A DNA stretch of 64,000 nt from an uncultured Flavobacteriaceae bacterium. Its GTDB lineage: Bacteria; Bacteroidota; Bacteroidia; Flavobacteriales; Flavobacteriaceae. Each line of letters begins with the position of its first letter. The stretch's first letter is position 1. The DNA lies in assembly GCA_913062575.1 (NCBI GenBank), contig CAJXVT010000003.1, positions 1-64,000 on the forward strand. Direction: 5' to 3'. This document shows, one piece after another, positions 1-64,000 of the stretch. Made by a program: the position numbers and the translations under genes. The notes under the pieces were generated by a model. That model was not told the origin of the DNA and did not search any database. It worked only from the letters and a program-made list of their open reading frames with translations.

Positions 1-217
1 CTCGCCTTTACTGGTGTATCTTTGATTAGGAAAAAAACGTTCCATAGTATTCATGCTTGTCGATAAGGTATTTGTGTATGATTTTCTGCAATTAAACGTG
101 CGATGCCTTTTCTGTAGTTGCGGAAATATAATCAATTTATTACATCAAGGGTTAACAAATTTATTTAAAAAGAAACTTAGATGCAAACCAAAAAAACACA
201 TGTAATAACGAACTTAA

Positions 218-910
218 CTATTCAAAGAAACAAGCTATCTCATCAATACCTTTTCGTTCAATACTTGGAACAAATACTTTCTCTTTTGGGTATCCGATAG
301 GAAATAATATATATGCCCTTTCGTTTTTAGGTCTATCTAAAACTTTTGCTAAAAAATTCATTGGACTTGGAGTGTGTGTTAACGTTACCAGTCCTGCATT
401 TTGGATTGCAGAAATGAATAGTCCACAAGCAATTCCAACCGATTCATTGACATAATAATTGTTGTGTTTTGTGCCATCTTCATCAAACTCGTATACTTTT
501 TTAAAAGCAATCACAATCCAAGGAGCTTCTTCAATAAATGGCTTATTCATATCCGTTCCTAAAGGTTCTAAGTCTTTTTTCCAGCGTTCGCTCATTCTAC
601 TATCATAGCCTAACTTTTCTTCAACTTCAGCAGCTTCTCTAATTTTTGATTTTAGTTCTTGGTTAGATATTGCACAAAATGTCCATGGTTGTTTATGAGC
701 ACCAGATGGCGCAGTAGAAGCAGATAATATTAAGTTTTCTATTACTTCTTTTGGTACAGCTTTATCAGAAAATTCTCTTACAGAACGTCTTTTGTCTAGC
801 CAATTATAATAAGAAGTACTTCTTTGCAGAATTTCTTCTTCTGGATAGCTTTCATGGGTATAAGACACATGGGTATATCCGTCAATTTGTATGGATTTTG
901 TTTCAGTCAT
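218..910 (-). CDS. Nitroreductase-family flavoprotein, iodotyrosine deiodinase (IYD)-like
   Basis: 230-aa ORF; RRSVREFSDKAVPKEVIENLI, TAPSGAHKQPWTF and NAGLVTLTHTPSP motifs typical of IYD-type nitroreductases; Glu-Tyr-Lys lid residues present with IYD spacing. Confidence 0.85.
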   Translation of the reverse strand: MTETKSIQIDGYTHVSYTHESYPEEEILQRSTSYYNWLDKRRSVREFSDKAVPKEVIENLILSASTAPSGAHKQPWTFCAISNQELKSKIREAAEVEEKLGYDSRMSERWKKDLEPLGTDMNKPFIEEAPWIVIAFKKVYEFDEDGTKHNNYYVNESVGIACGLFISAIQNAGLVTLTHTPSPMNFLAKVLDRPKNERAYILFPIGYPKEKVFVPSIERKGIDEIACFFE

Positions 911-930
911 AATTTCAAAAATGAAGTTGA

Positions 931-2334
931 TTAAGCTTCTTTGGTTGATTTAAATTCTGGGTTCAATTGGGTTGGAATAGGCGCATTTGTTTCTTTCCAC
1001 CAATTTTTTAAGAGTAGTAATAACTCTGCTGTTTTCTCTTTGTTCTGTTCAGCTATATTATTTTTTTCACCAATATCACTTGCTAAATTATACAACTCCA
1101 GTTCATTATTTTCAAAGTAATAATGTAATTTCCAATCTCCAACTCTAACAACTGAACCAGGTCTTGTTCTAAATAAAGGGTCTCTATTTTCATTGTTTTT
1201 TACCTTGTAAGCTTGAAGATAGATTGGAAAGTGCCAAAACAAAGGCCTTTCTAATATATTTGTTTCCTCTTTTAGAACAGGTAAAATACTATTTCCATCT
1301 AGTTTATGTTGGGTAAGATTAATTCCTGCCGCTTCTAATAACGTGGGAAATAAATCCATATTCGTAATTGGAATATCAGAAGTTGTGCTTGCTTTTATCT
1401 TGTTTTTCCAAACAAAAAAGAAAGGTTCTCGAATGCCTCCTTCATAATAACTTCCTTTTCCTGCTCTTAAGGGATGTTGATTTGTGATTCCGAATAACCC
1501 ACCATTATCTGATGTGAAAACGAGCAATGTATTGTCAAGTTTCCCCGCAGTTTTTAAAGCTTCAATTAACAATCCAATATTAGTATCTAAATTTTCAATC
1601 ATGGTTGCATACCCAGCATTATTTTGTCCATTTGAAGCTTTCTTATGTTCATATTTAGTAAGTAAACTTTTGATTGGTTGTATTGGTGTGTGTACAGCAT
1701 ACGGTGCATAATTCAAAAAGAAAGGTTGTTTTACAGTTGCAATGTGTGCAATAGTTTTTTCCATAATTGCATCTGTCAACTGTGTTTTTTTGCCTGCTTC
1801 TAATGTTACATTTTTATAAGGTGGATAATAACTTCTGGGATGCCCATTATTTGCGCCACCTATATTAATATCAAAACCATAACGTAAAGGATCTTTACTA
1901 ATATGCCATTTTCCTGCATGAATGGTGGTATAGCCTTTTTCTTTTAAAACTTCTGAAATGGTTATGTGTGTGTGTGCTAGAACCGTAGTGTTTTTTATAG
2001 GAATCAATTTTCTGTTTTTTGATTTTCCTCTTTCAGAAGATCCAACTGTATAGATATTATGTCGAGTAGTCCATTTACCGGTCATTAAACTAGCTCTACT
2101 TGGCGCACAATTGGCAGAAGCAGCATAGCCGTTTGTAAATACTTTTCCTAGTTTTGAAAGTGCGTCAATATTTGGGGTTTCATAATAGCCACTTCCCATA
2201 TACCCAACATCTTTCCAACCCATATCATCAACATTTATAATGACAATATTTGGCTTTGATTCTGCCTTTTCTTGAGAGCAAGATGAAACAATAAGACTCA
2301 ATAATAAAAAGGCAACTAGTTGTAGTTTTCTCAT
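931..2334 (-). CDS. Secreted sulfatase (family S1, Cys-type), lipoprotein signal
   Basis: 467 aa; CAPSR sulfatase signature (SANCAPSRASLMTGKW), NVDDMGWKDVG metal-binding start, signal peptide with SSCS lipobox. Confidence 0.9.
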   Translation of the reverse strand: MRKLQLVAFLLLSLIVSSCSQEKAESKPNIVIINVDDMGWKDVGYMGSGYYETPNIDALSKLGKVFTNGYAASANCAPSRASLMTGKWTTRHNIYTVGSSERGKSKNRKLIPIKNTTVLAHTHITISEVLKEKGYTTIHAGKWHISKDPLRYGFDINIGGANNGHPRSYYPPYKNVTLEAGKKTQLTDAIMEKTIAHIATVKQPFFLNYAPYAVHTPIQPIKSLLTKYEHKKASNGQNNAGYATMIENLDTNIGLLIEALKTAGKLDNTLLVFTSDNGGLFGITNQHPLRAGKGSYYEGGIREPFFFVWKNKIKASTTSDIPITNMDLFPTLLEAAGINLTQHKLDGNSILPVLKEETNILERPLFWHFPIYLQAYKVKNNENRDPLFRTRPGSVVRVGDWKLHYYFENNELELYNLASDIGEKNNIAEQNKEKTAELLLLLKNWWKETNAPIPTQLNPEFKSTKEA

Positions 2335-2477
2335 TTTTTATTCGATTTGGTTGATTAAATTGATGATAAATAGTGTTTTAAACCATATCAATATATAAGA
2401 TTCTAAAGATAGATTTTTATATTAATGAGGCAAAATAAAATCAAAAATCAATTTGCTATTTGTTGTATATTTGAACA

Positions 2478-3338
2478 ATGAGTAAAGTCAAAATTATAGA
2501 ATGTCCACGAGATGCTATGCAAGGAATAAAAACCCATTTTATCTCTACACAAGATAAGGCGGACTATATCAATGCTTTATTGCGTGTTGGTTTTGATACC
2601 ATAGATTTTGGGAGTTTTGTATCGCCAAAAGCGATTCCGCAAATGCGAGATACTGCTGCAGTACTTTCAAAGCTAGATTTGTCTTCTACAAATAGTAAAT
2701 TGTTAGCAATTATAGCAAATGTACGTGGAGCAAATGACGCTGCTCAGTTTGAAGAGATTGATTATTTAGGCTATCCTTTTTCTATTTCAGAAAATTTTCA
2801 AATGCGTAATACGCATAAAACCATCAATCAATCTATAGAAGCTCTACAAGAAATTTTAGCCATTGCAACCCGATCAAATAAAGAAGTAGTTGCTTATTTA
2901 TCTATGGGATTTGGAAATCCGTATGGAGATCCTTGGAATGTGGATATCGTAGGCGAGTGGACAGAGAAATTATCAAATATGGGCGTGAAGATTTTATCAC
3001 TTTCAGATACTATTGGTAGCTCAACTCCTGAAGTGATTGATTATTTGTTCTCTAATTTAATTCCGAAATATCCAGAGATAGAGTTTGGTGCACATTTACA
3101 TACAACGCCAACTTCTTGGAAAGAAAAAGTAGATGCCGCTTATAAAGCAGGCTGTCATCGTTTTGACGGTGCTATGATGGGTTATGGAGGTTGTCCAATG
3201 GCAAAAGACGATTTAACTGGTAATATGCCAACAGAAAAATTATTGTCTTATTTTACATCCCAAAAAGCAGAAACAGGTATCAGACCGATGAGTTTTGAAA
3301 GCGCTTATAATGTGGCGATGGATGTTTTTAATCATTAA
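2478..3338 (+). CDS. Hydroxymethylglutaryl-CoA lyase
   Basis: 286 aa; ECPRDAMQG start, FGSFVSPKAIPQM, GAHLHTTP and GCHRFDGAMMGYGGCPMA motifs. Confidence 0.88.
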   Translation: MSKVKIIECPRDAMQGIKTHFISTQDKADYINALLRVGFDTIDFGSFVSPKAIPQMRDTAAVLSKLDLSSTNSKLLAIIANVRGANDAAQFEEIDYLGYPFSISENFQMRNTHKTINQSIEALQEILAIATRSNKEVVAYLSMGFGNPYGDPWNVDIVGEWTEKLSNMGVKILSLSDTIGSSTPEVIDYLFSNLIPKYPEIEFGAHLHTTPTSWKEKVDAAYKAGCHRFDGAMMGYGGCPMAKDDLTGNMPTEKLLSYFTSQKAETGIRPMSFESAYNVAMDVFNH

Positions 3339-3370
3339 CTAAGATTACCACCTTGAGATTAAGTAAGTCT

Positions 3371-3396
3371 GTCATCTTGAGCGCAGTCGAAAGGTC
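3371..3396. repeat. Degenerate flavobacterial-type intergenic repeat (TCATCTTGAGCGCAGTCGAAAGGT)
   Basis: Short intergenic sequence with imperfect dyad, preceded by a truncated half copy (CCACCTTGAG at 3349-3358). Confidence 0.5.
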
Positions 3397-3415
3397 TTTT
3401 TAATAAATATACACT

Positions 3416-4921
3416 ATGAAATCAATCAAATCTATTCTGTACGTTTTATTTATCTTATTACTGCTGTCATGTTCTAAAGACGATGGTAAAATCGACTTCA
3501 CTTTTTTACAAGTAAACGACGTTTATGAAATTGCCCCGATACAAAACGGAAAGTTTGGTGGAATGGCACGCGTAGAAACGGTACATCAAGAATTATTAAA
3601 AGAAAACCCGAATACCTTATTGGTAATGGCAGGCGATTTTTTAAATCCCTCTTTATTGGGAACTGTAAAATATAATGGAGAGCGAATTAAAGGAAAGCAA
3701 ATGATTGAAACCATGAATGCCATGAATTTTGATTTGGTTGCTTTGGGGAATCATGAGTTTGATTTAAAAAGTCATGAACTACAAAAGCGCTTGAATGAAA
3801 GTACCTTTGAGTGGATTTCTGGAAATGTATTAGAAAACAAAGATGGAAAATTTGCTCCCTTCGCAAAAGTAGAGAACAACCAAAAACATAATGTAAATGA
3901 CACCTTTATAAAAGAGCTTACAGATGCAGATGGAACTACTATTTCTGTAGGATTTATAAGTGTTTGTATTCCGTCTAATCCACAAGATTTTGTGAAATAT
4001 CAAGATGTTTTTATGGAAGTAAGAAATGATTATGATCAATTAAAAGACATTGTTGATGTTGTAATTGGATTGACACATGTTAAAATATCTCAAGACAAAA
4101 AAATCCTAGAAATGTTGCCAAACATTCCGCTTATTATGGGTGGTCATGAGCATACAAACATGCTTGTGCCAGTAGGAAAATCATTTGTAGCCAAAGCAGA
4201 TGCCAATGCAAAAACGGCTTATATCCATAGATTTTCTTTTGATAAGAAAACGAAGAAAGCAGTTGTAACATCTGAGTTAAAAGAGATCAATGAAGCAATT
4301 GTTGCAGATACAAGGGTAGGAGCCATAGTAGATAAATGGCAAGTGATTTTAAAAACAAAAATAAAAGAGATTATTAAAAACCCAGATGCAGTTATTTATA
4401 CAGCAAAAACTCCATTAGATGCAAGAGATAAACAAATTAGAAGCACCCAAACCAATATGGGAGATTTGATAACCAAATCCATGTCTTTCGCTTTTGACAG
4501 CAACGTAGATTGTGCCTTGGTAAATGGAGGATCTATTAGAATCGATGACGAATTAGCAGGTGCAGTTACAGCAGTTGATATTTTTAGAGTACTGCCTTAT
4601 GGTGGCGCGATCTTAAAAGTAAAAATAAAAGGACATTTATTGCAAAAAGTACTTGAGTATGGTGTGAATGCAGCTGGAACTGGTGCGTATTTACAACGCT
4701 ATAATGCTAAAAAAGTTGATGGAAACTGGTTGGTGAATGCTAAAAAAATCACCCCATCTAAAACCTATACAGTTGCCTTTTCTGATTACCTTTTAAAAGG
4801 ATTCGACATTCCTTTTTTATCAGATAAAAGCAAAGGTGTTCTTTCTATTTACACCCCAAAAGGAACCCAAACCGCTGCTGATATCCGCAAAGCGGTAATT
4901 TCTTATCTAAAAACATTATAG
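3416..4921 (+). CDS. Bifunctional metallophosphatase/5'-nucleotidase (UshA-like lipoprotein)
   Basis: 501 aa; LLSCSKD lipobox, VMAGDFLNPS, LGNHEFD, GGHEHT, NGGSIR motifs. Confidence 0.88.
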   Translation: MKSIKSILYVLFILLLLSCSKDDGKIDFTFLQVNDVYEIAPIQNGKFGGMARVETVHQELLKENPNTLLVMAGDFLNPSLLGTVKYNGERIKGKQMIETMNAMNFDLVALGNHEFDLKSHELQKRLNESTFEWISGNVLENKDGKFAPFAKVENNQKHNVNDTFIKELTDADGTTISVGFISVCIPSNPQDFVKYQDVFMEVRNDYDQLKDIVDVVIGLTHVKISQDKKILEMLPNIPLIMGGHEHTNMLVPVGKSFVAKADANAKTAYIHRFSFDKKTKKAVVTSELKEINEAIVADTRVGAIVDKWQVILKTKIKEIIKNPDAVIYTAKTPLDARDKQIRSTQTNMGDLITKSMSFAFDSNVDCALVNGGSIRIDDELAGAVTAVDIFRVLPYGGAILKVKIKGHLLQKVLEYGVNAAGTGAYLQRYNAKKVDGNWLVNAKKITPSKTYTVAFSDYLLKGFDIPFLSDKSKGVLSIYTPKGTQTAADIRKAVISYLKTL

Positions 4922-5060
4922 CTAAATATAAGTATTTCAAATACTTAGGTTTTTATCCTTGTTTTTATTTAAAATAGTTCTAAATAAACTTTTTTTATTC
5001 TATTTGGGTGTGTATTTTTGCGGCATAAATAAATACTATTTTAAATCAATCTAAATAAAA

Positions 5061-6221
5061 ATGAAAAGAATTTTATTCTTTGCTTTCGCTAGTTTATCGT
5101 TAGGACTAGGAGCACAGACCTCTAAAGACAGTATTACAAATCCACAAAATCAAGTGAATGCTGCACAGCAATTATTAGCATCAAACCTAAACCAAAAAGG
5201 GTTAACTATTGGTGGTTATGCAGAAACCCATTACAACAGAGCAACCGGAAAAAATGCAAAGTTAGATGTACACAGAATGGTCCTTTTATTAGGATATAAA
5301 TTTAATGACAGAACACAATTCATCACCGAATTAGAGTTTGAGCACGTTAAAGAGATTTATGTAGAGCAAGCTTTTATCCAATACAGCTTAACAGATAACG
5401 TAAACTTAAGAGCTGGTTTAATGTTGGTGCCTATGGGAATTGTAAATGAATACCATGAGCCAACAACGTTTAATGGAGTAGAAAGACCAAGTATGGACAA
5501 ATCTATTGTTCCTTCTACTTGGAGAGAAATTGGATTGGGCCTTTCTGGTAGGTATAATGATGCCTCTTTACGTTATCAAATATATATGTTTAATGGTTTC
5601 ACTTCTAAAAATGGAAGTAAATTATTAGGTGGCTCTAACGGATTAAGAAACGGAAGACAAAAAGGAGCAGAATCTACCATGAACAGTGTAAACTTTGCTG
5701 GTAAATTAGATTATTACGGATTGCCAGGATTGCGTTTAGGATTGTCTGGATACGTTGGAAGAACACAATCTGACAAGTCTATTGAAGATCTTGATGGAGC
5801 AGATGTTGGTGTAGCAATGATTGGTTTAGATGCACGTTATGCTAAAAAACGTTTCTCTGCAAGAGGACAGTTTATCCACGCAAGTATTACAGATAGTGAT
5901 GCATACAATACCTATTATGGTTCTGATTTAGGAAGCGCATTACAAGGTTGGTATGTAGAAACAGCTTATAACTTATTATCTCAAGACAAAGAAGAGCAAT
6001 TAATTGGTTTTGTACGTTATGAAGATTTTAATACACATGCTACAACAGCTGGGAATTTAGCACAAAACTTAAGCTATGATAGAAGCGAATGGACATTTGG
6101 GTTTACGTATAAAGTAGCACCAGGAGCAGCTTTTAAAGCAGATTATCAATTTAAGAACAATGCCGTTGCAGGTTCTGAAACAATAAAACAATTAAACTTA
6201 GGATTTGGAATCTGGTTCTAA
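5061..6221 (+). CDS. Outer-membrane porin (phosphate-selective porin O/P-like)
   Basis: 386 aa; signal peptide, GGYAETHYN start of barrel, C-terminal GFGIWF aromatic terminus. Confidence 0.75.
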   Translation: MKRILFFAFASLSLGLGAQTSKDSITNPQNQVNAAQQLLASNLNQKGLTIGGYAETHYNRATGKNAKLDVHRMVLLLGYKFNDRTQFITELEFEHVKEIYVEQAFIQYSLTDNVNLRAGLMLVPMGIVNEYHEPTTFNGVERPSMDKSIVPSTWREIGLGLSGRYNDASLRYQIYMFNGFTSKNGSKLLGGSNGLRNGRQKGAESTMNSVNFAGKLDYYGLPGLRLGLSGYVGRTQSDKSIEDLDGADVGVAMIGLDARYAKKRFSARGQFIHASITDSDAYNTYYGSDLGSALQGWYVETAYNLLSQDKEEQLIGFVRYEDFNTHATTAGNLAQNLSYDRSEWTFGFTYKVAPGAAFKADYQFKNNAVAGSETIKQLNLGFGIWF

Positions 6222-6244
6222 GAAAAACAATGTGTAATTACTAC

Positions 6245-6280
6245 AAGCTAGTATAAGGTGAAAACTTTGTGCTAGCTTTT
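6245..6280 (+). terminator. Intrinsic-terminator-like hairpin downstream of the porin gene
   Basis: AAGCTAG...CTAGCTT stem extended by further pairs (with GU) around a TGAAAA loop, followed by TTTT. Confidence 0.6.
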
Positions 6281-6316
6281 AGTGTTACATAAAAAAGAAC
6301 CACTTATTTTTGTAGT

Positions 6317-6853
6317 ATGATTTTAAAAAGAGCTTTTAGTATTATTTTACTGTTGATGTCAGTTCAGTTACATGCTTTTCAGTTGTCAAAATCGATTACT
6401 AAAAAGGTTCAAAAAGAACTGGTAAAGACGTTTGGTGATAAAGAACTGATCTTAGAAACAATTGCTATTACTGATGAGGTGAGTGCAAAACTGTATCAGA
6501 AAATAAAAAACAACACGCTTTTTAAAATCATTCAAAAAGAACAAATAATCGGCTATGCTTATATTGATAAAGCACCAAGTAAAACAGATGCATTTGATTA
6601 TTTAATTATCATTGATACAAACCTTATTATCAAAAAAACGAAAGTTTTAATTTATAGAGAAGATTACGGCGGTGAAATTGGAAGTAAACGCTGGTTAAAA
6701 CAGTTTATAGGAAAATCTTCATCAGATAATTTAAAGTATGAAAGAGAAATTATAGCAATATCTGGAGCAACCATTTCTGCGCGTTCTATGACCATTGCCA
6801 TAAATACCTTTTTAAAAAACCTTTTTGTACTTAAACAACAACATATTTTATAA
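6317..6853 (+). CDS. Exported FMN-binding domain protein
   Basis: 178 aa; signal peptide and ISGATISA flavinylation-type motif. Confidence 0.75.
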   Translation: MILKRAFSIILLLMSVQLHAFQLSKSITKKVQKELVKTFGDKELILETIAITDEVSAKLYQKIKNNTLFKIIQKEQIIGYAYIDKAPSKTDAFDYLIIIDTNLIIKKTKVLIYREDYGGEIGSKRWLKQFIGKSSSDNLKYEREIIAISGATISARSMTIAINTFLKNLFVLKQQHIL

Positions 6854-7347
6854 TGCAGCTACACGGAATCATATCGCAATTTCCTAAAGAAGTAAAAGGC
6901 TTATTAATTGCTTTTATTATTTGCTTAAGTATTGGGTTTTACTCAGGAATTCGTTTTGTAAATGATACCAGTAATTCAAACCCCCAGGGAATTGAGGAGC
7001 GGTATTTAGGGAATGAAGATGTGGAAGATGCAACCGTAATGAAATTCAAAAAAAGTAGAGGAGAAGTAATGACCATGGTACACAACCATATCTTATCGCT
7101 TTCTGTGATCTTTTTTCTGTTAGGCGGAATCTTATCTACTACAGGTATTAATAAGAAATTAAAATCATTTTTAATGATAGAGCCTTTTGTATCCATCCTA
7201 TGTACTTTTGGTGGAATCTATTTTATGTGGACAGGCATTGTTTGGATGAAATATATTATTATGCTTTCAGGGGTATTTATGACTTTGACATTTGTAGTCT
7301 CTACGCTATTAATTCTTTTAGGATTAAGATCTCCTAGGGCCTCTTAA
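6853..7347 (+). CDS. Multi-pass membrane protein of unknown function, coupled to FMN-binding gene
   Basis: 164 aa, about 4 predicted TM segments; ATG overlaps upstream stop (TAATG). Confidence 0.65.
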   Translation: MQLHGIISQFPKEVKGLLIAFIICLSIGFYSGIRFVNDTSNSNPQGIEERYLGNEDVEDATVMKFKKSRGEVMTMVHNHILSLSVIFFLLGGILSTTGINKKLKSFLMIEPFVSILCTFGGIYFMWTGIVWMKYIIMLSGVFMTLTFVVSTLLILLGLRSPRAS

Positions 7348-7402
7348 GTGCCTTAGTTTCCATTTTATTTTGTTACTTTGAGTAATGATAAATTACTGCA
7401 TA

Positions 7403-7437
7403 AAAAAAAGATACCATATTTTTTACGGTATCTCTTT
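7403..7437. terminator. Bidirectional terminator between convergent genes
   Basis: AAAGATACC-N-GGTATCTCTTT hairpin flanked by A and T tracts. Confidence 0.65.
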
Positions 7438-7460
7438 AGTCTGTAAATGTTAAGTAGGGG

Positions 7461-9755
7461 TTAATTTATTAATGTGAATTTTCTTTCTAATTTGGTTGTT
7501 GAACTTCCTCCTATAAAAACTTTATAATCGCCTGGTTCGATAACAAAATCTCCATTATTATTGTAATAACCAAGTGTTTCTTTGTTTAAATTAAAATGAA
7601 TAGTTTTTGTTTCTCCAATTTTTAACGCTGTAAGTTCAAAACCTTTTAATTCTCTTACAGGTCTTGTTATGCTAGCAACAAGGTCTCTTATGTATAGTTG
7701 TACAACCTCTTTACCGTCATAATTTCCTGTATTGGTTACATCTATAGATAATTTAATCGTGTCATTTATAGAATATATACTTTCTTTTAAATTGAAATTA
7801 CTATACTCAAAAGTAGTATAACTTAAACCATGTCCAAAAGGATAAAGTGGTGTGTTTTTTACATCTAAATAGTGGGACCAAAATACATTGTTATCTTTAT
7901 CTATAGGTCTTCCAGTGTTTTTGTAGTTGTAATAAATTGGAATTTGACCTACATTTCTAGGGAAAGTCATAGGTAGTTTTCCACTGGGGTTGTAGTCGCC
8001 ATAAATTACTTGTGCAACGGCGTTACCAGTTTCAGTTCCAAGTTGCCATGCTTCAACAATGGTCGGAATATTTTCTGCTGCCCATTCAATAGCAAGAGGC
8101 CTTCCATTGTTTAAAACCAGCACAATATTTTTGTTTACTTTGTAGATCTCCTCTAGTAACTCTTGTTGTAATCCAGGTAAATCTAATTTGGTTCTACTTC
8201 TTCCTTCTCCACTTTGAAAACCATGTTCACCGAGCACCATAACTACAACATCCGCTTTTTTTGCAGTGCTAATAGCATCTTTAAACTCGCTTCTATCAGT
8301 AGTGTTTATGTTTACATGCTTAATAAACTCAGTATTACCTATACTTACGTCAGTTCCTTTCTTATAAGTTAAACTGTTTCCTGTATATTTTTTCATCCCT
8401 TCTAAAACAGAAATAGCGCTATTGTTGTCTGAAGCAATACGCCAGCTACCTAATGGACTATTACTGTCGGCAGCCAAAGCTCCTATTAAGGCAATTTTTT
8501 GACCTTCTTTTTTTAGTGGTAGTAATTGTGTGCTGTTTTTTAAAAGAACAATAGATTTTTTTGCCATATCCAATGCAGCTGCTCTATGAGCTGGATTTCC
8601 AATGTTATTTTTTTCATTTTCAAGATTACAATATTTGTATGGATCATCAAAGAGTCCTAATTCAAATTTTACACGCAAAATTCTCTTTACAGCATCATCA
8701 ATAATAGATTCTTTAACTGCCCCCTCCTTAACTAAACGTACCAATTCATTAATATAAACATAGCTTTCCATATCCATGTCAGAACCTGCATTTGCAGCAA
8801 GTATTGCCGCTTCTTTTTTGTTTTTTGCGTGGCCCCAGTGTATCATTTCAGTAATTGAAGCCCAATCAGATACAACAAAACCATTGAAATCCCATTTTCC
8901 TTTTAAAATATCTCTTTGTAAGTATGAATTTCCTGTTGCTGGAACACCATTTAATTCATTAAAAGCATTCATAAATGTTTTAACATCAGCATCTACAGCA
9001 GCTTTAAACGGAGGAAACACGATGTTATGAAGTGTTGAAGTTCCAATGTCTACTGTATTGTATTCTTTACCGGCTTCTGAAAATCCATATGCAGCAAAAT
9101 GTTTTGCACAAGCCGCAATTGTATTTGGTGCTGATAAATCATCTCCCTGAAAACCTTTTATTCTGGCAACAGCAATAGCACTACCTAAAAATGGGTCTTC
9201 ACCAGCGCCTTCCATAACTCTCCCCCAACGTGGATCTCTAGAGATGTCTACCATAGGAGCAAATGTCCAGTTGATACCTGAAGCTGAAGCTTCAATGGCA
9301 GCAATTCGAGCAGATTTTTCTAGCGCCGTTAAATCCCAACTAGCAGCTTCAGCTAAAGGAATTGGACTAAGGGTTTTGTAACCGTGAATCACATCAAACC
9401 CAATAATTAAAGGAATTCCAAGTCTAGATTCTTCTACGGCTATTTTTTGTACTTTTCTAACCTCTTCAGCTCCTCTTACATTAAGCATAGAGCCTATATA
9501 GCCCATTTTTAGATGTTCATATTTTAATTCTGCATTTCCTTCTTCTGGAGCAGGGCCAGTTACATCCCAAAAACCATTATATTGATTCATTTGCCCCACT
9601 TTCTCTTCAATTGTCATTAAACTTAAAAGGGAGTCTACTTTTTCTTCTAGTATTTGTTCTTTGATACCAATCATACTACTATTGTTCTTTTTATCAAAAC
9701 ATCCATAAAGAACAATAATTAAACAAATAGCAATTATGTGTTTTATGTGTTTCAT
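7461..9755 (-). CDS. GH3 beta-glucosidase (BglX-like), lipoprotein
   Basis: 764 aa; LYGC lipobox, RDPRWGRVMEGAGEDPFL, GFVVSDWASITEM nucleophile region, C-terminal fibronectin III-like domain. Confidence 0.92.
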   Translation of the reverse strand: MKHIKHIIAICLIIVLYGCFDKKNNSSMIGIKEQILEEKVDSLLSLMTIEEKVGQMNQYNGFWDVTGPAPEEGNAELKYEHLKMGYIGSMLNVRGAEEVRKVQKIAVEESRLGIPLIIGFDVIHGYKTLSPIPLAEAASWDLTALEKSARIAAIEASASGINWTFAPMVDISRDPRWGRVMEGAGEDPFLGSAIAVARIKGFQGDDLSAPNTIAACAKHFAAYGFSEAGKEYNTVDIGTSTLHNIVFPPFKAAVDADVKTFMNAFNELNGVPATGNSYLQRDILKGKWDFNGFVVSDWASITEMIHWGHAKNKKEAAILAANAGSDMDMESYVYINELVRLVKEGAVKESIIDDAVKRILRVKFELGLFDDPYKYCNLENEKNNIGNPAHRAAALDMAKKSIVLLKNSTQLLPLKKEGQKIALIGALAADSNSPLGSWRIASDNNSAISVLEGMKKYTGNSLTYKKGTDVSIGNTEFIKHVNINTTDRSEFKDAISTAKKADVVVMVLGEHGFQSGEGRSRTKLDLPGLQQELLEEIYKVNKNIVLVLNNGRPLAIEWAAENIPTIVEAWQLGTETGNAVAQVIYGDYNPSGKLPMTFPRNVGQIPIYYNYKNTGRPIDKDNNVFWSHYLDVKNTPLYPFGHGLSYTTFEYSNFNLKESIYSINDTIKLSIDVTNTGNYDGKEVVQLYIRDLVASITRPVRELKGFELTALKIGETKTIHFNLNKETLGYYNNNGDFVIEPGDYKVFIGGSSTTKLERKFTLIN

Positions 9756-9889
9756 ATTTTTTGTTTTGGGTTGAAATTTTAAAAGGTAAAAGTAAATTAA
9801 AGACAGAATAATTAGTATGCGAAAATCATCAATTGTTAGTATTATTTTTAATTTTGCTGTTTTATATTGTTAAAAGTGACAAAATAGTA

Positions 9890-10762
9890 CTATAGTACTT
9901 TTTGAATTCCGTTAAATTCGTGTTTGAATTCGCTAGGAGTGCATTTTTTTATTTTCTTAAACATTCTGTTGAAGTTTGCGATATTATTAAAACCGCATTT
10001 ATATCCGATTTCGCCAATACTCAAATCGGTTTCTATCAAGAGTCTTGTGGCGAAACTAACTCTAGTGTTGTTAATGTAGGATACAAATGTTTTTCCTGTT
10101 CTTTTTTTGATAAACCTATTAAATGAAACAGGGCTCATGTTTACGAGTTCAGAAATTTCATCTAGAGAAATTTTTCGATGAAAATTTTCTTGTACATATT
10201 CATATACTTTTTTTATCTTGTCACTGTTTTCGAAATTACTAGAGCTTGAGAATGAGGTGGATAAGGCTCTTTGGTTTCTGGAAATGGATAAGTCGTGTAA
10301 AATAGAGATAAATTCTAAAAAGTAATCTATACCTGATAGCTTTGGGAGGTTCATTAACCTGTGCATGACGTCTTTAGTTACTTTTTCAGAAAATAAAACT
10401 CCATGAATAGAATTATTAAATAAATCTCTAATAGATTTAAAAACTCTTCTAGATAGTAGTTTTTCATCCAATAAATCATTGTGTATATGAATGGTTACTT
10501 CATGAATTTCCTTACTTTTACATTCGTGTAATTCCCAGCAATGAGGGAGATTTGGACCAACTAAAACAAGTTCGTATTCGCCAATTGTTTCCATGTGGTC
10601 ACCGATTATTCGTCTAACTCCTGCGCCTTTATAGATGAGGTTTAATTCATATTCTGGGTGAAAATGAATTGGAAAATCAAAGTTATCTTTAACGCGATAA
10701 TAAGACAAAAAACTATCTGTAGGTGATAGTTGAGTAATCTCTCTATGTATGTTTATGTCCAT
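9890..10762 (-). CDS. AraC-family transcriptional regulator with cupin N-terminus
   Basis: 290 aa; HFHPEYELNLIYKG cupin, two C-terminal HTH motifs (ISLDEISELVNMSPVSFNRFIKKRTG; IGEIGYKCGFNNIANFNRMFKK). Confidence 0.9.
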   Translation of the reverse strand: MDINIHREITQLSPTDSFLSYYRVKDNFDFPIHFHPEYELNLIYKGAGVRRIIGDHMETIGEYELVLVGPNLPHCWELHECKSKEIHEVTIHIHNDLLDEKLLSRRVFKSIRDLFNNSIHGVLFSEKVTKDVMHRLMNLPKLSGIDYFLEFISILHDLSISRNQRALSTSFSSSSNFENSDKIKKVYEYVQENFHRKISLDEISELVNMSPVSFNRFIKKRTGKTFVSYINNTRVSFATRLLIETDLSIGEIGYKCGFNNIANFNRMFKKIKKCTPSEFKHEFNGIQKVL

Positions 10763-10845
10763 AATTTGTGTAAATTTGTATCAATGATATAAAAAATATA
10801 TTAATAAATGACAAAAAACTATTAATTATTAGTTAATAAAGTATA

Positions 10846-10853
10846 TAGGTTTG
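10846..10853 (+). promoter_or_regulatory. Candidate Bacteroidota -7 box (TAGGTTTG) for susC
   Basis: Matches TAnnTTTG 54 bp upstream of ATG; no clear -33 element, followed by AAAAGT-N6-ACTTTT dyad. Confidence 0.4.
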
Positions 10854-10906
10854 TAAAAAGTAAATTAACTTTTATTTAACAAAAACTTTAAATTAATTAT
10901 CGAATC

Positions 10907-13900
10907 ATGAAAAATAATTTTTCACAAAAGTTGTTACTTGTTTTTTCTTTTTTATTATGTAGTTTTTCTTATGGTCAAAACCTTAAAGGAACTGTCTCTG
11001 ACAGTTTTGGTGAATTGCCAGGAGTGAACATTATAGTAAAGGGAACAACAAACGGCACAACTTCAAAGTTAGACGGATCTTATGTTCTAACAAATGTAAA
11101 ACCTACAGATGTTATTGTTTTTAGTTATTTAGGCTATAAAACACTAGAAATTGGCGTTGAAGGAAAAAACGTATTAAATGTTATCCTAATAGAGGACACA
11201 AACAGTTTAGATGAAGTGGTAGTTGTTGGCTATGGTACAAAAAAGAAGAGCTTGGTAACAGGTGCAATCTCAAGTATTGATAGTAAACAAATTAAAAGCT
11301 CTTCGAATCAAAGAGTTGAACAGGTATTACAAGGAAGAACATCTGGTGTAACGGTATCTTCTTCTTCAGGATCACCTGGTTCTGGTGCTAAAATTAGAAT
11401 TCGTGGAGCGGGTTCAAGTGGAAATTCAAACCCTTTATATATAGTTGATGGAATGAAAACTTCCTCTATAGCAAGTATTGCTCCTGCAGACATTGCTAAT
11501 ATAGAGATTTTGAAGGATGCAGCATCAGCAGCTATTTATGGAACTGAAGGCGCAAATGGGGTTGTAATTGTAACAACAAAAAAAGGTAAAATTGGTGGAT
11601 TAAAAGTTGGCTTCAATTCTCAATTTGGAGTGCAATTTGTGAATTCAAAAATGAAATTAATGGATGCTTCACAATTTGTTACTTATATGAATGAAGCTGG
11701 TCAGTCTGGTGTTGTTGATAATGGTTATGATACAAATTGGATTGAAGAAACATTTACTCCTGCAGCCATGAAAAGATATGATCTAAACCTTTCTGGAGCA
11801 ACAGAGAAAACTTCTTATTATACTTCGTTTTCTCATCTAAACCAAGATGGTGTGGTTGGTAAGAAGAATTCATCTTTTAAGCGTACAAATTTTAGAATGA
11901 ATTTTAAATCTGATATTACTAAATGGTTAGAAGTTGGTGTAAATACAACCTATTCTTCTTCAGACAAAAATGGAGTTCAAGAAAATAGTGATACCAGAGG
12001 TGTCATTCAAAACATGTTAATTATTGACCCTTTAACACCTGTGTTTTATCCTGAAGGTCAAGTTCCACAATCTGTAATAGATAACGCTACCGATAATAAT
12101 GTACCTTTATTAACAGATGCAAATGGAAATGTATATGGATACCCAAGCTATTCTACAGGTGAAGTAATTAATCCTGTTGCCTATGCAAATGGAATAAATA
12201 GAACCACAGTGGATGCAAGTCAAATTTTACTATCTACATATCTAAAATTCAAAATATATAAAGGATTGACTTTTACTACTAGATATGGTTTTGAAAAAGG
12301 AAAATGGGATACCAGAAACATGATCAATCCATATTATGTTTCTTCAGAAGCGGCGAACACAAGTTATACTGGGTCTCAAACGGTATTTGAATCTAAAAAA
12401 TGGTTGTGGGAAAATTTCGCATCATATACTAGATCTTTTGAGGAACATAACTTCACCTTATTGGCAGGATATTCTGCTGAAAACACACGAGGAAATACAT
12501 TGATTTCAAGGAGTGGGTCTGCATCTGTTGATAGCTTTACAGGTTTCGATTTTGACTTGCCAGAATTCAATAGTCAAATTAACAATATCATTCCTAGACC
12601 AGATAATATGGTATCTATGTTTGCGAGGTTGTCTTATGATTTTTCAGGGAAATATTTATTTGAAGCTTCACTACGTAAAGATACTTCAGACAAGTTTCCA
12701 ACAGCAAATAAATCAGGAGTGTTTCCTGCAGTATCTGCTGGTTGGGTAGTCTCTAAAGAAGATAATTGGAAAGAGGATGCTAAAATAAATTATTTAAAAC
12801 TAAGAGGAAGTTGGGGGCAGAACGGAAGTAGAAGCAACTTAAATGGTAATTCAGATAAAACTTTTATTGTGCAAAATATAGGTGGACTTCCAATAGATTA
12901 TTTAGGCCATATTGGAGCTCAAATTACTGGATATGCGAATCCTAATTTAGTTTGGGAAACCTCTGAACAATTAGATTTAGGAGTGGATTTAAGAGCTTAT
13001 AGTAATAAACTTAATTTTTCTGTTGATTATTATAAGAAAACAACAAGAGATGCTATTGTTTCTAACGGAGCTTTAATTACTCCTGGGTCTGCAGGCTTTG
13101 TATCAAACGAATTTAATGCAGGAACTATTGAAAATAAAGGATTTGAATTTGAGTTAGGATATAATGATGTTACTGAAAATGGATTAAGGTATGCTTTCAA
13201 TGCGAATCTATCTACATTAAAAAATACAGTAACAAAAATTTTATATGTTCCAGAAGGGACGTCATTAACTGGTGCAGGAGCACCTCAGAATTCAGATGGA
13301 GTTACTAGGTTATCTCAAGGGTTACCATCATGGTATTTTTATGGATATAAAACAGATGGTATAAATCCAGCAACTGGAGAAATTAACTTTGTGGATACCA
13401 ATGGAGATAACAAGGTGGATAGTAGTGATAAAACCATGATTGGTTCACCACATCCAGATCTGTTATTTGGAGGGAACATAAACTTAGGATATAAAGGGTT
13501 TGATTTTAATTTACAGTTTCAAGGTTCTATTGGAAATGATATTATGTCTACCTATCATCAACCTTCTCGTCCAATTACAAATAAACCGTTGCATTTTTAT
13601 ACTGAAAGATGGCAAGCACCCGGAGATGATGCTAGCTTCCCTGGAGCTGCGAATGTAATCTCATCTTATGATACAGATTTAATGGTAGAAAATGGTTCGT
13701 TTATGAGAATTAAACAAATTCAATTTGGATATACGTTGCCAGTGAAATTTGCCGAAAAAATTAAAGTAAAGAATTTACGCATGTATTTGTCACTTGATGA
13801 TTATTTCACATTTACAAAGTATAAAGGCTTGGATCCTGAGATTGGAAACTTTGGGTTTAACTCAATAGGAATAGATAGAGGGTTTTATCCTACAGCTGCG

Positions 13901-13933
13901 AAAACTGTTTTCGGAGTATCAATAGACTTTTAA
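10907..13933 (+). CDS. SusC/RagA-type TonB-dependent transporter
   Basis: 1008 aa; signal peptide, carboxypeptidase-regulatory-like domain, DEVVVVGYGTKKKSLVTGAISS plug, barrel ending VSIDF. Confidence 0.95.
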   Translation: MKNNFSQKLLLVFSFLLCSFSYGQNLKGTVSDSFGELPGVNIIVKGTTNGTTSKLDGSYVLTNVKPTDVIVFSYLGYKTLEIGVEGKNVLNVILIEDTNSLDEVVVVGYGTKKKSLVTGAISSIDSKQIKSSSNQRVEQVLQGRTSGVTVSSSSGSPGSGAKIRIRGAGSSGNSNPLYIVDGMKTSSIASIAPADIANIEILKDAASAAIYGTEGANGVVIVTTKKGKIGGLKVGFNSQFGVQFVNSKMKLMDASQFVTYMNEAGQSGVVDNGYDTNWIEETFTPAAMKRYDLNLSGATEKTSYYTSFSHLNQDGVVGKKNSSFKRTNFRMNFKSDITKWLEVGVNTTYSSSDKNGVQENSDTRGVIQNMLIIDPLTPVFYPEGQVPQSVIDNATDNNVPLLTDANGNVYGYPSYSTGEVINPVAYANGINRTTVDASQILLSTYLKFKIYKGLTFTTRYGFEKGKWDTRNMINPYYVSSEAANTSYTGSQTVFESKKWLWENFASYTRSFEEHNFTLLAGYSAENTRGNTLISRSGSASVDSFTGFDFDLPEFNSQINNIIPRPDNMVSMFARLSYDFSGKYLFEASLRKDTSDKFPTANKSGVFPAVSAGWVVSKEDNWKEDAKINYLKLRGSWGQNGSRSNLNGNSDKTFIVQNIGGLPIDYLGHIGAQITGYANPNLVWETSEQLDLGVDLRAYSNKLNFSVDYYKKTTRDAIVSNGALITPGSAGFVSNEFNAGTIENKGFEFELGYNDVTENGLRYAFNANLSTLKNTVTKILYVPEGTSLTGAGAPQNSDGVTRLSQGLPSWYFYGYKTDGINPATGEINFVDTNGDNKVDSSDKTMIGSPHPDLLFGGNINLGYKGFDFNLQFQGSIGNDIMSTYHQPSRPITNKPLHFYTERWQAPGDDASFPGAANVISSYDTDLMVENGSFMRIKQIQFGYTLPVKFAEKIKVKNLRMYLSLDDYFTFTKYKGLDPEIGNFGFNSIGIDRGFYPTAAKTVFGVSIDF

Positions 13934-13955
13934 TAAAATAAAACATCAATATATC

Positions 13956-15494
13956 ATGAAAAAAATATTTTTACCACTCATTGTAATCTCTTTTTTAGGA
14001 ATTTTAGCCTGTAGCGAAGATTTTACTACGAACTTAAGGCCTGATGTCCAGGATCTAGAATCGTTCTTCCTAGAAGAAGAAAATGTTGAATCGGCAGTTA
14101 TAGGTATTTACGATTTAATGCAGTATAATTATAGTAGAGATTGGCACAGTGCCTTCTTTGTAAAGTTATTACCTGGTGATGATGCGAATTGTGCAGGCGG
14201 AAACGCAGGAGATCAATCTCAATTACAAGACATTGATGATTATGTGAATGTTTCGACCTCAAATGCATCTATTGCAAGTGTTTGGGACCTTTTTTATAGA
14301 ACCATTGCGCTATCTAATTTGGTAATTACAAACATTGAAGGATCTTCTTTGGCTAATAAAGACAGAGCTATAGCTGAAGCAAAATTTATGAGAGCTTGGT
14401 GCTATTTTGAATTAACTACAATGTTTGGAGATGTACCATTACGTTTGTCTGTTCCAACAACTACGGAAGAGTTTGGTTTGAAAAAATCATCAAGAGCAGA
14501 TGTGTATGCACAAATTGAAAATGATTTAACAGTTGCTATTGAAAATTTACTTGAAAAAAATGCCACAGAAAACTTTAGAGTTTCAAAAGGAACTGCGAAA
14601 GCGTTGATGGGGAAAGTATTGGTTTTTCAAGAAAAATATTCAGCAGCCATTCCATTTTTAGAGTCTGTAATTTTAGACCCTTCACATGATTTAGAAGCGG
14701 CTCCTGGTGATGTTTGGAGTGTTCATAAAGAATTTGGAGTAGAATCTTTATTCGAATTAGGATATATCTCAACTACCGCAAGAGATTGGGGAAATATAGC
14801 TTGGGGTGGTCGTAATGAAAGTAACTTACATATTCAGTTAATGGGACCACGTGGTGATGGTATATTCGATGTTGCTGCTATCGGTTTATTAAATGGTTGG
14901 GGTTTCAATTTACCGACTAGTAAATTAGCAGCTGCTTTTACAGCTTCTGGTGATATCGATAGAAAGAATGCAACATTAATGATAGAAGCTGATTTAATTA
15001 CTGCTGGCGGTGGAGTTGATCAATCTGCAGCACCTGGTGGAGTTGTTTGGGATTATGAAGGAGCGATTAGAGTAAAATATTCTACTAAATCAGAAGATAC
15101 AAGTGTTGATGGTGTACGTGAATTAAATTATAGTACTAATTTTAGATTATTCAGATATGCAGAAATGTTATTATTAGCTGCTGAAGCTTATAACAAAGCG
15201 GGGCAAGATGATGCTGCTAGAACTGAATTGAACAAAGTAAGAGTAAGAGCAGGGTTAACACCAGTGAGCACTTCATTAACTGGTAACGATTTGTTTGAAG
15301 CTATTGTAAATGAAAAATTCTTAGAATTGGCTCATGAAGGGCAACGTTTTTGGGATTTAGTTCGTTGGGGTAAAGCGTCAACTGAATTAGCAGGAACTGG
15401 ATATTCATCTAAAAATGACCTATTCCCAATTCCAATTACTGAGATTGATAAAAATTCTGAATTGACGATTGCAGATCAAAATCCAGGATACTAA
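13956..15494 (+). CDS. SusD/RagB-like nutrient-binding lipoprotein
   Basis: 512 aa; LACSEDF lipobox; AEAKFMRAWCYFELTTMFGDVPL and ELAHEGQRFWDLVRWGKA motifs. Confidence 0.95.
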   Translation: MKKIFLPLIVISFLGILACSEDFTTNLRPDVQDLESFFLEEENVESAVIGIYDLMQYNYSRDWHSAFFVKLLPGDDANCAGGNAGDQSQLQDIDDYVNVSTSNASIASVWDLFYRTIALSNLVITNIEGSSLANKDRAIAEAKFMRAWCYFELTTMFGDVPLRLSVPTTTEEFGLKKSSRADVYAQIENDLTVAIENLLEKNATENFRVSKGTAKALMGKVLVFQEKYSAAIPFLESVILDPSHDLEAAPGDVWSVHKEFGVESLFELGYISTTARDWGNIAWGGRNESNLHIQLMGPRGDGIFDVAAIGLLNGWGFNLPTSKLAAAFTASGDIDRKNATLMIEADLITAGGGVDQSAAPGGVVWDYEGAIRVKYSTKSEDTSVDGVRELNYSTNFRLFRYAEMLLLAAEAYNKAGQDDAARTELNKVRVRAGLTPVSTSLTGNDLFEAIVNEKFLELAHEGQRFWDLVRWGKASTELAGTGYSSKNDLFPIPITEIDKNSELTIADQNPGY

Positions 15495-15529
15495 TTGTTT
15501 TATTGTGAAACAAACATATTGAATTTGAA

Positions 15530-15572
15530 TTAATTATAAAGCAGTATGAATATTCGTACTGCTTTATTAATT
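15530..15572 (+). terminator. Strong hairpin between susD and FG-GAP gene (terminator/attenuator)
   Basis: AAAGCAGTAtGAATATTCgTACTGCTTT with flanking A/T pairs. Confidence 0.6.
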
Positions 15573-15597
15573 TTAAACGCAATACAAATTATAATTT

Positions 15598-18500
15598 ATG
15601 AAATATAAGGGGCTCTTTTTTGTGATAGTAATTTTTTTTATTGGATGCATTTCTAATGGAGATTCGGATAAAAAAACACCTGTATTTACTAAAACTAATT
15701 CGTCAGATACAGGGATTTATTTTAGGAATCAATTAACAGAAACAGATTCCTTAAATTATTTTAAATACACCTCCATTTATATGGGAGGCGGAGTCGCTGT
15801 TGGAGATATTAATAATGATGGTCTGATCGATATATTCTTTACAGGAAATCAGGTAGAAAATAAATTGTATCTGAATAAAGGGGATTTTCAATTTGAAGAC
15901 ATCACAAAAAGTGCACATATTTCTGGTGACCAAAGATGGTATACCGGTGTAACCATGGTAGACATCAATAATGATGGGTTTTTAGATATCTATTGTGCTG
16001 TTGCAGGAAAGGATGGACTAAAAAACAACCAATTGTTTGTCAATAATAGAGACAATACGTTTTCAGAAAAAGCAAAAGAATATGGGATAGACGATATTGG
16101 AAACTCCGTACAATCTACATTTTTTGATTACGATAATGATGGCGATTTAGACTTGTATGTTGCCAACTATCCGATGGCACATCCATCTACTTCAAACATG
16201 GTGTATAAAAACAGAATGTTGCATGTAAATGACATTGAATCTGATAAACTTTATAGAAATGATGGACATTTTTTTACAGATGTTTCTAAAGAATCAGGAG
16301 TAAAGAATTATAGCTTTTCACTGGGAGTTGTGGCTGCCGATGTAAATAATGATGGCTGGCAAGATTTATATGTCTCAAATGACTATAGTATTCCGGATTT
16401 CTTTTACTTAAACAACCAAGATGGTACTTTTAAGGAAGTAGTGAAAGAAGCAACTTCTCAAACTTCTTTTTACGGAATGGGAATTGATATTGCCGATTTT
16501 AATAATGATGGCTTACTTGATATCTTCCAAGTAGATATGGATTCTAATAACAATCGACGTCAGAAAGCCAACATGGCTAGCATGAATCCTAGGCTTTTTT
16601 TTGAAACGGTTTTCTACGGATTTCATTACCAATACATGCACAATTGTTTGCAATTAAATTCAGGATATACTACTAATAATGACGTACCCGTTTTTTCTAA
16701 TATTTCACGTCTCTCTGGAACTTCTTCAACAGATTGGAGTTGGGGACCTGTATTTGCAGATTTTGACAACGATGGCTTCAAAGACTTATATGTTACCAAT
16801 GGAACAAGAAGAGAAGTAAACAACAAAGATTTTTTTAAAAAAATAGGAAAAAAAGAATTTGATTCGTTCTCCTTTTTAGAAAAAACAAAAATGATCCCTT
16901 CAGAAAAGATAGACAATTTTATGTTTAAAAATAAAGGAGGATTGACTTTTGAACGTGTAAATAAAGAATGGGGATTAGAAGATAAAGGGTTTTCAAATGG
17001 AGTGGCTTATGCCGATTTAGATAATGATGGCACCTTAGAAATCATCACAAATAATATTGATAATGAAGCAACCATTTTTAAAAATAATGGCGTAAAAGAC
17101 GCGAATTATATCGCCCTAAAATTTAAAGGAACTGATAAAAATAAATTTGGATTAGGAACTCGTGTATATGTATACAGTAATAACCAAATTCAAATGCAAG
17201 AACTCACACTTACTAGAGGATTTCAGTCTTCAGTAGCTCCTGAATTGCATTTTGGTCTCGGAACAACCATAACAATAGACTCGATAAAAGTTGTATGGCC
17301 AGATAGACAAGTTCAGTTGATTAAGAATATAAATGCCAACAAAGTACTAACAGTTTCTTATGTAGAATCGAGCTTGAAAACAATTCTTGAAAAGAAAAAT
17401 GTAACAACACTTTTCTCTTCAGAAATTTCAACGTTTCCAAAACATAAACATATAGAAAACGAAAAAAATGATTTTGATACCCAGCTATTGCTGCCTCATA
17501 AAATGTCAACCTTAGGACCAGCTATTGCTGTAGAAGACATCAATAATGATGGACTTCAAGATTATTTTATTGGAGGTTCTTTTGGAAATCCAGCCAGTAT
17601 GTATGTGCAAAAAGGAAATTCATTTATAAAAACTGCAATTCCAAACATAGTAAAGGATCGATTGTCTGAAGACGTGGGTGCTCTATTTATTGATGCCGAT
17701 GCCGATGGAGATCAAGATTTATATGTGGTAAGTGGTGGCTATGAATATGCACAAAACTCATCCTTCCTACAAGATAGATTGTATGTAAATGATGGCAAAG
17801 GGAATTTTAGTAAAACAAATGATGCACTACCTAAAATGCTTACCAGTGGCTCGAAAGCTTATGCACTAGATTATAACAATGATGGGAAGCAAGATCTTCT
17901 TGTTTTGGGAAGACAAGTTCCAGGAAAATATCCAATGGCAGCCTCTTCATATATGTTAAAAAATGAGTCTAAAAATGGGCGTGTTTCTTTTAAGAACACA
18001 ACCAGTTCGGTAGCTCCTTTTTTCAAGGAGTTGGGAATGGCTACCAGTGCAATAATAACAGATTTTAACAACGATAATTGGCAAGATATTATCATTGTTG
18101 GAGAATGGATGTCTATTAAAATATTTCAGAATAACAACGGTGTATTTACAGATGTATCTGAGAAGTTAGGAATAAACAAGAAAACTACTGGCTGGTGGTG
18201 GAGTATCAATCAAGGTGATTTTGATAACGATGGTGATATGGATTATATCATTGGAAACAACGGATTAAACTATAAATACAAAGCAACAGAATCGGAAACT
18301 TTTGATATATATGTCAACGATTTTGATAAAAATAACAAAGAAGATATTGTTCTGAGTTATTATAATGAAGGAAAGCAATACCCAGTTAGAGGAAGACAAT
18401 GCTCTGCTCAGCAAATTCCGGGATTAAAAAATAAATTTAAAAATTACGATCAATTTTCTAATGCGACTTTAGTAGATGTGTATGGTAAGAAAAACCTAGA

Positions 18501-18894
18501 GAACGCACTGCATTATCAGGTACAATCATTTGCAAGTATTTATTTAGAGAATAAAGATGGGGTATTTGTCATTCACAAATTGCCTATAGAAGCTCAAGTG
18601 TCAAGTATCAATCAAATTTTGGTAGCAGATTATGACAAAGACGGAAATTTAGACGCAATTGTAGCAGGTAATCTTTACAATTCTGAAGTGGAAACACCAA
18701 GAAATGATGGTAGTTATGGTCTCTTCTTAAAAGGAGATGGAGCTGGTAGTTTTAACCCAATAACATCAAATAATAGTGGATTTTATACCGCAGGTAATGT
18801 GAAAGATATGGCCACAATTACAATACAAAACCAAGCTTATATTATTTCTGTTAAGAATAATGACTACCTACAATTTATTAAAATCAATTACTAA
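15598..18894 (+). CDS. FG-GAP/VCBS repeat protein with ASPIC/UnbV domain, lipoprotein
   Basis: 1098 aa; FIGC lipobox, many DxNNDGxxD repeats, FGLGTRVYVYSNNQIQMQELTLTRGFQSS...HFGLG UnbV motif. Confidence 0.9.
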   Translation: MKYKGLFFVIVIFFIGCISNGDSDKKTPVFTKTNSSDTGIYFRNQLTETDSLNYFKYTSIYMGGGVAVGDINNDGLIDIFFTGNQVENKLYLNKGDFQFEDITKSAHISGDQRWYTGVTMVDINNDGFLDIYCAVAGKDGLKNNQLFVNNRDNTFSEKAKEYGIDDIGNSVQSTFFDYDNDGDLDLYVANYPMAHPSTSNMVYKNRMLHVNDIESDKLYRNDGHFFTDVSKESGVKNYSFSLGVVAADVNNDGWQDLYVSNDYSIPDFFYLNNQDGTFKEVVKEATSQTSFYGMGIDIADFNNDGLLDIFQVDMDSNNNRRQKANMASMNPRLFFETVFYGFHYQYMHNCLQLNSGYTTNNDVPVFSNISRLSGTSSTDWSWGPVFADFDNDGFKDLYVTNGTRREVNNKDFFKKIGKKEFDSFSFLEKTKMIPSEKIDNFMFKNKGGLTFERVNKEWGLEDKGFSNGVAYADLDNDGTLEIITNNIDNEATIFKNNGVKDANYIALKFKGTDKNKFGLGTRVYVYSNNQIQMQELTLTRGFQSSVAPELHFGLGTTITIDSIKVVWPDRQVQLIKNINANKVLTVSYVESSLKTILEKKNVTTLFSSEISTFPKHKHIENEKNDFDTQLLLPHKMSTLGPAIAVEDINNDGLQDYFIGGSFGNPASMYVQKGNSFIKTAIPNIVKDRLSEDVGALFIDADADGDQDLYVVSGGYEYAQNSSFLQDRLYVNDGKGNFSKTNDALPKMLTSGSKAYALDYNNDGKQDLLVLGRQVPGKYPMAASSYMLKNESKNGRVSFKNTTSSVAPFFKELGMATSAIITDFNNDNWQDIIIVGEWMSIKIFQNNNGVFTDVSEKLGINKKTTGWWWSINQGDFDNDGDMDYIIGNNGLNYKYKATESETFDIYVNDFDKNNKEDIVLSYYNEGKQYPVRGRQCSAQQIPGLKNKFKNYDQFSNATLVDVYGKKNLENALHYQVQSFASIYLENKDGVFVIHKLPIEAQVSSINQILVADYDKDGNLDAIVAGNLYNSEVETPRNDGSYGLFLKGDGAGSFNPITSNNSGFYTAGNVKDMATITIQNQAYIISVKNNDYLQFIKINY

Positions 18895-18948
18895 AGTATG
18901 TTAAGTTCATATTCATTTTTAGACTTTACAGTCTTGGACACAATTGCA

Positions 18949-19947
18949 ATGAAAAATACTCAAAAATTTTTACTACTTATCACGGTGCTATTTATGTTCG
19001 CTTGTACTTCAAATAAATATAAAACATTAGTAGCAGATTTGGAATATAGAATTCCTTCTAGTTTAGGTGAAGGTGCTTTTTGGAACTATAAAACACAAGA
19101 GTTGTATTGGATAGATATTGAAGGTAAGCAGTTACATATGTATCATCCAGCAACAAAAAAAAATAGAACAATTCAGATGCCAAGTAAGATTGGTACTGTT
19201 GTTCCTTCAGAAAAAGAAGGAAATGCAATAGTGGCACTGTCAGATGGAATCTATATGGTAAACCTAAATACGCATACATTAGAATTGCTGTCTGATGTAG
19301 AAGCAACGGTTATAGAAAATCGTTTTAACGATGGTAAATGCGATCCTAATGGAAACCTTTGGGTAGGCTCTATGCATTTAGAACAAAACCAAGCGAATGC
19401 GAAACTGTATAAAGTGGCGGCTGATGGAACTACCGAAGCTATGCTTGATCAAGTAACTATATCTAACGGAATTGTTTGGACTAAAGACGGAAAAACCATG
19501 TATTATATAGATACGCCAACTGGAGTTATTAGGGCATTCGATTTTAGCCTTGAAGACAGTACGATTTCCAATGAGAGAATTGCGGTAAAGGTTAATCCTA
19601 AATATGGATATCCAGACGGAATGGCCATTGATGAAAATGACATGCTTTGGGTTGGAATGTGGAATGGAAATGCAGTGATTCAGTTCGATCCTAAAACAGG
19701 TGAATTCATCTCAAAAATAGAAGTGCCTGCACACAATGTTACTTCTTGTGCTTTTGGAGGTGAAAATTTGGAAATACTTTACATCACTTCTGCGAGCATA
19801 GACATGAATTTGGAAGAGCATAAAAAATATCCATTGGCAGGCTCTGTATTTAAAGTAAATCCAGGGGTAAAAGGAGTGAGAAGTAGTTTTTTTAACAAAA
19901 AAATGAAGCCAGAAAACAACATAAAAACGCTGAAAAATGATGAATAA
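18949..19947 (+). CDS. SMP-30/gluconolactonase-like lipoprotein
   Basis: Start moved from ORF-track 18898 to the ATG preceding MKNTQKFLLLITVLFMFACTS; SLGEGAFWN, RFNDGKCDPNGNLWVGSM, YPDGMAIDENDMLWVGMWNG motifs. Confidence 0.85.
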   Translation: MKNTQKFLLLITVLFMFACTSNKYKTLVADLEYRIPSSLGEGAFWNYKTQELYWIDIEGKQLHMYHPATKKNRTIQMPSKIGTVVPSEKEGNAIVALSDGIYMVNLNTHTLELLSDVEATVIENRFNDGKCDPNGNLWVGSMHLEQNQANAKLYKVAADGTTEAMLDQVTISNGIVWTKDGKTMYYIDTPTGVIRAFDFSLEDSTISNERIAVKVNPKYGYPDGMAIDENDMLWVGMWNGNAVIQFDPKTGEFISKIEVPAHNVTSCAFGGENLEILYITSASIDMNLEEHKKYPLAGSVFKVNPGVKGVRSSFFNKKMKPENNIKTLKNDE

Positions 19948-22192
19948 ATCAAAGTTAACTGCCATGAGTTTAGTCATTGCCTTGTTTCTTGTTTCTTGTG
20001 CTAAAAACAAAGTTTCTATAGACAAAACAACGCAAAAAGTGTCTCAGCTAATGGCTAAAATGACACTCGAAGAAAAGATCGGGCAATTAAATTTACGTGG
20101 TACTTCTAGCCGAGTAAAAGGAGCATTACCTGAAGCTTTAAAACAAGCTGTGAGAGACGGAAAGATCGGTGCTTTTTTAAATGTAATGAACAAATCATTT
20201 GTGGCTGAGTTGCAAAAAATAGCCGTCGAAGAAAGTCCGAATGGAATTCCATTGCTATTCTCAAGAGATGTCATTCACGGATTTAAAACAATATTTCCAA
20301 TTCCACTTGGTCTTGCCGCTTCTTGGGATGTAGAAGTGGCAGAAAGTTCATCTCGTGTAGCTGCGATTGAAGCGTCTTCTTATGGAGTACGTTGGACTTT
20401 TGCTCCGATGTTAGATATTGCTAGAGATAGCAGATGGGGACGTATCGCAGAGTCGCCTGGTGAAGATCCATTCTTAGCAGCGCAATTGGCAAAGGCCTAT
20501 GTAAATGGATTTCAGGGAGATCGGTTGTCAGATCCTACAAGTTTGATTGCTTGTGCCAAACATTTTATTGGGTATGGTGCCGCTATTGGAGGAAGAGATT
20601 ACAATACTGCAACTATCAATAAAGAACTATTACAAAATATATATATGCCTCCTTTTAAAGCTGCTATAGATGCTGGAGCACAAACGGTGATGACCGCTTT
20701 TAATGAAATAAATGGAATTCCGGCTTCTGGTGATAAAAAATTGTTGACAGGCATTTTAAGAAAACAATTAGGCTTTGACGGTTTTGTGGTAAGTGATTGG
20801 AATTCGATAACCGAGATGATCCCACATGGATTTGCAGCAAACGAAAAGCATGCCGCTGAAATAGCCATTAATGCAGGTTTAGACATGGAGATGACCAGTG
20901 CCTCTTACGAAAAACATCTCAAAGAATTGATCAACGAAGGTAAGATAACAATCAAACAATTAGACTTTTTAGTAGCGAATATTTTACGCGTAAAATTTCG
21001 TATGAATTTGTTTGAAAACCCTTTTGTTCCTGAAGAACATACAGGTAATTTATATGCGCCAAAACATCTCGAATTGGCCAAAAAAGCAGCGATAAAAAGT
21101 ACTGTCCTTCTAAAGAACAACAATAATATGCTGCCTTTAAACAAAACAAGAACAGTCGCCATTATTGGTCCTTTGGCAAATAAACCAAGAGAACAATTAG
21201 GAACCTGGAGTTTTGATGGAGATAAAAATCATACCGTAACACCAGTAACTGCTTTTACAAAAGAGAACAGATCTTTTCATTTTGTAGAAGGATTGAATTA
21301 TAGTAGAGATAGGTCTTCCAAAAATTTTAAAAAGGCCATAGCCGTGGCTGAAAAATCGGATGTTGTGCTGTTTTTTGGAGGAGAAGAAGCAATTTTATCT
21401 GGAGAAGCGCATAGCAGAGCAGATATTAGTTTACCAGGAGCGCAAGAACAATTGATAAAAGCACTGGCCAAAACAGGAAAACCAATTGTACTAATAATTA
21501 TGGCAGGTAGGCCAATAAGTTTGTCAAATATCATACATGAAGTGGATGCAGTTATTATGGCATGGCACCCTGGAACTATGGGTGGATCTGCTTTGCATGA
21601 TATACTATATGGTGATGCTGAACCTGGAGGTCGACTACCAGTAACTTGGGTAAAAACAGCAGGGCAATTGCCTTTGTTTTACAATCATAAAAATACAGGA
21701 AGACCAGCAAAACCATCAGAGTTTGTACATATTGATAGCATTCCAATTGGAGCTTGGCAAAGCTCATTGGGGAATACCTCTCATTATTTAGATGCTGGCT
21801 ATACACCACATTTCCCTTTTGGGTATGGTTTAGGCTATACCAAATTTGCATATTCAAATTTAAAAATGTCCTCTAAAAAAATGACTGATAAAGAGTCCTT
21901 GACCGTTAGAGTAACTGTGAAAAATACAGGAGATAGAACTGGTGAAGACTTGGTACAACTGTATGTACAAGATCTTGTAGGATCTATAACCAGACCCGTA
22001 AAAGAATTAAAAGGGTTTCAGAGGGTTTCGTTAGAACCAGGAGCACAAACAGAAGTTGAATTCAAAATTTCTGTTGAAGATTTAAAATATTACAATAGTG
22101 ATTTAACCTATGGAGTAGAACCTGGGGAATTTAATATTTGGGTTGGGCCACATTCAGCAACTGGCTTAAAATCGAGTTTTAGATACGAGTAA
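19937..22192 (+). CDS. GH3 beta-glucosidase (BglX-like), lipoprotein
   Basis: 751 aa; LVSCAKN lipobox; RDSRWGRIAESPGEDPFL; GFVVSDWNSITEM; overlaps SMP-30 gene by 11 nt. Confidence 0.92.
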   Translation: MMNKSKLTAMSLVIALFLVSCAKNKVSIDKTTQKVSQLMAKMTLEEKIGQLNLRGTSSRVKGALPEALKQAVRDGKIGAFLNVMNKSFVAELQKIAVEESPNGIPLLFSRDVIHGFKTIFPIPLGLAASWDVEVAESSSRVAAIEASSYGVRWTFAPMLDIARDSRWGRIAESPGEDPFLAAQLAKAYVNGFQGDRLSDPTSLIACAKHFIGYGAAIGGRDYNTATINKELLQNIYMPPFKAAIDAGAQTVMTAFNEINGIPASGDKKLLTGILRKQLGFDGFVVSDWNSITEMIPHGFAANEKHAAEIAINAGLDMEMTSASYEKHLKELINEGKITIKQLDFLVANILRVKFRMNLFENPFVPEEHTGNLYAPKHLELAKKAAIKSTVLLKNNNNMLPLNKTRTVAIIGPLANKPREQLGTWSFDGDKNHTVTPVTAFTKENRSFHFVEGLNYSRDRSSKNFKKAIAVAEKSDVVLFFGGEEAILSGEAHSRADISLPGAQEQLIKALAKTGKPIVLIIMAGRPISLSNIIHEVDAVIMAWHPGTMGGSALHDILYGDAEPGGRLPVTWVKTAGQLPLFYNHKNTGRPAKPSEFVHIDSIPIGAWQSSLGNTSHYLDAGYTPHFPFGYGLGYTKFAYSNLKMSSKKMTDKESLTVRVTVKNTGDRTGEDLVQLYVQDLVGSITRPVKELKGFQRVSLEPGAQTEVEFKISVEDLKYYNSDLTYGVEPGEFNIWVGPHSATGLKSSFRYE

Positions 22193-22317
22193 CTAGAGTT
22201 TGAACCTCAGAACAGGTATTCTAATAGGTGAAAACTTTTTTAAATAATAGTATAGTTATCGTACATTGGGAAATCAACAACAGCATAAAGTATAAAAAAT
22301 AGAAAATAGATAGAGAT

Positions 22318-23925
22318 ATGAATCAAAACAACAAATTATCCCTTAAAGAAAAAATAGGTTATGCTTTTGGTGACGGGGCTGCTAATATTGCTTGGCGAGG
22401 AGTAGCTACCTTTCTTTTTATTTTTTACACAGATGTCTTTGGATTAAACCCTGCAACTGTCGGAATATTATTCTTAGTAGCTCGTTTTAGCGATGGTATT
22501 AGTGATGTGATAATGGGGGTTGTAGGGGATCGTACGAAAACAAAGTACGGAAAATTCAGACCATGGATTCTCTGGACAGCAATTCCTCTTGCTGTAGTTT
22601 TATCATTATTATTTACAACACCCGACCTTAGTGATTCTGGAAAAATTGCTTATGCTTATGTAACATATATCTTTTTTACACTTATTTATACCGCTAATAA
22701 TATTCCTTATGGCGCATTAATGGCTGTTATGACTGGCGATGATAAAGAAAGAATAAGTATAGGTTCGTTTAGAATGGTTGGTGCTTTTGGAGGAGGAATG
22801 TTGGTCCAAGGAGCCTTACTTTTTTTAGTAGCATATTTTGGAAATATCGACCCAAATATAGAGGTAAATAGAATCTCAGAAGACAAATTTAATGTGGTAG
22901 TTACTTCAACTCAAGATGTGTTAAATGCCAATATTAAAACAGATGATGGTATTGCTGTATTTACTTGGAATGATGCTCTTATAAATGCCGATAAAAATGA
23001 ACCAACTCACGGAAAGAGTTTTTCAATGGAATCTGGAAAGAAGTATGAATTTATAGTTTCTGGAGAAGCTAATATTTCAGCTGAGAATATTTCCTTAATT
23101 GACCAAAAAAGAGGGTATAGTAATTCTATTTATTTACTTTCTGTATTCTTAGCCCTTTTTATGTTTATTACATTTTACACAACCAAAGAGCGAGTACAGC
23201 CACCAAAAGAACAGAAAAGTAATCTTTCAAAAGACTTAAAGGATTTACTTAAAAACAAACCTTGGCTTATTCTTTTAGTTATAGGATTGTTATTCAACAT
23301 CTATAACTCTATAAAACAAGGGATAGTGGTTATTTATTTTACACACTATTTAAACAATCAGTTATTAGCGGCTGGCTTTATGATTGGGTTAATGATAGCA
23401 TCAATAGCAGGTGCTATGATAACGGCTCCACTTGGCAGAAAGTTTGGTAAACGAAATCTATTTATTTATGCCTTAATTTTTTCTGGTGCAGTAAATGCTT
23501 TATTAGTATTCTGTGGACCTGAAGATATTACAGCCATTTTTAGTATTGGTATTGTTTCTGAATTTGCAGCGGCAATTTTTCCAACCTTGTTTTTTGTAAT
23601 GTTAGGAGATGCTGCAGACTATTCTGAATTTAAAAATGGACGTAGAGCAACAGGTTTAATATATTCTGCAGGTTCTTTTGCAACAAAGTTTGGAGGTGGT
23701 ATTGCTGGAGCAATTATTGGGTTAGTCTTAGCGGCTTTTAATTATAACGGACAAGATGCAATTGCAATAAAAGGAGCAGTTCCAGGTATAATTATGCTAA
23801 TGAGCTGGATACCAGCTATAATCACATTAATTGCAGCTGGACTAATGATTTACTATCCATTGAATCAGAAGAAACTAGATGAGATTACTTTAACGCTAAA
23901 TAATAGGAGAGAAAATAATTCATAG
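22318..23925 (+). CDS. MFS transporter, glycoside-pentoside-hexuronide (GPH) type
   Basis: 535 aa; EKIGYAFGDGAANIAWRG, RFSDGISDVIMG, GKFRPWILW, NNIPYGALMAVMT motifs. Confidence 0.88.
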   Translation: MNQNNKLSLKEKIGYAFGDGAANIAWRGVATFLFIFYTDVFGLNPATVGILFLVARFSDGISDVIMGVVGDRTKTKYGKFRPWILWTAIPLAVVLSLLFTTPDLSDSGKIAYAYVTYIFFTLIYTANNIPYGALMAVMTGDDKERISIGSFRMVGAFGGGMLVQGALLFLVAYFGNIDPNIEVNRISEDKFNVVVTSTQDVLNANIKTDDGIAVFTWNDALINADKNEPTHGKSFSMESGKKYEFIVSGEANISAENISLIDQKRGYSNSIYLLSVFLALFMFITFYTTKERVQPPKEQKSNLSKDLKDLLKNKPWLILLVIGLLFNIYNSIKQGIVVIYFTHYLNNQLLAAGFMIGLMIASIAGAMITAPLGRKFGKRNLFIYALIFSGAVNALLVFCGPEDITAIFSIGIVSEFAAAIFPTLFFVMLGDAADYSEFKNGRRATGLIYSAGSFATKFGGGIAGAIIGLVLAAFNYNGQDAIAIKGAVPGIIMLMSWIPAIITLIAAGLMIYYPLNQKKLDEITLTLNNRRENNS

Positions 23926-24128
23926 CAGGATTAAAGAATACACACTTTAACTCATAAATAAGGAGTTTACAAATAAATTAATGAGTTAGAGAATTAAAAA
24001 AAAATAGGAAAGATAGAAATTTCTCTTGGTAAAGAAAAGTTGCTCTTAAGTAAGATTGCAACTATAAAGATGAATGAAATTTAAATTTTATTAGAAGACA
24101 AAAGAACATCTAAATTGTAATTTATTAA

Positions 24129-25325
24129 ATGAGTGAAAACCTAAAAGTACTACAAAATGAATTGTTTAAGGAATTAAAAGAGATTCTTAGCTACTGGGAA
24201 AAGAACACAAAAGATGATATCAATGCAGGTTTTATTGGTGAAATAAATCAGGAGAATAAAAGAATAGAAAATGCCCCTAAAGGGCTTATTTTAAACACCC
24301 GAATTTTATGGTCTTTTTCGGCAGCTGCTAATCAATGCGAAACCCAAGCCTATGCTGCTATGTGTTTAAGGGCATATCAGTATTTAAAACTCTTTTTTAA
24401 AGATAACATTACCGAAGGACTGCATTGGGAATTGGCATTTAATGCAGTACCAATAAACATAAAAAAGTATACGATTGGGCAGGCTTATGCAATTTTAGCA
24501 CTCTCAGAATATTATCTCTTTTCAGGAAAAGAAGAGGTGAAAGAATGGGCAATTTCATTGTATGAATTGATCGAAAGAAAAGCCTACAATAACAAAGAAG
24601 GAAGCTATGCGAATACACTTTACCAAAACGGCGTTAAAGAGGAGGGAAGTCTAATAACCTTAGGAACCCATTTACATGTATTAGAAGGGTATTCTGCCTT
24701 GTATAGGATTTTTAAAAATGAAATACTAAAAGCGAGAATTAAAGCATTACTGGAGGTTTTAGTCACTCGTTTTTTAAACAAGAATCATCATTGTGAAATG
24801 GAACTTGATGCAGATTGGAATCCTATAAGTAAAACAATTTCTTATGGACACAATGCAGAGGTTCCTTGGATGTTATTAGAAGCAGCTAAAGTCATTGGAG
24901 ATGAACTTTTAATTTCGAGTATCGAAAAGAAAATGTTTTGTATGCTTGAGCAATTGGAAAAAGAAGCGATAACTATTGAAGGAAGCATGATGTATGCAAA
25001 AGAAATCGCATCGAATAAAAAGCAAACTAATTTACATTGGTGGCCTCAAGTAGAAGTGATGATCACCTATGGCAAAATGTATGCGCTTACCAAGGATCCT
25101 GCTTATATAGCTACGCTACATAAAACATGGTCATTTATCAAAAGTAATTTTAAAGATCTGGAAAAAGGAGAATGGTTTGCAGAACTAACTTCTTCTGGAG
25201 ATATTGTACGAGCAGACAAAGTAAGTTCTTGGAAATCTCCGTACCATATTACAAGAATGTGTTTACAAATGATGAAGGTAGAAAGGAAAGAAGCACTAAT
25301 TTTATGTGAACAGCCATTCCATTGA
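24129..25325 (+). CDS. N-acylglucosamine 2-epimerase/cellobiose 2-epimerase-like protein
   Basis: 398 aa; KGLILNTRILWSFSAAA, THLHVLEGY, SYGHNAEVPWMLLEAA, HWWPQVE, WKSPYHITRMCLQ. Confidence 0.85.
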   Translation: MSENLKVLQNELFKELKEILSYWEKNTKDDINAGFIGEINQENKRIENAPKGLILNTRILWSFSAAANQCETQAYAAMCLRAYQYLKLFFKDNITEGLHWELAFNAVPINIKKYTIGQAYAILALSEYYLFSGKEEVKEWAISLYELIERKAYNNKEGSYANTLYQNGVKEEGSLITLGTHLHVLEGYSALYRIFKNEILKARIKALLEVLVTRFLNKNHHCEMELDADWNPISKTISYGHNAEVPWMLLEAAKVIGDELLISSIEKKMFCMLEQLEKEAITIEGSMMYAKEIASNKKQTNLHWWPQVEVMITYGKMYALTKDPAYIATLHKTWSFIKSNFKDLEKGEWFAELTSSGDIVRADKVSSWKSPYHITRMCLQMMKVERKEALILCEQPFH

Positions 25326-25495
25326 TGAAATTTATGATGATCTATTGGTATTTTAATGAACCTTAGTTTGCAGTAGCAACCCTCTTTATTTTGAAAGGAA
25401 TTCTTAATAAAAAATACCGTTAAAAATTGCCTTCAATCCTTTTTCAATTCAATAATATTTGTATTTTTATTCCCGATAATTTAAAAAACCTAAAA

Positions 25496-26008
25496 ATGAA
25501 AATCTTAAGTAGTAAGTATATAGTAATGCTATTCGCAGTAGTATTGATTTCTGTTAGTGCAACGGCACAATCTAAAATAGCCTATGTAGATTCTGATGAA
25601 GTAATTATGGCTATGCCTCAGTTTAAAAAAGCACAAGTTACTATTGAAGCTTTTGGTAAAGAATTAGCAAAAGTATTAGACGCAAAAAAAGCGAAACTTA
25701 ACAGCTATTATCAAGGAGTGGCTGATAAGGTTAATAAAGGACAAATGTCTCAATTACAGCAACAAACCGAAGATGCTACAATTAAAAAAATGCAAAAAGA
25801 CTTACAAGCAGATGCACAAAAATCGGACTCAGATCTTTCTAATAAGGAACGAGAACTGATGAAACCTATATACGAAGCGCTTAACAATGCACTAGATAAA
25901 GTTAGTACTGCCAATGGGTATTCTTATATTCTTGAAAAGAAAACAATTCTAAATTTTAAAAACGGAATTGACGCGACTAAAAAAGTAAAGACGGCTTTAG
26001 GTTTATAA
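25496..26008 (+). CDS. OmpH/Skp-family periplasmic chaperone
   Basis: Start moved from TTG 25427 to ATG before MKILSSKYIVMLFAVVLISVSATAQ; KIAYVDSDEVIMAMPQFKKAQ. Confidence 0.85.
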   Translation: MKILSSKYIVMLFAVVLISVSATAQSKIAYVDSDEVIMAMPQFKKAQVTIEAFGKELAKVLDAKKAKLNSYYQGVADKVNKGQMSQLQQQTEDATIKKMQKDLQADAQKSDSDLSNKERELMKPIYEALNNALDKVSTANGYSYILEKKTILNFKNGIDATKKVKTALGL

Positions 26009-26092
26009 AACCAGATTCGTACGAATTGCGATGAGCTTTCATAGAAACAATAGATAACAATTAATTAACATCAGTATTTCAATTAATAGTTG

Positions 26093-26100
26093 TAAATTTG
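26093..26100 (+). promoter_or_regulatory. Candidate -7 box (TAAATTTG) for guaB
   Basis: Matches TAnnTTTG 30 bp upstream of ATG. Confidence 0.4.
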
Positions 26101-26130
26101 CCTGCAATTAATTTATATATTGATTGTACC

Positions 26131-27606
26131 ATGAAAGCTCACAATTCAAAGATTTTAGGAGAAGGATTAACCTACGACGACGTACTATTAGTCCCGGCCT
26201 TTTCTGAAGTACTTCCAAGAGAAGTAAACATCCAAACAAAATTTACAAAGAACATTACTATCAATGTACCAATCGTATCAGCTGCGATGGATACAGTAAC
26301 CGAATCTTCAATGGCTATTGCTATTGCTAGAGAAGGAGGTATTGGTGTATTGCATAAAAATATGACCATTGAGCAACAAGCTCAAGAAGTTAGAAAAGTA
26401 AAACGTGCCGAATCTGGTATGATTATAGATCCTGTTACGTTGCCTTTAAGTGCTACTGTATTAGATGCAAAAATGTTGATGAAAGAACATCGTATTGGTG
26501 GTATACCAATTATTGATGCAACTGGAGTCTTAAAAGGGATTGTAACCAACCGTGATTTACGTTTTGAAAAGAAAAATGAGAGAGCCATTACAGAAGTAAT
26601 GACTTCCGAAAATTTAATTACTGCAGACATTGGAACTTCTTTAGGTCAAGCAGAATTAATTTTACAAGAACATAAAATTGAAAAATTACTAATTGTAGAT
26701 GCTGACTATCACTTATCAGGATTAATTACCTTTAGAGATATTACCAAAGTAACACAGAAACCAACTGCAAACAAAGATACTTTTGGACGTTTACGTGTAG
26801 CTGCCGCTTTAGGTGTTACAGCAGATGTTGTAGAAAGAGCAGCTGCCTTAGTAAAAGCAGGTGTAGATGCTGTAATTATTGATACCGCTCACGGACATAC
26901 AAAAGGTGTGGTAAATGCCTTAAAAGCTGTAAAGGCAGAATATCCAACCTTAGAAGTTGTTGTAGGAAATATTGCAACCGCAGAAGCAGCTAAGTTTTTA
27001 GTAGCAGCTGGTGCTGATGCTGTAAAAGTAGGAATTGGACCTGGATCTATTTGTACAACTAGAGTAGTAGCAGGAGTAGGTTTTCCTCAATTCTCTGCAG
27101 TATTAGAAGTAGCCGCAGCCATTAAAGGTTCTGGTGTACCCGTAATTGCTGATGGAGGAATTAGATATACAGGAGACATTCCAAAAGCAATTGCTGCCGG
27201 TGCAGATTCTGTAATGTTAGGTTCGCTTTTAGCAGGGACCAAAGAATCTCCAGGAGAGACTATTATTTACGAAGGACGTAAGTTTAAGTCGTACCGAGGA
27301 ATGGGTTCTATTGAAGCCATGAAACAAGGTTCTAAAGATCGTTATTTTCAAGATGTAGAAGCTGATATTAAAAAATTAGTACCAGAAGGAATTGTAGGAC
27401 GAGTGCCTTACAAAGGAGAATTAGAAGAAAGTATTCACCAATTTGTAGGTGGTTTAAGAGCTGGAATGGGATATTGTGGTGCTAAAGATGTAGAAACGCT
27501 AAAAGAAACTGGAAAGTTTGTTAGAATTACAGCAAGTGGAATTAATGAAAGTCACCCACATGATGTAGCCATTACTAAAGAAGCACCAAATTATAGTAGA
27601 AGATAA
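26131..27606 (+). CDS. guaB: Inosine-5'-monophosphate dehydrogenase
   Basis: [21 protein letters not shown] pair, [23 protein letters not shown]; start corrected to ATG (track start 26098 lies in a TAAATTTG box). Confidence 0.95.
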
Positions 27607-27612
27607 AAAACT

Positions 27613-27648
27613 ATCATTGCGAAAGCGGCACAACTGAGGCAATCTCAT
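27613..27648. repeat. Degenerate TCATTGCGA...GGCAATCTCAT intergenic repeat
   Basis: TCATTGC...GGCAATCTCAT with ATTGC/GCAAT inverted ends just after the guaB stop. Confidence 0.5.
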
Positions 27649-27671
27649 AATACTGAAACTAATTTATATAT

Positions 27672-27706
27672 AAAAAAAGCCCAAACTTTAAGTTTGGGCT
27701 TTTTTT
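27672..27706. terminator. Bidirectional intrinsic terminator
   Basis: AAAAAAAGCCCAAACTTTAAGTTTGGGCTTTTTTT perfect hairpin. Confidence 0.85.
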
Positions 27707-27943
27707 GTTAAGCCAAGAGCAAATTAGGTATTTCGAATACTACTTTCAATTAAAGTATATTTAGAAGTAATAGCGGCTAAATTCTAAATCTTAATGACAA
27801 GTTTTTTTTATTACTTATTACTCGCCATTTTATTCATAATATAAAAAAATGACTGAATCCATGCGTATTACTACGTGTTCATAGCATTCTTTTAAAAAGT
27901 GATTGAATTATTTGTTATCTTGTAAGAAAAAAACCAGAAAACT

Positions 27944-28489
27944 ATGTATGGATTGGTAAATAAAGCAGCACAAGATTTTGTAATTGAAGGACACGGAGAA
28001 GAAGTTTGGCAACTAATTAAAGCAAAAGCAGGCGTAAAAGAAGCAGCCTTTGTAAGCATGCAACCTTATCCAGATGCCATTACCTATAATATTGTTGGCG
28101 CAGCTTCAGAGCATTTAGGTGTAGACGCAAATGATATATTAGAAGCATTTGGAAAATACTGGATTAAATTTACCATGGTAGAAGGCTATTCTCATTTATT
28201 AGATTTGGCAGGTGGTACGTTTCCAGAGTTTTTAAATAACTTAAACAATATGCACGGACATATTGCACAATCATTTACCGAGTTAAAACCACCTTCTTTT
28301 TATTGTGAGGAGATAGATGATCACACCTTTAAATTTGAGTATCATAGTGATAGACCTGGCTTGGTTAGGTTTGTAACGGGCTTGTTATTGGGCTTAGGAG
28401 ATCGATTCAAGATAAATGTAAGTGTTGAGTACATTGGGACTATTGGCGACAAGGAAAATAGTCATGAATATAAAGTTACCCATAAATAA
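27944..28489 (+). CDS. H-NOX (heme NO/O2-binding) domain protein
   Basis: 181 aa; MYGLVNKAAQDFV start, LNNMHGHI proximal-His region, FEYHSDRPGL (YxSxR heme motif). Confidence 0.93.
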   Translation: MYGLVNKAAQDFVIEGHGEEVWQLIKAKAGVKEAAFVSMQPYPDAITYNIVGAASEHLGVDANDILEAFGKYWIKFTMVEGYSHLLDLAGGTFPEFLNNLNNMHGHIAQSFTELKPPSFYCEEIDDHTFKFEYHSDRPGLVRFVTGLLLGLGDRFKINVSVEYIGTIGDKENSHEYKVTHK

Positions 28490-28502
28490 ATCTTAATCAC
28501 TA

Positions 28503-29663
28503 TTGAAAAAGTCAAACCAAATATTTCCATTTAAAGATGCTTCAGTTATGGATGCTCTTTTTCCGTTTTTCATATTGATACAAAAAGATATGAAGATTGT
28601 ACGGGTTGGACGCTCCATAACGAAATTAGGATTGGGTAAAATTGGCGAACCTTTTTTAAACCACTTTACCGTTGAAAGACCTAGAGAAACAAACACTTTT
28701 GAAGAGATTAAACGACAAGATTGCGCATTGTTTATCTTAGAAGTACATGATAAAATTGGATTCAAATTTCGAGGGCAAATGTATTACGATGCTCCGAACG
28801 ACCAACTATACTTTTTAGGAAGTCCCTTGCTTAAATCTTTTGATGACCTTAAAGAAGTGGAGCTTATATTGACTGATTTTGCCTTGCATGATAATATCAA
28901 TCAGTTTCTTTTTTCAATGCAAATGATGATCTCCTCTTTAAAAGATTCTAAAAATATTGCAGACAGTCTAGAAAAATCGAACCGTGTTTTGCAGCAAAAA
29001 AACGAGGAATTACAGAATTTTGCACACATCTTGTCTCACGATTTAAAAACACCTATACGCGGCGTGCTTACCTTGTCAGAATTTATGCAAGAAGATATTG
29101 AGAATAACCAAATGGATGAGGTAAATAGCCATATAGAAGCCATTAAAAGGCGGGTAATTCGTATGAATGGCTTAATTGAAGGTATCCTTGATTTTAGCAA
29201 AATTGGCATGTTAAAGTCGAAAAAAGAAAGCATAGATTTGAATGTACTTATTAACGAAATTTTTGAAGATGCCATTACCAAAGAAAATATTGTGTGCACC
29301 ATTAAAACAAAACTTCCAATTATACACAATGTGCGGGTATTGTTTGTACAACTATTCTCTAATTTAATTAGCAATGCTGTAAAGCATAATGATAAAGAAC
29401 AAGGAGGCATTACCGTTGATTATAAGGCTTCTAAAGACTTTCATGAATTCTCTGTTGCAGATAACGGCCCAGGAATTGCGAAGAGTTATCACGAGAAAAT
29501 ATTTAAACTATATCAAACTTTAAATGAGGATGAAGAGATTGATAGTACTGGTGTGGGACTTTCTATTGTAAAAAAAATAATTACGGTACTCAACGGAACG
29601 ATTACCCTAGAATCTAAACTAAATGAAGGTACCACTTTTTATATAAAAATACCTAATTCTTAA
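28503..29663 (+). CDS. H-NOX-associated (HNOBA) sensor histidine kinase
   Basis: 386 aa, TTG start; N-term FFILIQKDMKIVRVGRSI...RP...FRGQMYY...LGSPL...DFALHDN (HNOBA), HILSHDLKTPIRG H-box, ADNGPGIA and STGVGLSIVKKI ATPase motifs. Confidence 0.92.
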   Translation: MKKSNQIFPFKDASVMDALFPFFILIQKDMKIVRVGRSITKLGLGKIGEPFLNHFTVERPRETNTFEEIKRQDCALFILEVHDKIGFKFRGQMYYDAPNDQLYFLGSPLLKSFDDLKEVELILTDFALHDNINQFLFSMQMMISSLKDSKNIADSLEKSNRVLQQKNEELQNFAHILSHDLKTPIRGVLTLSEFMQEDIENNQMDEVNSHIEAIKRRVIRMNGLIEGILDFSKIGMLKSKKESIDLNVLINEIFEDAITKENIVCTIKTKLPIIHNVRVLFVQLFSNLISNAVKHNDKEQGGITVDYKASKDFHEFSVADNGPGIAKSYHEKIFKLYQTLNEDEEIDSTGVGLSIVKKIITVLNGTITLESKLNEGTTFYIKIPNS

Positions 29664-29760
29664 TTGAAGAGACCTATTGATGCACATCTAATTGCAGATA
29701 GTTTATTTATCAGTTCGAGTGATTCTGATTTTTCTCAAAATTGTATAGAGAACAATGTAT

Positions 29761-29799
29761 ATATAAAAAGCCCAAACAATCCGTTTGGGCTTTTTATAT
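29761..29799. terminator. Bidirectional terminator between convergent genes
   Basis: ATATAAAAAGCCCAAAC-AATCC-GTTTGGGCTTTTTATAT perfect hairpin. Confidence 0.85.
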
Positions 29800-29814
29800 T
29801 TATAAATACGGTCT

Positions 29815-30249
29815 TTATTCTCGTCCAATATCATTGATACCTCTATCATTCCCAATATTTTTTGGGTTTTGCCCCCATTGGTTAGGTCCATGGTCACTTT
29901 CAAAACACAATAAAATCAATAGCCATAACCAGCCAATACATGGCACAAAATAGATGCAAATCCACCAACCACTTTTACCGGTATCGTGCAAGCGTCTTGC
30001 TGCAACTGCTAAAGAAGGAATAAATGTTGCGAGGCCATAAATTGTAAGAAATGTAAAAACACCTCCAAAGCTGTCAAAATTTGGTTCGCCACCTTCTTCA
30101 AAGACATCTATAAAACTAAAGAAACCACTTGCAAAGAGCAATCCAAAAGTGATGATGGTGTTGAATAATTGAAACATCCAATATTCCATTCTTCGTGCTC
30201 TTCCTGTAAAATCTGCATACTGTTTTAATACTTTAAAATACCAATTCAT
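29815..30249 (-). CDS. DUF805 family membrane protein
   Basis: 144 aa; MNWYFKVLKQYADFTGRARRMEYWMFQLFN; AARRLHDTGKSGWW. Confidence 0.9.
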   Translation of the reverse strand: MNWYFKVLKQYADFTGRARRMEYWMFQLFNTIITFGLLFASGFFSFIDVFEEGGEPNFDSFGGVFTFLTIYGLATFIPSLAVAARRLHDTGKSGWWICIYFVPCIGWLWLLILLCFESDHGPNQWGQNPKNIGNDRGINDIGRE

Positions 30250-30300
30250 TTTTTTTTTTTAGTTTTAATAGTTAGTTAATTTATAGAAATAGCAAAAAAA

Positions 30301-31635
30301 TTAAAACAAGCCTCTAGATTTAAATTCTAAGTACTTGTTCATTGTTTCGCTGGTTAGTTCTTCTGGTTTGGTGAGTACAGATTGAATTCCGTATTTCTTT
30401 AATTCGTTGACAATTTGCTTTTTTTCGAGCATAAATTTTTCTGCTATAATGGTATCATAGACACCTAAAACAGTTTCAGATTTTTTGTTAATAATTTTAT
30501 TGAGTTCTGTATTTTTAAAGAAGACCACCAATAACAAATGGTTTTTTGCAATGGCTCTTAAATAGGGGAGTTGCCTTTTAAGAGAATCCATGGTTTCGAA
30601 GTTGGTAAATAGAATTAATAAACTTCTATGTGTTATTTTCCTTTTTATTGTAGCATACAACAAGCTATAATCTGACTCATGAAAATCTGTATGTACGTTA
30701 TACAAAGATTCTGAAATTAAATTCATTTGCGTATTTCGTTGTTCTGCTACAATTAAATCTTCTAGTTTTTTAGAAAATGTAAGCATTCCGGCTTTGTCTT
30801 GTTTTCTAAGTATGATGTTACAAATGGCTAAGGTTGCATTTACTGCATAATCTAATAATGTAAGTCCGTTAAAATGCATTTGCATGGCTCTTCCTTTATC
30901 TATAATAGCGTATACAGGCTGCGATTTTTCTTCTACATACTGATTGACCATGAACTGATTGCGCTTGGCTGTGGCTTTCCAATTTAAGGTTCTTACATCG
31001 TCTCCAGAAACGTATTCTTTTATTTGTTCGAACTCTAAAGAATGGCCAATTCTTCTTGTTTTTCTAGTTCCAACGGCATTCACAGAATTGGTAAAAGCTT
31101 TGATATTAAACTCTCTTAGTTTTAAGAATGAAGGATAACATTTTACTTTTTTTGCTGCTCCCAATACATATTTTTTGGTAGCAAGTTGTAAAGGTGTTGA
31201 GACATAAAGATTGATTTTTCCAAAATTATATTCGCCTCTTTTTTTAGGCACTACATTGTAATGCAGTGCTTTTTCCTCACCTACTTTTAACTGTTCTTTA
31301 AAAATAAAATCTCGTTGCTGAAATTGATAGGGAAGTTCTTCTATTAACGAGGTGTAGGTTTTAAACTTATAGCGATTCTTTAGCTGTACAGTAATTTTAT
31401 TTTCATCTCCATTAGACAAACGTTCTGGTAATTGCCTTTCTGCTACAGCGCCATTTTTAGTAAGGTAGAGTAAGAATACATCTACCAATGTCAATAAAAA
31501 CAACACAAATAAGAACACTTTTGCAATGCTTAAAAACACAGACGCAAAGAAACCTAGCACACATAAAAGAGCAATGGCTCCAATGGCTATAAAAAGCCGA
31601 TTGTTTAAAAATAAAGTGTTGTATAATTTTTTCAA
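30301..31635 (-). CDS. DUF58 domain-containing protein
   Basis: 444 aa; GHSLEFEQIKEYVSGDDVRTLNWKATAKRNQFMVNQYVEE core motif. Confidence 0.92.
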   Translation of the reverse strand: MKKLYNTLFLNNRLFIAIGAIALLCVLGFFASVFLSIAKVFLFVLFLLTLVDVFLLYLTKNGAVAERQLPERLSNGDENKITVQLKNRYKFKTYTSLIEELPYQFQQRDFIFKEQLKVGEEKALHYNVVPKKRGEYNFGKINLYVSTPLQLATKKYVLGAAKKVKCYPSFLKLREFNIKAFTNSVNAVGTRKTRRIGHSLEFEQIKEYVSGDDVRTLNWKATAKRNQFMVNQYVEEKSQPVYAIIDKGRAMQMHFNGLTLLDYAVNATLAICNIILRKQDKAGMLTFSKKLEDLIVAEQRNTQMNLISESLYNVHTDFHESDYSLLYATIKRKITHRSLLILFTNFETMDSLKRQLPYLRAIAKNHLLLVVFFKNTELNKIINKKSETVLGVYDTIIAEKFMLEKKQIVNELKKYGIQSVLTKPEELTSETMNKYLEFKSRGLF

Positions 31636-31651
31636 GTGTAAGGATTCTTTT

Positions 31652-32656
31652 TTACCTAGGAATTTCTACTGCTTCAATAATTTGTTCTATAATTTGCTTG
31701 CTGGTTAAGCCTTCCATTTCTCTTTCTGGCGTTACAATTACACGGTGTTGTAATACAGGAATCGTAGCGTTTTTAATATCTTCTGGCGTTACAAAATCAC
31801 GTCCTGCGATAGCTGCAAATGCTTTTGATGCTTTTAAAATAGCAATACTTGCTCTTGGCGATGCGCCTAGATATAAGTAAGAGTTTGTTCTTGTACTTAC
31901 TACAATCTGCGTAATGTATTTTAACAGGTTTTCTTCTACACTTATTTTTGTTACCAAGTTTTTATATTCAATAATTGACGCTCCAGAAATTACTTCTTCA
32001 ATCTTTTCTAGTTTTGTAGTGTCTTTTAAGTGTTGTTCTCTAGACACAATTTCAAATTCTTCATCTGCCGTTGGATACTCAACATTTATCTTAAACAAAA
32101 AACGATCTAACTGCGCTTCTGGTAGGCGATAGGTTCCTTCTTGCTCTATAGGATTTTGTGTTGCCAATACAATAAACGGCTCAACCATCTTGTACCTTGT
32201 ACCATCTATGGTAACTTGATGTTCTTCCATTACTTCAAACAAAGCGGCCTGTGTTTTTGCGGGCGCTCTATTAATTTCATCAATCAATATCATATTAGAA
32301 AAAATAGGACCTTTCTTAAATTCAAACTCAGAGGTTTGTAAATTGTAAACAGAGGTTCCTAAAATATCTGAAGGCATTAAATCTGGTGTGAATTGTATTC
32401 TGCTAAAATCAATTGCCATGGTTCTAGAAAGCAACTTAGCTGTAATTGTTTTTGCAACTCCAGGAACTCCTTCTATCAGCGCATGTCCGTCTGCCAACAA
32501 AGAAACTAGCAATAGGTTTATCATGTCTTTTTGACCTACAATTACTTTTTGAAGTTCTCCTTTAATTTTAAAGATACTCTCTTGTAATTTAGAAACATCT
32601 AACCTGTTTTCAAATTCCAATTGTGTAGTTGTACTCTCTTGGTTTGCTTCTTCCAT
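31652..32656 (-). CDS. MoxR-family AAA+ ATPase
   Basis: 334 aa; EGVPGVAKT Walker A, LIDEINRAPAKTQAALFEVMEE, ATQNPIEQEGTYRLPEAQLDRF. Confidence 0.95.
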   Translation of the reverse strand: MEEANQESTTTQLEFENRLDVSKLQESIFKIKGELQKVIVGQKDMINLLLVSLLADGHALIEGVPGVAKTITAKLLSRTMAIDFSRIQFTPDLMPSDILGTSVYNLQTSEFEFKKGPIFSNMILIDEINRAPAKTQAALFEVMEEHQVTIDGTRYKMVEPFIVLATQNPIEQEGTYRLPEAQLDRFLFKINVEYPTADEEFEIVSREQHLKDTTKLEKIEEVISGASIIEYKNLVTKISVEENLLKYITQIVVSTRTNSYLYLGASPRASIAILKASKAFAAIAGRDFVTPEDIKNATIPVLQHRVIVTPEREMEGLTSKQIIEQIIEAVEIPR

Positions 32657-32657
32657 A

Positions 32658-33881
32658 TTATTTTATTTTAAAAAAATTTTCTATCATTTTGTTCAAACTA
32701 ACCAATTCTTCTTCAGAGCATTCATACTTTTTGTTCAATGCAATAATGGTATTGATTAGGTATTTGGTATTACTCAATTTGTTTTCAGATTTTAAAGCTA
32801 GTCGCTCTATAAAAGCTGAATTTAAGTTATTTGTTTCTAATAAATAGAGGGTTCTTACTTTTTCAAAGAAATACCCAATCTTTTTAGTCACTAAATCTTT
32901 ATGGTTATTTTCTTTGTGATATAGGTTTGCTATTGTTTGCGTAAACTCTACGGTTGAGTTTTTTAAGCCATTCACAATCGGAATTGGTCGTTGTTTTCTT
33001 CTCGCATTAAACAACATAAATAAAAGCAATCCAAACAGAGATACATATAAGAACCAGGTTAAACTCTCGTTCTTTAAAAAGAAACTAAATATTGATTCTT
33101 TGTTTTCATTTTCTTTTGATGAATGCTTGCTTGTTCTAATTAACGGATCCCAAAGAACTGTTCTATTTGGCAAGTAAGACAGTACATTTTCTGCATAGTC
33201 ATACTTTTCATTAATCATAAAATAGTTGGTAAATACATTTGGTTGAGTATGAATATAAACAGCTCCTTTACCGTGATAAATTTTTATAAAATTTGGTTCT
33301 TCCTTTCCGTTTACATCTTGAGTTCCTAATACAATTGATTTGTTTTTGTTAAAGGTAGAAATATAATTTTTTCTGATGTTTCTGTCAAAATCATAGTTCT
33401 TTTCAGCGTATTTTTTATGCTCTAATGATAAACTACCAGCTAGTTGTTTTAATTGAGAAGGGTTGTGTTTTTCCTTGTCTAAATTGGTTATTTCAAAATC
33501 TAATTGCTCTTTTAAATCGGTTGTAAAATGATTTAAAGAGATAAAGGCAGTATTACCATTATGTACAAATCTAAGTAAGCTCTCTACACCAGAAGAAGTA
33601 AATTTATGCCCAGATGCTTTTATACAGATGTAATTGTAATAATTATCTTCTTCTTCAATTTCTAAATAATTATAGGTTAAATAGTCAAATATGTTTTCTT
33701 TTAGAGTGATGATTTTATTATCGTTAAATAATGTAGACGCTTCATTAAAAACAATATAGGTGCCAAAAGGAGCTTTGTTTTTTTCTCTATAGCTTTCATT
33801 CCAATCGGTTTTATTACAGCTTATAAAAAGAAAGCTAACAGCAATAAGAATAAGGGTTGTTTTGTTTTTTAGTCTCATCAT
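32658..33881 (-). CDS. DUF4350-type lipoprotein
   Basis: 407 aa; FISCNKTD lipobox; synteny between MoxR and DUF4129 genes. Confidence 0.75.
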   Translation of the reverse strand: MMRLKNKTTLILIAVSFLFISCNKTDWNESYREKNKAPFGTYIVFNEASTLFNDNKIITLKENIFDYLTYNYLEIEEEDNYYNYICIKASGHKFTSSGVESLLRFVHNGNTAFISLNHFTTDLKEQLDFEITNLDKEKHNPSQLKQLAGSLSLEHKKYAEKNYDFDRNIRKNYISTFNKNKSIVLGTQDVNGKEEPNFIKIYHGKGAVYIHTQPNVFTNYFMINEKYDYAENVLSYLPNRTVLWDPLIRTSKHSSKENENKESIFSFFLKNESLTWFLYVSLFGLLLFMLFNARRKQRPIPIVNGLKNSTVEFTQTIANLYHKENNHKDLVTKKIGYFFEKVRTLYLLETNNLNSAFIERLALKSENKLSNTKYLINTIIALNKKYECSEEELVSLNKMIENFFKIK

Positions 33882-34657
33882 TTAATTTTTTTTATAAATG
33901 ATTGAAACTTGTTTTCTAACCGTGTAAACAGACTTGTATCTAGAGCAAACTCTCCATACCAAACATAATCGTAGATATATGATAATTGCGAAAAGTCTTT
34001 TCTCGTTTTTTTGTTTTTTAGTTCGAACAAATAATCAGTATTCGTTTTTTCTTTATGATATTCTATCTGTTTGTTTTCTGATAGCTTTTTTAAAACTGAT
34101 AAGTAATAATATCTAGTCGCCAATCTATAATCTTCACTAAAAATAGCAGCTTTTAATAGCTTGTCGTAATCATTTTCATTGATGTTCTCTTCTTCCTGTT
34201 GGTAGATTTCTGCTTTGGTAATTTTTGTGTCACTCTTCTTAAAGCTCCAAAAACCACTCTCGGTGTTTATCAAGCTTTTTAAAATAATTAGAACAACAAT
34301 AATTCCTAATACATAAGGGAATACGCTAGCAAGAAAGATAAAAAAGTTAGCCCCGAAGTTGCTATTTGAAACAGGTTTTACATCTCTTTTAGGCTCAGGA
34401 TTTTTTAAATTATCAATATATTCAAAATCTTTTCCTGAATATTTATTTTTTAAGTTGTCTTCAAATTTCTTCTCATCAGAAATAGCAATATTTTTTTTGT
34501 AGATGATACTATCATTACTAATAATTGAAGAACTTCTCTTTTCAATTTTATCTTCTAGTATATCTTTAATTGAATCTCTTAATCGATCTTCATTAGCATT
34601 TTGCGAAAAGCCAAAACTGGTACTTAAAAAATAAAGAAGGAGCAGGATTCTTTTCAT
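33878..34657 (-). CDS. DUF4129-type membrane protein
   Basis: 259 aa; C-terminal SEDYRLATRYYYLSVLKKL...YDYVWYGEF; 4-nt overlaps with both neighbours. Confidence 0.75.
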   Translation of the reverse strand: MKRILLLLYFLSTSFGFSQNANEDRLRDSIKDILEDKIEKRSSSIISNDSIIYKKNIAISDEKKFEDNLKNKYSGKDFEYIDNLKNPEPKRDVKPVSNSNFGANFFIFLASVFPYVLGIIVVLIILKSLINTESGFWSFKKSDTKITKAEIYQQEEENINENDYDKLLKAAIFSEDYRLATRYYYLSVLKKLSENKQIEYHKEKTNTDYLFELKNKKTRKDFSQLSYIYDYVWYGEFALDTSLFTRLENKFQSFIKKIK

Positions 34658-35640
34658 AACCTTAAACCGTGTTTTTTAGCTACTTTAAAAGGGAAATATA
34701 AATAGTAATAACTAATACTTGCCAAACAAAAAAGAATAATTGCAAAGCAAACAAATGTTGGCATTATATTGTAATATCTTGTAACATAACCTTCTAAAAC
34801 AGCAGCAGCAATTGTAAACGGAATGGTACTTAAAAAGAGAATAAATGCATTCCGCATTCCTATTTTAAAAGATTCAAAACGTTTGTATGCTCCAGGGAAT
34901 AAGATGCTTGCGCCAATAATATACCCAGCGGCGGCTTCAATAATCATTCCGAAAATTTCATAAGTTCCGTGAATCCAAATTCCTTTAACACTGTCTAAAA
35001 AACTATTGTGTTGATAGAAAAACGCTTGAAAAACAGCAACCATAATTCCGTTATATACAATATAAAATCCTGTGCCAATTCCTACTAGCAACCCAGATAA
35101 AAACATGTTTAAACCCACACGCAAATTATTATCGAAAATGCCAATAAACGATCCCCAATTGCTACCGCCTTTATAAATGGCTAGCGCATCACCACTTTGA
35201 ATATTTTCTAATGTGGTGTCTATATAATCATTTCCTAGAATTTGTCTCGCAAAGCTTTCGTCATTAAAAGTAGATAGTAAACCAATAAAAAAACAGCAAA
35301 AGAAGAATATAAATGAGATGTAAATATATTTTCTGTAGTTGTATGAAATTAAAGGAACGGTGTCAAAGAAAAAATAAAGGATCACATTTTTATCCACTCT
35401 TTTTGTGTGATATACTTTTTCATAACTTGTTTTTGCAAGTTTGTTTAAATAGGTAACTACCTTACTCTTAGGATAGAAGGATTGAGCATATGCCAAATCA
35501 TTCATTATCTTAATATGTAGCTCCGCTAAACCATCAGGATCTTTTTTCTGATTATTTAGAGTTACTTGCTCAAATTCTAGCCATTTTTCTTTATTTTGCT
35601 TGATAAAAGCGACCTCTCTCATTAAGGCGAATTTAAACAT
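34654..35640 (-). CDS. Stage II sporulation protein M (SpoIIM)-like integral membrane protein
   Basis: MREVAFIKQNKEKWLEFE typical start; start moved from track 35712 to M at 35640 (or 35622); multi-TM. Confidence 0.85.
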   Translation of the reverse strand: MFKFALMREVAFIKQNKEKWLEFEQVTLNNQKKDPDGLAELHIKIMNDLAYAQSFYPKSKVVTYLNKLAKTSYEKVYHTKRVDKNVILYFFFDTVPLISYNYRKYIYISFIFFFCCFFIGLLSTFNDESFARQILGNDYIDTTLENIQSGDALAIYKGGSNWGSFIGIFDNNLRVGLNMFLSGLLVGIGTGFYIVYNGIMVAVFQAFFYQHNSFLDSVKGIWIHGTYEIFGMIIEAAAGYIIGASILFPGAYKRFESFKIGMRNAFILFLSTIPFTIAAAVLEGYVTRYYNIMPTFVCFAIILFCLASISYYYLYFPFKVAKKHGLRL

Positions 35641-35643
35641 TGT

Positions 35644-36456
35644 ATGAAAACATTCCAAATTAATACCACTCAAAATGTAAATATCAAATTTACATTGGCA
35701 AGTTTCGGTCATCGACTATTTGCGTTCTTTTTAGATAATATTATTAAGTTTGCCTATATCTATTTCATCATTCATTTTTTTAACTTTCGTTTAATTAATA
35801 ATGCTGTTGAGGGGGATTATTGGTCTATTAAAGCGCTAGATATACTTATATTTATGCCCATTACATTTTACTCTTTATATTCAGAAATTTTATTTAATGG
35901 ACAGACTCTTGGTAAGAAAATTGTAAAAATTAAAGTAATTAATATAGAAGGATTTAAACCTTCAATTATTGATTATCTAATTAGATGGTTTTTACGAGTG
36001 GTAGATTTCAATTTCTTTTCGTTGATTTTTATTTACTTTGCTTCTCTGGGGACTAGCAATTATTACGGACTTATTTTGCTCATTTTTATTTTTGGGAAAT
36101 CTGTTGGTGCAATTTTTATTTTAGCAACTAAAAACAACCAACGATTGGGAGATTTATCTGCAAATACTGTAGTTATATATTTAAAAGATACTGTGAAATT
36201 TTCTCATACCATTTTAGAGAATATAGCAGATGGCTATAAGCCAACCTATAGCAACGTAATTAAATTGTCTGATAATGATGCTCGAATTATTAAAGAAACC
36301 TTTAGAACAGCCTCTAAATCCAAAGATTATAAAACCTTAATTAAGCTAAGAAAAAAGATTGAAGAAGTTACAGGGATCAAGTCTAAAGAAATGAGCGATA
36401 TGGGGTTTATTGATACTGTTTTAAAAGATTATAATTATTATACTCAAGATATGTAA
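35644..36456 (+). CDS. RDD-family membrane protein
   Basis: 270 aa; LASFGHRLFAFFLDNIIKF, NGQTLGKKIVKIKVI, RLGDLSANTVV. Confidence 0.9.
   Translation: MKTFQINTTQNVNIKFTLASFGHRLFAFFLDNIIKFAYIYFIIHFFNFRLINNAVEGDYWSIKALDILIFMPITFYSLYSEILFNGQTLGKKIVKIKVINIEGFKPSIIDYLIRWFLRVVDFNFFSLIFIYFASLGTSNYYGLILLIFIFGKSVGAIFILATKNNQRLGDLSANTVVIYLKDTVKFSHTILENIADGYKPTYSNVIKLSDNDARIIKETFRTASKSKDYKTLIKLRKKIEEVTGIKSKEMSDMGFIDTVLKDYNYYTQDM
35674..35696. promoter_or_regulatory. Perfect 9-bp inverted repeat AATGTAAAT-ATCAA-ATTTACATT at divergent RDD/spoIIM starts
   Basis: Read directly; overlaps a minus-strand TAAATTTG (-7-like) element. Confidence 0.5.
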
Positions 36457-36493
36457 CAAAAAAGCCCAAATCATTGATTTGGGCTTTTTTGTT
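36455..36493. terminator. Bidirectional terminator
   Basis: AACAAAAAAGCCCAAATCATTGATTTGGGCTTTTTTGTT hairpin between convergent genes. Confidence 0.85.
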
Positions 36494-36509
36494 AATTGAA
36501 GTAATATTT

Positions 36510-37016
36510 CTATTCCTTGATTCCTAATTTGACTAAGACCAATTTAGTAATGTCAAATTTTTCATCGATATAGGCAAACTCGTTACCAGTTAGCGTTAAT
36601 ATTTGTGAGTATCCATTTTCTTTAGCAACTTCAGTAACTAAATCTCCTATTTTTTTATACAAAGGTCTTAAGAATTCTTCACGTCTAAGTTGCATCATTT
36701 TTGCAGCATTCTGTCTAAACTTAGCAATGTCTTTGTTTAACGAAGAAAGCTCTGCAAGCTTTGTTTTTTTAATAGGCTCTGCAAATGTTTTAGCACCATC
36801 ATTATAGATTTTTACTTTGTCATCATACGCTTTAATTTTAATTCCGTTTACAGAATCTAATTTAGCACCATAGTTTTTTAGTCTGTTTTGTACTGTTTTT
36901 AACTGAGGCATTTTAGATAAAATTAGTTCACTGTCAACAGTACCAACTTTTGTTTGTGCATTGGTAGTAAACCCAATAAACAATAGTGCTATGATAAATG
37001 TAATTTTAATTTTCAT
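36510..37016 (-). CDS. OmpH/Skp-family periplasmic chaperone (second copy in window)
   Basis: 168 aa; signal peptide ...TTNAQ, TKVGTVDSELILSKMPQLKTVQ. Confidence 0.85.
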   Translation of the reverse strand: MKIKITFIIALLFIGFTTNAQTKVGTVDSELILSKMPQLKTVQNRLKNYGAKLDSVNGIKIKAYDDKVKIYNDGAKTFAEPIKKTKLAELSSLNKDIAKFRQNAAKMMQLRREEFLRPLYKKIGDLVTEVAKENGYSQILTLTGNEFAYIDEKFDITKLVLVKLGIKE

Positions 37017-37119
37017 TTTTATTAGTTTTTGGCAAATATAAGAAAGCAGATGAGGTATTGGTATTAATTATGAAACTTTAATAGTTTTTAAGTGAATTTA
37101 ACAAGTTGAGGGTTAAGTT

Positions 37120-37166
37120 AGAAGAGAGAAGAAAGGAGACAAGAGACAAAAGAGAAGAGGGAAGAG
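37120..37166. repeat. Polypurine (GA-rich) tract on + strand
   Basis: agaagagagaagaaaggagacaagagacaaaagagaagagggaagag: purines except two C. Confidence 0.7.
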
Positions 37167-37188
37167 TTTAGAAAGTTTTTTTAGTACT

Positions 37189-37220
37189 GTCTAACAATCC
37201 AATTGTCTAATTATCCAACA
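37189..37220. repeat. Imperfect 16-bp tandem repeat containing the miaA stop codon
   Basis: On minus strand: TTGGATAATTAGACAA / TTGGATTGTTAGACAG. Confidence 0.65.
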
Positions 37221-38131
37221 ATATCACGTTCTATTTGCTCAATAATTTCTGCGGTATCGGTTTTAAAATCATACCAATTAATTTCGGCATCTTTTCTAAA
37301 CCAAGTAAGTTGTCTTTTCGCAAACCTTCTGGTGTTCTTTTTTATTTCTTCTACAGCAAATTCTTGCGTAATTTCTTGATCTAAAAACGAAAACAACTCC
37401 CGATAGCCAACTGTTTGTAGGGCATTTAGGTTTTTATGAGCATATAAAGCCTTGGCTTCTTCCAGTAACCCTTCTTGCATCATGTTTTCTACACGTTGAT
37501 TGATTCTGTTGTAAATAATTGCTCTATCTGTATGTAAACCAATTTTTATAGATGTAAATTCTCTTGGAGCCTTTGGTTTATTTTTAAAGCTAGCATAGGT
37601 TTGGCCCGAGCCAATACATATCTCTAGAGCTCTTATAATTCTATGTGGGTTTTCTATAGCTATTGTGCTATAAGTCTCTGGATCTAATTCTTTTAATTGT
37701 TGTTGTAAATGTTCAATTCCAAATGCTTCTAATTCTTGGTTTAATTTTTCTCTAATTTCTGGAGCAACCGTTGGAAAGTAATCCAAGCCTTTTAAAAGAG
37801 CATCTACATACAAACCGCTACCGCCAACTAGAATAACAATAGTATTGGTTTTGAAAAGCTCGTTTAGTGTTGTAAGTGCATCTCTTTCAAATTGGCCAAC
37901 ACTATAATCTTCAAAAATGCTTCTATTCTGTATAAAGTGGTGTTTTGCAGCAGCCAATTCATCTGTAGATGGAACAGCAGTACCTATGGTCATCTCTTTG
38001 TAAAACTGACGAGAATCGCAAGAAATAATTTCGGCATTAAAATGATTTGCCAATACAATACTCAAGGCAGTTTTACCAATAGCTGTAGGGCCAAGAATAG
38101 TAAGTAGGTACTTATTTTTTTGAGAAGACAT
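37211..38131 (-). CDS. miaA: tRNA dimethylallyltransferase
   Basis: 306 aa; LGPTAIGKTALSIVLA, DSRQFYKEMTIGTAVP, GGSGLYVDALLKGLD, RRFAKRQLTWFRKD. Confidence 0.95.
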   Translation of the reverse strand: MSSQKNKYLLTILGPTAIGKTALSIVLANHFNAEIISCDSRQFYKEMTIGTAVPSTDELAAAKHHFIQNRSIFEDYSVGQFERDALTTLNELFKTNTIVILVGGSGLYVDALLKGLDYFPTVAPEIREKLNQELEAFGIEHLQQQLKELDPETYSTIAIENPHRIIRALEICIGSGQTYASFKNKPKAPREFTSIKIGLHTDRAIIYNRINQRVENMMQEGLLEEAKALYAHKNLNALQTVGYRELFSFLDQEITQEFAVEEIKKNTRRFAKRQLTWFRKDAEINWYDFKTDTAEIIEQIERDIVG

Positions 38132-38953
38132 TTAATCGATTTTGTGTCCGCAATTATAACAAAAATCAGCGTCATCATTATGGTTTTCTTTCAAACAATT
38201 TGGGCAAGATTGTGTGTTTGTATGAATTTTTTCGGCTTTAACTATTTCTGTACTCACAATTCCGGTAGGTATTGCAATAATTGCATACCCCATAATCATA
38301 ATAATACTTGCTATAAACTGACCAATTGGAGTATGGGGCGCAATGTCTCCGTAACCAACTGTTGTTAAAGTTACAATTGCCCAATATACACTTCTAGGAA
38401 TGCTAGTAAACCCATTTTCTTCACCTTCTATCATGTACATTACTGTACCTAAGATGATACAAATAATAACTACAAAAAATAAGAATACCGCAATTTTGGC
38501 TTTACTTGCTCTTAGTGCAACTAGCAATCTATTAGAGGCACCAATATATCTTGCTAACTTTAAGATTCTAAAAATCCGTAACAATCTTAACGCTCTTAAG
38601 GCTGCAAGATTGTGAGACCCAACTAAAAACAATGATAAATATTTAGGAATGGTAGATAGCAAATCTATGATACCATAAAAACTAAAGATATATTTAATGG
38701 GGTTTTTTATAGATATTATTCGAAGAATGTATTCTATAGAAAAAAGAAAGGTAATTACCCATTCTGAGATATCTAAAAAACGATGGTATTTGGTATCAAA
38801 GCTTTCAACACTTTCTAACATTACCAAAACAACACTGGCAAGTATTGCAATTAATAAAATAACATCAAATAGTTTACCACCATTGGTGTCGGCTTCATAA
38901 ATTACTTCATGAATTTTATGCCTCCAAGAGGTATTTTGTTTTTGGTCTTTCAA
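38132..38953 (-). CDS. Voltage-gated-type potassium channel with C-terminal zinc ribbon
   Basis: 273 aa; S4-like LRALRLLRIFRILKLARY, selectivity filter TVGYGD, C-term CPNC...CYNCGHKID. Confidence 0.9.
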   Translation of the reverse strand: MKDQKQNTSWRHKIHEVIYEADTNGGKLFDVILLIAILASVVLVMLESVESFDTKYHRFLDISEWVITFLFSIEYILRIISIKNPIKYIFSFYGIIDLLSTIPKYLSLFLVGSHNLAALRALRLLRIFRILKLARYIGASNRLLVALRASKAKIAVFLFFVVIICIILGTVMYMIEGEENGFTSIPRSVYWAIVTLTTVGYGDIAPHTPIGQFIASIIMIMGYAIIAIPTGIVSTEIVKAEKIHTNTQSCPNCLKENHNDDADFCYNCGHKID

Positions 38954-38988
38954 GTATAACGGTATTTATGGGGCTAATTTACTATAAA

Positions 38989-41900
38989 TTAATTCTTAAT
39001 AAATATAAAATCTCCACCTTCATCACCAACTCTATAAATTGCTTTATGTAGTGGTGTGCTAGGGCTGTTGTTCATTACAGCTTCTTCTATTCTGTTAAAT
39101 AGTTGTCCAGCAGACATGTATAGGTTTTTGTTGTTTTTTAACCTGTCCAATAAATACTCAAGAAAAACACTTTTGTTAGGTACTGTTTTCAATGCTCCGC
39201 TAGTAATTGCTCTTCTACTTTTTAACTCGTATTTCTTTTGAATAGATTTTGGAGATCTCTCCAATGAACGTTGATCACTAAAGATACTTCCACTAAAACA
39301 TGCATCAGAAATTAGTAGGGTATGTTTAGATTTAATTGATCTTATAAAATCTGCAATCTGCGAATTACTAATTAAATTCAAATCAAATTCCATATCTGCA
39401 TCAGAAGGCAACCAATAGCCAATTCTATTGGTTTCATCATAGACACCATGTCCTGCATAAAAAATTAATACATTGTCTTTGTCAGTAACCTTTTTCTTTA
39501 ATTTACTAAACTCTTTAATAATATCATTTGCTTTCGGGTTGTTGTTTAAGAACACAACATTTTCTCTTTTAAAGTTGTAGTTATCAATTAAAACATTTCC
39601 TAGGTCTTTCGCGTCTTTAGTTGGTAATCCTTCTAAACCAGTAATTGCCCCATCACCATAATCACTGACTCCAATTAACAACGCATAATATTTTCCAAAT
39701 CCTGTATCAATTTTTTTATCTTTTGTAACAACAATTGGATCTACTATAACATCTGGAGATTTTCTTTTGATGGTAAATGTTTTTGTTGAGGAAGCTTGTT
39801 TTAAATCTGTAGCTTTTACAATTAAATCATTAGTCCCAATCTTTAAAGGAACGTTTGCAGTAAATGTTCCATTTTCTAAAACAGTTGCCTCAATTCCATT
39901 AACAATTATTTCATAAATTCCATCTTTATCAGTTGCAATACCTTTTACGAGTATTCTTTTCGTTTTTACAATTTTAAATCCACGCTGTACAGTTGGTTCT
40001 GTTATTACAACAGCAGGTGGTGTATTAAAACTAGCTGCAGGATAGATTATGTTTAGGTAATTTATCGAGATTTCTTGTTTTTTATAAACACTAAATCCCA
40101 TGTAATTTCCAAAGAATGGACTATAGGGAGCTTCATTAATATATTGACCGTTGATGTAAATTCTTAAAAGTTTACCAGATTTAATTATTTTAATTCTGTT
40201 TTCTTGGTGAGAACTTGTTTTTAGTGTTGTTGTACTGGTCCATGGAATTAATTTGTTAGAAGTGTCGTTTTCTAATTTTCGTAGTAAATAACTACCACCT
40301 TTAGATAAAAATAAATCAAATTGGTTGGTGTTGTTCTTTCTCCCAAAAGAAAAAGCAACCGATCCGCTAGAGTCGCTTGTAAGTCTAGTAATAGACGTTT
40401 CAATAATAAAATCTCTACTCGTATCTACATCAATTTTTTTACTGATAAATGCACCGCCTTTTTCAGTATTACTTTTCAAGTATAATTTACCATTACTAAT
40501 GCTTGACTTTACATTTGTTAGATCTGTTAAGTTCCAACCATTATTATTATTTGTGAACCCTTCGTACAAAGGAACTTTTAAGGTATTTGTAGTAACAATA
40601 GTATTTGTAGCCTTCTTTAAATATTTAATAGTGATATTGTCAACTCCAATTTTTTGTTTATTAAAAACTACATACCCTAATCTATGCCCATAAAAAGACT
40701 CGAAATTTGTTTGTGTTAAGTACTTATTATTTACATAAAATTTATAATGGTCACCTTCTTTTCTGATTTTTAATCTATTTAAAACTCCATTTCCAGTTTT
40801 AACATGTGAAGATTTCACAAACTTTTTTATAATCTCTTCTTTATTGTTAACTACACGAACAATTTTATAATACCCATTACCAGTTAGATAAAATCTAAAA
40901 CTATTTTTGCCTTCTTTACCCCATTGAAAACCATAGGAGTAATTTGTAACTCCACTAATTTTTTTAATGTTGGTAACAATTTCAAAATCTCTAGAAGTAT
41001 CAATTGTTTTTGGAATGTTTATTGCCCAGCCTCCAGAGTCTTTTAAGTGTTCGAAATTATAGTAACTGTTAGCAACATCTGTTTTTTTATCTGATGTGTT
41101 ACCTAATGGCCAATTGTTTTTATTATCTGTAAAGTAGTCAGCTATAACGGTGTCTCCGGTGGCAATAGTTGGTGTGTTCTTTTTTGTGTCTTTTTGATTT
41201 ATATAGGTTACTTTAAAATTATCAATGGCAATTTTTTGATTGTTATAGACCATAAAGCCTAAATGTTTCCCCATAAATGGTTTATGAGTATATAAAGTCA
41301 AATAGCTGTTATTTACATAAAACTTAATAAAGCCTCTTTCTTTTTTTATTTTTAACGTGTTATAGGCATAGTTTCCTGTTTTTATTGCAGATGATTTCGT
41401 CCAATCTTTTAGAGAAATATATTTACTGTCTTTGTTTTGACCTATTGTATAAGAGCCATTTGAATTAATTATAAATATAAATTTATTCAAGTCGTCTTTT
41501 CTACCAAAAACAAAACCATAACCGTGATTGCTAATTCCACTTATCTTTAAGAATTTAGATTCAATTTCAAAATCCTTGCTCGTATCAATATTAATCTCTT
41601 TTGTTGATGTAAAACCTCCTTTTGTTTTTTTATGATCAATATAATATTTGTTGCTTTTTACTACTAATTCAGACGTATCTGAATTATTTGTTGTCCAGTT
41701 ATTTTTGTTTGTGGTAAAATCATCCTCCCATATAACAGTACTAGAAGTTGTTGTATTTGTAACTTTCTTTTTGACATCTAAATACGCCATGCTTAAGTAA
41801 GCAATATACACAGTTTGTTTATTATTAGCAGAAAACCCAATTTGATATCCATAAATTTTAGTAGTATAACTCGTATAAACAATTTTACTATTGATTAAAT

Positions 41901-42942
41901 ACTCTGTTTTGCTACCTTTCTTTCTTACTGTTAAGGTGTTAAAAACACCACTACCAGTTTTAATATGGCTAGATTTTGTCCATTTTTTAACAATCGTACT
42001 TTGGTTATTCTCATATTTAATTATGGTATATGAACCATTACCAGAAACGAGAAATGAATTACGGTTTTTAGTGTCTTTTCTTCCAAAAACTAACCCATAT
42101 CCATGATTTAATACGCCATTTACTTTTTTTATCTGTGCACTAATTCTAAAATCTCTTGAAGTATCAAATTTCTTTTCTATAGTAGAAGACCATGTACTAG
42201 TTACACTTTTATGCTCTAAGATATAATTACCTCCAGATACTTTAAACGTTGCATTTGCATCGTCTTTATGTGACCAATTATTATTGTTATTGTTAAATCC
42301 TTCAAATAAAATAGTTTTAGATTGTGTAGTTGTACTCTTACCTTGTTTAACTTTAAAATAATCTACAGCTACTTTTTGTTTGTTATAAACTAAAATTCCA
42401 ATTTTTTTACCAAAAAAGGGCTTAAAGCTTTGAGTTGTAACGAGTGTACCATTGATATAATAGTACATACTACTTCCTTTTTTTACAACTTTTAATTTGT
42501 TGTACGCATAATAACCAGTTTTTATACTGCTAGAAGTTGTCCAGGCCTTTATCGTTTTAAAAGTACCATCTTTTTTTTCTGAAACACGATATTGGTCCTT
42601 GCTTAAAACAAAATGATAGGTATTGTCACGGCCAATTGCACCATACATTAAACCGGTAGCATTTGTTTTTGAGCCTGAGATTTTTTGAAAAGACATTTCT
42701 ATTTCAAAATCTTTATTGGTGTCAATATTAATTTCTGGTGTCCTAACATTCCAATTTTTATCATCCCTAAAATGTTCAAAGTAATATTTACCATTTTTAA
42801 CTTCTAAGCTTCTGTCTGAACTTGTTGCTACAGGCCAAGTACCTTTAGTCGTAAAATGTTTACTATAAATCTCTTCTTGAGCATAGGTTGCAACGGTAGA
42901 TATTGATAAAAAGAAAGCTAATAGGATTATTTTAGTTTTCAT
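38989..42942 (-). CDS. Secreted multidomain caspase-family (peptidase C14) protein: five tandem ~190-aa repeats, Ig-like domain, C-terminal caspase domain
   Basis: 1317 aa; signal peptide to TYAQ; repeats aa 23-976; caspase domain KYYALLIGVSDYGDG...IFYAGHGVYDE...LLISDACFSGS. Confidence 0.88.
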   Translation of the reverse strand: MKTKIILLAFFLSISTVATYAQEEIYSKHFTTKGTWPVATSSDRSLEVKNGKYYFEHFRDDKNWNVRTPEINIDTNKDFEIEMSFQKISGSKTNATGLMYGAIGRDNTYHFVLSKDQYRVSEKKDGTFKTIKAWTTSSSIKTGYYAYNKLKVVKKGSSMYYYINGTLVTTQSFKPFFGKKIGILVYNKQKVAVDYFKVKQGKSTTTQSKTILFEGFNNNNNNWSHKDDANATFKVSGGNYILEHKSVTSTWSSTIEKKFDTSRDFRISAQIKKVNGVLNHGYGLVFGRKDTKNRNSFLVSGNGSYTIIKYENNQSTIVKKWTKSSHIKTGSGVFNTLTVRKKGSKTEYLINSKIVYTSYTTKIYGYQIGFSANNKQTVYIAYLSMAYLDVKKKVTNTTTSSTVIWEDDFTTNKNNWTTNNSDTSELVVKSNKYYIDHKKTKGGFTSTKEINIDTSKDFEIESKFLKISGISNHGYGFVFGRKDDLNKFIFIINSNGSYTIGQNKDSKYISLKDWTKSSAIKTGNYAYNTLKIKKERGFIKFYVNNSYLTLYTHKPFMGKHLGFMVYNNQKIAIDNFKVTYINQKDTKKNTPTIATGDTVIADYFTDNKNNWPLGNTSDKKTDVANSYYNFEHLKDSGGWAINIPKTIDTSRDFEIVTNIKKISGVTNYSYGFQWGKEGKNSFRFYLTGNGYYKIVRVVNNKEEIIKKFVKSSHVKTGNGVLNRLKIRKEGDHYKFYVNNKYLTQTNFESFYGHRLGYVVFNKQKIGVDNITIKYLKKATNTIVTTNTLKVPLYEGFTNNNNGWNLTDLTNVKSSISNGKLYLKSNTEKGGAFISKKIDVDTSRDFIIETSITRLTSDSSGSVAFSFGRKNNTNQFDLFLSKGGSYLLRKLENDTSNKLIPWTSTTTLKTSSHQENRIKIIKSGKLLRIYINGQYINEAPYSPFFGNYMGFSVYKKQEISINYLNIIYPAASFNTPPAVVITEPTVQRGFKIVKTKRILVKGIATDKDGIYEIIVNGIEATVLENGTFTANVPLKIGTNDLIVKATDLKQASSTKTFTIKRKSPDVIVDPIVVTKDKKIDTGFGKYYALLIGVSDYGDGAITGLEGLPTKDAKDLGNVLIDNYNFKRENVVFLNNNPKANDIIKEFSKLKKKVTDKDNVLIFYAGHGVYDETNRIGYWLPSDADMEFDLNLISNSQIADFIRSIKSKHTLLISDACFSGSIFSDQRSLERSPKSIQKKYELKSRRAITSGALKTVPNKSVFLEYLLDRLKNNKNLYMSAGQLFNRIEEAVMNNSPSTPLHKAIYRVGDEGGDFIFIKN
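40015..42876 (-). repeat. Five tandem protein-repeat units (about 42876-42313, 42312-41737, 41736-41149, 41148-40582, 40581-40015)
   Basis: Recurrent IDTSRDFEIE...YGFxFGRK...GxYxI...W(T)KSSxIKTGN...NxLKIxK...FYVNN...PFxGxxLGFxVYNxQKIAxD pattern in each unit. Confidence 0.85.
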
Positions 42943-42953
42943 AATTTTTTATT

Positions 42954-44405
42954 TTATTGATGATTCATTTCTATAAAAATAGGGACAACTTTGGCATTAC
43001 TACTGGTTGCTTTTGTAGTAAATGCAATTGTATTTTTTTCAAATTTAATATCACTTCCTATAAACATCTTGTATTGTAAGGCTTTTTTTACTCTAGACAC
43101 AAAATCGCCTGAGCCATTTTTAACTGTACTTACAACTTTATTAATGTCTAATTTTTCTTTACTGTATAATACACAAAGGATATCTCTTCCAGGCTTTGAG
43201 TCAAATTCTATAAAATAATCTTCATTAGGTAATGCTATTTCACTATTTGTATAGCTAAAGTAATCACTAAATTTATCAAACGGATATAATTTGCTTACAG
43301 ATTTATCTCCAGAACCATAACCAATTAAATAGACATAGCCTTTTTGTTTACTTTTTAAGTAGATTCTAAACTGAGTGCCAGACGTATAGCTTTTATCTAT
43401 TCTATACGTAGTACCAGTAGCTTTAACAATGTTAAAATTTCTTGAAGCATTGTTAGAAAGAGTTGGTTGCATATTGCTTCCATTACTTAATCGTAAAGTC
43501 ATTTCTCCAGCCAATGCATTATACTTAGTGGTTACATTTGTGTTTACATCAACCTTGGGTTTCTTGGTGTTGTCAATCAATACATATGCCGTTTTTGTTT
43601 GCAGCTTAAAATCACTGTATTTTACCCACATATATCCGCTATTTCCCCATTTTGTACCCCATGAGTTTAAGATTTCAAAAGCGCCTCCGTATTTGTAATC
43701 ATCATAACCTACAACTACCATTGCATGCCCGCCTAACCTTTTAGTCCCATTTGGTCCAGGCCAAACACCTTTTGCTTTATAGAAGGTCGAATAAATTTGC
43801 ATCCCTATAACTACGGGGTTTTTATTAGCAATTGCTTTTTTTACTTTTCCTACTAAATTATATGGGTTATCCCATTTTGCTAACCTTTCATAGGTTAAAA
43901 TAGTATTTTGTTTTGCTTTTTGAAGACCATTACTAGATGGTTTTGAAGCACAATTTGTAGCGTTATAACTAAAATCTTTTAATTGTAAAATACCATTTGT
44001 ATTTAACAGCTTCATTGCATCAGCTATATATGAGCCTTTTTTACAATTTACATCTCCTTTAAACTTTATTAGATTGTAAACAAATGCAGGAGAGAAAGTA
44101 TTCTGATTGATTTTTGTGCTATTATATTTCCAATCATTTTTTATAGCATAAGCAATAGTTCTTGCTCCATAACCACTTGCCCAACCAACACACGATGGTT
44201 GTCTTCCTTGGTTTCCAGGAGTTGGTGCAAAGGCTTTAATACTATAATTTTTTGGAACCGAAGTAACACTTCTAGTAATTAATGGAACGGTCTCAGTAAC
44301 AGATTCATATTTTTCTTTGTTAAAATCTAAACCTGTAAAATATTCCTGGGAACAAATAGCGCTGCTAAAAAGGATCAAAAAGAATGTTAGAGAAAACTTT
44401 TTCAT
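42954..44405 (-). CDS. Secreted papain-like (C1A) cysteine protease with DUF4384-like C-terminal domain
   Basis: 483 aa; signal peptide; NQGRQPSCVGWASGYG (Gln/Cys), RLGGHAMVVVGYDD (His), ILNSWGTKWGNSGYMWV (Asn); YVYLIGYGSGDKSVSKLYP...YFIEFDSKPGRDILCVLYS tail. Confidence 0.85.
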   Translation of the reverse strand: MKKFSLTFFLILFSSAICSQEYFTGLDFNKEKYESVTETVPLITRSVTSVPKNYSIKAFAPTPGNQGRQPSCVGWASGYGARTIAYAIKNDWKYNSTKINQNTFSPAFVYNLIKFKGDVNCKKGSYIADAMKLLNTNGILQLKDFSYNATNCASKPSSNGLQKAKQNTILTYERLAKWDNPYNLVGKVKKAIANKNPVVIGMQIYSTFYKAKGVWPGPNGTKRLGGHAMVVVGYDDYKYGGAFEILNSWGTKWGNSGYMWVKYSDFKLQTKTAYVLIDNTKKPKVDVNTNVTTKYNALAGEMTLRLSNGSNMQPTLSNNASRNFNIVKATGTTYRIDKSYTSGTQFRIYLKSKQKGYVYLIGYGSGDKSVSKLYPFDKFSDYFSYTNSEIALPNEDYFIEFDSKPGRDILCVLYSKEKLDINKVVSTVKNGSGDFVSRVKKALQYKMFIGSDIKFEKNTIAFTTKATSSNAKVVPIFIEMNHQ

Positions 44406-44528
44406 GATGTTGTTTTTTTATACAAACTTGGGTGGGGTTTATATTAATTACAAAAGGTAATTATTTGTATTTTCTATAAAAATAATGAAAAAAAAAGTAA
44501 TATCAAAGTTAACTATATGACATTCAGT

Positions 44529-46487
44529 CTACTTCTTTTCTAATGTGATCAGTGTAGATTGCACCTTTACTATTTGATTAAAAAACTCTTTTAAAGCAAA
44601 ATACTCTTCATTAGTGTATTCAACTTTACTTAAATTGTATTTAAACAAAATGGAAATCTTAGAAGTTGTTTGCTTGATATTAAAAATAAAGTTTCCTCCT
44701 TTATTAGGTAAAGAAAAAGCTCTGCTTTCTGGGAGTTTTCCGATTGTGTAATTAACAGGTATAGAGATACTTGCTCTATATTGATAGTTTAATTTATAAC
44801 CAAAATTAGCAGGGTATAATCGTTTTTCTAACTTAAAAGGATTCGTTGAGATCTTCTCATGAAAGAACGGATTTAAATACAGCTTGCTTAAAGTTGGATC
44901 CGTTGAGTCTTCAAAATTAAAATCAAAATTTTGTGTAATGCTTGTGTTTTTTCTATCTAGATCTGAGGCTTTATAATCATTTATTTCTAATTGATTGTCG
45001 TTTTCATAATCTTCAAGATAGCTGTCTTCATTGGTGTTAGATAACTCGCTTCTTAAAAAATACGCATCATAACCTGTGTTTATTACACGCAATCTTCCTT
45101 TAATCCCCCCCTCTGTAGATATTTTTACACTTAAGTTAATTTTCTCACTAGAAGGAAGTGTACCAGAATTAGGTTGCCAATAACTACCTTTTTTAAAATC
45201 TAATACTCTTACATCTCCGTTTAGGGTTTTGAATGGGGTTTGTCCAAAACTTAATTGTTTGTTAGAGGCATCTAAAAAGTATTCTTTACCTTCTATAATT
45301 ACTTTAACCAAAATATAATTAAACTCTGAGATTACAGGGTATATTTTTGTTGGTTCAGCTCTATCTCTTGTGGTAGATAAAGCAATTTTCGCGTTAAATC
45401 CTGCAGCTATTAAAGCATTCATAAGCGAAACATTAATTTCAGCTACAGTACCAATTTTATCGTTAAATGTCTTTTTGGTGTTAATTTTATAATAAGCAAT
45501 AGATTTATTATTATCAGTAAAATGATCTTGAATAAAATAATATATCTTTTTTGCTTTCTCAATAGTAGAAGTTTCGGATAATAATTCTGGAGGTAAGTTC
45601 TTTTTAAAGAAAGTAGATTTTCTCAATTCAGCACCAAAATATTCTCCAGATTTAAACTTACGGTCTGTAGATTTCCATGTATCAGTATAGTTTTCTTTGT
45701 TACCTCTACTAGAATTAGTGAAAGACTCTAGCTCAAAAGTAATTCTAGACATATAGTTTCTTCTGCTTTTCATATATCCTTCTTCTTTAAAAGCCGGAAT
45801 ATTATTCATTCCAAAAGACAAAACAGAACAACTTGCTTCACTTAATCCAGGTATTTTTACACACCTTCTTATTATAGAGGGCTTGTTTTTGTCTAAAGGA
45901 TAATAGCCTTTTAAACTCACATTGTATTTGTAGTTAGATAAAATTGCAGAATCATATTCGCTTTTAATTTTAGGAATATCAGATTGAAACTCCCAATCAT
46001 CTAATTGATTAAAATAGGGTGTTGTTTTTGTAAAACGGTACTCTAAAACAGAACCTACTTTTATATTTGGCAGTGTAAAAGTTATTGTGTGCCAGTTACC
46101 ATTTTCTTTATTTTTAAAAATATCCTTATCCATTAGATATTTTTTTTCCATTCTATTATTGCCAACAAGGTTATAAGTATAAGCTTCAATATTTTCAATG
46201 GTCTCTTTTTTATAATAAGGAATTTTAATTGTTCCTTTTCCAAAGCCTTCTTTTTTAAGAATCTTTACTCTAAAATAATAATCAGAACTTATATTGTAAT
46301 CTTTACTAGGATCAATAAAAGAATTGTTTTGTTCATATAATACAACAGCTACAGCAGTAGAATCTTTGCTGTAAGTTTTCATTTTTAATTCCTTAACTGT
46401 AGTTAGTCCAGTTTTTACTGATTTATTTCTTTGAGAATAGAATAAAGTTGGCAATAGAAGTAGCAGGAATATTATAGTTTTTTTCAT
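44529..46487 (-). CDS. DUF3857/transglutaminase-like secreted protein, catalytic Cys absent
   Basis: 652 aa; signal peptide; N-terminal DUF3857-like region (GSVLEYRFTKTTPYF), transglutaminase-fold region GTVAEINVSLMNALIAAGFNAKIAL...FNYILVKVIIEGKEYFLDAS. Confidence 0.78.
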   Translation of the reverse strand: MKKTIIFLLLLLPTLFYSQRNKSVKTGLTTVKELKMKTYSKDSTAVAVVLYEQNNSFIDPSKDYNISSDYYFRVKILKKEGFGKGTIKIPYYKKETIENIEAYTYNLVGNNRMEKKYLMDKDIFKNKENGNWHTITFTLPNIKVGSVLEYRFTKTTPYFNQLDDWEFQSDIPKIKSEYDSAILSNYKYNVSLKGYYPLDKNKPSIIRRCVKIPGLSEASCSVLSFGMNNIPAFKEEGYMKSRRNYMSRITFELESFTNSSRGNKENYTDTWKSTDRKFKSGEYFGAELRKSTFFKKNLPPELLSETSTIEKAKKIYYFIQDHFTDNNKSIAYYKINTKKTFNDKIGTVAEINVSLMNALIAAGFNAKIALSTTRDRAEPTKIYPVISEFNYILVKVIIEGKEYFLDASNKQLSFGQTPFKTLNGDVRVLDFKKGSYWQPNSGTLPSSEKINLSVKISTEGGIKGRLRVINTGYDAYFLRSELSNTNEDSYLEDYENDNQLEINDYKASDLDRKNTSITQNFDFNFEDSTDPTLSKLYLNPFFHEKISTNPFKLEKRLYPANFGYKLNYQYRASISIPVNYTIGKLPESRAFSLPNKGGNFIFNIKQTTSKISILFKYNLSKVEYTNEEYFALKEFFNQIVKVQSTLITLEKK

Positions 46488-46490
46488 AGG

Positions 46491-47570
46491 TCAATATCTA
46501 ATTATCTTAGCAACCGTTTTTGTTCTTAAATAGTTTTTAATAATAGTCTTTGCTAGTGGTTTATTTTCAATAGGAGTGAGCATGGTTTTTAAAACATCCA
46601 TTTGATTTTCTTGAAAAGCTAAATTTGTAAAGCAATAACCTATTACTTCGTTGTTTTCAATTAAAATAACCGAATGCTCATCTAAAGTTCTCCCTTTATC
46701 AATTAACAGCATATTGTCACTGTTAAAGTTATCGAAAAGAACTCTTTTTTTTCTCCTTAAATTAAATTTAGGCTTATTAATTTCTAATTCTAATTGATAT
46801 TTAAGGGTTGTAATTAACAAATTACCTGTAGGTTCGTAACTAATAGAAGCAGTTCTTTCTTGAATGCTTTTACCTCTTTTGGTTGTTTTTATAAATTGTT
46901 TATTGATTTCACTTTTTATATTACTTCCTTTTCCCATAAAAATAATATGTCCATCTTCTCTATGCAAGTAATACACTCCAAGTGTAGTTGGAATGTCATC
47001 TAGTAATTTGATTAGTTTTTCTTCTGATTTTTTACAATCAAAATACTTAACTGTGTTTTCTATGATTGACTTGTCGCTATCTTTATCAATTAATAATTTA
47101 AATAGCTGAATCGTTGCCAAAGCATCTCCAGATGCTCTATGACGATCACTCATAGGAATACCAAGAGATTTACATAATTTACCTAAACTGTAAGATGGTT
47201 GGTCTTGGATTAACTTTCTACTAAGCTCAACGGTGCACAAGGAATTTCGTTTAAAATCATACCCTAAACGATTGTATTCTGTTTTTAAAATACGGTAGTC
47301 AAAACTAGAGTTATGTGCAACGATAATGCAGTCTTCTGTAATTTCAATAATGCGTTTTGCAACTTCGTGAAACTTAGGCGCATTGCGAAGCATCTTATTA
47401 TTAATACCAGTTAAATTTACAACAAATGGTTGGATTTCCTTTTCAGGGTTTACGAGGGTAATGAATTGATCTACAACGTCATGGCCGTCGTATTTGTAGA
47501 TGGCGATTTCAGTAATGCCTTCTTCATTAAATTTACCTCCAGTAGTTTCAATATCTAAAATTGCGTACAA
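46491..47570 (-). CDS. DnaQ-like 3'-5' exonuclease fused to degenerate GIY-YIG domain
   Basis: 359 aa; DIETTG, VAHNSSFDYRIL, HRASGDA (DEDDh); GVYYLHREDGHIIFMGKGSNIKSEINKQF. Confidence 0.88.
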   Translation of the reverse strand: MYAILDIETTGGKFNEEGITEIAIYKYDGHDVVDQFITLVNPEKEIQPFVVNLTGINNKMLRNAPKFHEVAKRIIEITEDCIIVAHNSSFDYRILKTEYNRLGYDFKRNSLCTVELSRKLIQDQPSYSLGKLCKSLGIPMSDRHRASGDALATIQLFKLLIDKDSDKSIIENTVKYFDCKKSEEKLIKLLDDIPTTLGVYYLHREDGHIIFMGKGSNIKSEINKQFIKTTKRGKSIQERTASISYEPTGNLLITTLKYQLELEINKPKFNLRRKKRVLFDNFNSDNMLLIDKGRTLDEHSVILIENNEVIGYCFTNLAFQENQMDVLKTMLTPIENKPLAKTIIKNYLRTKTVAKIIRY

Positions 47571-47594
47571 ATTTCTTTTTCTTAGTTTATAAAA

Positions 47595-48242
47595 TTACAC
47601 AATATAATTCCTAGCACCAAAAATTGCGCTACCAACTCTAACCATTGTACTTCCATTTTCAATAGCTAATTGATAATCACCACTCATTCCCATTGATAAA
47701 ACAGATCCTTTCTGTAACGAATCAAAAAAGTTTTTTAAAGATGAAAATTCTTCTTTTAATTGAGTTTGGTTCTCTGTAAATGTAGCCATTCCCATTAAAC
47801 CAATAACTTTTATGTTCTCTAATTCTGTAATCTCTTCAGAAGAAATAATTTGTTTGATTTCTGTAAACGACAAACCAAACTTTGTTTCTTCTTTGGCAAT
47901 TCTTGCTTGTAATAAGCACTTGATAACTCTATTGTGTTTTTTTGCTTGTTTATTAATTTCTTTTAATGTTTTTAGACTGTCAACTCCATGAATCAACTCT
48001 ACAAAGTGGGCCATATATTTGACTTTATTACTTTGTAAATGGCCTATCATATGCCATTGAATATCTTTTGGTAACTCATCATATTTAGCAGCCATTTCTT
48101 GAATTTTGTTCTCTCCAAAAATTCGCTGACCAGCATTATATGCCTCTAAAATTGCTGCATTAGGTTTTGTTTTAGATACTGCAACTAGGGTTACATCTTC
48201 TGGTAGTTCTTCTTTTATTTGAATTAAATTTTGAGCAATCAT
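47595..48242 (-). CDS. YggS/PLPBP-family pyridoxal phosphate protein
   Basis: 215 aa; VAVSKTKP, FGENKIQE, HMIGHLQSNK, SMGMSGDYQLAIENGSTMVRVGSAIFG. Confidence 0.93.
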   Translation of the reverse strand: MIAQNLIQIKEELPEDVTLVAVSKTKPNAAILEAYNAGQRIFGENKIQEMAAKYDELPKDIQWHMIGHLQSNKVKYMAHFVELIHGVDSLKTLKEINKQAKKHNRVIKCLLQARIAKEETKFGLSFTEIKQIISSEEITELENIKVIGLMGMATFTENQTQLKEEFSSLKNFFDSLQKGSVLSMGMSGDYQLAIENGSTMVRVGSAIFGARNYIV

Positions 48243-48269
48243 GATAAAATTGGGTGTGCAAGCATTGCT

Positions 48270-49508
48270 CTAAAATTCGTAAATAGTTAAAGCACTTCTT
48301 AGTTTTGGTTCTATATAGGTTGTTTTTGGAGGCATTAAAAGGCCTTCATCAACAATACTTTTTAGTTCGTTAATTGATGTTGGTAACATTCCAAAAGAAA
48401 CTTTAAAATCACCGGTGTCAACTTTTGTTTTTAATTCTAAACTATCAGATTTGTTTTGAGAATACATGATTTTAGAATCGTTTCTAATATCAACTATACC
48501 TAAAATTGGTTTTAATATGGTTTGATATAAAACCTGAGCATCTAATTCACTTAAAACATCGGTAAATTCATAGCTGGTTTTACGCAGATATAAAGAATAA
48601 AATTCACCGTTTAAATACATGCTAAAATGATGCTTTTTTGAAGGCTTGTATAATTCTTGTCCACGATTTTCAATTCTAAAATAAGTATCCAATTCAATTA
48701 AGAATTCATCAGGAGTTAAGCCATTTAAATCTTTTATAAATCGATTAAACTCATAAATACTTAACTGACTTTCTGGTAATAGATAACTCATAAAGAAGTT
48801 GTAATCTTCATTACCAGTATGGTTTGGGTTTTCTTCTGCTAAATTTTGTGCCAACATACAAGACGATGTTGAGCGGTGATGACCATCAGCAATATACAGT
48901 GTATCTACCTCTTTAAACGTTTCAGTTATGGTATCTATATCTTCTTGATTAGTTACAATCCAAAGAAAATGTGATTCTTTATCTGTAGTAATAAATTCAA
49001 ATTCGGCCCTTGTCTCTTGGTGTTTTTTTATGATGTTTGTAATTACATCATTATCTGGATAGGTGAGGAGCACAGGTTCTGCATTAAAGCCTGTATTTTT
49101 TAAATAGGTTTCAAATAACACTTCTCTTTGCTTTAATGTTCCTTCATGTTTTTTGATCACATTATTATGATAATCTTCAACAGAAGTGGCAGAAATGATC
49201 CCACAAAATGAATTTGTTGCTGTTATTTTTTGATAGATATAAAACGCAGGAGTTTCATCTTGAGTAAAAATGTTACTTTCCTTAAACTCTAGATATCTAT
49301 TATGAACTAGTTTAAAACGTAATTCACCACTAATATCTTGCTTGTGGTATTTGTATCCTGGATTGATAACATGCAAAAAGGTATAAGGATTAAATGCTAA
49401 TTTCGCATTTAGATTCTCGGGAGAATAAATTTCACGTGATTTACTAGAAACTAACGCAACTTTATCTCTATGTGCTCTTACTGCTTTAAAAGGTTTTACG
49501 ATTGCCAT
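48270..49508 (-). CDS. DUF1015 family protein
   Basis: 412 aa; MAIVKPFKAVRAHRDK, YIADGHHRSTSS. Confidence 0.9.
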   Translation of the reverse strand: MAIVKPFKAVRAHRDKVALVSSKSREIYSPENLNAKLAFNPYTFLHVINPGYKYHKQDISGELRFKLVHNRYLEFKESNIFTQDETPAFYIYQKITATNSFCGIISATSVEDYHNNVIKKHEGTLKQREVLFETYLKNTGFNAEPVLLTYPDNDVITNIIKKHQETRAEFEFITTDKESHFLWIVTNQEDIDTITETFKEVDTLYIADGHHRSTSSCMLAQNLAEENPNHTGNEDYNFFMSYLLPESQLSIYEFNRFIKDLNGLTPDEFLIELDTYFRIENRGQELYKPSKKHHFSMYLNGEFYSLYLRKTSYEFTDVLSELDAQVLYQTILKPILGIVDIRNDSKIMYSQNKSDSLELKTKVDTGDFKVSFGMLPTSINELKSIVDEGLLMPPKTTYIEPKLRSALTIYEF

Positions 49509-49516
49509 TTACTTTA

Positions 49517-50467
49517 TTATGAAAGTAATTTTACAATTTGTTTTGCCAACTCCATACCAATTCTATCTTGAGCTTCAACTGTTGCTGCACCAATATGCGG
49601 AGTTAAAGAAATATCGGGATTCATTAATATTTGAATCTCTGGCGTTGGTTCTTTTTCAAAAACATCTAAACCAGCATATTTAACTTTTCCAGATTCTATA
49701 GCTTTTACTAATGCCACTTCATCAAGAAGGCCACCTCGAGCAGCGTTTATAATTCCAACACCATCTTTCATAGAATTAAATTGAGCATCACCAATAATGT
49801 ATTCTTCTTGACTGGGAACATGTAATGTAATGAAATCTGCATGCTTCAATACTTCAGAAATAGGCTGTGTTTCAACTTCTATATCTATAGACTGTCCATT
49901 GTAAAAAGATACATTGATTGTAGCATTGCTAACAAAAGCGTCAGTTGCAATTACTTTCATTCCAATTCCTAAAGCAATTTTAGCAACTTCTTTCCCTATT
50001 CTTCCAACACCAACAATTCCTAATGTTTTTCCTCTTAGTTCTGTTCCATTCCCAAAATCTTTCTTTAAATCTTTAAAACGAGTATCACCTTCAAGTGGCA
50101 TTTCTCTATTTAGTTGATGTAAAAACCGAACCATCCCAAATAAGTGTGCAAAAACCAATTCTGCAACAGAACTAGATGATGCATTTGGAGTATTGATTAC
50201 ATGCAATCCGTTATTAATTGCATAGTCAACATCAATATTATCCATTCCAACACCACCGCGACCAATTAATTTAATGCTTGGACATGCTTCAATTAATTCT
50301 TGACGAACCTGAGTTGAACTTCGCACTAAAATTGCATCAATTGAATTTTCATTGATGAAGTTTTCTAATTGATTTTGAGCCACTTTTGTCGCAATTACTT
50401 CAAAACCATTATTTTCTAAAAAATCTATTCCACTTTGTGAAATTCCGTCGTTTGCTAATATTTTCAT
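49517..50467 (-). CDS. serA: D-3-phosphoglycerate dehydrogenase
   Basis: 316 aa; RGGVGMDNID, GKTLGIVGVGRIGKEVA, NAARGGLLDE, DVFEKEPTP, LTPHIGAAT; adjacent to serC. Confidence 0.88.
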   Translation of the reverse strand: MKILANDGISQSGIDFLENNGFEVIATKVAQNQLENFINENSIDAILVRSSTQVRQELIEACPSIKLIGRGGVGMDNIDVDYAINNGLHVINTPNASSSSVAELVFAHLFGMVRFLHQLNREMPLEGDTRFKDLKKDFGNGTELRGKTLGIVGVGRIGKEVAKIALGIGMKVIATDAFVSNATINVSFYNGQSIDIEVETQPISEVLKHADFITLHVPSQEEYIIGDAQFNSMKDGVGIINAARGGLLDEVALVKAIESGKVKYAGLDVFEKEPTPEIQILMNPDISLTPHIGAATVEAQDRIGMELAKQIVKLLS

Positions 50468-50483
50468 TTCTATCTTCTAGATA

Positions 50484-51548
50484 TTAATTATTTTTTTCTA
50501 ATTCTTGCATTGTGTCAACTAAAACTTGAACACTATACAAAGGCAATGCATTATACATACTTGCTCTATAACCTCCAACGCTTCTGTGTCCGTTTATTCC
50601 ATTGATTCCGGCTTTTGTACACATAATATCAAATGTTTCTTTTAAGCTTTCATTTGTCAAGGTAAAAGTAGCATTCATATTACTTCTATCTTCTTTTGCT
50701 ACAATACCTTCAAATAAAGGGTTTCTATCAATCTCATTATATAATAATGCAGCTTTCTTCTCATTTACTTTTTCTATAAAAGGAATTCCACCTAAATCTT
50801 TTAACCATTGTAAAGTTAACATAGAAACATAGACAGCAAAAACAGAAGGTGTATTAAACATGCTATCTTTACTGATATGTGATTGGTAGTTTAACATTGA
50901 AGGAATTACTCTATCAACCTTGCCTAAAATGTCTTCTTTAATAACAACCAGTGTGGTTCCTGCTGGGCCCATATTTTTTTGTGCTCCGGCATAGATCAAA
51001 TCAAATTTAGAAAAATCTAACTGACGAGAAAATATATCAGAACTCATATCACATACAGTGACTCCATCAAATTCTGGAAAACTTTTCATTTGTGTTCCAA
51101 AAATGGTATTGTTACTTGTACAATGAAAGTAATCAACATCTTTTGGGATCTCATATCCTTTCGGGATGTAATTGTAGTTTTTGTCTTTAGAAGAGCCAAC
51201 TTCAACCAACTCTCCAAATAATTTTGCTTCTTTTATGGCTTTATCAGCCCAAGTTCCAGTATTTAAATAGGCAGCTTTTGAATTTAATAAATTGTAAGCC
51301 GTCATTAAAAACTGTGTACTAGCACCGCCTTGTAAGAATAATACTTTATAGCCTTTGTCTTCTAAATCTAATAACTCTAAAACTAAGTTTTTAGCCTTTT
51401 CCATTACAGAAACAAAAGAAGCACTTCTGTGAGAAATTTCAATTAATGATAAATTATCGTTATTAAAATTTAGTACAGCATCAGAAGCTTTTTGTAATAC
51501 TTCTTCAGGTAAAATGCAGGGACCGGCGCTAAAATTATGCTTTTTCAT
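50484..51548 (-). CDS. serC: Phosphoserine aminotransferase
   Basis: 354 aa; NFSAGPCILPEEVL, LFLQGGAS, YAGAQKNMGPAG, GHRSVGGYRASMYNA. Confidence 0.95.
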   Translation of the reverse strand: MKKHNFSAGPCILPEEVLQKASDAVLNFNNDNLSLIEISHRSASFVSVMEKAKNLVLELLDLEDKGYKVLFLQGGASTQFLMTAYNLLNSKAAYLNTGTWADKAIKEAKLFGELVEVGSSKDKNYNYIPKGYEIPKDVDYFHCTSNNTIFGTQMKSFPEFDGVTVCDMSSDIFSRQLDFSKFDLIYAGAQKNMGPAGTTLVVIKEDILGKVDRVIPSMLNYQSHISKDSMFNTPSVFAVYVSMLTLQWLKDLGGIPFIEKVNEKKAALLYNEIDRNPLFEGIVAKEDRSNMNATFTLTNESLKETFDIMCTKAGINGINGHRSVGGYRASMYNALPLYSVQVLVDTMQELEKNN

Positions 51549-51607
51549 TTTAAATAGTTCAATGTTTTTTCTATAGCAAAGATGCTACTTTTTACTGATT
51601 TTTTAAT

Positions 51608-52657
51608 TTAAATATTTCCTAAAAATTCTAAGGTGTTAATGCCATCTGCATAATCCCATAATTGTGGGTTTTGAGTTTGACCAAATGCAATCTCAGAATC
51701 AATAACTCCATTAGAAACAATACATTGTATGCTGTCTTTTTCGGTTATTAATTTTTCTTTTAGCTCATTTATATCAGAATAGTATTCGTAAAAAATGGTA
51801 GCAATTGGAGAAGCATAGCTTTCATCTTCTTTTATCATTAGAAACCCATTTTCTAACAAATCAAATTCACTCATTAAATACACTGCCTTATTATAATCGT
51901 AATTATTGGCGTATTTGGCATTGTCAATAAGAGTTCTCTTACTATACATTCCGTTAAAAAAAGCATCAAAATTATACCCTTTTGGAACATAGATTTTAGA
52001 AACGCTTCTACAGCCTAAACCAAAGTATTGAAACACATCATTGCTTAAGGCACTCATTTCATCATCCGTTTCATTACCAGTAATTACGGCAACAGAATTT
52101 CTGTTTTTTCTAATGATATTTTGTTTGCCCTTAAAATAATGCTCAAAGTAACGGGCAGTATTATTGCTTCCAGTAGCAATTACCGCATCAAAACCTGTTA
52201 ATTTCCCTTCAGAAAATTCAATACCTCCTTTAAAAGAACCTTCTACATACTCTAAGTATTTTGATAAAAAAGGGAGTAAATATTTGTCGTTAGACGATTG
52301 CTTCACCAACACCGAATGTCCAGAAATCAATACAGATAAAAAATCATGAAACCCAACTAAAGGAATATTTCCTGCCATAATTATGGCCACCTTTTTTGAA
52401 GTTGCATTCTGGCTTTGCTTATTTGTCCATAGTAAAAGATTCTCTTTTGTTAAGGCAGTTGACCAACTGTGTAGCGAAAACAAGATGTTATCTCTAGTAA
52501 ACCAAGAATTGTTTTCTTGCGCAAGTTTCATTTGATGCTTAAAACCATCAAAGAACAAATCATTAAATTCAATATTTTCTTTTTTTTCAATTCCAGATAG
52601 AGAAAACTGACTTAAAAACTCTCCTAATTTAACAAAAGCATCAATTCGTTTTTGCAT
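51608..52657 (-). CDS. Acyl-CoA reductase (LuxC-like)
   Basis: 349 aa; IMAGNIPLVGFHDFLSVLISGHSVLVKQSSND, RKNRNSVAVI, GLGCRSVSKIYVP. Confidence 0.85.
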   Translation of the reverse strand: MQKRIDAFVKLGEFLSQFSLSGIEKKENIEFNDLFFDGFKHQMKLAQENNSWFTRDNILFSLHSWSTALTKENLLLWTNKQSQNATSKKVAIIMAGNIPLVGFHDFLSVLISGHSVLVKQSSNDKYLLPFLSKYLEYVEGSFKGGIEFSEGKLTGFDAVIATGSNNTARYFEHYFKGKQNIIRKNRNSVAVITGNETDDEMSALSNDVFQYFGLGCRSVSKIYVPKGYNFDAFFNGMYSKRTLIDNAKYANNYDYNKAVYLMSEFDLLENGFLMIKEDESYASPIATIFYEYYSDINELKEKLITEKDSIQCIVSNGVIDSEIAFGQTQNPQLWDYADGINTLEFLGNI

Positions 52658-52695
52658 TCTTTATATTTCTTTTGGTGGTGAATTATTTTGGACTT

Positions 52696-52703
52696 ATTTT
52701 TGC
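52696..52703 (+). promoter_or_regulatory. Candidate -7 box (TATTTTTG) for ferredoxin gene
   Basis: TAnnTTTG with TTTG (52671-52674) upstream, 37 bp before ATG. Confidence 0.4.
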
Positions 52704-52725
52704 ACCGCAAAGGTACATAAACTGA

Positions 52726-53088
<363 letters not shown>

Positions 53089-53104
53089 TTTTTTTTATAA
53101 AATA

Positions 53105-53139
53105 TAAAAAAGCCTAAGTAATTTACTTAGGCTTTTTTT
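53105..53139. terminator. Bidirectional terminator
   Basis: AAAAAAGCCTAAGTAATTTACTTAGGCTTTTTT hairpin. Confidence 0.85.
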
Positions 53140-53147
53140 GTAAACTA

Positions 53148-53182
53148 AAAACACCCAACTAAAATAATTTAGTTGGATGTTT
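53148..53182. terminator. Second adjacent terminator-like hairpin
   Basis: AAACACCCAACTAAA-ATAA-TTTAGTTGGATGTTT. Confidence 0.6.
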
Positions 53183-53222
53183 CTTTCAAATAAAAAACTT
53201 ACAATTTAAAGTCTTAATTTTT

Positions 53223-55835
53223 TTAAAACTGATAGTTTATACCAATGCTAAAGTTAGTTCCTAATTGTCCTAACTGTTGTACTTCTGAAGAATATAAAAA
53301 TCTACTTCCAGCTTGAGATGTGTTTGTAGAAGTTTTAGTTACATCTGGATACACATCAAAAATATTATTAATGTTAGCATTAAATGTAATTTTGTCTGTT
53401 AGATTGTAGCCAAATCCAAAATCTGTAGCGATTTTTGAACTTAAATCTTGATCTGTACCACCAGATTCTGGTGCGGTAATAGTTACTTCACCAAAACGAG
53501 TATTGTTAAAAGAAATATCCCATTTATCAGATACATAGTTTAAGCCTAAAATCATTTTAGATTTAGGTCTAGAATTTGTAATCAATCCTTGTTCTTGTCT
53601 ATCAAAAATATTGTACCCAGCAGCGGCTATTACATCTGGAGTGTTAATCGCATCAATGGTAGTTTTGTTAAAATTAGCAGCAAAACTAGCATGCAGTTTT
53701 CCACCTTCTCCCATTTCAATATTTCTATAGTTTAAAACAATATCTGTTCCTGTTGTTTTTGTGTCACCAGCATTAATAAATACTTGTACTGCAACAACAT
53801 TGTTGTCTTCAAGGATTTGTTCAACAGGGTTTGTTGTACCTGGGTCACCATCAGAACCAATCTGAGAAGAGAATAATACTCTGTCATCAACCTTAATTTG
53901 ATAAAAATCAATAGAACCAGAAAATTTTCTATTAAATTTATAAGTTAAACCTGCTGATAAATTTTTAGAAATTTCATGTGTTAACTTTGGAACTCCTAAA
54001 GCCTGTACAGCAGAATTATCATTTGCTAAAGTACCTTGTAATAATGGTTCAGAAGAACCAGCTACAATAATATACTGACTTAATGTAATATGAGTTTGGT
54101 GAAGTGTAGGCGCTCTAAAACCAGTACTGTAAGATGCTCTAATTGCTCCTTTATCTCCTAATTTATATCGCCCATTTGCTTTCCAAGAAAAGTTAGAACC
54201 AGCGTCTGAATAGTCTTCATACCTACCTGCAACTCCAAGTAGAAAGTCTTTGTTAATATCATACTCCAATTGTGAGTAAAAAGCTACATTACTTCTTGAC
54301 CACATTCCAGCTTCATCTGGTTTAATACCTGCAAAAGAATCAGATCCAGCACCGTAATAAGATAAAGGATTTCCTTCAATAGCTCTAAAACTTTCTTTTT
54401 TGTATTCTAATCCAAAAGCTAAACCGACTTGTTCAGATAATTGAGTATTCACATCAAAATTACCAACCACATTGGTGAAATTATAACCTCCAGGGTTAAA
54501 AGTTCTAGGTGAGGTACCATGATCAGCTAAGTAATCTCTATTTACAGAATTGTTTACTGTAACATTTACATCATTTGAACCATAAGTAACACTTGCATCT
54601 GCATTCCAACCTTCTGCAATTGGAAATTTAATACCAATTGCATTTATATGATCATTAATTTTAGTTTCAAAAGTTGGTTGGTATCCAATAAAGTTATCAG
54701 CACTACTTGTTATAAAGTTTGCATTTGCAACGTCATTTCTCCAGTATGGAGCTCTATAGTATGCGAAACTTTGACCGTTCCTTGTAGTAAAACCATGAAA
54801 AGAATATAAAGTTGAATTCTTTCCAAGTGGATGTTCCATGTTTACAAAAACATCTTTCTTTTCCATTGCAGGTTGTCCTACTGTCATTCCAGCTTTCGGG
54901 TTGTTTGCTAACCATGCAGCATCTCTAGGTGTACCACCTACATCAGATGCAATACCAGCTCTGTTAGTTGTTGATTGTTTGTAATAACCTAAGGTTACAT
55001 TTACAAAACCACCATCTCCAAAGCTAAAAGCTGTATTATAGTCAGAAGAAAGATTAAAACCATCTTTTTGAGAAGTAAGACCCGCTTTTGAAGTAAAAGT
55101 AGAATATTGAACATTCTTTTTTAAGATAATATTCATTACTCCGGCTATGGCATCAGAACCATAAATTGCCGAAGCACCATCTCTTAAGACCTCAACTCTT
55201 TCTATTGCAGCAGTTGGTATACTTTTTAAATCTACTCCAACTTCTCCTTTACCAGGTGTTCTATTTAAATATACTTGAGCACTTTGGTTTTTTCTTTTTC
55301 CATTAACTAGAACTAAAGTTCTACTTGGCCCTAATCCTCTTAAATCTGCTGGATCGTAATGCGCAGTTGCATCAGAAATTGCTTGATTTTGAGAATTAAA
55401 AGAAGGAACTTTAAAAGTTAGCATTCTATCAAGCGTGTTTTTTCCGCTTTTTTGTAATTCCTTAACATCAATATTGTCAATTGGAACAGGTGAATCAAGA
55501 ATTGTTCTTGGTTTAATCCTGTTTCCAGTAACAACAACTTCATCAAGTTGTAGTCCTTCAGTTAAAACAATGTTTAGATTTGTTTTTCCATTTACTGAAA
55601 CTTCTTTTGATTCGTAACCAGTAAAGCTGACAACTAAAATAGCTCCATCTTTTACTGTTAATGAAAATTTACCATTGAAATCGGTAGCTGTACCATTTTG
55701 AGTCCCTTTTTCAAGAATGTTTGCTCCGGGTAAAGCCTCCTTATTGGAGTCTGTCACTGTACCGGTAACTGTACTTTGAGAAAACGTTAGACTAATGCTA
55801 AAAATAGCACATAATAAGAGTGTAATTCTTTTCAT
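53223..55835 (-). CDS. TonB-dependent receptor with carboxypeptidase-regulatory-like N-terminal domain
   Basis: 870 aa; TVTGTVTDSNKEALPGANI, plug GLGPSRTLVLVNGKR, RVEVLRDGASAIYGSDAIAGVMNIILKK, barrel end SIGINYQF. Confidence 0.92.
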   Translation of the reverse strand: MKRITLLLCAIFSISLTFSQSTVTGTVTDSNKEALPGANILEKGTQNGTATDFNGKFSLTVKDGAILVVSFTGYESKEVSVNGKTNLNIVLTEGLQLDEVVVTGNRIKPRTILDSPVPIDNIDVKELQKSGKNTLDRMLTFKVPSFNSQNQAISDATAHYDPADLRGLGPSRTLVLVNGKRKNQSAQVYLNRTPGKGEVGVDLKSIPTAAIERVEVLRDGASAIYGSDAIAGVMNIILKKNVQYSTFTSKAGLTSQKDGFNLSSDYNTAFSFGDGGFVNVTLGYYKQSTTNRAGIASDVGGTPRDAAWLANNPKAGMTVGQPAMEKKDVFVNMEHPLGKNSTLYSFHGFTTRNGQSFAYYRAPYWRNDVANANFITSSADNFIGYQPTFETKINDHINAIGIKFPIAEGWNADASVTYGSNDVNVTVNNSVNRDYLADHGTSPRTFNPGGYNFTNVVGNFDVNTQLSEQVGLAFGLEYKKESFRAIEGNPLSYYGAGSDSFAGIKPDEAGMWSRSNVAFYSQLEYDINKDFLLGVAGRYEDYSDAGSNFSWKANGRYKLGDKGAIRASYSTGFRAPTLHQTHITLSQYIIVAGSSEPLLQGTLANDNSAVQALGVPKLTHEISKNLSAGLTYKFNRKFSGSIDFYQIKVDDRVLFSSQIGSDGDPGTTNPVEQILEDNNVVAVQVFINAGDTKTTGTDIVLNYRNIEMGEGGKLHASFAANFNKTTIDAINTPDVIAAAGYNIFDRQEQGLITNSRPKSKMILGLNYVSDKWDISFNNTRFGEVTITAPESGGTDQDLSSKIATDFGFGYNLTDKITFNANINNIFDVYPDVTKTSTNTSQAGSRFLYSSEVQQLGQLGTNFSIGINYQF

Positions 55836-56000
55836 GATGTATATGTATTTGTTAATATTGAATCGTTAATATTCTCGGATAAAGTTTGAGTTATATCTAA
55901 GTATATCTGTGATTTATTATTAATAAGTATCTAGTTGTGGATTTATACTCTTTATTTTTTAATTTTTTTTAAGGTTATTACAGAATGATCTTAAAAAAAA

Positions 56001-58706
56001 TTAAAATTGATAATTTACACCAAAAGAGAAGTTTGTTCCTAAGATGCCTATCTGCTGTACTTCAGAAGAATACGTAAACCGATTACCGGCTTCAGTTGTA
56101 TTTGTGGATTTTAAAGTTTTATTTGGATACACATTAAATATATTATTAATGTTAGCAGTCAAAGACGTTTTAGGAGTTAATTTATAGTCAAGTCCAAAAT
56201 CTGTAGCGATTTTTGCTGTTAAGTTCTGGTCTTTACCACTAAATTGTGGAGCTGTAATAATAACTTTACCAAAACGTGTGTTATTAAGAAACAAATTCCA
56301 CTTTTTACTATTGTAATTTAAACCTAAAATCACTTTAGACTTGGGCCTGGAGTTTGTAATCAATCCTTGTTCTTGCCTGTCAAAAATAGTATAACCAGCA
56401 TTTGCTAAGACCTCTGGAGTTGTTATTGTGTTTATTGTTGTTCTGTTAAAGTTAGCAGCAAAATTTATTGACAATTTATTATTGTAAACCTTAATATTCT
56501 TGTAATTAATGACAATGTCTACTCCAGAAGTTTTTGTATCTCCGGCATTAATAAAAAATTGAACAGCTTCAACATTGTTATCTTTCAATATTTGCTCTAC
56601 AGGGTTTGTTATATTAGTAGAAGAGCCATTTTTGTATCCTATTTGAGAAGAAAATAAAACACGGTCATTTACTTTAATGTTGTAAAAATCAACTGAAGCA
56701 GAAAGATTGGCATTCATCTTATAAGTTAAACCTGCAGACAAATTTCTTGAAGTTTCTGCAAATAAACTAGGAACACCTAAGTCTTTTACAGCAACGTTAT
56801 TGTTTGGTAACGTTCTTTGTAGGGTAGGAGTTGGAGAGTTGGTAGCATGTATGTATTGACTGCTAGTTACATGTCGTTGATGTAATGTTGGCGCACGAAA
56901 TCCAGTGCTATAAGATCCTCTTATCACTCCGTTGTTATTCAATTTAAACCTGCTGTTTATTTTCCAAGAGAAATTACTTCCAAAGCCAGAGAAATTTTCA
57001 TAACGACCAGCAATACCAATTAAGAAAATATCATTTATATCATAATCTAATTGCGTATACCCAGCAATATTATTTCTTGACCAATTACCAGCTTCTTTTG
57101 GTTTAATTCCTGAAAAAGAGTCTGAACCACTTTTATAATATGATAAAGGATCTCCTTCTATAGCCTTAAAGCTTTCTGTTTTGTATTCAAATCCTATTGC
57201 TAAACTTATTTGTTCAGAAAGTATTCCTGTAATATCAAAATTAGCAATCGCATTATTTAATTTATAACCACCAGGTTTAAAGGTGGTAGGAGATGTTCCA
57301 TGATCTTTTAAATAATCTTTATTAATAGAGTTATTTACAGTGTAAATAATAGTATTAGCTCCATAGGTAATACTAGCATCTGCTAGCCATATGCTATTGA
57401 GATCGAATTTTATTCCGAGAACATTTATGTGGTCATTTATTTTTGACTCAAAAGAAGGTAGATATCCTGTAAAATCTTCGGGTTTAGTTAAAAAACTAAG
57501 ATCACCAACTTCTGATTGCCTCCAATAAGGAGCTCTATAAAAAGCAAAACTTTTACCTGTTCTTGATGTGTGTCCATGAAAAGAATAAAGCGTTGCTTTC
57601 TTTCCTATAGGATGTTCCATATTTACAAAAATATTTTTCTTTTCAATATCAGGTTGCCCAACACTCATTCCTAAATCTGGGTTTGCTTGTGCCCATGCCG
57701 TCCAATTTGGTAATGGGTTTAATGGTAAGTCAAAAACACCAGGAGTTCCTGCTCTATTTGTTAGTTTCTGTTTGTAATATTCTAGCGTAAGGTTAATATA
57801 GCCATCTTGCCCAAAGTTAAAAGAAGTATTGAAATCAGAAGAAAAATTAAACCCGTCTTTTTGTGATGTAATACCAACTGCTGAATTGAATGAAGAAAAT
57901 TCAATATCCTTTTTTAAGATAAAATTGATTACGCCAGCAATAGCATCAGAGCCGTATTGTGCAGAAGCACCGTCACGTAAAATTTCTACTCTTGCAATTG
58001 CAGCTACCGGAATACTTTTTAAATCGACACCAACCTCTCCTTTTCCAGGAGTACGATTTAGGTATACCTGAGCACTTTGGTTTTTACGCTTACCATTTAT
58101 CAAAACCAAAATTCTACTAGGGCCTAGTCCTCTTAAGTCGGCAGGATCAAAATGAGCTGTAGCATCTGAGATAGCTTGATTTTGTGAATTAAAAGAAGGT
58201 ACTTTGTAGGTGAGCATTTTATCTAATGTTCTTTTACCGCTATTTTTTAATTCTTCAACATTAATATTGTCAATTGGAATAGGGGAGTCTAATACTGTTC
58301 TAGGTTTTGTTCTGTTTCCTGTAATGACCACCTCGTCTAACTGTATTCCTTTTTGTAGTTGATTTGAGGGAGAAATGCTTGACTTTGTTTTTTTAACGGA
58401 AGGCTTTTTGATGTAAATTACGTAATAATTGTTACCAAGATCATCAAAATAAAAAGAGGTGTTTTTTTCTAATAAGTGTAACGTTTTTTTTAATTCTTTG
58501 AGCTTTAAAAAACTGATGCTAACTTTCTTTTTTTCAAAATATTTTGAGTTGTAAGTAAAGAAAATATTGTGTTTTTTACTTAGAGAGTCAAGTAGAGATG
58601 TGAAAAGAATTTTCTTAGAAGTATTTTCTTGAGCAGTTGTTGAGTTGCAAAAAATAAAAGTACAGCAAATTAATAACAGATTGATTATTAATTTTTTTTG
58701 TAGCAT
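56001..58706 (-). CDS. TonB-dependent receptor with STN signalling N-terminal domain
   Basis: 901 aa; STN-like N-terminus (LLDSLSKKHNIFFTYNSKYFEKKKVSISFLKLKELKKTLHLLEKNTSFYFDDLGNNYYVIY), plug/barrel close paralog of the 53223-55835 product. Confidence 0.92.
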   Translation of the reverse strand: MLQKKLIINLLLICCTFIFCNSTTAQENTSKKILFTSLLDSLSKKHNIFFTYNSKYFEKKKVSISFLKLKELKKTLHLLEKNTSFYFDDLGNNYYVIYIKKPSVKKTKSSISPSNQLQKGIQLDEVVITGNRTKPRTVLDSPIPIDNINVEELKNSGKRTLDKMLTYKVPSFNSQNQAISDATAHFDPADLRGLGPSRILVLINGKRKNQSAQVYLNRTPGKGEVGVDLKSIPVAAIARVEILRDGASAQYGSDAIAGVINFILKKDIEFSSFNSAVGITSQKDGFNFSSDFNTSFNFGQDGYINLTLEYYKQKLTNRAGTPGVFDLPLNPLPNWTAWAQANPDLGMSVGQPDIEKKNIFVNMEHPIGKKATLYSFHGHTSRTGKSFAFYRAPYWRQSEVGDLSFLTKPEDFTGYLPSFESKINDHINVLGIKFDLNSIWLADASITYGANTIIYTVNNSINKDYLKDHGTSPTTFKPGGYKLNNAIANFDITGILSEQISLAIGFEYKTESFKAIEGDPLSYYKSGSDSFSGIKPKEAGNWSRNNIAGYTQLDYDINDIFLIGIAGRYENFSGFGSNFSWKINSRFKLNNNGVIRGSYSTGFRAPTLHQRHVTSSQYIHATNSPTPTLQRTLPNNNVAVKDLGVPSLFAETSRNLSAGLTYKMNANLSASVDFYNIKVNDRVLFSSQIGYKNGSSTNITNPVEQILKDNNVEAVQFFINAGDTKTSGVDIVINYKNIKVYNNKLSINFAANFNRTTINTITTPEVLANAGYTIFDRQEQGLITNSRPKSKVILGLNYNSKKWNLFLNNTRFGKVIITAPQFSGKDQNLTAKIATDFGLDYKLTPKTSLTANINNIFNVYPNKTLKSTNTTEAGNRFTYSSEVQQIGILGTNFSFGVNYQF

Positions 58707-58737
58707 TTAGAAAAAGAGTTTCGTAAATATAACGAAA

Positions 58738-59736
58738 TTATTTTTTTTGAATAATAAGTTGGTTCTTTAATTTGGTAATCTTCACGTTTGCAGATTTCTC
58801 AATTGCTTTTATACAGATACTTAAGTTTGTAATTGGAATTCCACCTGTAATTAATTTTGTTTTACAAGTTTCGTCTTTAAATATAGCGGTAAGGCCATAG
58901 GTGTCCTGAATTTTTTGAATAGCCTCTACAAGTGGTAGTTTTTCGAAAATAATAGAACCGTCTTTCCAGGATGTTTTAAATCTAGAGTCTACTTTTTCTT
59001 TTTGCTCAGTGATTAAATTATTTACAGAAGAATAAGAAATAAAGTTCCCTGGAGTCATTTTTTGAGTAGTTCCATTTTTAAGCTCTAGCCAAATGCTTCC
59101 TTCTTCTAAAAATACAGCTGTTTTTTGATGTTTTGTATCTACATTAAATGAAGTTCCGTAGACTTCAACATTTAAATCATCTGTAACTACCCAGAATTTT
59201 GCATTTGTTGTTGTTTTTTTATCTACTTGGAAAAAAGCTTCTCCAGTTAACCAAACTTTACGATTGTCATTTTTATAATAGTAAATAGATGAGTTAGCAT
59301 TTAATGTAACTAGGCTGCCATCCATTAGTTTTAGATTAAGAACCTCTCCATAAGCCGTTTTATAGGTGATTTTTTCTGGATTTCCATTAAAGGTATAAAG
59401 TCCAACAGAAATTAGTAATAAAATTGATGCAGCAATACCAATAAGTTTAAAGTAGCTAGGTGATTGTTTTTTTTGTACTTCTAAATTGTTAGCTTTAATC
59501 TTATTTTCTAATAATGCCCATTCTGAATTTATTTTTTCCTTGCTAGGCTCATTAAGTTTAAATTGAACTCCTAATATGATATCTTTTGCTTCGTAAACTA
59601 AATCTTTCTTGTTAGGGTTGTAGGCTATCCATTCATCCCAAAAATCAACATCTGTAAGTCTATTTGCTTTTGCCCAGTTGTTGAAAGATTCGTCTGAAAG
59701 AAAATCTTCTATAGTATTGTAATTTTTTTTAGCCAT
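58738..59736 (-). CDS. FecR-family anti-sigma factor (DUF4974 C-terminus)
   Basis: 332 aa; TAYGEVLNLKLMDGSLVTLNANSSIYY, VWLTGEAFFQVDKK, single TM, C-terminal LPLVEAIQKIQDTYGL. Confidence 0.92.
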   Translation of the reverse strand: MAKKNYNTIEDFLSDESFNNWAKANRLTDVDFWDEWIAYNPNKKDLVYEAKDIILGVQFKLNEPSKEKINSEWALLENKIKANNLEVQKKQSPSYFKLIGIAASILLLISVGLYTFNGNPEKITYKTAYGEVLNLKLMDGSLVTLNANSSIYYYKNDNRKVWLTGEAFFQVDKKTTTNAKFWVVTDDLNVEVYGTSFNVDTKHQKTAVFLEEGSIWLELKNGTTQKMTPGNFISYSSVNNLITEQKEKVDSRFKTSWKDGSIIFEKLPLVEAIQKIQDTYGLTAIFKDETCKTKLITGGIPITNLSICIKAIEKSANVKITKLKNQLIIQKK

Positions 59737-59833
59737 TATTTGTTAAGTAATTCAACGTTTTTGGGGTTTTTTCTCTTTCTCTATTATTAATAAGTATATT
59801 CTGAATAAAATATACTCTTAATTATTTGCGAAA

Positions 59834-60400
59834 TTAAGAATTTATTAATTGAAGAATAGAGACTTCTTCTCTTAAATTTTTTATGGCCTTATGGATAGTG
59901 TTTGCAGCACTTTGGTAGTTTACTTCCATTATGCTGGCAATGTCATTGGTATTTAAACCAGAATAATATTTTAAATAAATGGCTTCTTTTTGTCGTTTTG
60001 GTAGCTTGTTGAGTAAAACAGTAATGTTTTTGTTTTTGAAAGTTTCACTTTCTTGATGTGTTAGTATTTCTTCAGGTGTAAATTGAATGTCAATAACTTT
60101 AACGTCCATTTCATCAAAGGAAACAATTTTAGATTTTTTTTTCAAGGTTTTTATCAAATGTCTTCTGTAAGATGAGAATAAATAGGGGGCAATAGAGTCT
60201 AAGTCACTAAGGTTTTCTCTGTGTTCATAGACGTATAAAAAAAAATCTTGCAATGTGTCTTCTGTTAATGGAACCTTTCTAGATATTTTTAACCCATAAT
60301 TATATAACATAGGGTAATACGTTTTATACAGAATAGAAAAAGCGTTTAAATCACCTTCTTTTAGTGCTTTCCAGACATACTCATCGGATAAATTTTTCAT
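59834..60400 (-). CDS. ECF RNA polymerase sigma factor
   Basis: 188 aa; region 2 LYKTYYPMLYNYGLKI...TEDTLQDFFLYVYEHRENL; region 4 LPKRQKEAIYLKYYSGLNTNDIASIMEVNYQSAANTIHKAIKNLRE. Confidence 0.93.
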   Translation of the reverse strand: MKNLSDEYVWKALKEGDLNAFSILYKTYYPMLYNYGLKISRKVPLTEDTLQDFFLYVYEHRENLSDLDSIAPYLFSSYRRHLIKTLKKKSKIVSFDEMDVKVIDIQFTPEEILTHQESETFKNKNITVLLNKLPKRQKEAIYLKYYSGLNTNDIASIMEVNYQSAANTIHKAIKNLREEVSILQLINS

Positions 60401-60502
60401 TTTTTGAAAAGACGTTTATTTTTTCATAAAAGTAATAAAAAATATATTAATGTTATTTTTTTGTTAAAATCCATTTTTTTTTATTGTGTGTGTAATTTAA
60501 TG

Positions 60503-60530
60503 TTTGGTTTAAATCAAAAGACTATATTTG
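60503..60530 (+). promoter_or_regulatory. Candidate Bacteroidota promoter for ychF (TTTG-N16-TATATTTG)
   Basis: Consensus-like -33 and -7 boxes 31 bp upstream of ATG. Confidence 0.55.
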
Positions 60531-60560
60531 CACTCGCAAAAAAATCAATAAAAAGATCAG

Positions 60561-61652
60561 ATGAAAGCTGGAATTGTAGGATTACCAAACGTAGGAAAAT
60601 CAACCTTATTTAACTGTTTGTCAAATGCAAAAGCGCAAAGTGCAAACTTTCCTTTTTGTACTATAGAACCAAATATTGGTGTGGTTAATGTGCCAGATGA
60701 TAGACTGGAGAAATTAGAAGAGTTGGTAAACCCAGAAAGAGTGCAACCTGCAACTGTAGAGATTGTGGATATTGCAGGATTGGTTAAAGGAGCAAGTAAA
60801 GGTGAAGGGCTAGGAAATCAATTCTTGGCAAACATTAGAGAAACAGATGCTATTATTCATGTATTGCGTTGTTTTGATAATGATAATATTATTCACGTAG
60901 AAACAACAATTGATCCTATTAGAGATAAAGAAATAATTGATATTGAGCTACAACTAAAAGATCTAGAGACGGTTGAAAAACGTTTAGAAAGAGTAAAGCG
61001 AAATGCTAAAACTGGAAATAAAGAAGCACAAGCTGAATTAGCAGTGTTGTTAAAAATCCAAGAAACATTATTAAAAGGAGAATCTGTAAGAACATTAGAG
61101 TTTACAGAAAAAGAAGAAGAGTTTGTGAGAATATTGCAAATGATAACTTCAAAACCTGTGTTATATGTTTGTAATGTTGATGATAAGTCAGCGGTTTCAG
61201 GAAACGCATATGTTGATAAAGTAAAAGAAGCAATTGCAGATGAAAATGCTGAAATTATCATTTTAGCAGTAGGAACGGAGGCTGATATTAATGAATTGGA
61301 TGATTATGAAGAGCGTCAATTATTTTTAGAAGATTTAGGACTAGAAGAGCCAGGAGCTTCTAAGTTAATTAGATCAGCCTATAAATTATTAAAACTACAA
61401 ACCTATTTTACCGCAGGTGTAAAAGAAGTAAGAGCTTGGACAATTAATGTAGGTGATACAGCGCCACAAGCAGCTGGTGTAATTCATACTGATTTTGAAA
61501 AAGGATTTATTAGAGCAGAAGTAATTAAATACAACGATTATGTTGCTTTAGGTTCTGAAGTGAAAGTAAAAGAAGCTGGAAAATTATCAGTAGAAGGTAA
61601 AGAATACATCGTTCAAGATGGAGATATGATGAATTTTAGATTCAACGTTTAA
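60561..61652 (+). CDS. ychF: Ribosome-binding ATPase YchF
   Basis: 363 aa; MKAGIVGLPNVGKSTLFN, DIAGLVKGASKGEGLGNQFLANIRE, C-terminal TGS domain. Confidence 0.96.
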   Translation: MKAGIVGLPNVGKSTLFNCLSNAKAQSANFPFCTIEPNIGVVNVPDDRLEKLEELVNPERVQPATVEIVDIAGLVKGASKGEGLGNQFLANIRETDAIIHVLRCFDNDNIIHVETTIDPIRDKEIIDIELQLKDLETVEKRLERVKRNAKTGNKEAQAELAVLLKIQETLLKGESVRTLEFTEKEEEFVRILQMITSKPVLYVCNVDDKSAVSGNAYVDKVKEAIADENAEIIILAVGTEADINELDDYEERQLFLEDLGLEEPGASKLIRSAYKLLKLQTYFTAGVKEVRAWTINVGDTAPQAAGVIHTDFEKGFIRAEVIKYNDYVALGSEVKVKEAGKLSVEGKEYIVQDGDMMNFRFNV

Positions 61653-61680
61653 GGATTTAAAAAGCACTTCAAAAATTATT

Positions 61681-61717
61681 AAAAACTCTGTTGATAACTA
61701 ATTCAATAGAGTTTTTT
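61681..61717 (+). terminator. Intrinsic terminator downstream of ychF
   Basis: AAAAACTCTGTTGA...TTCAATAGAGTTTTTT hairpin. Confidence 0.7.
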
Positions 61718-61768
61718 GTTTTTTAGTTGTAAATGCTATTTTAGCAAGGCATTCAACCTTCTTAATTT

Positions 61769-63628
61769 ATGGCACAAGAAACAAAATATACCGAAGACAA
61801 TATTCGATCTCTCGATTGGAAAGAGCATATACGTATGCGCCCTGGAATGTATATTGGTAAGTTGGGTGATGGGTCTTCTCCTGATGATGGAATTTACATT
61901 TTATTAAAAGAGGTGCTAGATAATTCTATTGACGAATATGTGATGGGTGCTGGTAAGACCATAGATATTTCTATTAGAGATAAACAGGTAACGGTTCGCG
62001 ATTATGGTCGTGGGATTCCGCTTGGAAAAGTGGTAGATGTAGTTTCTAAAATGAATACTGGTGGGAAATACGATTCCAAAGCCTTTAAAAAATCTGTAGG
62101 ATTAAATGGAGTTGGTACCAAAGCCGTAAATGCTTTATCAGAATATTTTAAAGTACAATCTGTAAGAGATAATAAAACTTCTTGGGCAGAATTTAATCAA
62201 GGAAATATAATTGAAGTAGAAGATGCACATGAATCGTCGTTACGAAAAGGAACCAAAGTTCAGTTTATTCCAGATGAAGTTATTTTTGGGAAATACAAAT
62301 ACAGAAATGAATATGTAGCTAAAATGTTGAAAAACTATGTGTACTTAAACACTGGTTTGACAATCGTTTTTAATGGTGAAAAATTCTTTTCTGAGCATGG
62401 GCTAAAAGATTTATTACAAGAGAATACATCTGAAACAGATTTGTTGTATCCAATTATTCACCTGAAAGAAGAGGATATTGAAATTGCTATTACACATAGT
62501 AAAACACAGTATTCAGAAGAATATCATTCGTTTGTAAACGGACAGCATACTACACAAGGAGGAACGCATCAAGCAGCGTATAGAGAAGCTATTGTAAAAA
62601 CTGTACGTGAATATTTTGGCAAGAATTATGAGTCATCAGATATTCGTAAATCCATTATATCTGCCATTGCAATAAAAGTAATGGAACCCGTTTTTGAAAG
62701 TCAGACAAAAACAAAACTGGGTTCTACAGAAATGGGTGGTGGTTTACCAACGGTAAGAACATTTATCAACGATTTTGTAAAAACAAAACTAGATAATTAC
62801 TTGCATCAAAATACAGATGCGGCGGAAGCAATTCAGTGTAAAATATTACAAGCAGAACGGGAGCGTAAGGAGTTATCCGGAATTCGAAAATTAGCTAAAG
62901 ACAGAGCTAAAAAAGCGAGTTTGCATAACAAGAAACTACGTGACTGTAGAGTGCATTTTGGAGATATCAAGAAAGAAAATTATTTAGACACTACTTTGTT
63001 TATAACCGAGGGAGATTCAGCTTCTGGGTCTATCACAAAATCTAGAAATGTAAACACACAAGCAGTGTTTAGTTTAAAAGGAAAACCTTTGAACTCGTAT
63101 GGATTGTCTAAGAAGATTGTATACGAAAATGAGGAGTTTAATTTATTACAAGCTGCTTTAAATATAGAAGATGGAATAGAGGGTTTGCGTTATAATAATA
63201 TTGTAATTGCTACGGATGCCGATGTAGACGGAATGCATATTCGGTTGTTATTGATAACATTCTTTTTACAATTTTTTCCAGAAGTAATCAAAGAAGGGCA
63301 TTTGTACATTTTAGAAACGCCATTGTTTAGAGTTCGAAATAAAAAGGATACCTATTATTGCTATTCTGATGATGAGAAACGAGAGGCAATTGGCAAGTTA
63401 AGAGGTAAACCAGAGATTACTCGATTTAAAGGGTTAGGTGAGATTTCTCCAAATGAGTTTGTGCATTTTATAGGAAACGATATTCGTCTAGATCCTGTGA
63501 TGCTAGATAAAGAAGTGCCTGTTGAATCAATGTTGTCTTTCTATATGGGGAAAAACACACCAGATAGACAAAAATTCATCATTGAGAACTTGAAAGTTGA
63601 ATTGGATATAATTGATGAAGAAGTATGA
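61769..63628 (+). CDS. parE: DNA topoisomerase IV subunit B
   Basis: 619 aa; [52 protein letters not shown]. Confidence 0.93.
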
Positions 63629-64000
63629 GTGAAGAAAACAACGACTACGAACATGAAGAAGAAGTAAATCATCAGATCGATCCGGTTGAAACCATTACCA
63701 AGGTTACTGGAATGTACAAGGAATGGTTTTTAGATTATGCTTCGTATGTAATATTAGAAAGAGCAGTACCTGCAATCGACGATGGTTTTAAGCCAGTACA
63801 ACGTCGTATTTTGCATTCTATGAAAGATTTAGATGATGGACGTTACAATAAAGTAGCAAACATTGTTGGACATACAATGCAATACCATCCGCATGGAGAT
63901 GCTTCTATTGGAGATGCCATGGTGCAAATTGGTCAGAAAGAATTGCTGATTGATATGCAAGGAAACTGGGGTAACACTTTAACAGGTGATCGAGCAGCTG
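63625..64000 (+). CDS. parC: DNA topoisomerase IV subunit A, 5' part truncated by window end
   Basis: Not in ORF track; ATGA overlap with parE stop; translates [66 protein letters not shown]...[14 protein letters not shown]. Confidence 0.92.

Follow-up and report, generated by a model that had tools for sequence, protein, structure and literature searches.

What does a caspase-family protein do once it has left the cytoplasm, and with which partner does it act? The question is raised by a gene in the window analyzed here, a 64,000-nucleotide stretch of DNA from an uncultured Flavobacteriaceae bacterium, whose source lineage is marine flavobacterial as judged by its relatives. Most discussion of bacterial caspase homologs places them in the cytosol or at a membrane, as proteins of cell death and conflict, and partners are known for few of them.

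The gene (38989..42942, reverse strand, as are all features below) starts with ATG and encodes an exported caspase-family protein of 1317 residues, P0001. Its N-terminus reads as a type I signal peptide without a lipobox (residues 1–22, MKTKIILLAFFLSISTVATYA/Q; 42877..42942), and a signal-like N-terminus is seen by eye in every intact ortholog. Two domains are recognized by Pfam toward the C-terminus: an Ig-like domain (Glucodextran_B; residues 976–1066, 39745..40017), matched over residues 976–1061 at E 1.5e-10, above cut-off, and a caspase domain (Peptidase_C14; residues 1086–1290, 39073..39687), matched at E 1e-15 with 58.5 bits against a cut-off of 21.4. The Ig-like domain is the better kept of these within the genus, with a mean identity of 75% to its orthologs. 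The secreted caspase-family reading frame, the Ig-like domain and the intact His-Cys dyad of a preliminary description of this DNA are thus borne out, the dyad residues lying at codons 39448–39450 (His1165) and 39298–39300 (Cys1215). Both are invariant in 19 genus sequences, and the corresponding His and Cys are kept in all aligned caspases of the partnered type, including those outside the genus.

Asp1110 and Asp1213, likewise invariant in the genus, align with conserved Asp residues of the metacaspases 4f6o and 6w8s; two Asp of this kind form the acidic S1 specificity pocket of basic-specific orthocaspases and metacaspases (PMC6426788), and the predicted P1 residue for P0001 is Arg or Lys. 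The nearest solved folds of the caspase domain are those of metacaspases and MALT1 (Foldseek; 7qp1, 3v4o and 4f6o, TMt 0.63–0.70), so the contrast with metacaspases that had been drawn earlier does not extend to the fold. A phmmer search of the PDB with the whole protein gave no match, and profiles of single domains were needed. We also considered whether the long end branch of the window's own caspase reflects decay, and rejected this since the catalytic and pocket residues are all kept and dN/dS is 0.05–0.07.

Between the signal peptide and the Ig-like domain lie five repeats of about 190 residues: 23–210 (42313..42876), 211–402 (41737..42312), 403–598 (41149..41736), 599–787 (40582..41148) and 788–975 (40018..40581). 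The tandem arrangement had been noted before and holds in full: the units align end to end with pairwise identities of 24–42%, and an HMM built from them recovers 3, 4 or 5 copies in 17 intact orthologs, so the repeats are not a chance pattern. No Pfam family scores above cut-off on them, DUF1583_N, Laminin_G_3 and 3keto-disac_hyd all being sub-threshold. An AF2 model of repeat 5 (pLDDT mostly 83–95) shows a CBM66/glucanase/galectin-like fold, with a TMt of 0.69 to a CBM66 structure in Foldseek, and CBM66 is independently the top profile match (E 0.003). Model and profile agree with the concanavalin/LamG-type sandwich suggested earlier, and we describe the repeats as concanavalin-like (ConA-like) sandwiches by predicted fold; the likeness to CBM66 does not imply sugar binding. 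The CBM66 of Bacillus subtilis levanase (4b1m/4azz) is among the top Foldseek matches, yet identity is about 20% and the repeats stand in tandem on a protease, not on a glycosidase. The idea of an old expansion fits units 1, 4 and 5, whose positional orthology holds throughout the genus; it does not fit the middle units, which have been gained and lost there. The ConA/LamG architecture was found in none of the bacterial caspases in the cited literature (PMC6426788, PMC7475262), in keeping with its earlier presentation as distinctive.

What tells most about the locus is an adjoining gene that went unremarked in the preliminary description. It lies 11 bases upstream of the caspase gene (42954..44405) and encodes P0002, a 483-residue exported papain-like (C1) protease with a C-terminal DUF4384 domain. 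Its catalytic residues Gln66, Cys72, His227 and Asn247 are intact, and they are invariant in 27 aligned sequences. Xylellain (3ois, papain family C1) is the best solved match by both profile (E 1e-23) and fold, with cathepsins also among the papain folds retrieved by Foldseek; P0002 differs from it in the extra DUF4384 domain and in having a caspase partner. No Pfam match to an I29-type inhibitory propeptide was obtained, and some 25–50 residues precede the mature-like region. Within this variable pro-segment, 27 residues ahead of the catalytic Cys, Arg45 is invariant in 18/18 genus sequences and is a candidate processing site. P0002 relatives whose partner is a WD40-caspase lack it, even though both pocket Asp residues are retained in these partners; we therefore rejected Arg45 as a universal activation site.

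Signal peptides were read by eye in both P0001 and P0002, and neither protein matches the type IX secretion/sorting model (Por-secretion C-terminal domain) in Pfam or NCBIfam, which leaves the periplasm as the default location. As judged from sequence, both proteases would pass the inner membrane and most likely reside in the periplasm or at the inner face of the outer membrane, and the extracellular placement proposed earlier is not supported.

The two genes are tightly coupled. P0002 is present in 20 of the 22 genus genomes with a caspase homolog and in 0/77 of the others (Fisher p 5e-19); of the two exceptions, one is a cut contig and uninformative (G031), and the other is a paralog at a different place (G034). 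The genes are adjacent in all assessable genus loci (19/19), and both enzymes are under purifying selection (dN/dS 0.02–0.15). Such near-constant linkage of an exported caspase to a second exported protease suggests that the two enzymes form a cutting unit beyond the cytoplasm. Where genomes lack the pair, the flanking genes join directly in 17/30, leaving an empty site. A downstream K+ channel was rejected as a component because the channel-miaA segment is resident there whether or not the proteases are present, and a phage origin was rejected as no phage match was found.

The coupling extends to Bacteroidota outside the genus. Of 18 full-length papain-DUF4384 genes examined there, 14 have an exported caspase as an immediate or close neighbor: in 7/10 genomes of the same family a WD40-caspase, also exported, follows directly downstream, and in 7/8 further loci from a phylum scan a caspase lies within three genes. 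In six of those seven genomes the WD40-caspase is the sole caspase found by Pfam search, a count that may overlook divergent ones, since PF00656 alone misses genus-type caspases in G001, G024 and G087. C1-DUF4384 also occurs without an adjacent caspase (G212, G374, G162, G621 and Persicobacter), and ConA-Ig-caspases occur without C1 (G086 and G377); the coupling is frequent, not obligate. The partner caspases outside the genus carry WD40, TPR or Ig modules in place of the ConA repeats, an exchange of the N-terminal module that had likewise gone unremarked.

Parts of this arrangement have precedents. P0001 shares with bacterial orthocaspases and metacaspases (MEROPS C14; PMC6426788, PMC7475262) the caspase fold, the His-Cys dyad and the two pocket Asp residues, and accessory WD40 and TPR modules as well as a DUF4384 companion domain are known from that group. 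Cyanobacterial orthocaspases, however, are described as cytoplasmic or membrane-bound (PMC7475262), whereas P0001 is exported and has ConA-like repeats and an Ig-like domain at its N-terminal side; DUF4384 belongs here to the partner enzyme, a protease in its own right. Closest to the combination among known proteins are the alphaproteobacterial QC pseudo-orthocaspases, which join a trypsin-like protease, a p20 domain and DUF4384 in one chain (PMC6426788) and so also unite a second protease with a caspase fold; these are fusions with a serine protease and a non-canonical QC dyad, while P0001 and P0002 are separate exported enzymes with both active sites intact. The gingipains RgpA and Kgp (C25; PMC10319874) are, similarly, exported Bacteroidota cysteine proteases with a caspase-like fold, an Ig-like domain and adhesin repeats, but in them the Ig-like domain and adhesins follow the catalytic domain, whereas in the C14 protein P0001 the Ig-like domain precedes it, and their propeptide domain and type IX CTD are not found in P0001. 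With no C25, cleaved-adhesin or CTD matches in Pfam or NCBIfam and a reversed domain order, we rejected gingipain membership and keep the analogy.

With modest confidence, we consider it probable that the two proteases encoded here work as one unit in the periplasm or envelope, with an interchangeable binding module that targets the caspase. The two genes would export cysteine proteases of different clans, the C1-DUF4384 enzyme and the caspase. The N-terminal module of the latter (five ConA/CBM66-like sandwiches here; WD40, TPR or Ig elsewhere) would be the targeting or sensing part, through which a ligand may control the caspase, and the Ig-caspase portion, with a flexible linker between its two domains (residues 1067–1085), would be the catalytic part. 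The proteases may act on one another or on common envelope substrates, with maturation or release of the papain-like enzyme by the caspase as the favored direction. The analysis establishes the domains, the intact catalytic residues, the signal peptides read by eye, the genetic coupling, the exchange of the module and purifying selection, and the solved-fold matches, the empty site and the invariance of Arg45 in the genus also favor the proposal; location, P1 specificity, joint action and control by a ligand are inferred. The lack of Arg45 in the relatives paired with WD40-caspases and the genomes in which one partner stands without the other count against it.

Three other explanations were weighed. 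The proteases could be independent exported degraders of proteinaceous matter or envelope debris, co-located for co-expression only, with the repeats anchoring the caspase to polysaccharide. A marine flavobacterial lineage, CBM66-like repeats that vary from 3 to 5 across orthologs with the enzyme retained, and the link of Bacteroidetes metacaspase genes to phytoplankton-rich waters (PMC4933709) all fit this explanation. We nevertheless hold it to be rather unlikely: either partner alone is rare in the genus, a specificity pocket of the caspase type points to limited proteolysis and not to bulk degradation, and the absence of a type IX signal from both proteins would leave a secreted digestive role without a known export route.

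An envelope stress circuit including an ECF sigma factor and an RskA-type anti-sigma factor was suggested by the sigma/anti-sigma pair directly after the caspase in ten genus carriers, and the anti-sigma gene occurs in 13/20 carriers against 26/79 non-carriers (p 0.011, uncorrected for kinship). This third component, compelling in those ten loci, was rejected, as the whole-genus search reduced the association to a weak, kinship-confounded enrichment, G009, G013 and G021 have the same anti-sigma gene at the site but no proteases there, and the search did not find it in the genome that the window comes from, at 68% completeness; such a circuit is accordingly a poor prospect. Less probable still is a defense or programmed-death system akin to the cytosolic caspases of bacterial conflict systems. 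A generic PADLOC caspase profile does match (E 2e-12), and the patchy presence, the empty site and a hint of joint transfer resemble defense cassettes, but this caspase is exported, no effector-associated, STAND or NTPase components adjoin it by Pfam, and none of three neighbors scanned with PADLOC matched. Assignment to the EACC1-associated caspases was rejected on the signal peptide, the missing effector-associated partner at the locus and an NCBIfam NF047832 score of 71.3 bits against a cut-off of 140.

Within the favored two-protease reading, a specific version is a zymogen relay of Bacteroidota, in which a caspase that recognizes an envelope or environmental ligand through its N-terminal module would cut the short pro-segment of papain-DUF4384 (at Arg45 in the genus) and release its activity. 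We regard this version as doubtful; if true, it would constitute a caspase-triggered protease cascade at work beyond the cytoplasm, whose sensor can be exchanged in evolution. The exported caspase/papain-like two-enzyme unit itself seems to be undescribed. It presents an exported caspase that has, across the phylum, a frequent and catalytically intact partner protease and a swappable binding module, and two purified proteins would allow direct tests of partner, specificity and location. Should either enzyme activate its partner, caspase-initiated protease cascades would exist beyond the bacterial cytoplasm.

The open reading frame at 38989–42942 (−) encodes P0001, a protein of 1317 residues whose N-terminus reads, by eye, as a type I signal peptide. 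Five repeats (aa 23–975, pairwise identity 24–42%) are followed by an Ig-like domain, Glucodextran_B (aa 976–1061), and a C-terminal caspase domain, Peptidase_C14 (aa 1086–1290), both above the Pfam cut-off and all on the (−) strand. Reading frame, repeats and Pfam domains agree with the layout in the preliminary description, and the codons of H1165 and C1215 lie where it placed them; the observation thus stands, with its coordinates exact. The His-Cys dyad and two aspartates, D1110 and D1213, are invariant in 19 caspases of the genus, and in profile alignments these aspartates coincide with conserved Asp residues of the metacaspases 4f6o and 6w8s. In orthocaspase models the two conserved Asp residues sit in a substrate pocket accepting basic residues (PMC6426788); because their pocket role comes from those published models, Arg/Lys specificity of P0001 is a prediction from family knowledge.

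The next gene upstream (42954–44405, same strand, 11-bp gap) encodes P0002, an exported papain-like (C1) protease of 483 residues with DUF4384 at its C-terminus, as judged by Pfam. None of 27 relatives departs from its Q66, C72, H227 and N247, and both a model (pLDDT 80) and a profile match xylellain and cathepsins. A short segment separates the signal peptide from the mature-like region; here P41, R45 and S46 are invariant in 18/18 genus members, and adjoining positions vary. R45 lies 27 residues ahead of C72, near where papain-type mature N-termini lie.

We used 21 aligned homologues to model the C-terminal 530 residues of P0001 (repeat 5, Ig and caspase). Mean pLDDT was 79.7, the Ig-caspase linker falling largely below 50, and pTM was only 0.46, so the model does not fix the domain arrangement. 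In Foldseek searches against the PDB, the caspase matches metacaspases (7qp1, 4f6o) and MALT1 (3v4o, TMt 0.70), and the repeat matches CBM66 of B. subtilis levanase (4b1m, TMt 0.69), beta-glucanase and galectin-like folds. Independently of Foldseek, a profile built from 20 repeat sequences ranks the same CBM66 levanase first (E 0.003), bearing out the earlier assignment to concanavalin/LamG-type sandwiches; as modelled, the repeat is a CBM66-like sandwich with putative sugar binding. Clostridial neurotoxin binding domains, further down the Foldseek list, share the common lectin-like sandwich, and we draw no functional conclusion from them.

Among 18 intact proteins, six have five repeats, 11 have four and one has three. 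The last, fourth and first repeat positions form genus-wide clades or near-clades, and the middle repeats have been duplicated and lost locally. Within the C-terminal region the Ig domain is best kept, with 75% identity to the window protein versus 64% for the caspase and 53% for repeat 5. Purifying selection is strong: dN/dS, a rough measure since dS often exceeds 1, is 0.02–0.09 for the caspase domain, 0.09–0.16 for repeats plus Ig and 0.06–0.15 for P0002. At one genus locus, L070 (G080:C3:84843-88184), the caspase gene has its repeat region split over several frames beside an intact C1 partner, through either decay or assembly error.

Across 99 genomes of the genus (named relatives: uncultured Polaribacter and Flavobacteriaceae), a caspase homologue is present in 22 and a P0002 orthologue in 20, all 20 within the 22 (p 5e-19, kinship uncorrected). 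The two remaining carriers are G031, where the contig is cut, and G034, where a repeat-bearing homologue lies elsewhere, at a contig end, and the standard site is empty (L149). Gene order is C1 then C14 in 19/19 assessable loci, the window included. The pair follows an RNaseT gene, from which a transglutaminase-like gene often separates it; in 17/30 genomes without the pair, RNaseT runs straight into K+ channel-miaA. The window's channel (38132–38953, (−)) is of voltage-gated type (Ion_trans) with a C-terminal zinc ribbon, adjoins miaA and is conserved at the site. On the RNaseT+AlaR tree, presence of the pair requires at least nine changes against a shuffled mean of ~15; as the changes are fewer than shuffled, yet five are forced by well-supported branches, its inheritance is patchy, with losses or gains that recurred. 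At loci L057 and L058 both pair genes group together (support 100 and 98) and housekeeping genes do not, a hint from two loci which suggests that the pair moved as a unit. Directly 3' of the caspase, 10/18 genus loci (L058, L059, L062, L063, L065–L070) carry co-directional genes for an ECF sigma factor (176–180 aa) and an RskA-type anti-sigma factor (~262 aa), roughly 30–110 bp away; the anti-sigma gene is found at the same site in genomes lacking the proteases too.

Pairing extends beyond the genus. Of 10 genomes examined in the family, seven have C1-DUF4384 immediately 5' of the gene for an exported protein of ~1090 residues that combines WD40-like repeats (an assignment based on two scanned proteins) with a C-terminal caspase; in six of the seven, a Pfam search of the genome returns no second caspase. 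DUF4230 proteins are encoded downstream of the WD40-caspase at the Flavobacteriaceae loci L104 and L109. Across the phylum, caspases lie at most three genes from C1-DUF4384 in 7/8 full-length loci with a signal peptide: a TPR-Ig-caspase plus two further Ig-caspases (G514), multi-Ig-caspases (G538, G654), two caspases (G623), a WD40-type caspase (G518), a caspase-PEGA protein (G410) and a caspase-TPR protein (G579). A leaderless C1 subgroup from other genomes (L163, L169–L172), with no caspase neighbour, was left out of these counts. At L160 (G514, 1178–9351), a single C1-DUF4384 gene precedes three tandem exported Ig-caspases, the first bearing the TPR repeats; at L168 (G623, 7489–10054), a 662-aa CHASE2-SpoIIE phosphatase is encoded two genes downstream of the C1-caspase group. 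His, Cys and both pocket Asp residues are kept in every aligned partner caspase. The exceptions are G212, G162, G374, G621 and two Persicobacter plasmids, of which one has no caspase in its annotation and the other is unannotated. M48 peptidase genes lie near C1-DUF4384 in the Flavobacteriaceae genomes G162 (L108, 5347–9905) and G212 (L106, 6944–9921), each after a ~160–180-aa protein without known family; the M48 protein looks as if it were an exchanged partner protease. It carries Sel1 repeats in G162, with an ion channel gene next, and TonB_C in G212. Exported ConA-Ig-caspases that stand alone, with no C1 beside them, occur at L073 (G086, 6330–9212) and L075 (G377, 5907–7541), with much higher Pfam caspase scores (127–143 bits) and a differing sequence after the catalytic Cys (DACRNNPF). 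Since family and phylum loci are mostly paired, exceptions exist and WD40, TPR and Ig vary, the pairing is strongly conserved, not obligate, and the caspase N-terminal module is the exchanged part.

Bacterial orthocaspases with WD40, TPR or DUF4384 are already known (PMC7475262, PMC6426788), the nearest precedent being an alphaproteobacterial fusion of trypsin-like protease, pseudo-orthocaspase and DUF4384 (PMC6426788), which likewise combines a second protease, DUF4384 and a caspase fold. The text of a Baltic Sea survey (PMC4933709) does not mention a ConA/LamG caspase, and our literature search, which covered papain-caspase pairs and Peptidase C14 in Polaribacter, returned no description of the pair; this is weak evidence because most subscription papers lie outside its coverage.

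Searched against Pfam and NCBIfam, P0001 and P0002 hit no type IX sorting model, so for these Bacteroidota proteins the periplasm is likelier than the cell surface; of the proposed extracellular or envelope action, the envelope is retained and the extracellular part disfavored. An Arg-specific caspase could cut P0002 at R45, and a relay of this kind is the most specific hypothesis. In the alignment of C1-DUF4384 relatives, R45 is absent where the caspases keep the same pocket, for which reason we regard the relay as unlikely and a two-protease unit of P0002 and P0001 as the somewhat favored reading. What the sequences show is a pair of cysteine proteases, exported and belonging to different clans, genetically coupled and with active sites kept, one of them bearing an exchangeable binding-type module, and we infer that the two enzymes act together.

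Follow-up and report, generated by a model that had tools for sequence, protein, structure and literature searches.

The papain-type (C1A) peptidase with a C-terminal DUF4384 domain and the caspase-type (C14) protein encoded next to it in an uncultured bacterium of the family Flavobacteriaceae form a cassette that, judging by comparison of genomes, is real and widespread; the pair is apparently undescribed. The two proteins are, in all probability, functionally coupled, and they are best read as an envelope-located, sensor-gated two-protease relay, for which the trigger and the target are only hypothetical. The window analyzed here is a stretch of 64,000 nucleotides (assembly GCA_913062575.1, contig CAJXVT010000003.1, positions 1 to 64,000), in which the locus has the following layout:

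44423..44453, minus strand: candidate Bacteroidota-type promoter TTG-N20-CAAGTTTG upstream of the papain gene, from a four-relative alignment
42954..44405, minus strand: papain-type (C1A) peptidase gene with C-terminal DUF4384 (483 aa), the constant partner of the pair
42943..42953, minus strand: intergenic gap from the papain stop to the caspase ATG (11 bp)
38989..42942, minus strand: caspase-type protein gene (1317 aa), the variable-sensor partner

The open reading frame coordinates confirm the adjacency reported by an earlier, sequence-only reading of this DNA, with both genes on the same strand, the papain-DUF4384 gene coming first and the caspase gene starting 11 bp downstream. The source genome (2.36 Mb, about 68% complete) contains one DUF4384 match and one C14 match over the cut-off. 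In the nearest relatives, the papain-caspase gaps are 11, 8, 11 and 9 bp, so there is no space for a promoter (nor, in the window, for a terminator). Directly 5' of the papain start codon, four relatives share the element TTG-N20-CAnnTTTG or a near match, which resembles the Bacteroidota -33/-7 promoter consensus. Given gaps with no room for a promoter and a shared promoter-like element in front of the papain gene, the two genes are likely to be co-transcribed.

In the window, the pair is flanked by genes for ion-channel-like and transglutaminase-like proteins, the latter adjoining the papain gene. These neighbors are retained in L083 and in the congener L063; L084 lacks the transglutaminase-like gene beside the papain gene, and in L085 only the papain and the caspase are kept while the surroundings are mostly different genes. 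Ion-channel or DUF3857-transglutaminase genes are therefore rejected as core components, L085 having neither and L084 no transglutaminase, and the unit delimited by these gene neighborhoods is the two genes, papain and caspase.

The recurrence of the pair was evaluated in a main set of 60 loci, non-redundant and each comprising a full-length C1A-DUF4384 gene for an apparently exported protein with 2.5 kb or more of flanking sequence. They were drawn from a one-genome-per-species scan, in which a nine-sequence papain-DUF4384 alignment served as the query and 80 loci were returned, and from family and phylum samples. A C14 gene is directly adjacent on the same strand in 38 of the 60 loci, a value that may be biased because the similarity ranking of the named genomes relied on an alignment with 7 paired members out of 9; in 45/60, a C14 gene lies within three genes. 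The corresponding values for control papains, which either lack DUF4384 or belong to a membrane-anchored clade with a non-signal 'MPIR...' N-terminus, are 0/25 and 1/25 (Fisher p = 7e-9 and 5e-10, respectively), and the single control papain near a C14 gene sits inside a C1A-C14 cluster. Given the possible bias, a phylum-level sample of 399 genomes was added, with full-length exported hits taken regardless of pairing. Here 11 of the 12 loci have a same-strand C14 gene no more than three genes away (directly adjacent in 6), the twelfth being a variant with a lipoprotein gene that is described below. A survey of 251 Flavobacteriaceae genomes yields 10 DUF4384 matches over the cut-off, every one of them fused to a papain; 8 adjoin C14 and 2 a lipoprotein-M48 locus. 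The same side-by-side pair occurs in the congener G133 and six further genomes in this survey, whose C14 counts are lower bounds because the caspases of the window genome (found by a single-genome search) and of G133 were missed.

Pairs or near-pairs are present in Bacteroidota, Ignavibacteriota (L124), Spirochaetota (L141, L148) and Pseudomonadota (L105, L108, L118, L120). In the 46 adjacent pairs, most gaps are 20 bp or shorter. The caspase gene follows the papain gene in 24 of them and precedes it in 22, and the papain tree implies four or more switches of gene order. The paired C14 proteins fall in several C14 lineages, and 19 unpaired Flavobacteriaceae C14 proteins form a separate clade. 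The sequence-only reading had viewed the two genes as a cassette and suggested a co-occurrence survey; the recurrent adjacency, compared to none in the controls, bears this view out. The refuting outcome named in that reading, a neighborhood that is not conserved, did not occur, as the pair recurs in four phyla. That the genes are chance neighbors with unrelated functions appears extremely improbable: orphan papain-DUF4384 genes do exist, but recurrence in both orders in four phyla, with controls near zero, argues against this explanation, and the controls (p = 7e-9) rule out chance adjacency. Counting against coupling, about one quarter of the loci for exported C1A-DUF4384 proteins are without a C14 gene in the three-gene neighborhood (L089, L094, L102 and L109 are examples); 10 of the 11 genomes with orphans encode a C14 protein elsewhere.

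Two further candidate properties of the pair were rejected. The papain and caspase distances are correlated (Mantel r = 0.64 for 44 pairs) but closely related pairs account for the signal, which drops to 0.05 when distant ones are compared, so deep co-divergence is unsupported. Mobility finds no backing either: no phage record covering at least 80% of the papain was found, and such coverage is limited to two plasmid records. Of the two best plasmid records, both from Persicobacter, the one with annotation shows no caspase gene beside the papain gene.

The papain has the following features:

44271..44345, minus strand: short conserved N-terminal segment, candidate mini-propeptide (residues 21-45)
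44190..44192, minus strand: codon of the catalytic Cys72 (C in 45/45 paired papains)
43725..43727, minus strand: codon of the catalytic His227 (kept in 45/45)
43665..43667, minus strand: codon of the catalytic Asn247 (kept in 45/45)
43155..43388, minus strand: DUF4384 domain (Pfam, above cut-off)

A Pfam search identifies Peptidase_C1 (55.5 bits, cut-off 20.7) and, at residues 340-417, DUF4384 (PF14326; 32.0 bits, cut-off 27, 1.3e-7). The C1A active site (Q66, C72, H227, N247) is intact in the window papain, and the Q-C-H-N pattern is kept in all 45 paired papains. No match to the I29-type inhibitory propeptide is detected with Pfam; this propeptide is typical of many, not all, C1A members. 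Thus, the earlier statement that the papain lacks an inhibitory propeptide holds for the I29 type; it does not extend to the short N-terminal segment, about 25 conserved residues that precede the presumed mature start. In the relatives, this segment reads TG..FDD..Y..P.KA..TR (G25 is conserved in 58/60 and Y33 in 50/60). Its last residue in the window is R45, which lies 27 residues N-terminal to the catalytic cysteine. An arginine at position 44 or 45 is found in about 73% of the paired papains. A basic residue near position 45 is about as common in the others (64%) and is absent from the flavobacterial WD40 clade. The AlphaFold2 model of the papain (mean pLDDT 88) and its sequence both identify xylellain (PDB 3ois) as the best-scoring solved relative (8e-13 for the sequence; TM-score 0.79 of the target for the fold). 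Xylellain-type C1A peptidases have a single domain, and the match covers the peptidase domain only, whereas the papain analyzed here possesses an additional DUF4384 and an operon-like partner; the title of the xylellain structure paper (cited in PMC10380794) announces 'an intriguing activation mechanism'.

The caspase has the following features:

40021..42882, minus strand: five repeats of about 190 aa (residues 21-974), the last one modelled
39760..40017, minus strand: Ig-like (Glucodextran_B) domain N-terminal to C14 (Pfam)
39448..39450, minus strand: codon of the catalytic His1165 (H in 45/46 partners)
39298..39300, minus strand: codon of the catalytic Cys1215 (C in 45/46 partners)
39073..39687, minus strand: caspase (C14) catalytic domain, paracaspase/metacaspase-like fold

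The Pfam matches are Peptidase_C14 at residues 1086-1290 (58.5 bits, cut-off 21.4) and, at residues 976-1061, the Ig-like Glucodextran_B domain (41.2 bits, cut-off 27), which also precedes C14 in L063, L085, L093, L097, L104, L113, L124 and L135. The catalytic cysteine is preceded by Asp1213, which is invariant (46/46 partners). As the sequence-only reading maintained, the catalytic residues are intact in both proteins, and both enzymes look catalytically competent. In the AlphaFold2 model of the C-terminal part (mean pLDDT 76), the C14 domain matches MALT1 (3v4o, TM-score 0.69 of the target) and the plant metacaspase AtMCA-IIf. Being paracaspase-like, the enzyme is expected to cut after Arg or Lys; the invariant Asp1213 is the sequence feature that bears on this expectation. 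The last repeat is modelled as a jelly-roll and matches the carbohydrate-binding module CBM66 (4b1m, TM-score 0.70-0.73 of the target).

Across lineages, the catalytic end of the caspase, often with the Ig-like domain, is constant and the N-terminal part changes. The jelly-roll repeats are found in the window, L063 (4 copies) and L083-L085 (5 copies), with the same repeat in L104. Other fronts consist of WD40 (the G209 and G106 groups, L108, L130, L141), TPR (L088, L093, L097, L113, L121, L135), Sel1 (L095, L112), WG plus Sel1 (L107) or DUF7477 (L087, L142). Three of these loci belong to cultured relatives, L088 to Emticicia aquatica, L104 to Mucilaginibacter flavidus and L121 to a Sphingobacterium sp. 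One well-supported clade of six papains has, where the caspase would be, a lipoprotein of about 160 aa as the neighbor; in 4/6 loci, between one and six M48-type peptidases, which differ in their tails, come after it. A small downstream protein of about 160 aa was considered as a general third component and rejected because it splits into unrelated families, namely the lipoprotein of the M48 variant, a TM protein in the Ignavibacteria-like loci and, next to the membrane-anchored papains, a protein that is thioesterase-like by eye.

Both window proteins show a hydrophobic signal-sequence pattern at the N-terminus according to a simple rule-based script. This simple hydrophobic-core rule assigns signals to 40/45 papains and 43/46 caspases. 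No T9SS sorting domain is matched in either protein (NCBIfam, E 0.1). Because the signals look Sec-type and no sorting domain is matched, we infer that a soluble periplasmic location is more likely than a surface, T9SS-dependent one, and both proteins are probably located in the envelope. The sorting-domain result weakens the earlier suggestion that the repeats sense surface ligands or that the pair remodels the gliding surface. A coupled pair that also resides in the envelope, whichever partner acts first, is still a probable combination.

Apparent export and the jelly-roll, CBM66-like repeats would also suit co-regulated scavenging, in which the two proteases digest external protein or cell debris with no mutual activation and the caspase is tethered by its lectin-like repeats to a substrate rich in glycans; the replacement of the caspase by M48 peptidases points the same way. 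However, the front parts are often WD40, TPR, Sel1 or WG, repeats that usually serve as scaffolds for protein interactions; proteases of the caspase family generally act as regulators that cut at specific sites; and no uptake gene is consistently linked to the pair across lineages. Scavenging is thus an unlikely explanation.

Several known systems resemble the pair in part. DUF4384 was described in cis on caspases, in 23 cyanobacterial orthocaspases (PMC8283722), in agreement with the earlier remark that it is a fusion partner of bacterial caspases. Orthocaspases and prokaryotic metacaspases (PF00656), like the caspase analyzed here, combine the C14 His-Cys dyad with repeat or recognition domains on one chain; the cyanobacterial members include fusions of a caspase with WD40 as well as with DUF4384. 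In the cyanobacterial caspase-DUF4384 fusions (PMC7475262, PMC8283722), the domain is in cis, whereas here it is in trans, on a separate papain-type enzyme encoded beside the caspase, and both proteins appear to carry export-type signals. The EACC1-caspase/VMAP conflict systems (PMC7159879) similarly join a constant core to highly variable attached domains and pair peptidases with a second gene, but the present pair has no NTPase core and its proteins are apparently exported; the caspase scores 71.3 bits with the EACC1-associated caspase model NF047832 (NCBIfam), below the cut-off of 140. The apparently exported papain-caspase pair was not found described in the literature searched, a collection that lacked most subscription papers. 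The word papain is absent from the main text of a 2012 survey of prokaryotic caspases in which operons were analyzed, and the eLife surveys of caspase conflict systems (one of them PMC7159879) contain a single 'papain' mention each, in a passage that does not appear to concern this pair.

Among protease-activated pro-enzyme pairs, a mechanistic parallel is CaNu, in which a MALT1-like bacterial caspase complex activates a partner pro-enzyme (PMC12799240). Shared with it are the two-enzyme logic, a MALT1-like caspase with an Ig-like domain, TPR among the domains of the locus, and the catalytic sites of both enzymes, which are required in CaNu and conserved here. The differences are that the partner here is a papain rather than a CanC-type gated nuclease, that the proteins are apparently exported, and that the context is not a defense island; moreover, activation of the partner, established for CaNu, is a hypothesis for the present pair. 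The architectural parallel, in which a second enzyme accompanies a MALT1-like caspase that bears Ig-like and repeat domains, would be compatible with an anti-phage or anti-competitor cell-death module of the envelope, analogous to CaNu or other caspase defense. A role in defense, which the sequence-only reading had entertained, is nevertheless unsupported and very unlikely: the locus lies among housekeeping genes in an arrangement that is largely stable among near relatives, PADLOC returns only a generic caspase match, the proteins appear to be exported rather than cytoplasmic, and no linked nuclease was seen.

Under the relay hypothesis, the repeat part would hold the caspase inactive until a ligand or damage is met. 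In the window, this ligand would probably be a glycan or another envelope component, because the repeats are CBM66-like jelly rolls. The activated caspase would then cut the papain near R45, where the canonical mature C1A N-terminus would lie, and the papain, presumably of broader specificity and possibly docked via DUF4384, would degrade the actual target. The direction from caspase to papain is tentative, at a little less than an even chance. R45 offers a lead, being near the mature C1A start and suited to a paracaspase-like enzyme, for which cleavage behind a basic residue is expected. This lead is weak because the arginine is also frequent in unpaired papains and is missing from the flavobacterial WD40 clade. 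Thus, R45 is not specific to paired papains and, as an activation site, was rejected as proof of direction.

The reverse relay, in which the papain, perhaps constitutively active or self-processed, cuts and thereby switches on the caspase, appears unlikely. It would fit a papain that has no I29 propeptide, is encoded first in the window, and is the more constant partner, pairing also with M48 peptidases. Conversely, the gene order is flipped in about half of the pairs, the variable recognition part resides on the caspase, as befits an initiator, and in CaNu it is the caspase complex that activates the partner (PMC12799240). The papain-DUF4384 protein could be a common executor, or hub, protease that is plugged into interchangeable sensor-protease partners in an undescribed form of extracytoplasmic caspase signaling, a generalization that we consider possible, at somewhat less than even odds. 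Its partners would be either caspases, whose fronts are jelly-roll, WD40, TPR, Sel1 or WG repeats, or M48 peptidases, whose tails vary.

An activation cascade, as first suggested for this locus, is at present a good hypothesis. Most bacterial caspase homologs have no known partner or trigger; a conserved partner gene right beside the caspase gene, together with two preserved active sites and an exchangeable recognition part, makes an extracytoplasmic caspase role accessible to direct biochemistry. For DUF4384, a concrete hypothesis emerges, namely that it is the adaptor linking a caspase to its partner. A relay of this kind, if real, would represent a caspase-cathepsin-type cascade in bacteria, and if the papain is indeed a hub, bacteria would possess an envelope-sited, receptor-gated proteolytic cascade.

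Two genes flank the papain-DUF4384/caspase pair in the window:
38132-38953, potassium-channel-like gene, after the caspase gene
44529-46487, gene for a secreted DUF3857/transglutaminase-like protein, 123 bp upstream of the papain gene
The potassium-channel-like gene is also found 3' of the caspase gene in the locus of a congener (L063) and in two of the other near relatives (L083 and L084), and is missing from the L085 locus; in Ulvibacter (L066:6347-7060), a potassium-channel-like gene 36% identical to the window type follows an M48 gene. The DUF3857/transglutaminase-like gene recurs in L063 and L083, and is absent from the corresponding place upstream of the papain in L084 and L085.

Both peptidase genes can be multiplied: one papain-DUF4384 adjoins a run of three C14 genes (L204:1178-7810), and L206:8293-15160 encompasses a tandem of two papains with two C14 genes. 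In Ignavibacteria-like genomes, the papain-DUF4384 and C14 genes are separated by a gene whose secreted product, 160-390 aa long, appears to be anchored in the membrane:
L207:3901-4401, intervening secreted protein
L208:9079-9564, intervening secreted protein
L209:6942-7454, intervening secreted protein
L211:9255-10418, intervening secreted protein

In one clade of six papains, papain-DUF4384 is followed not by a caspase but by a lipoprotein of ~160 aa, and at four of the six loci by one to six M48-type peptidases after it, with differing tails (TPR, Sel1, TonB_C):
L065:4976-9462, lipoprotein variant
L066:7087-9445, lipoprotein variant
L129:9723-19669, lipoprotein variant
A separate C1A-DUF4384 clade (L214-L219), most members of which possess an 'MPIR...GGGG' N-terminus and an internal hydrophobic segment, has no C14 gene adjoining the papain; several of these papains adjoin a ~160-aa gene, thioesterase-like by eye.

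Among the 251 Flavobacteriaceae genomes surveyed, weak, below-cut-off DUF4384 matches (G108:C10:223021-223167 and G015:C187:690-839) lie in reading frames seemingly identical with C14-bearing frames, suggesting that in-cis DUF4384-C14 fusions exist within this family.
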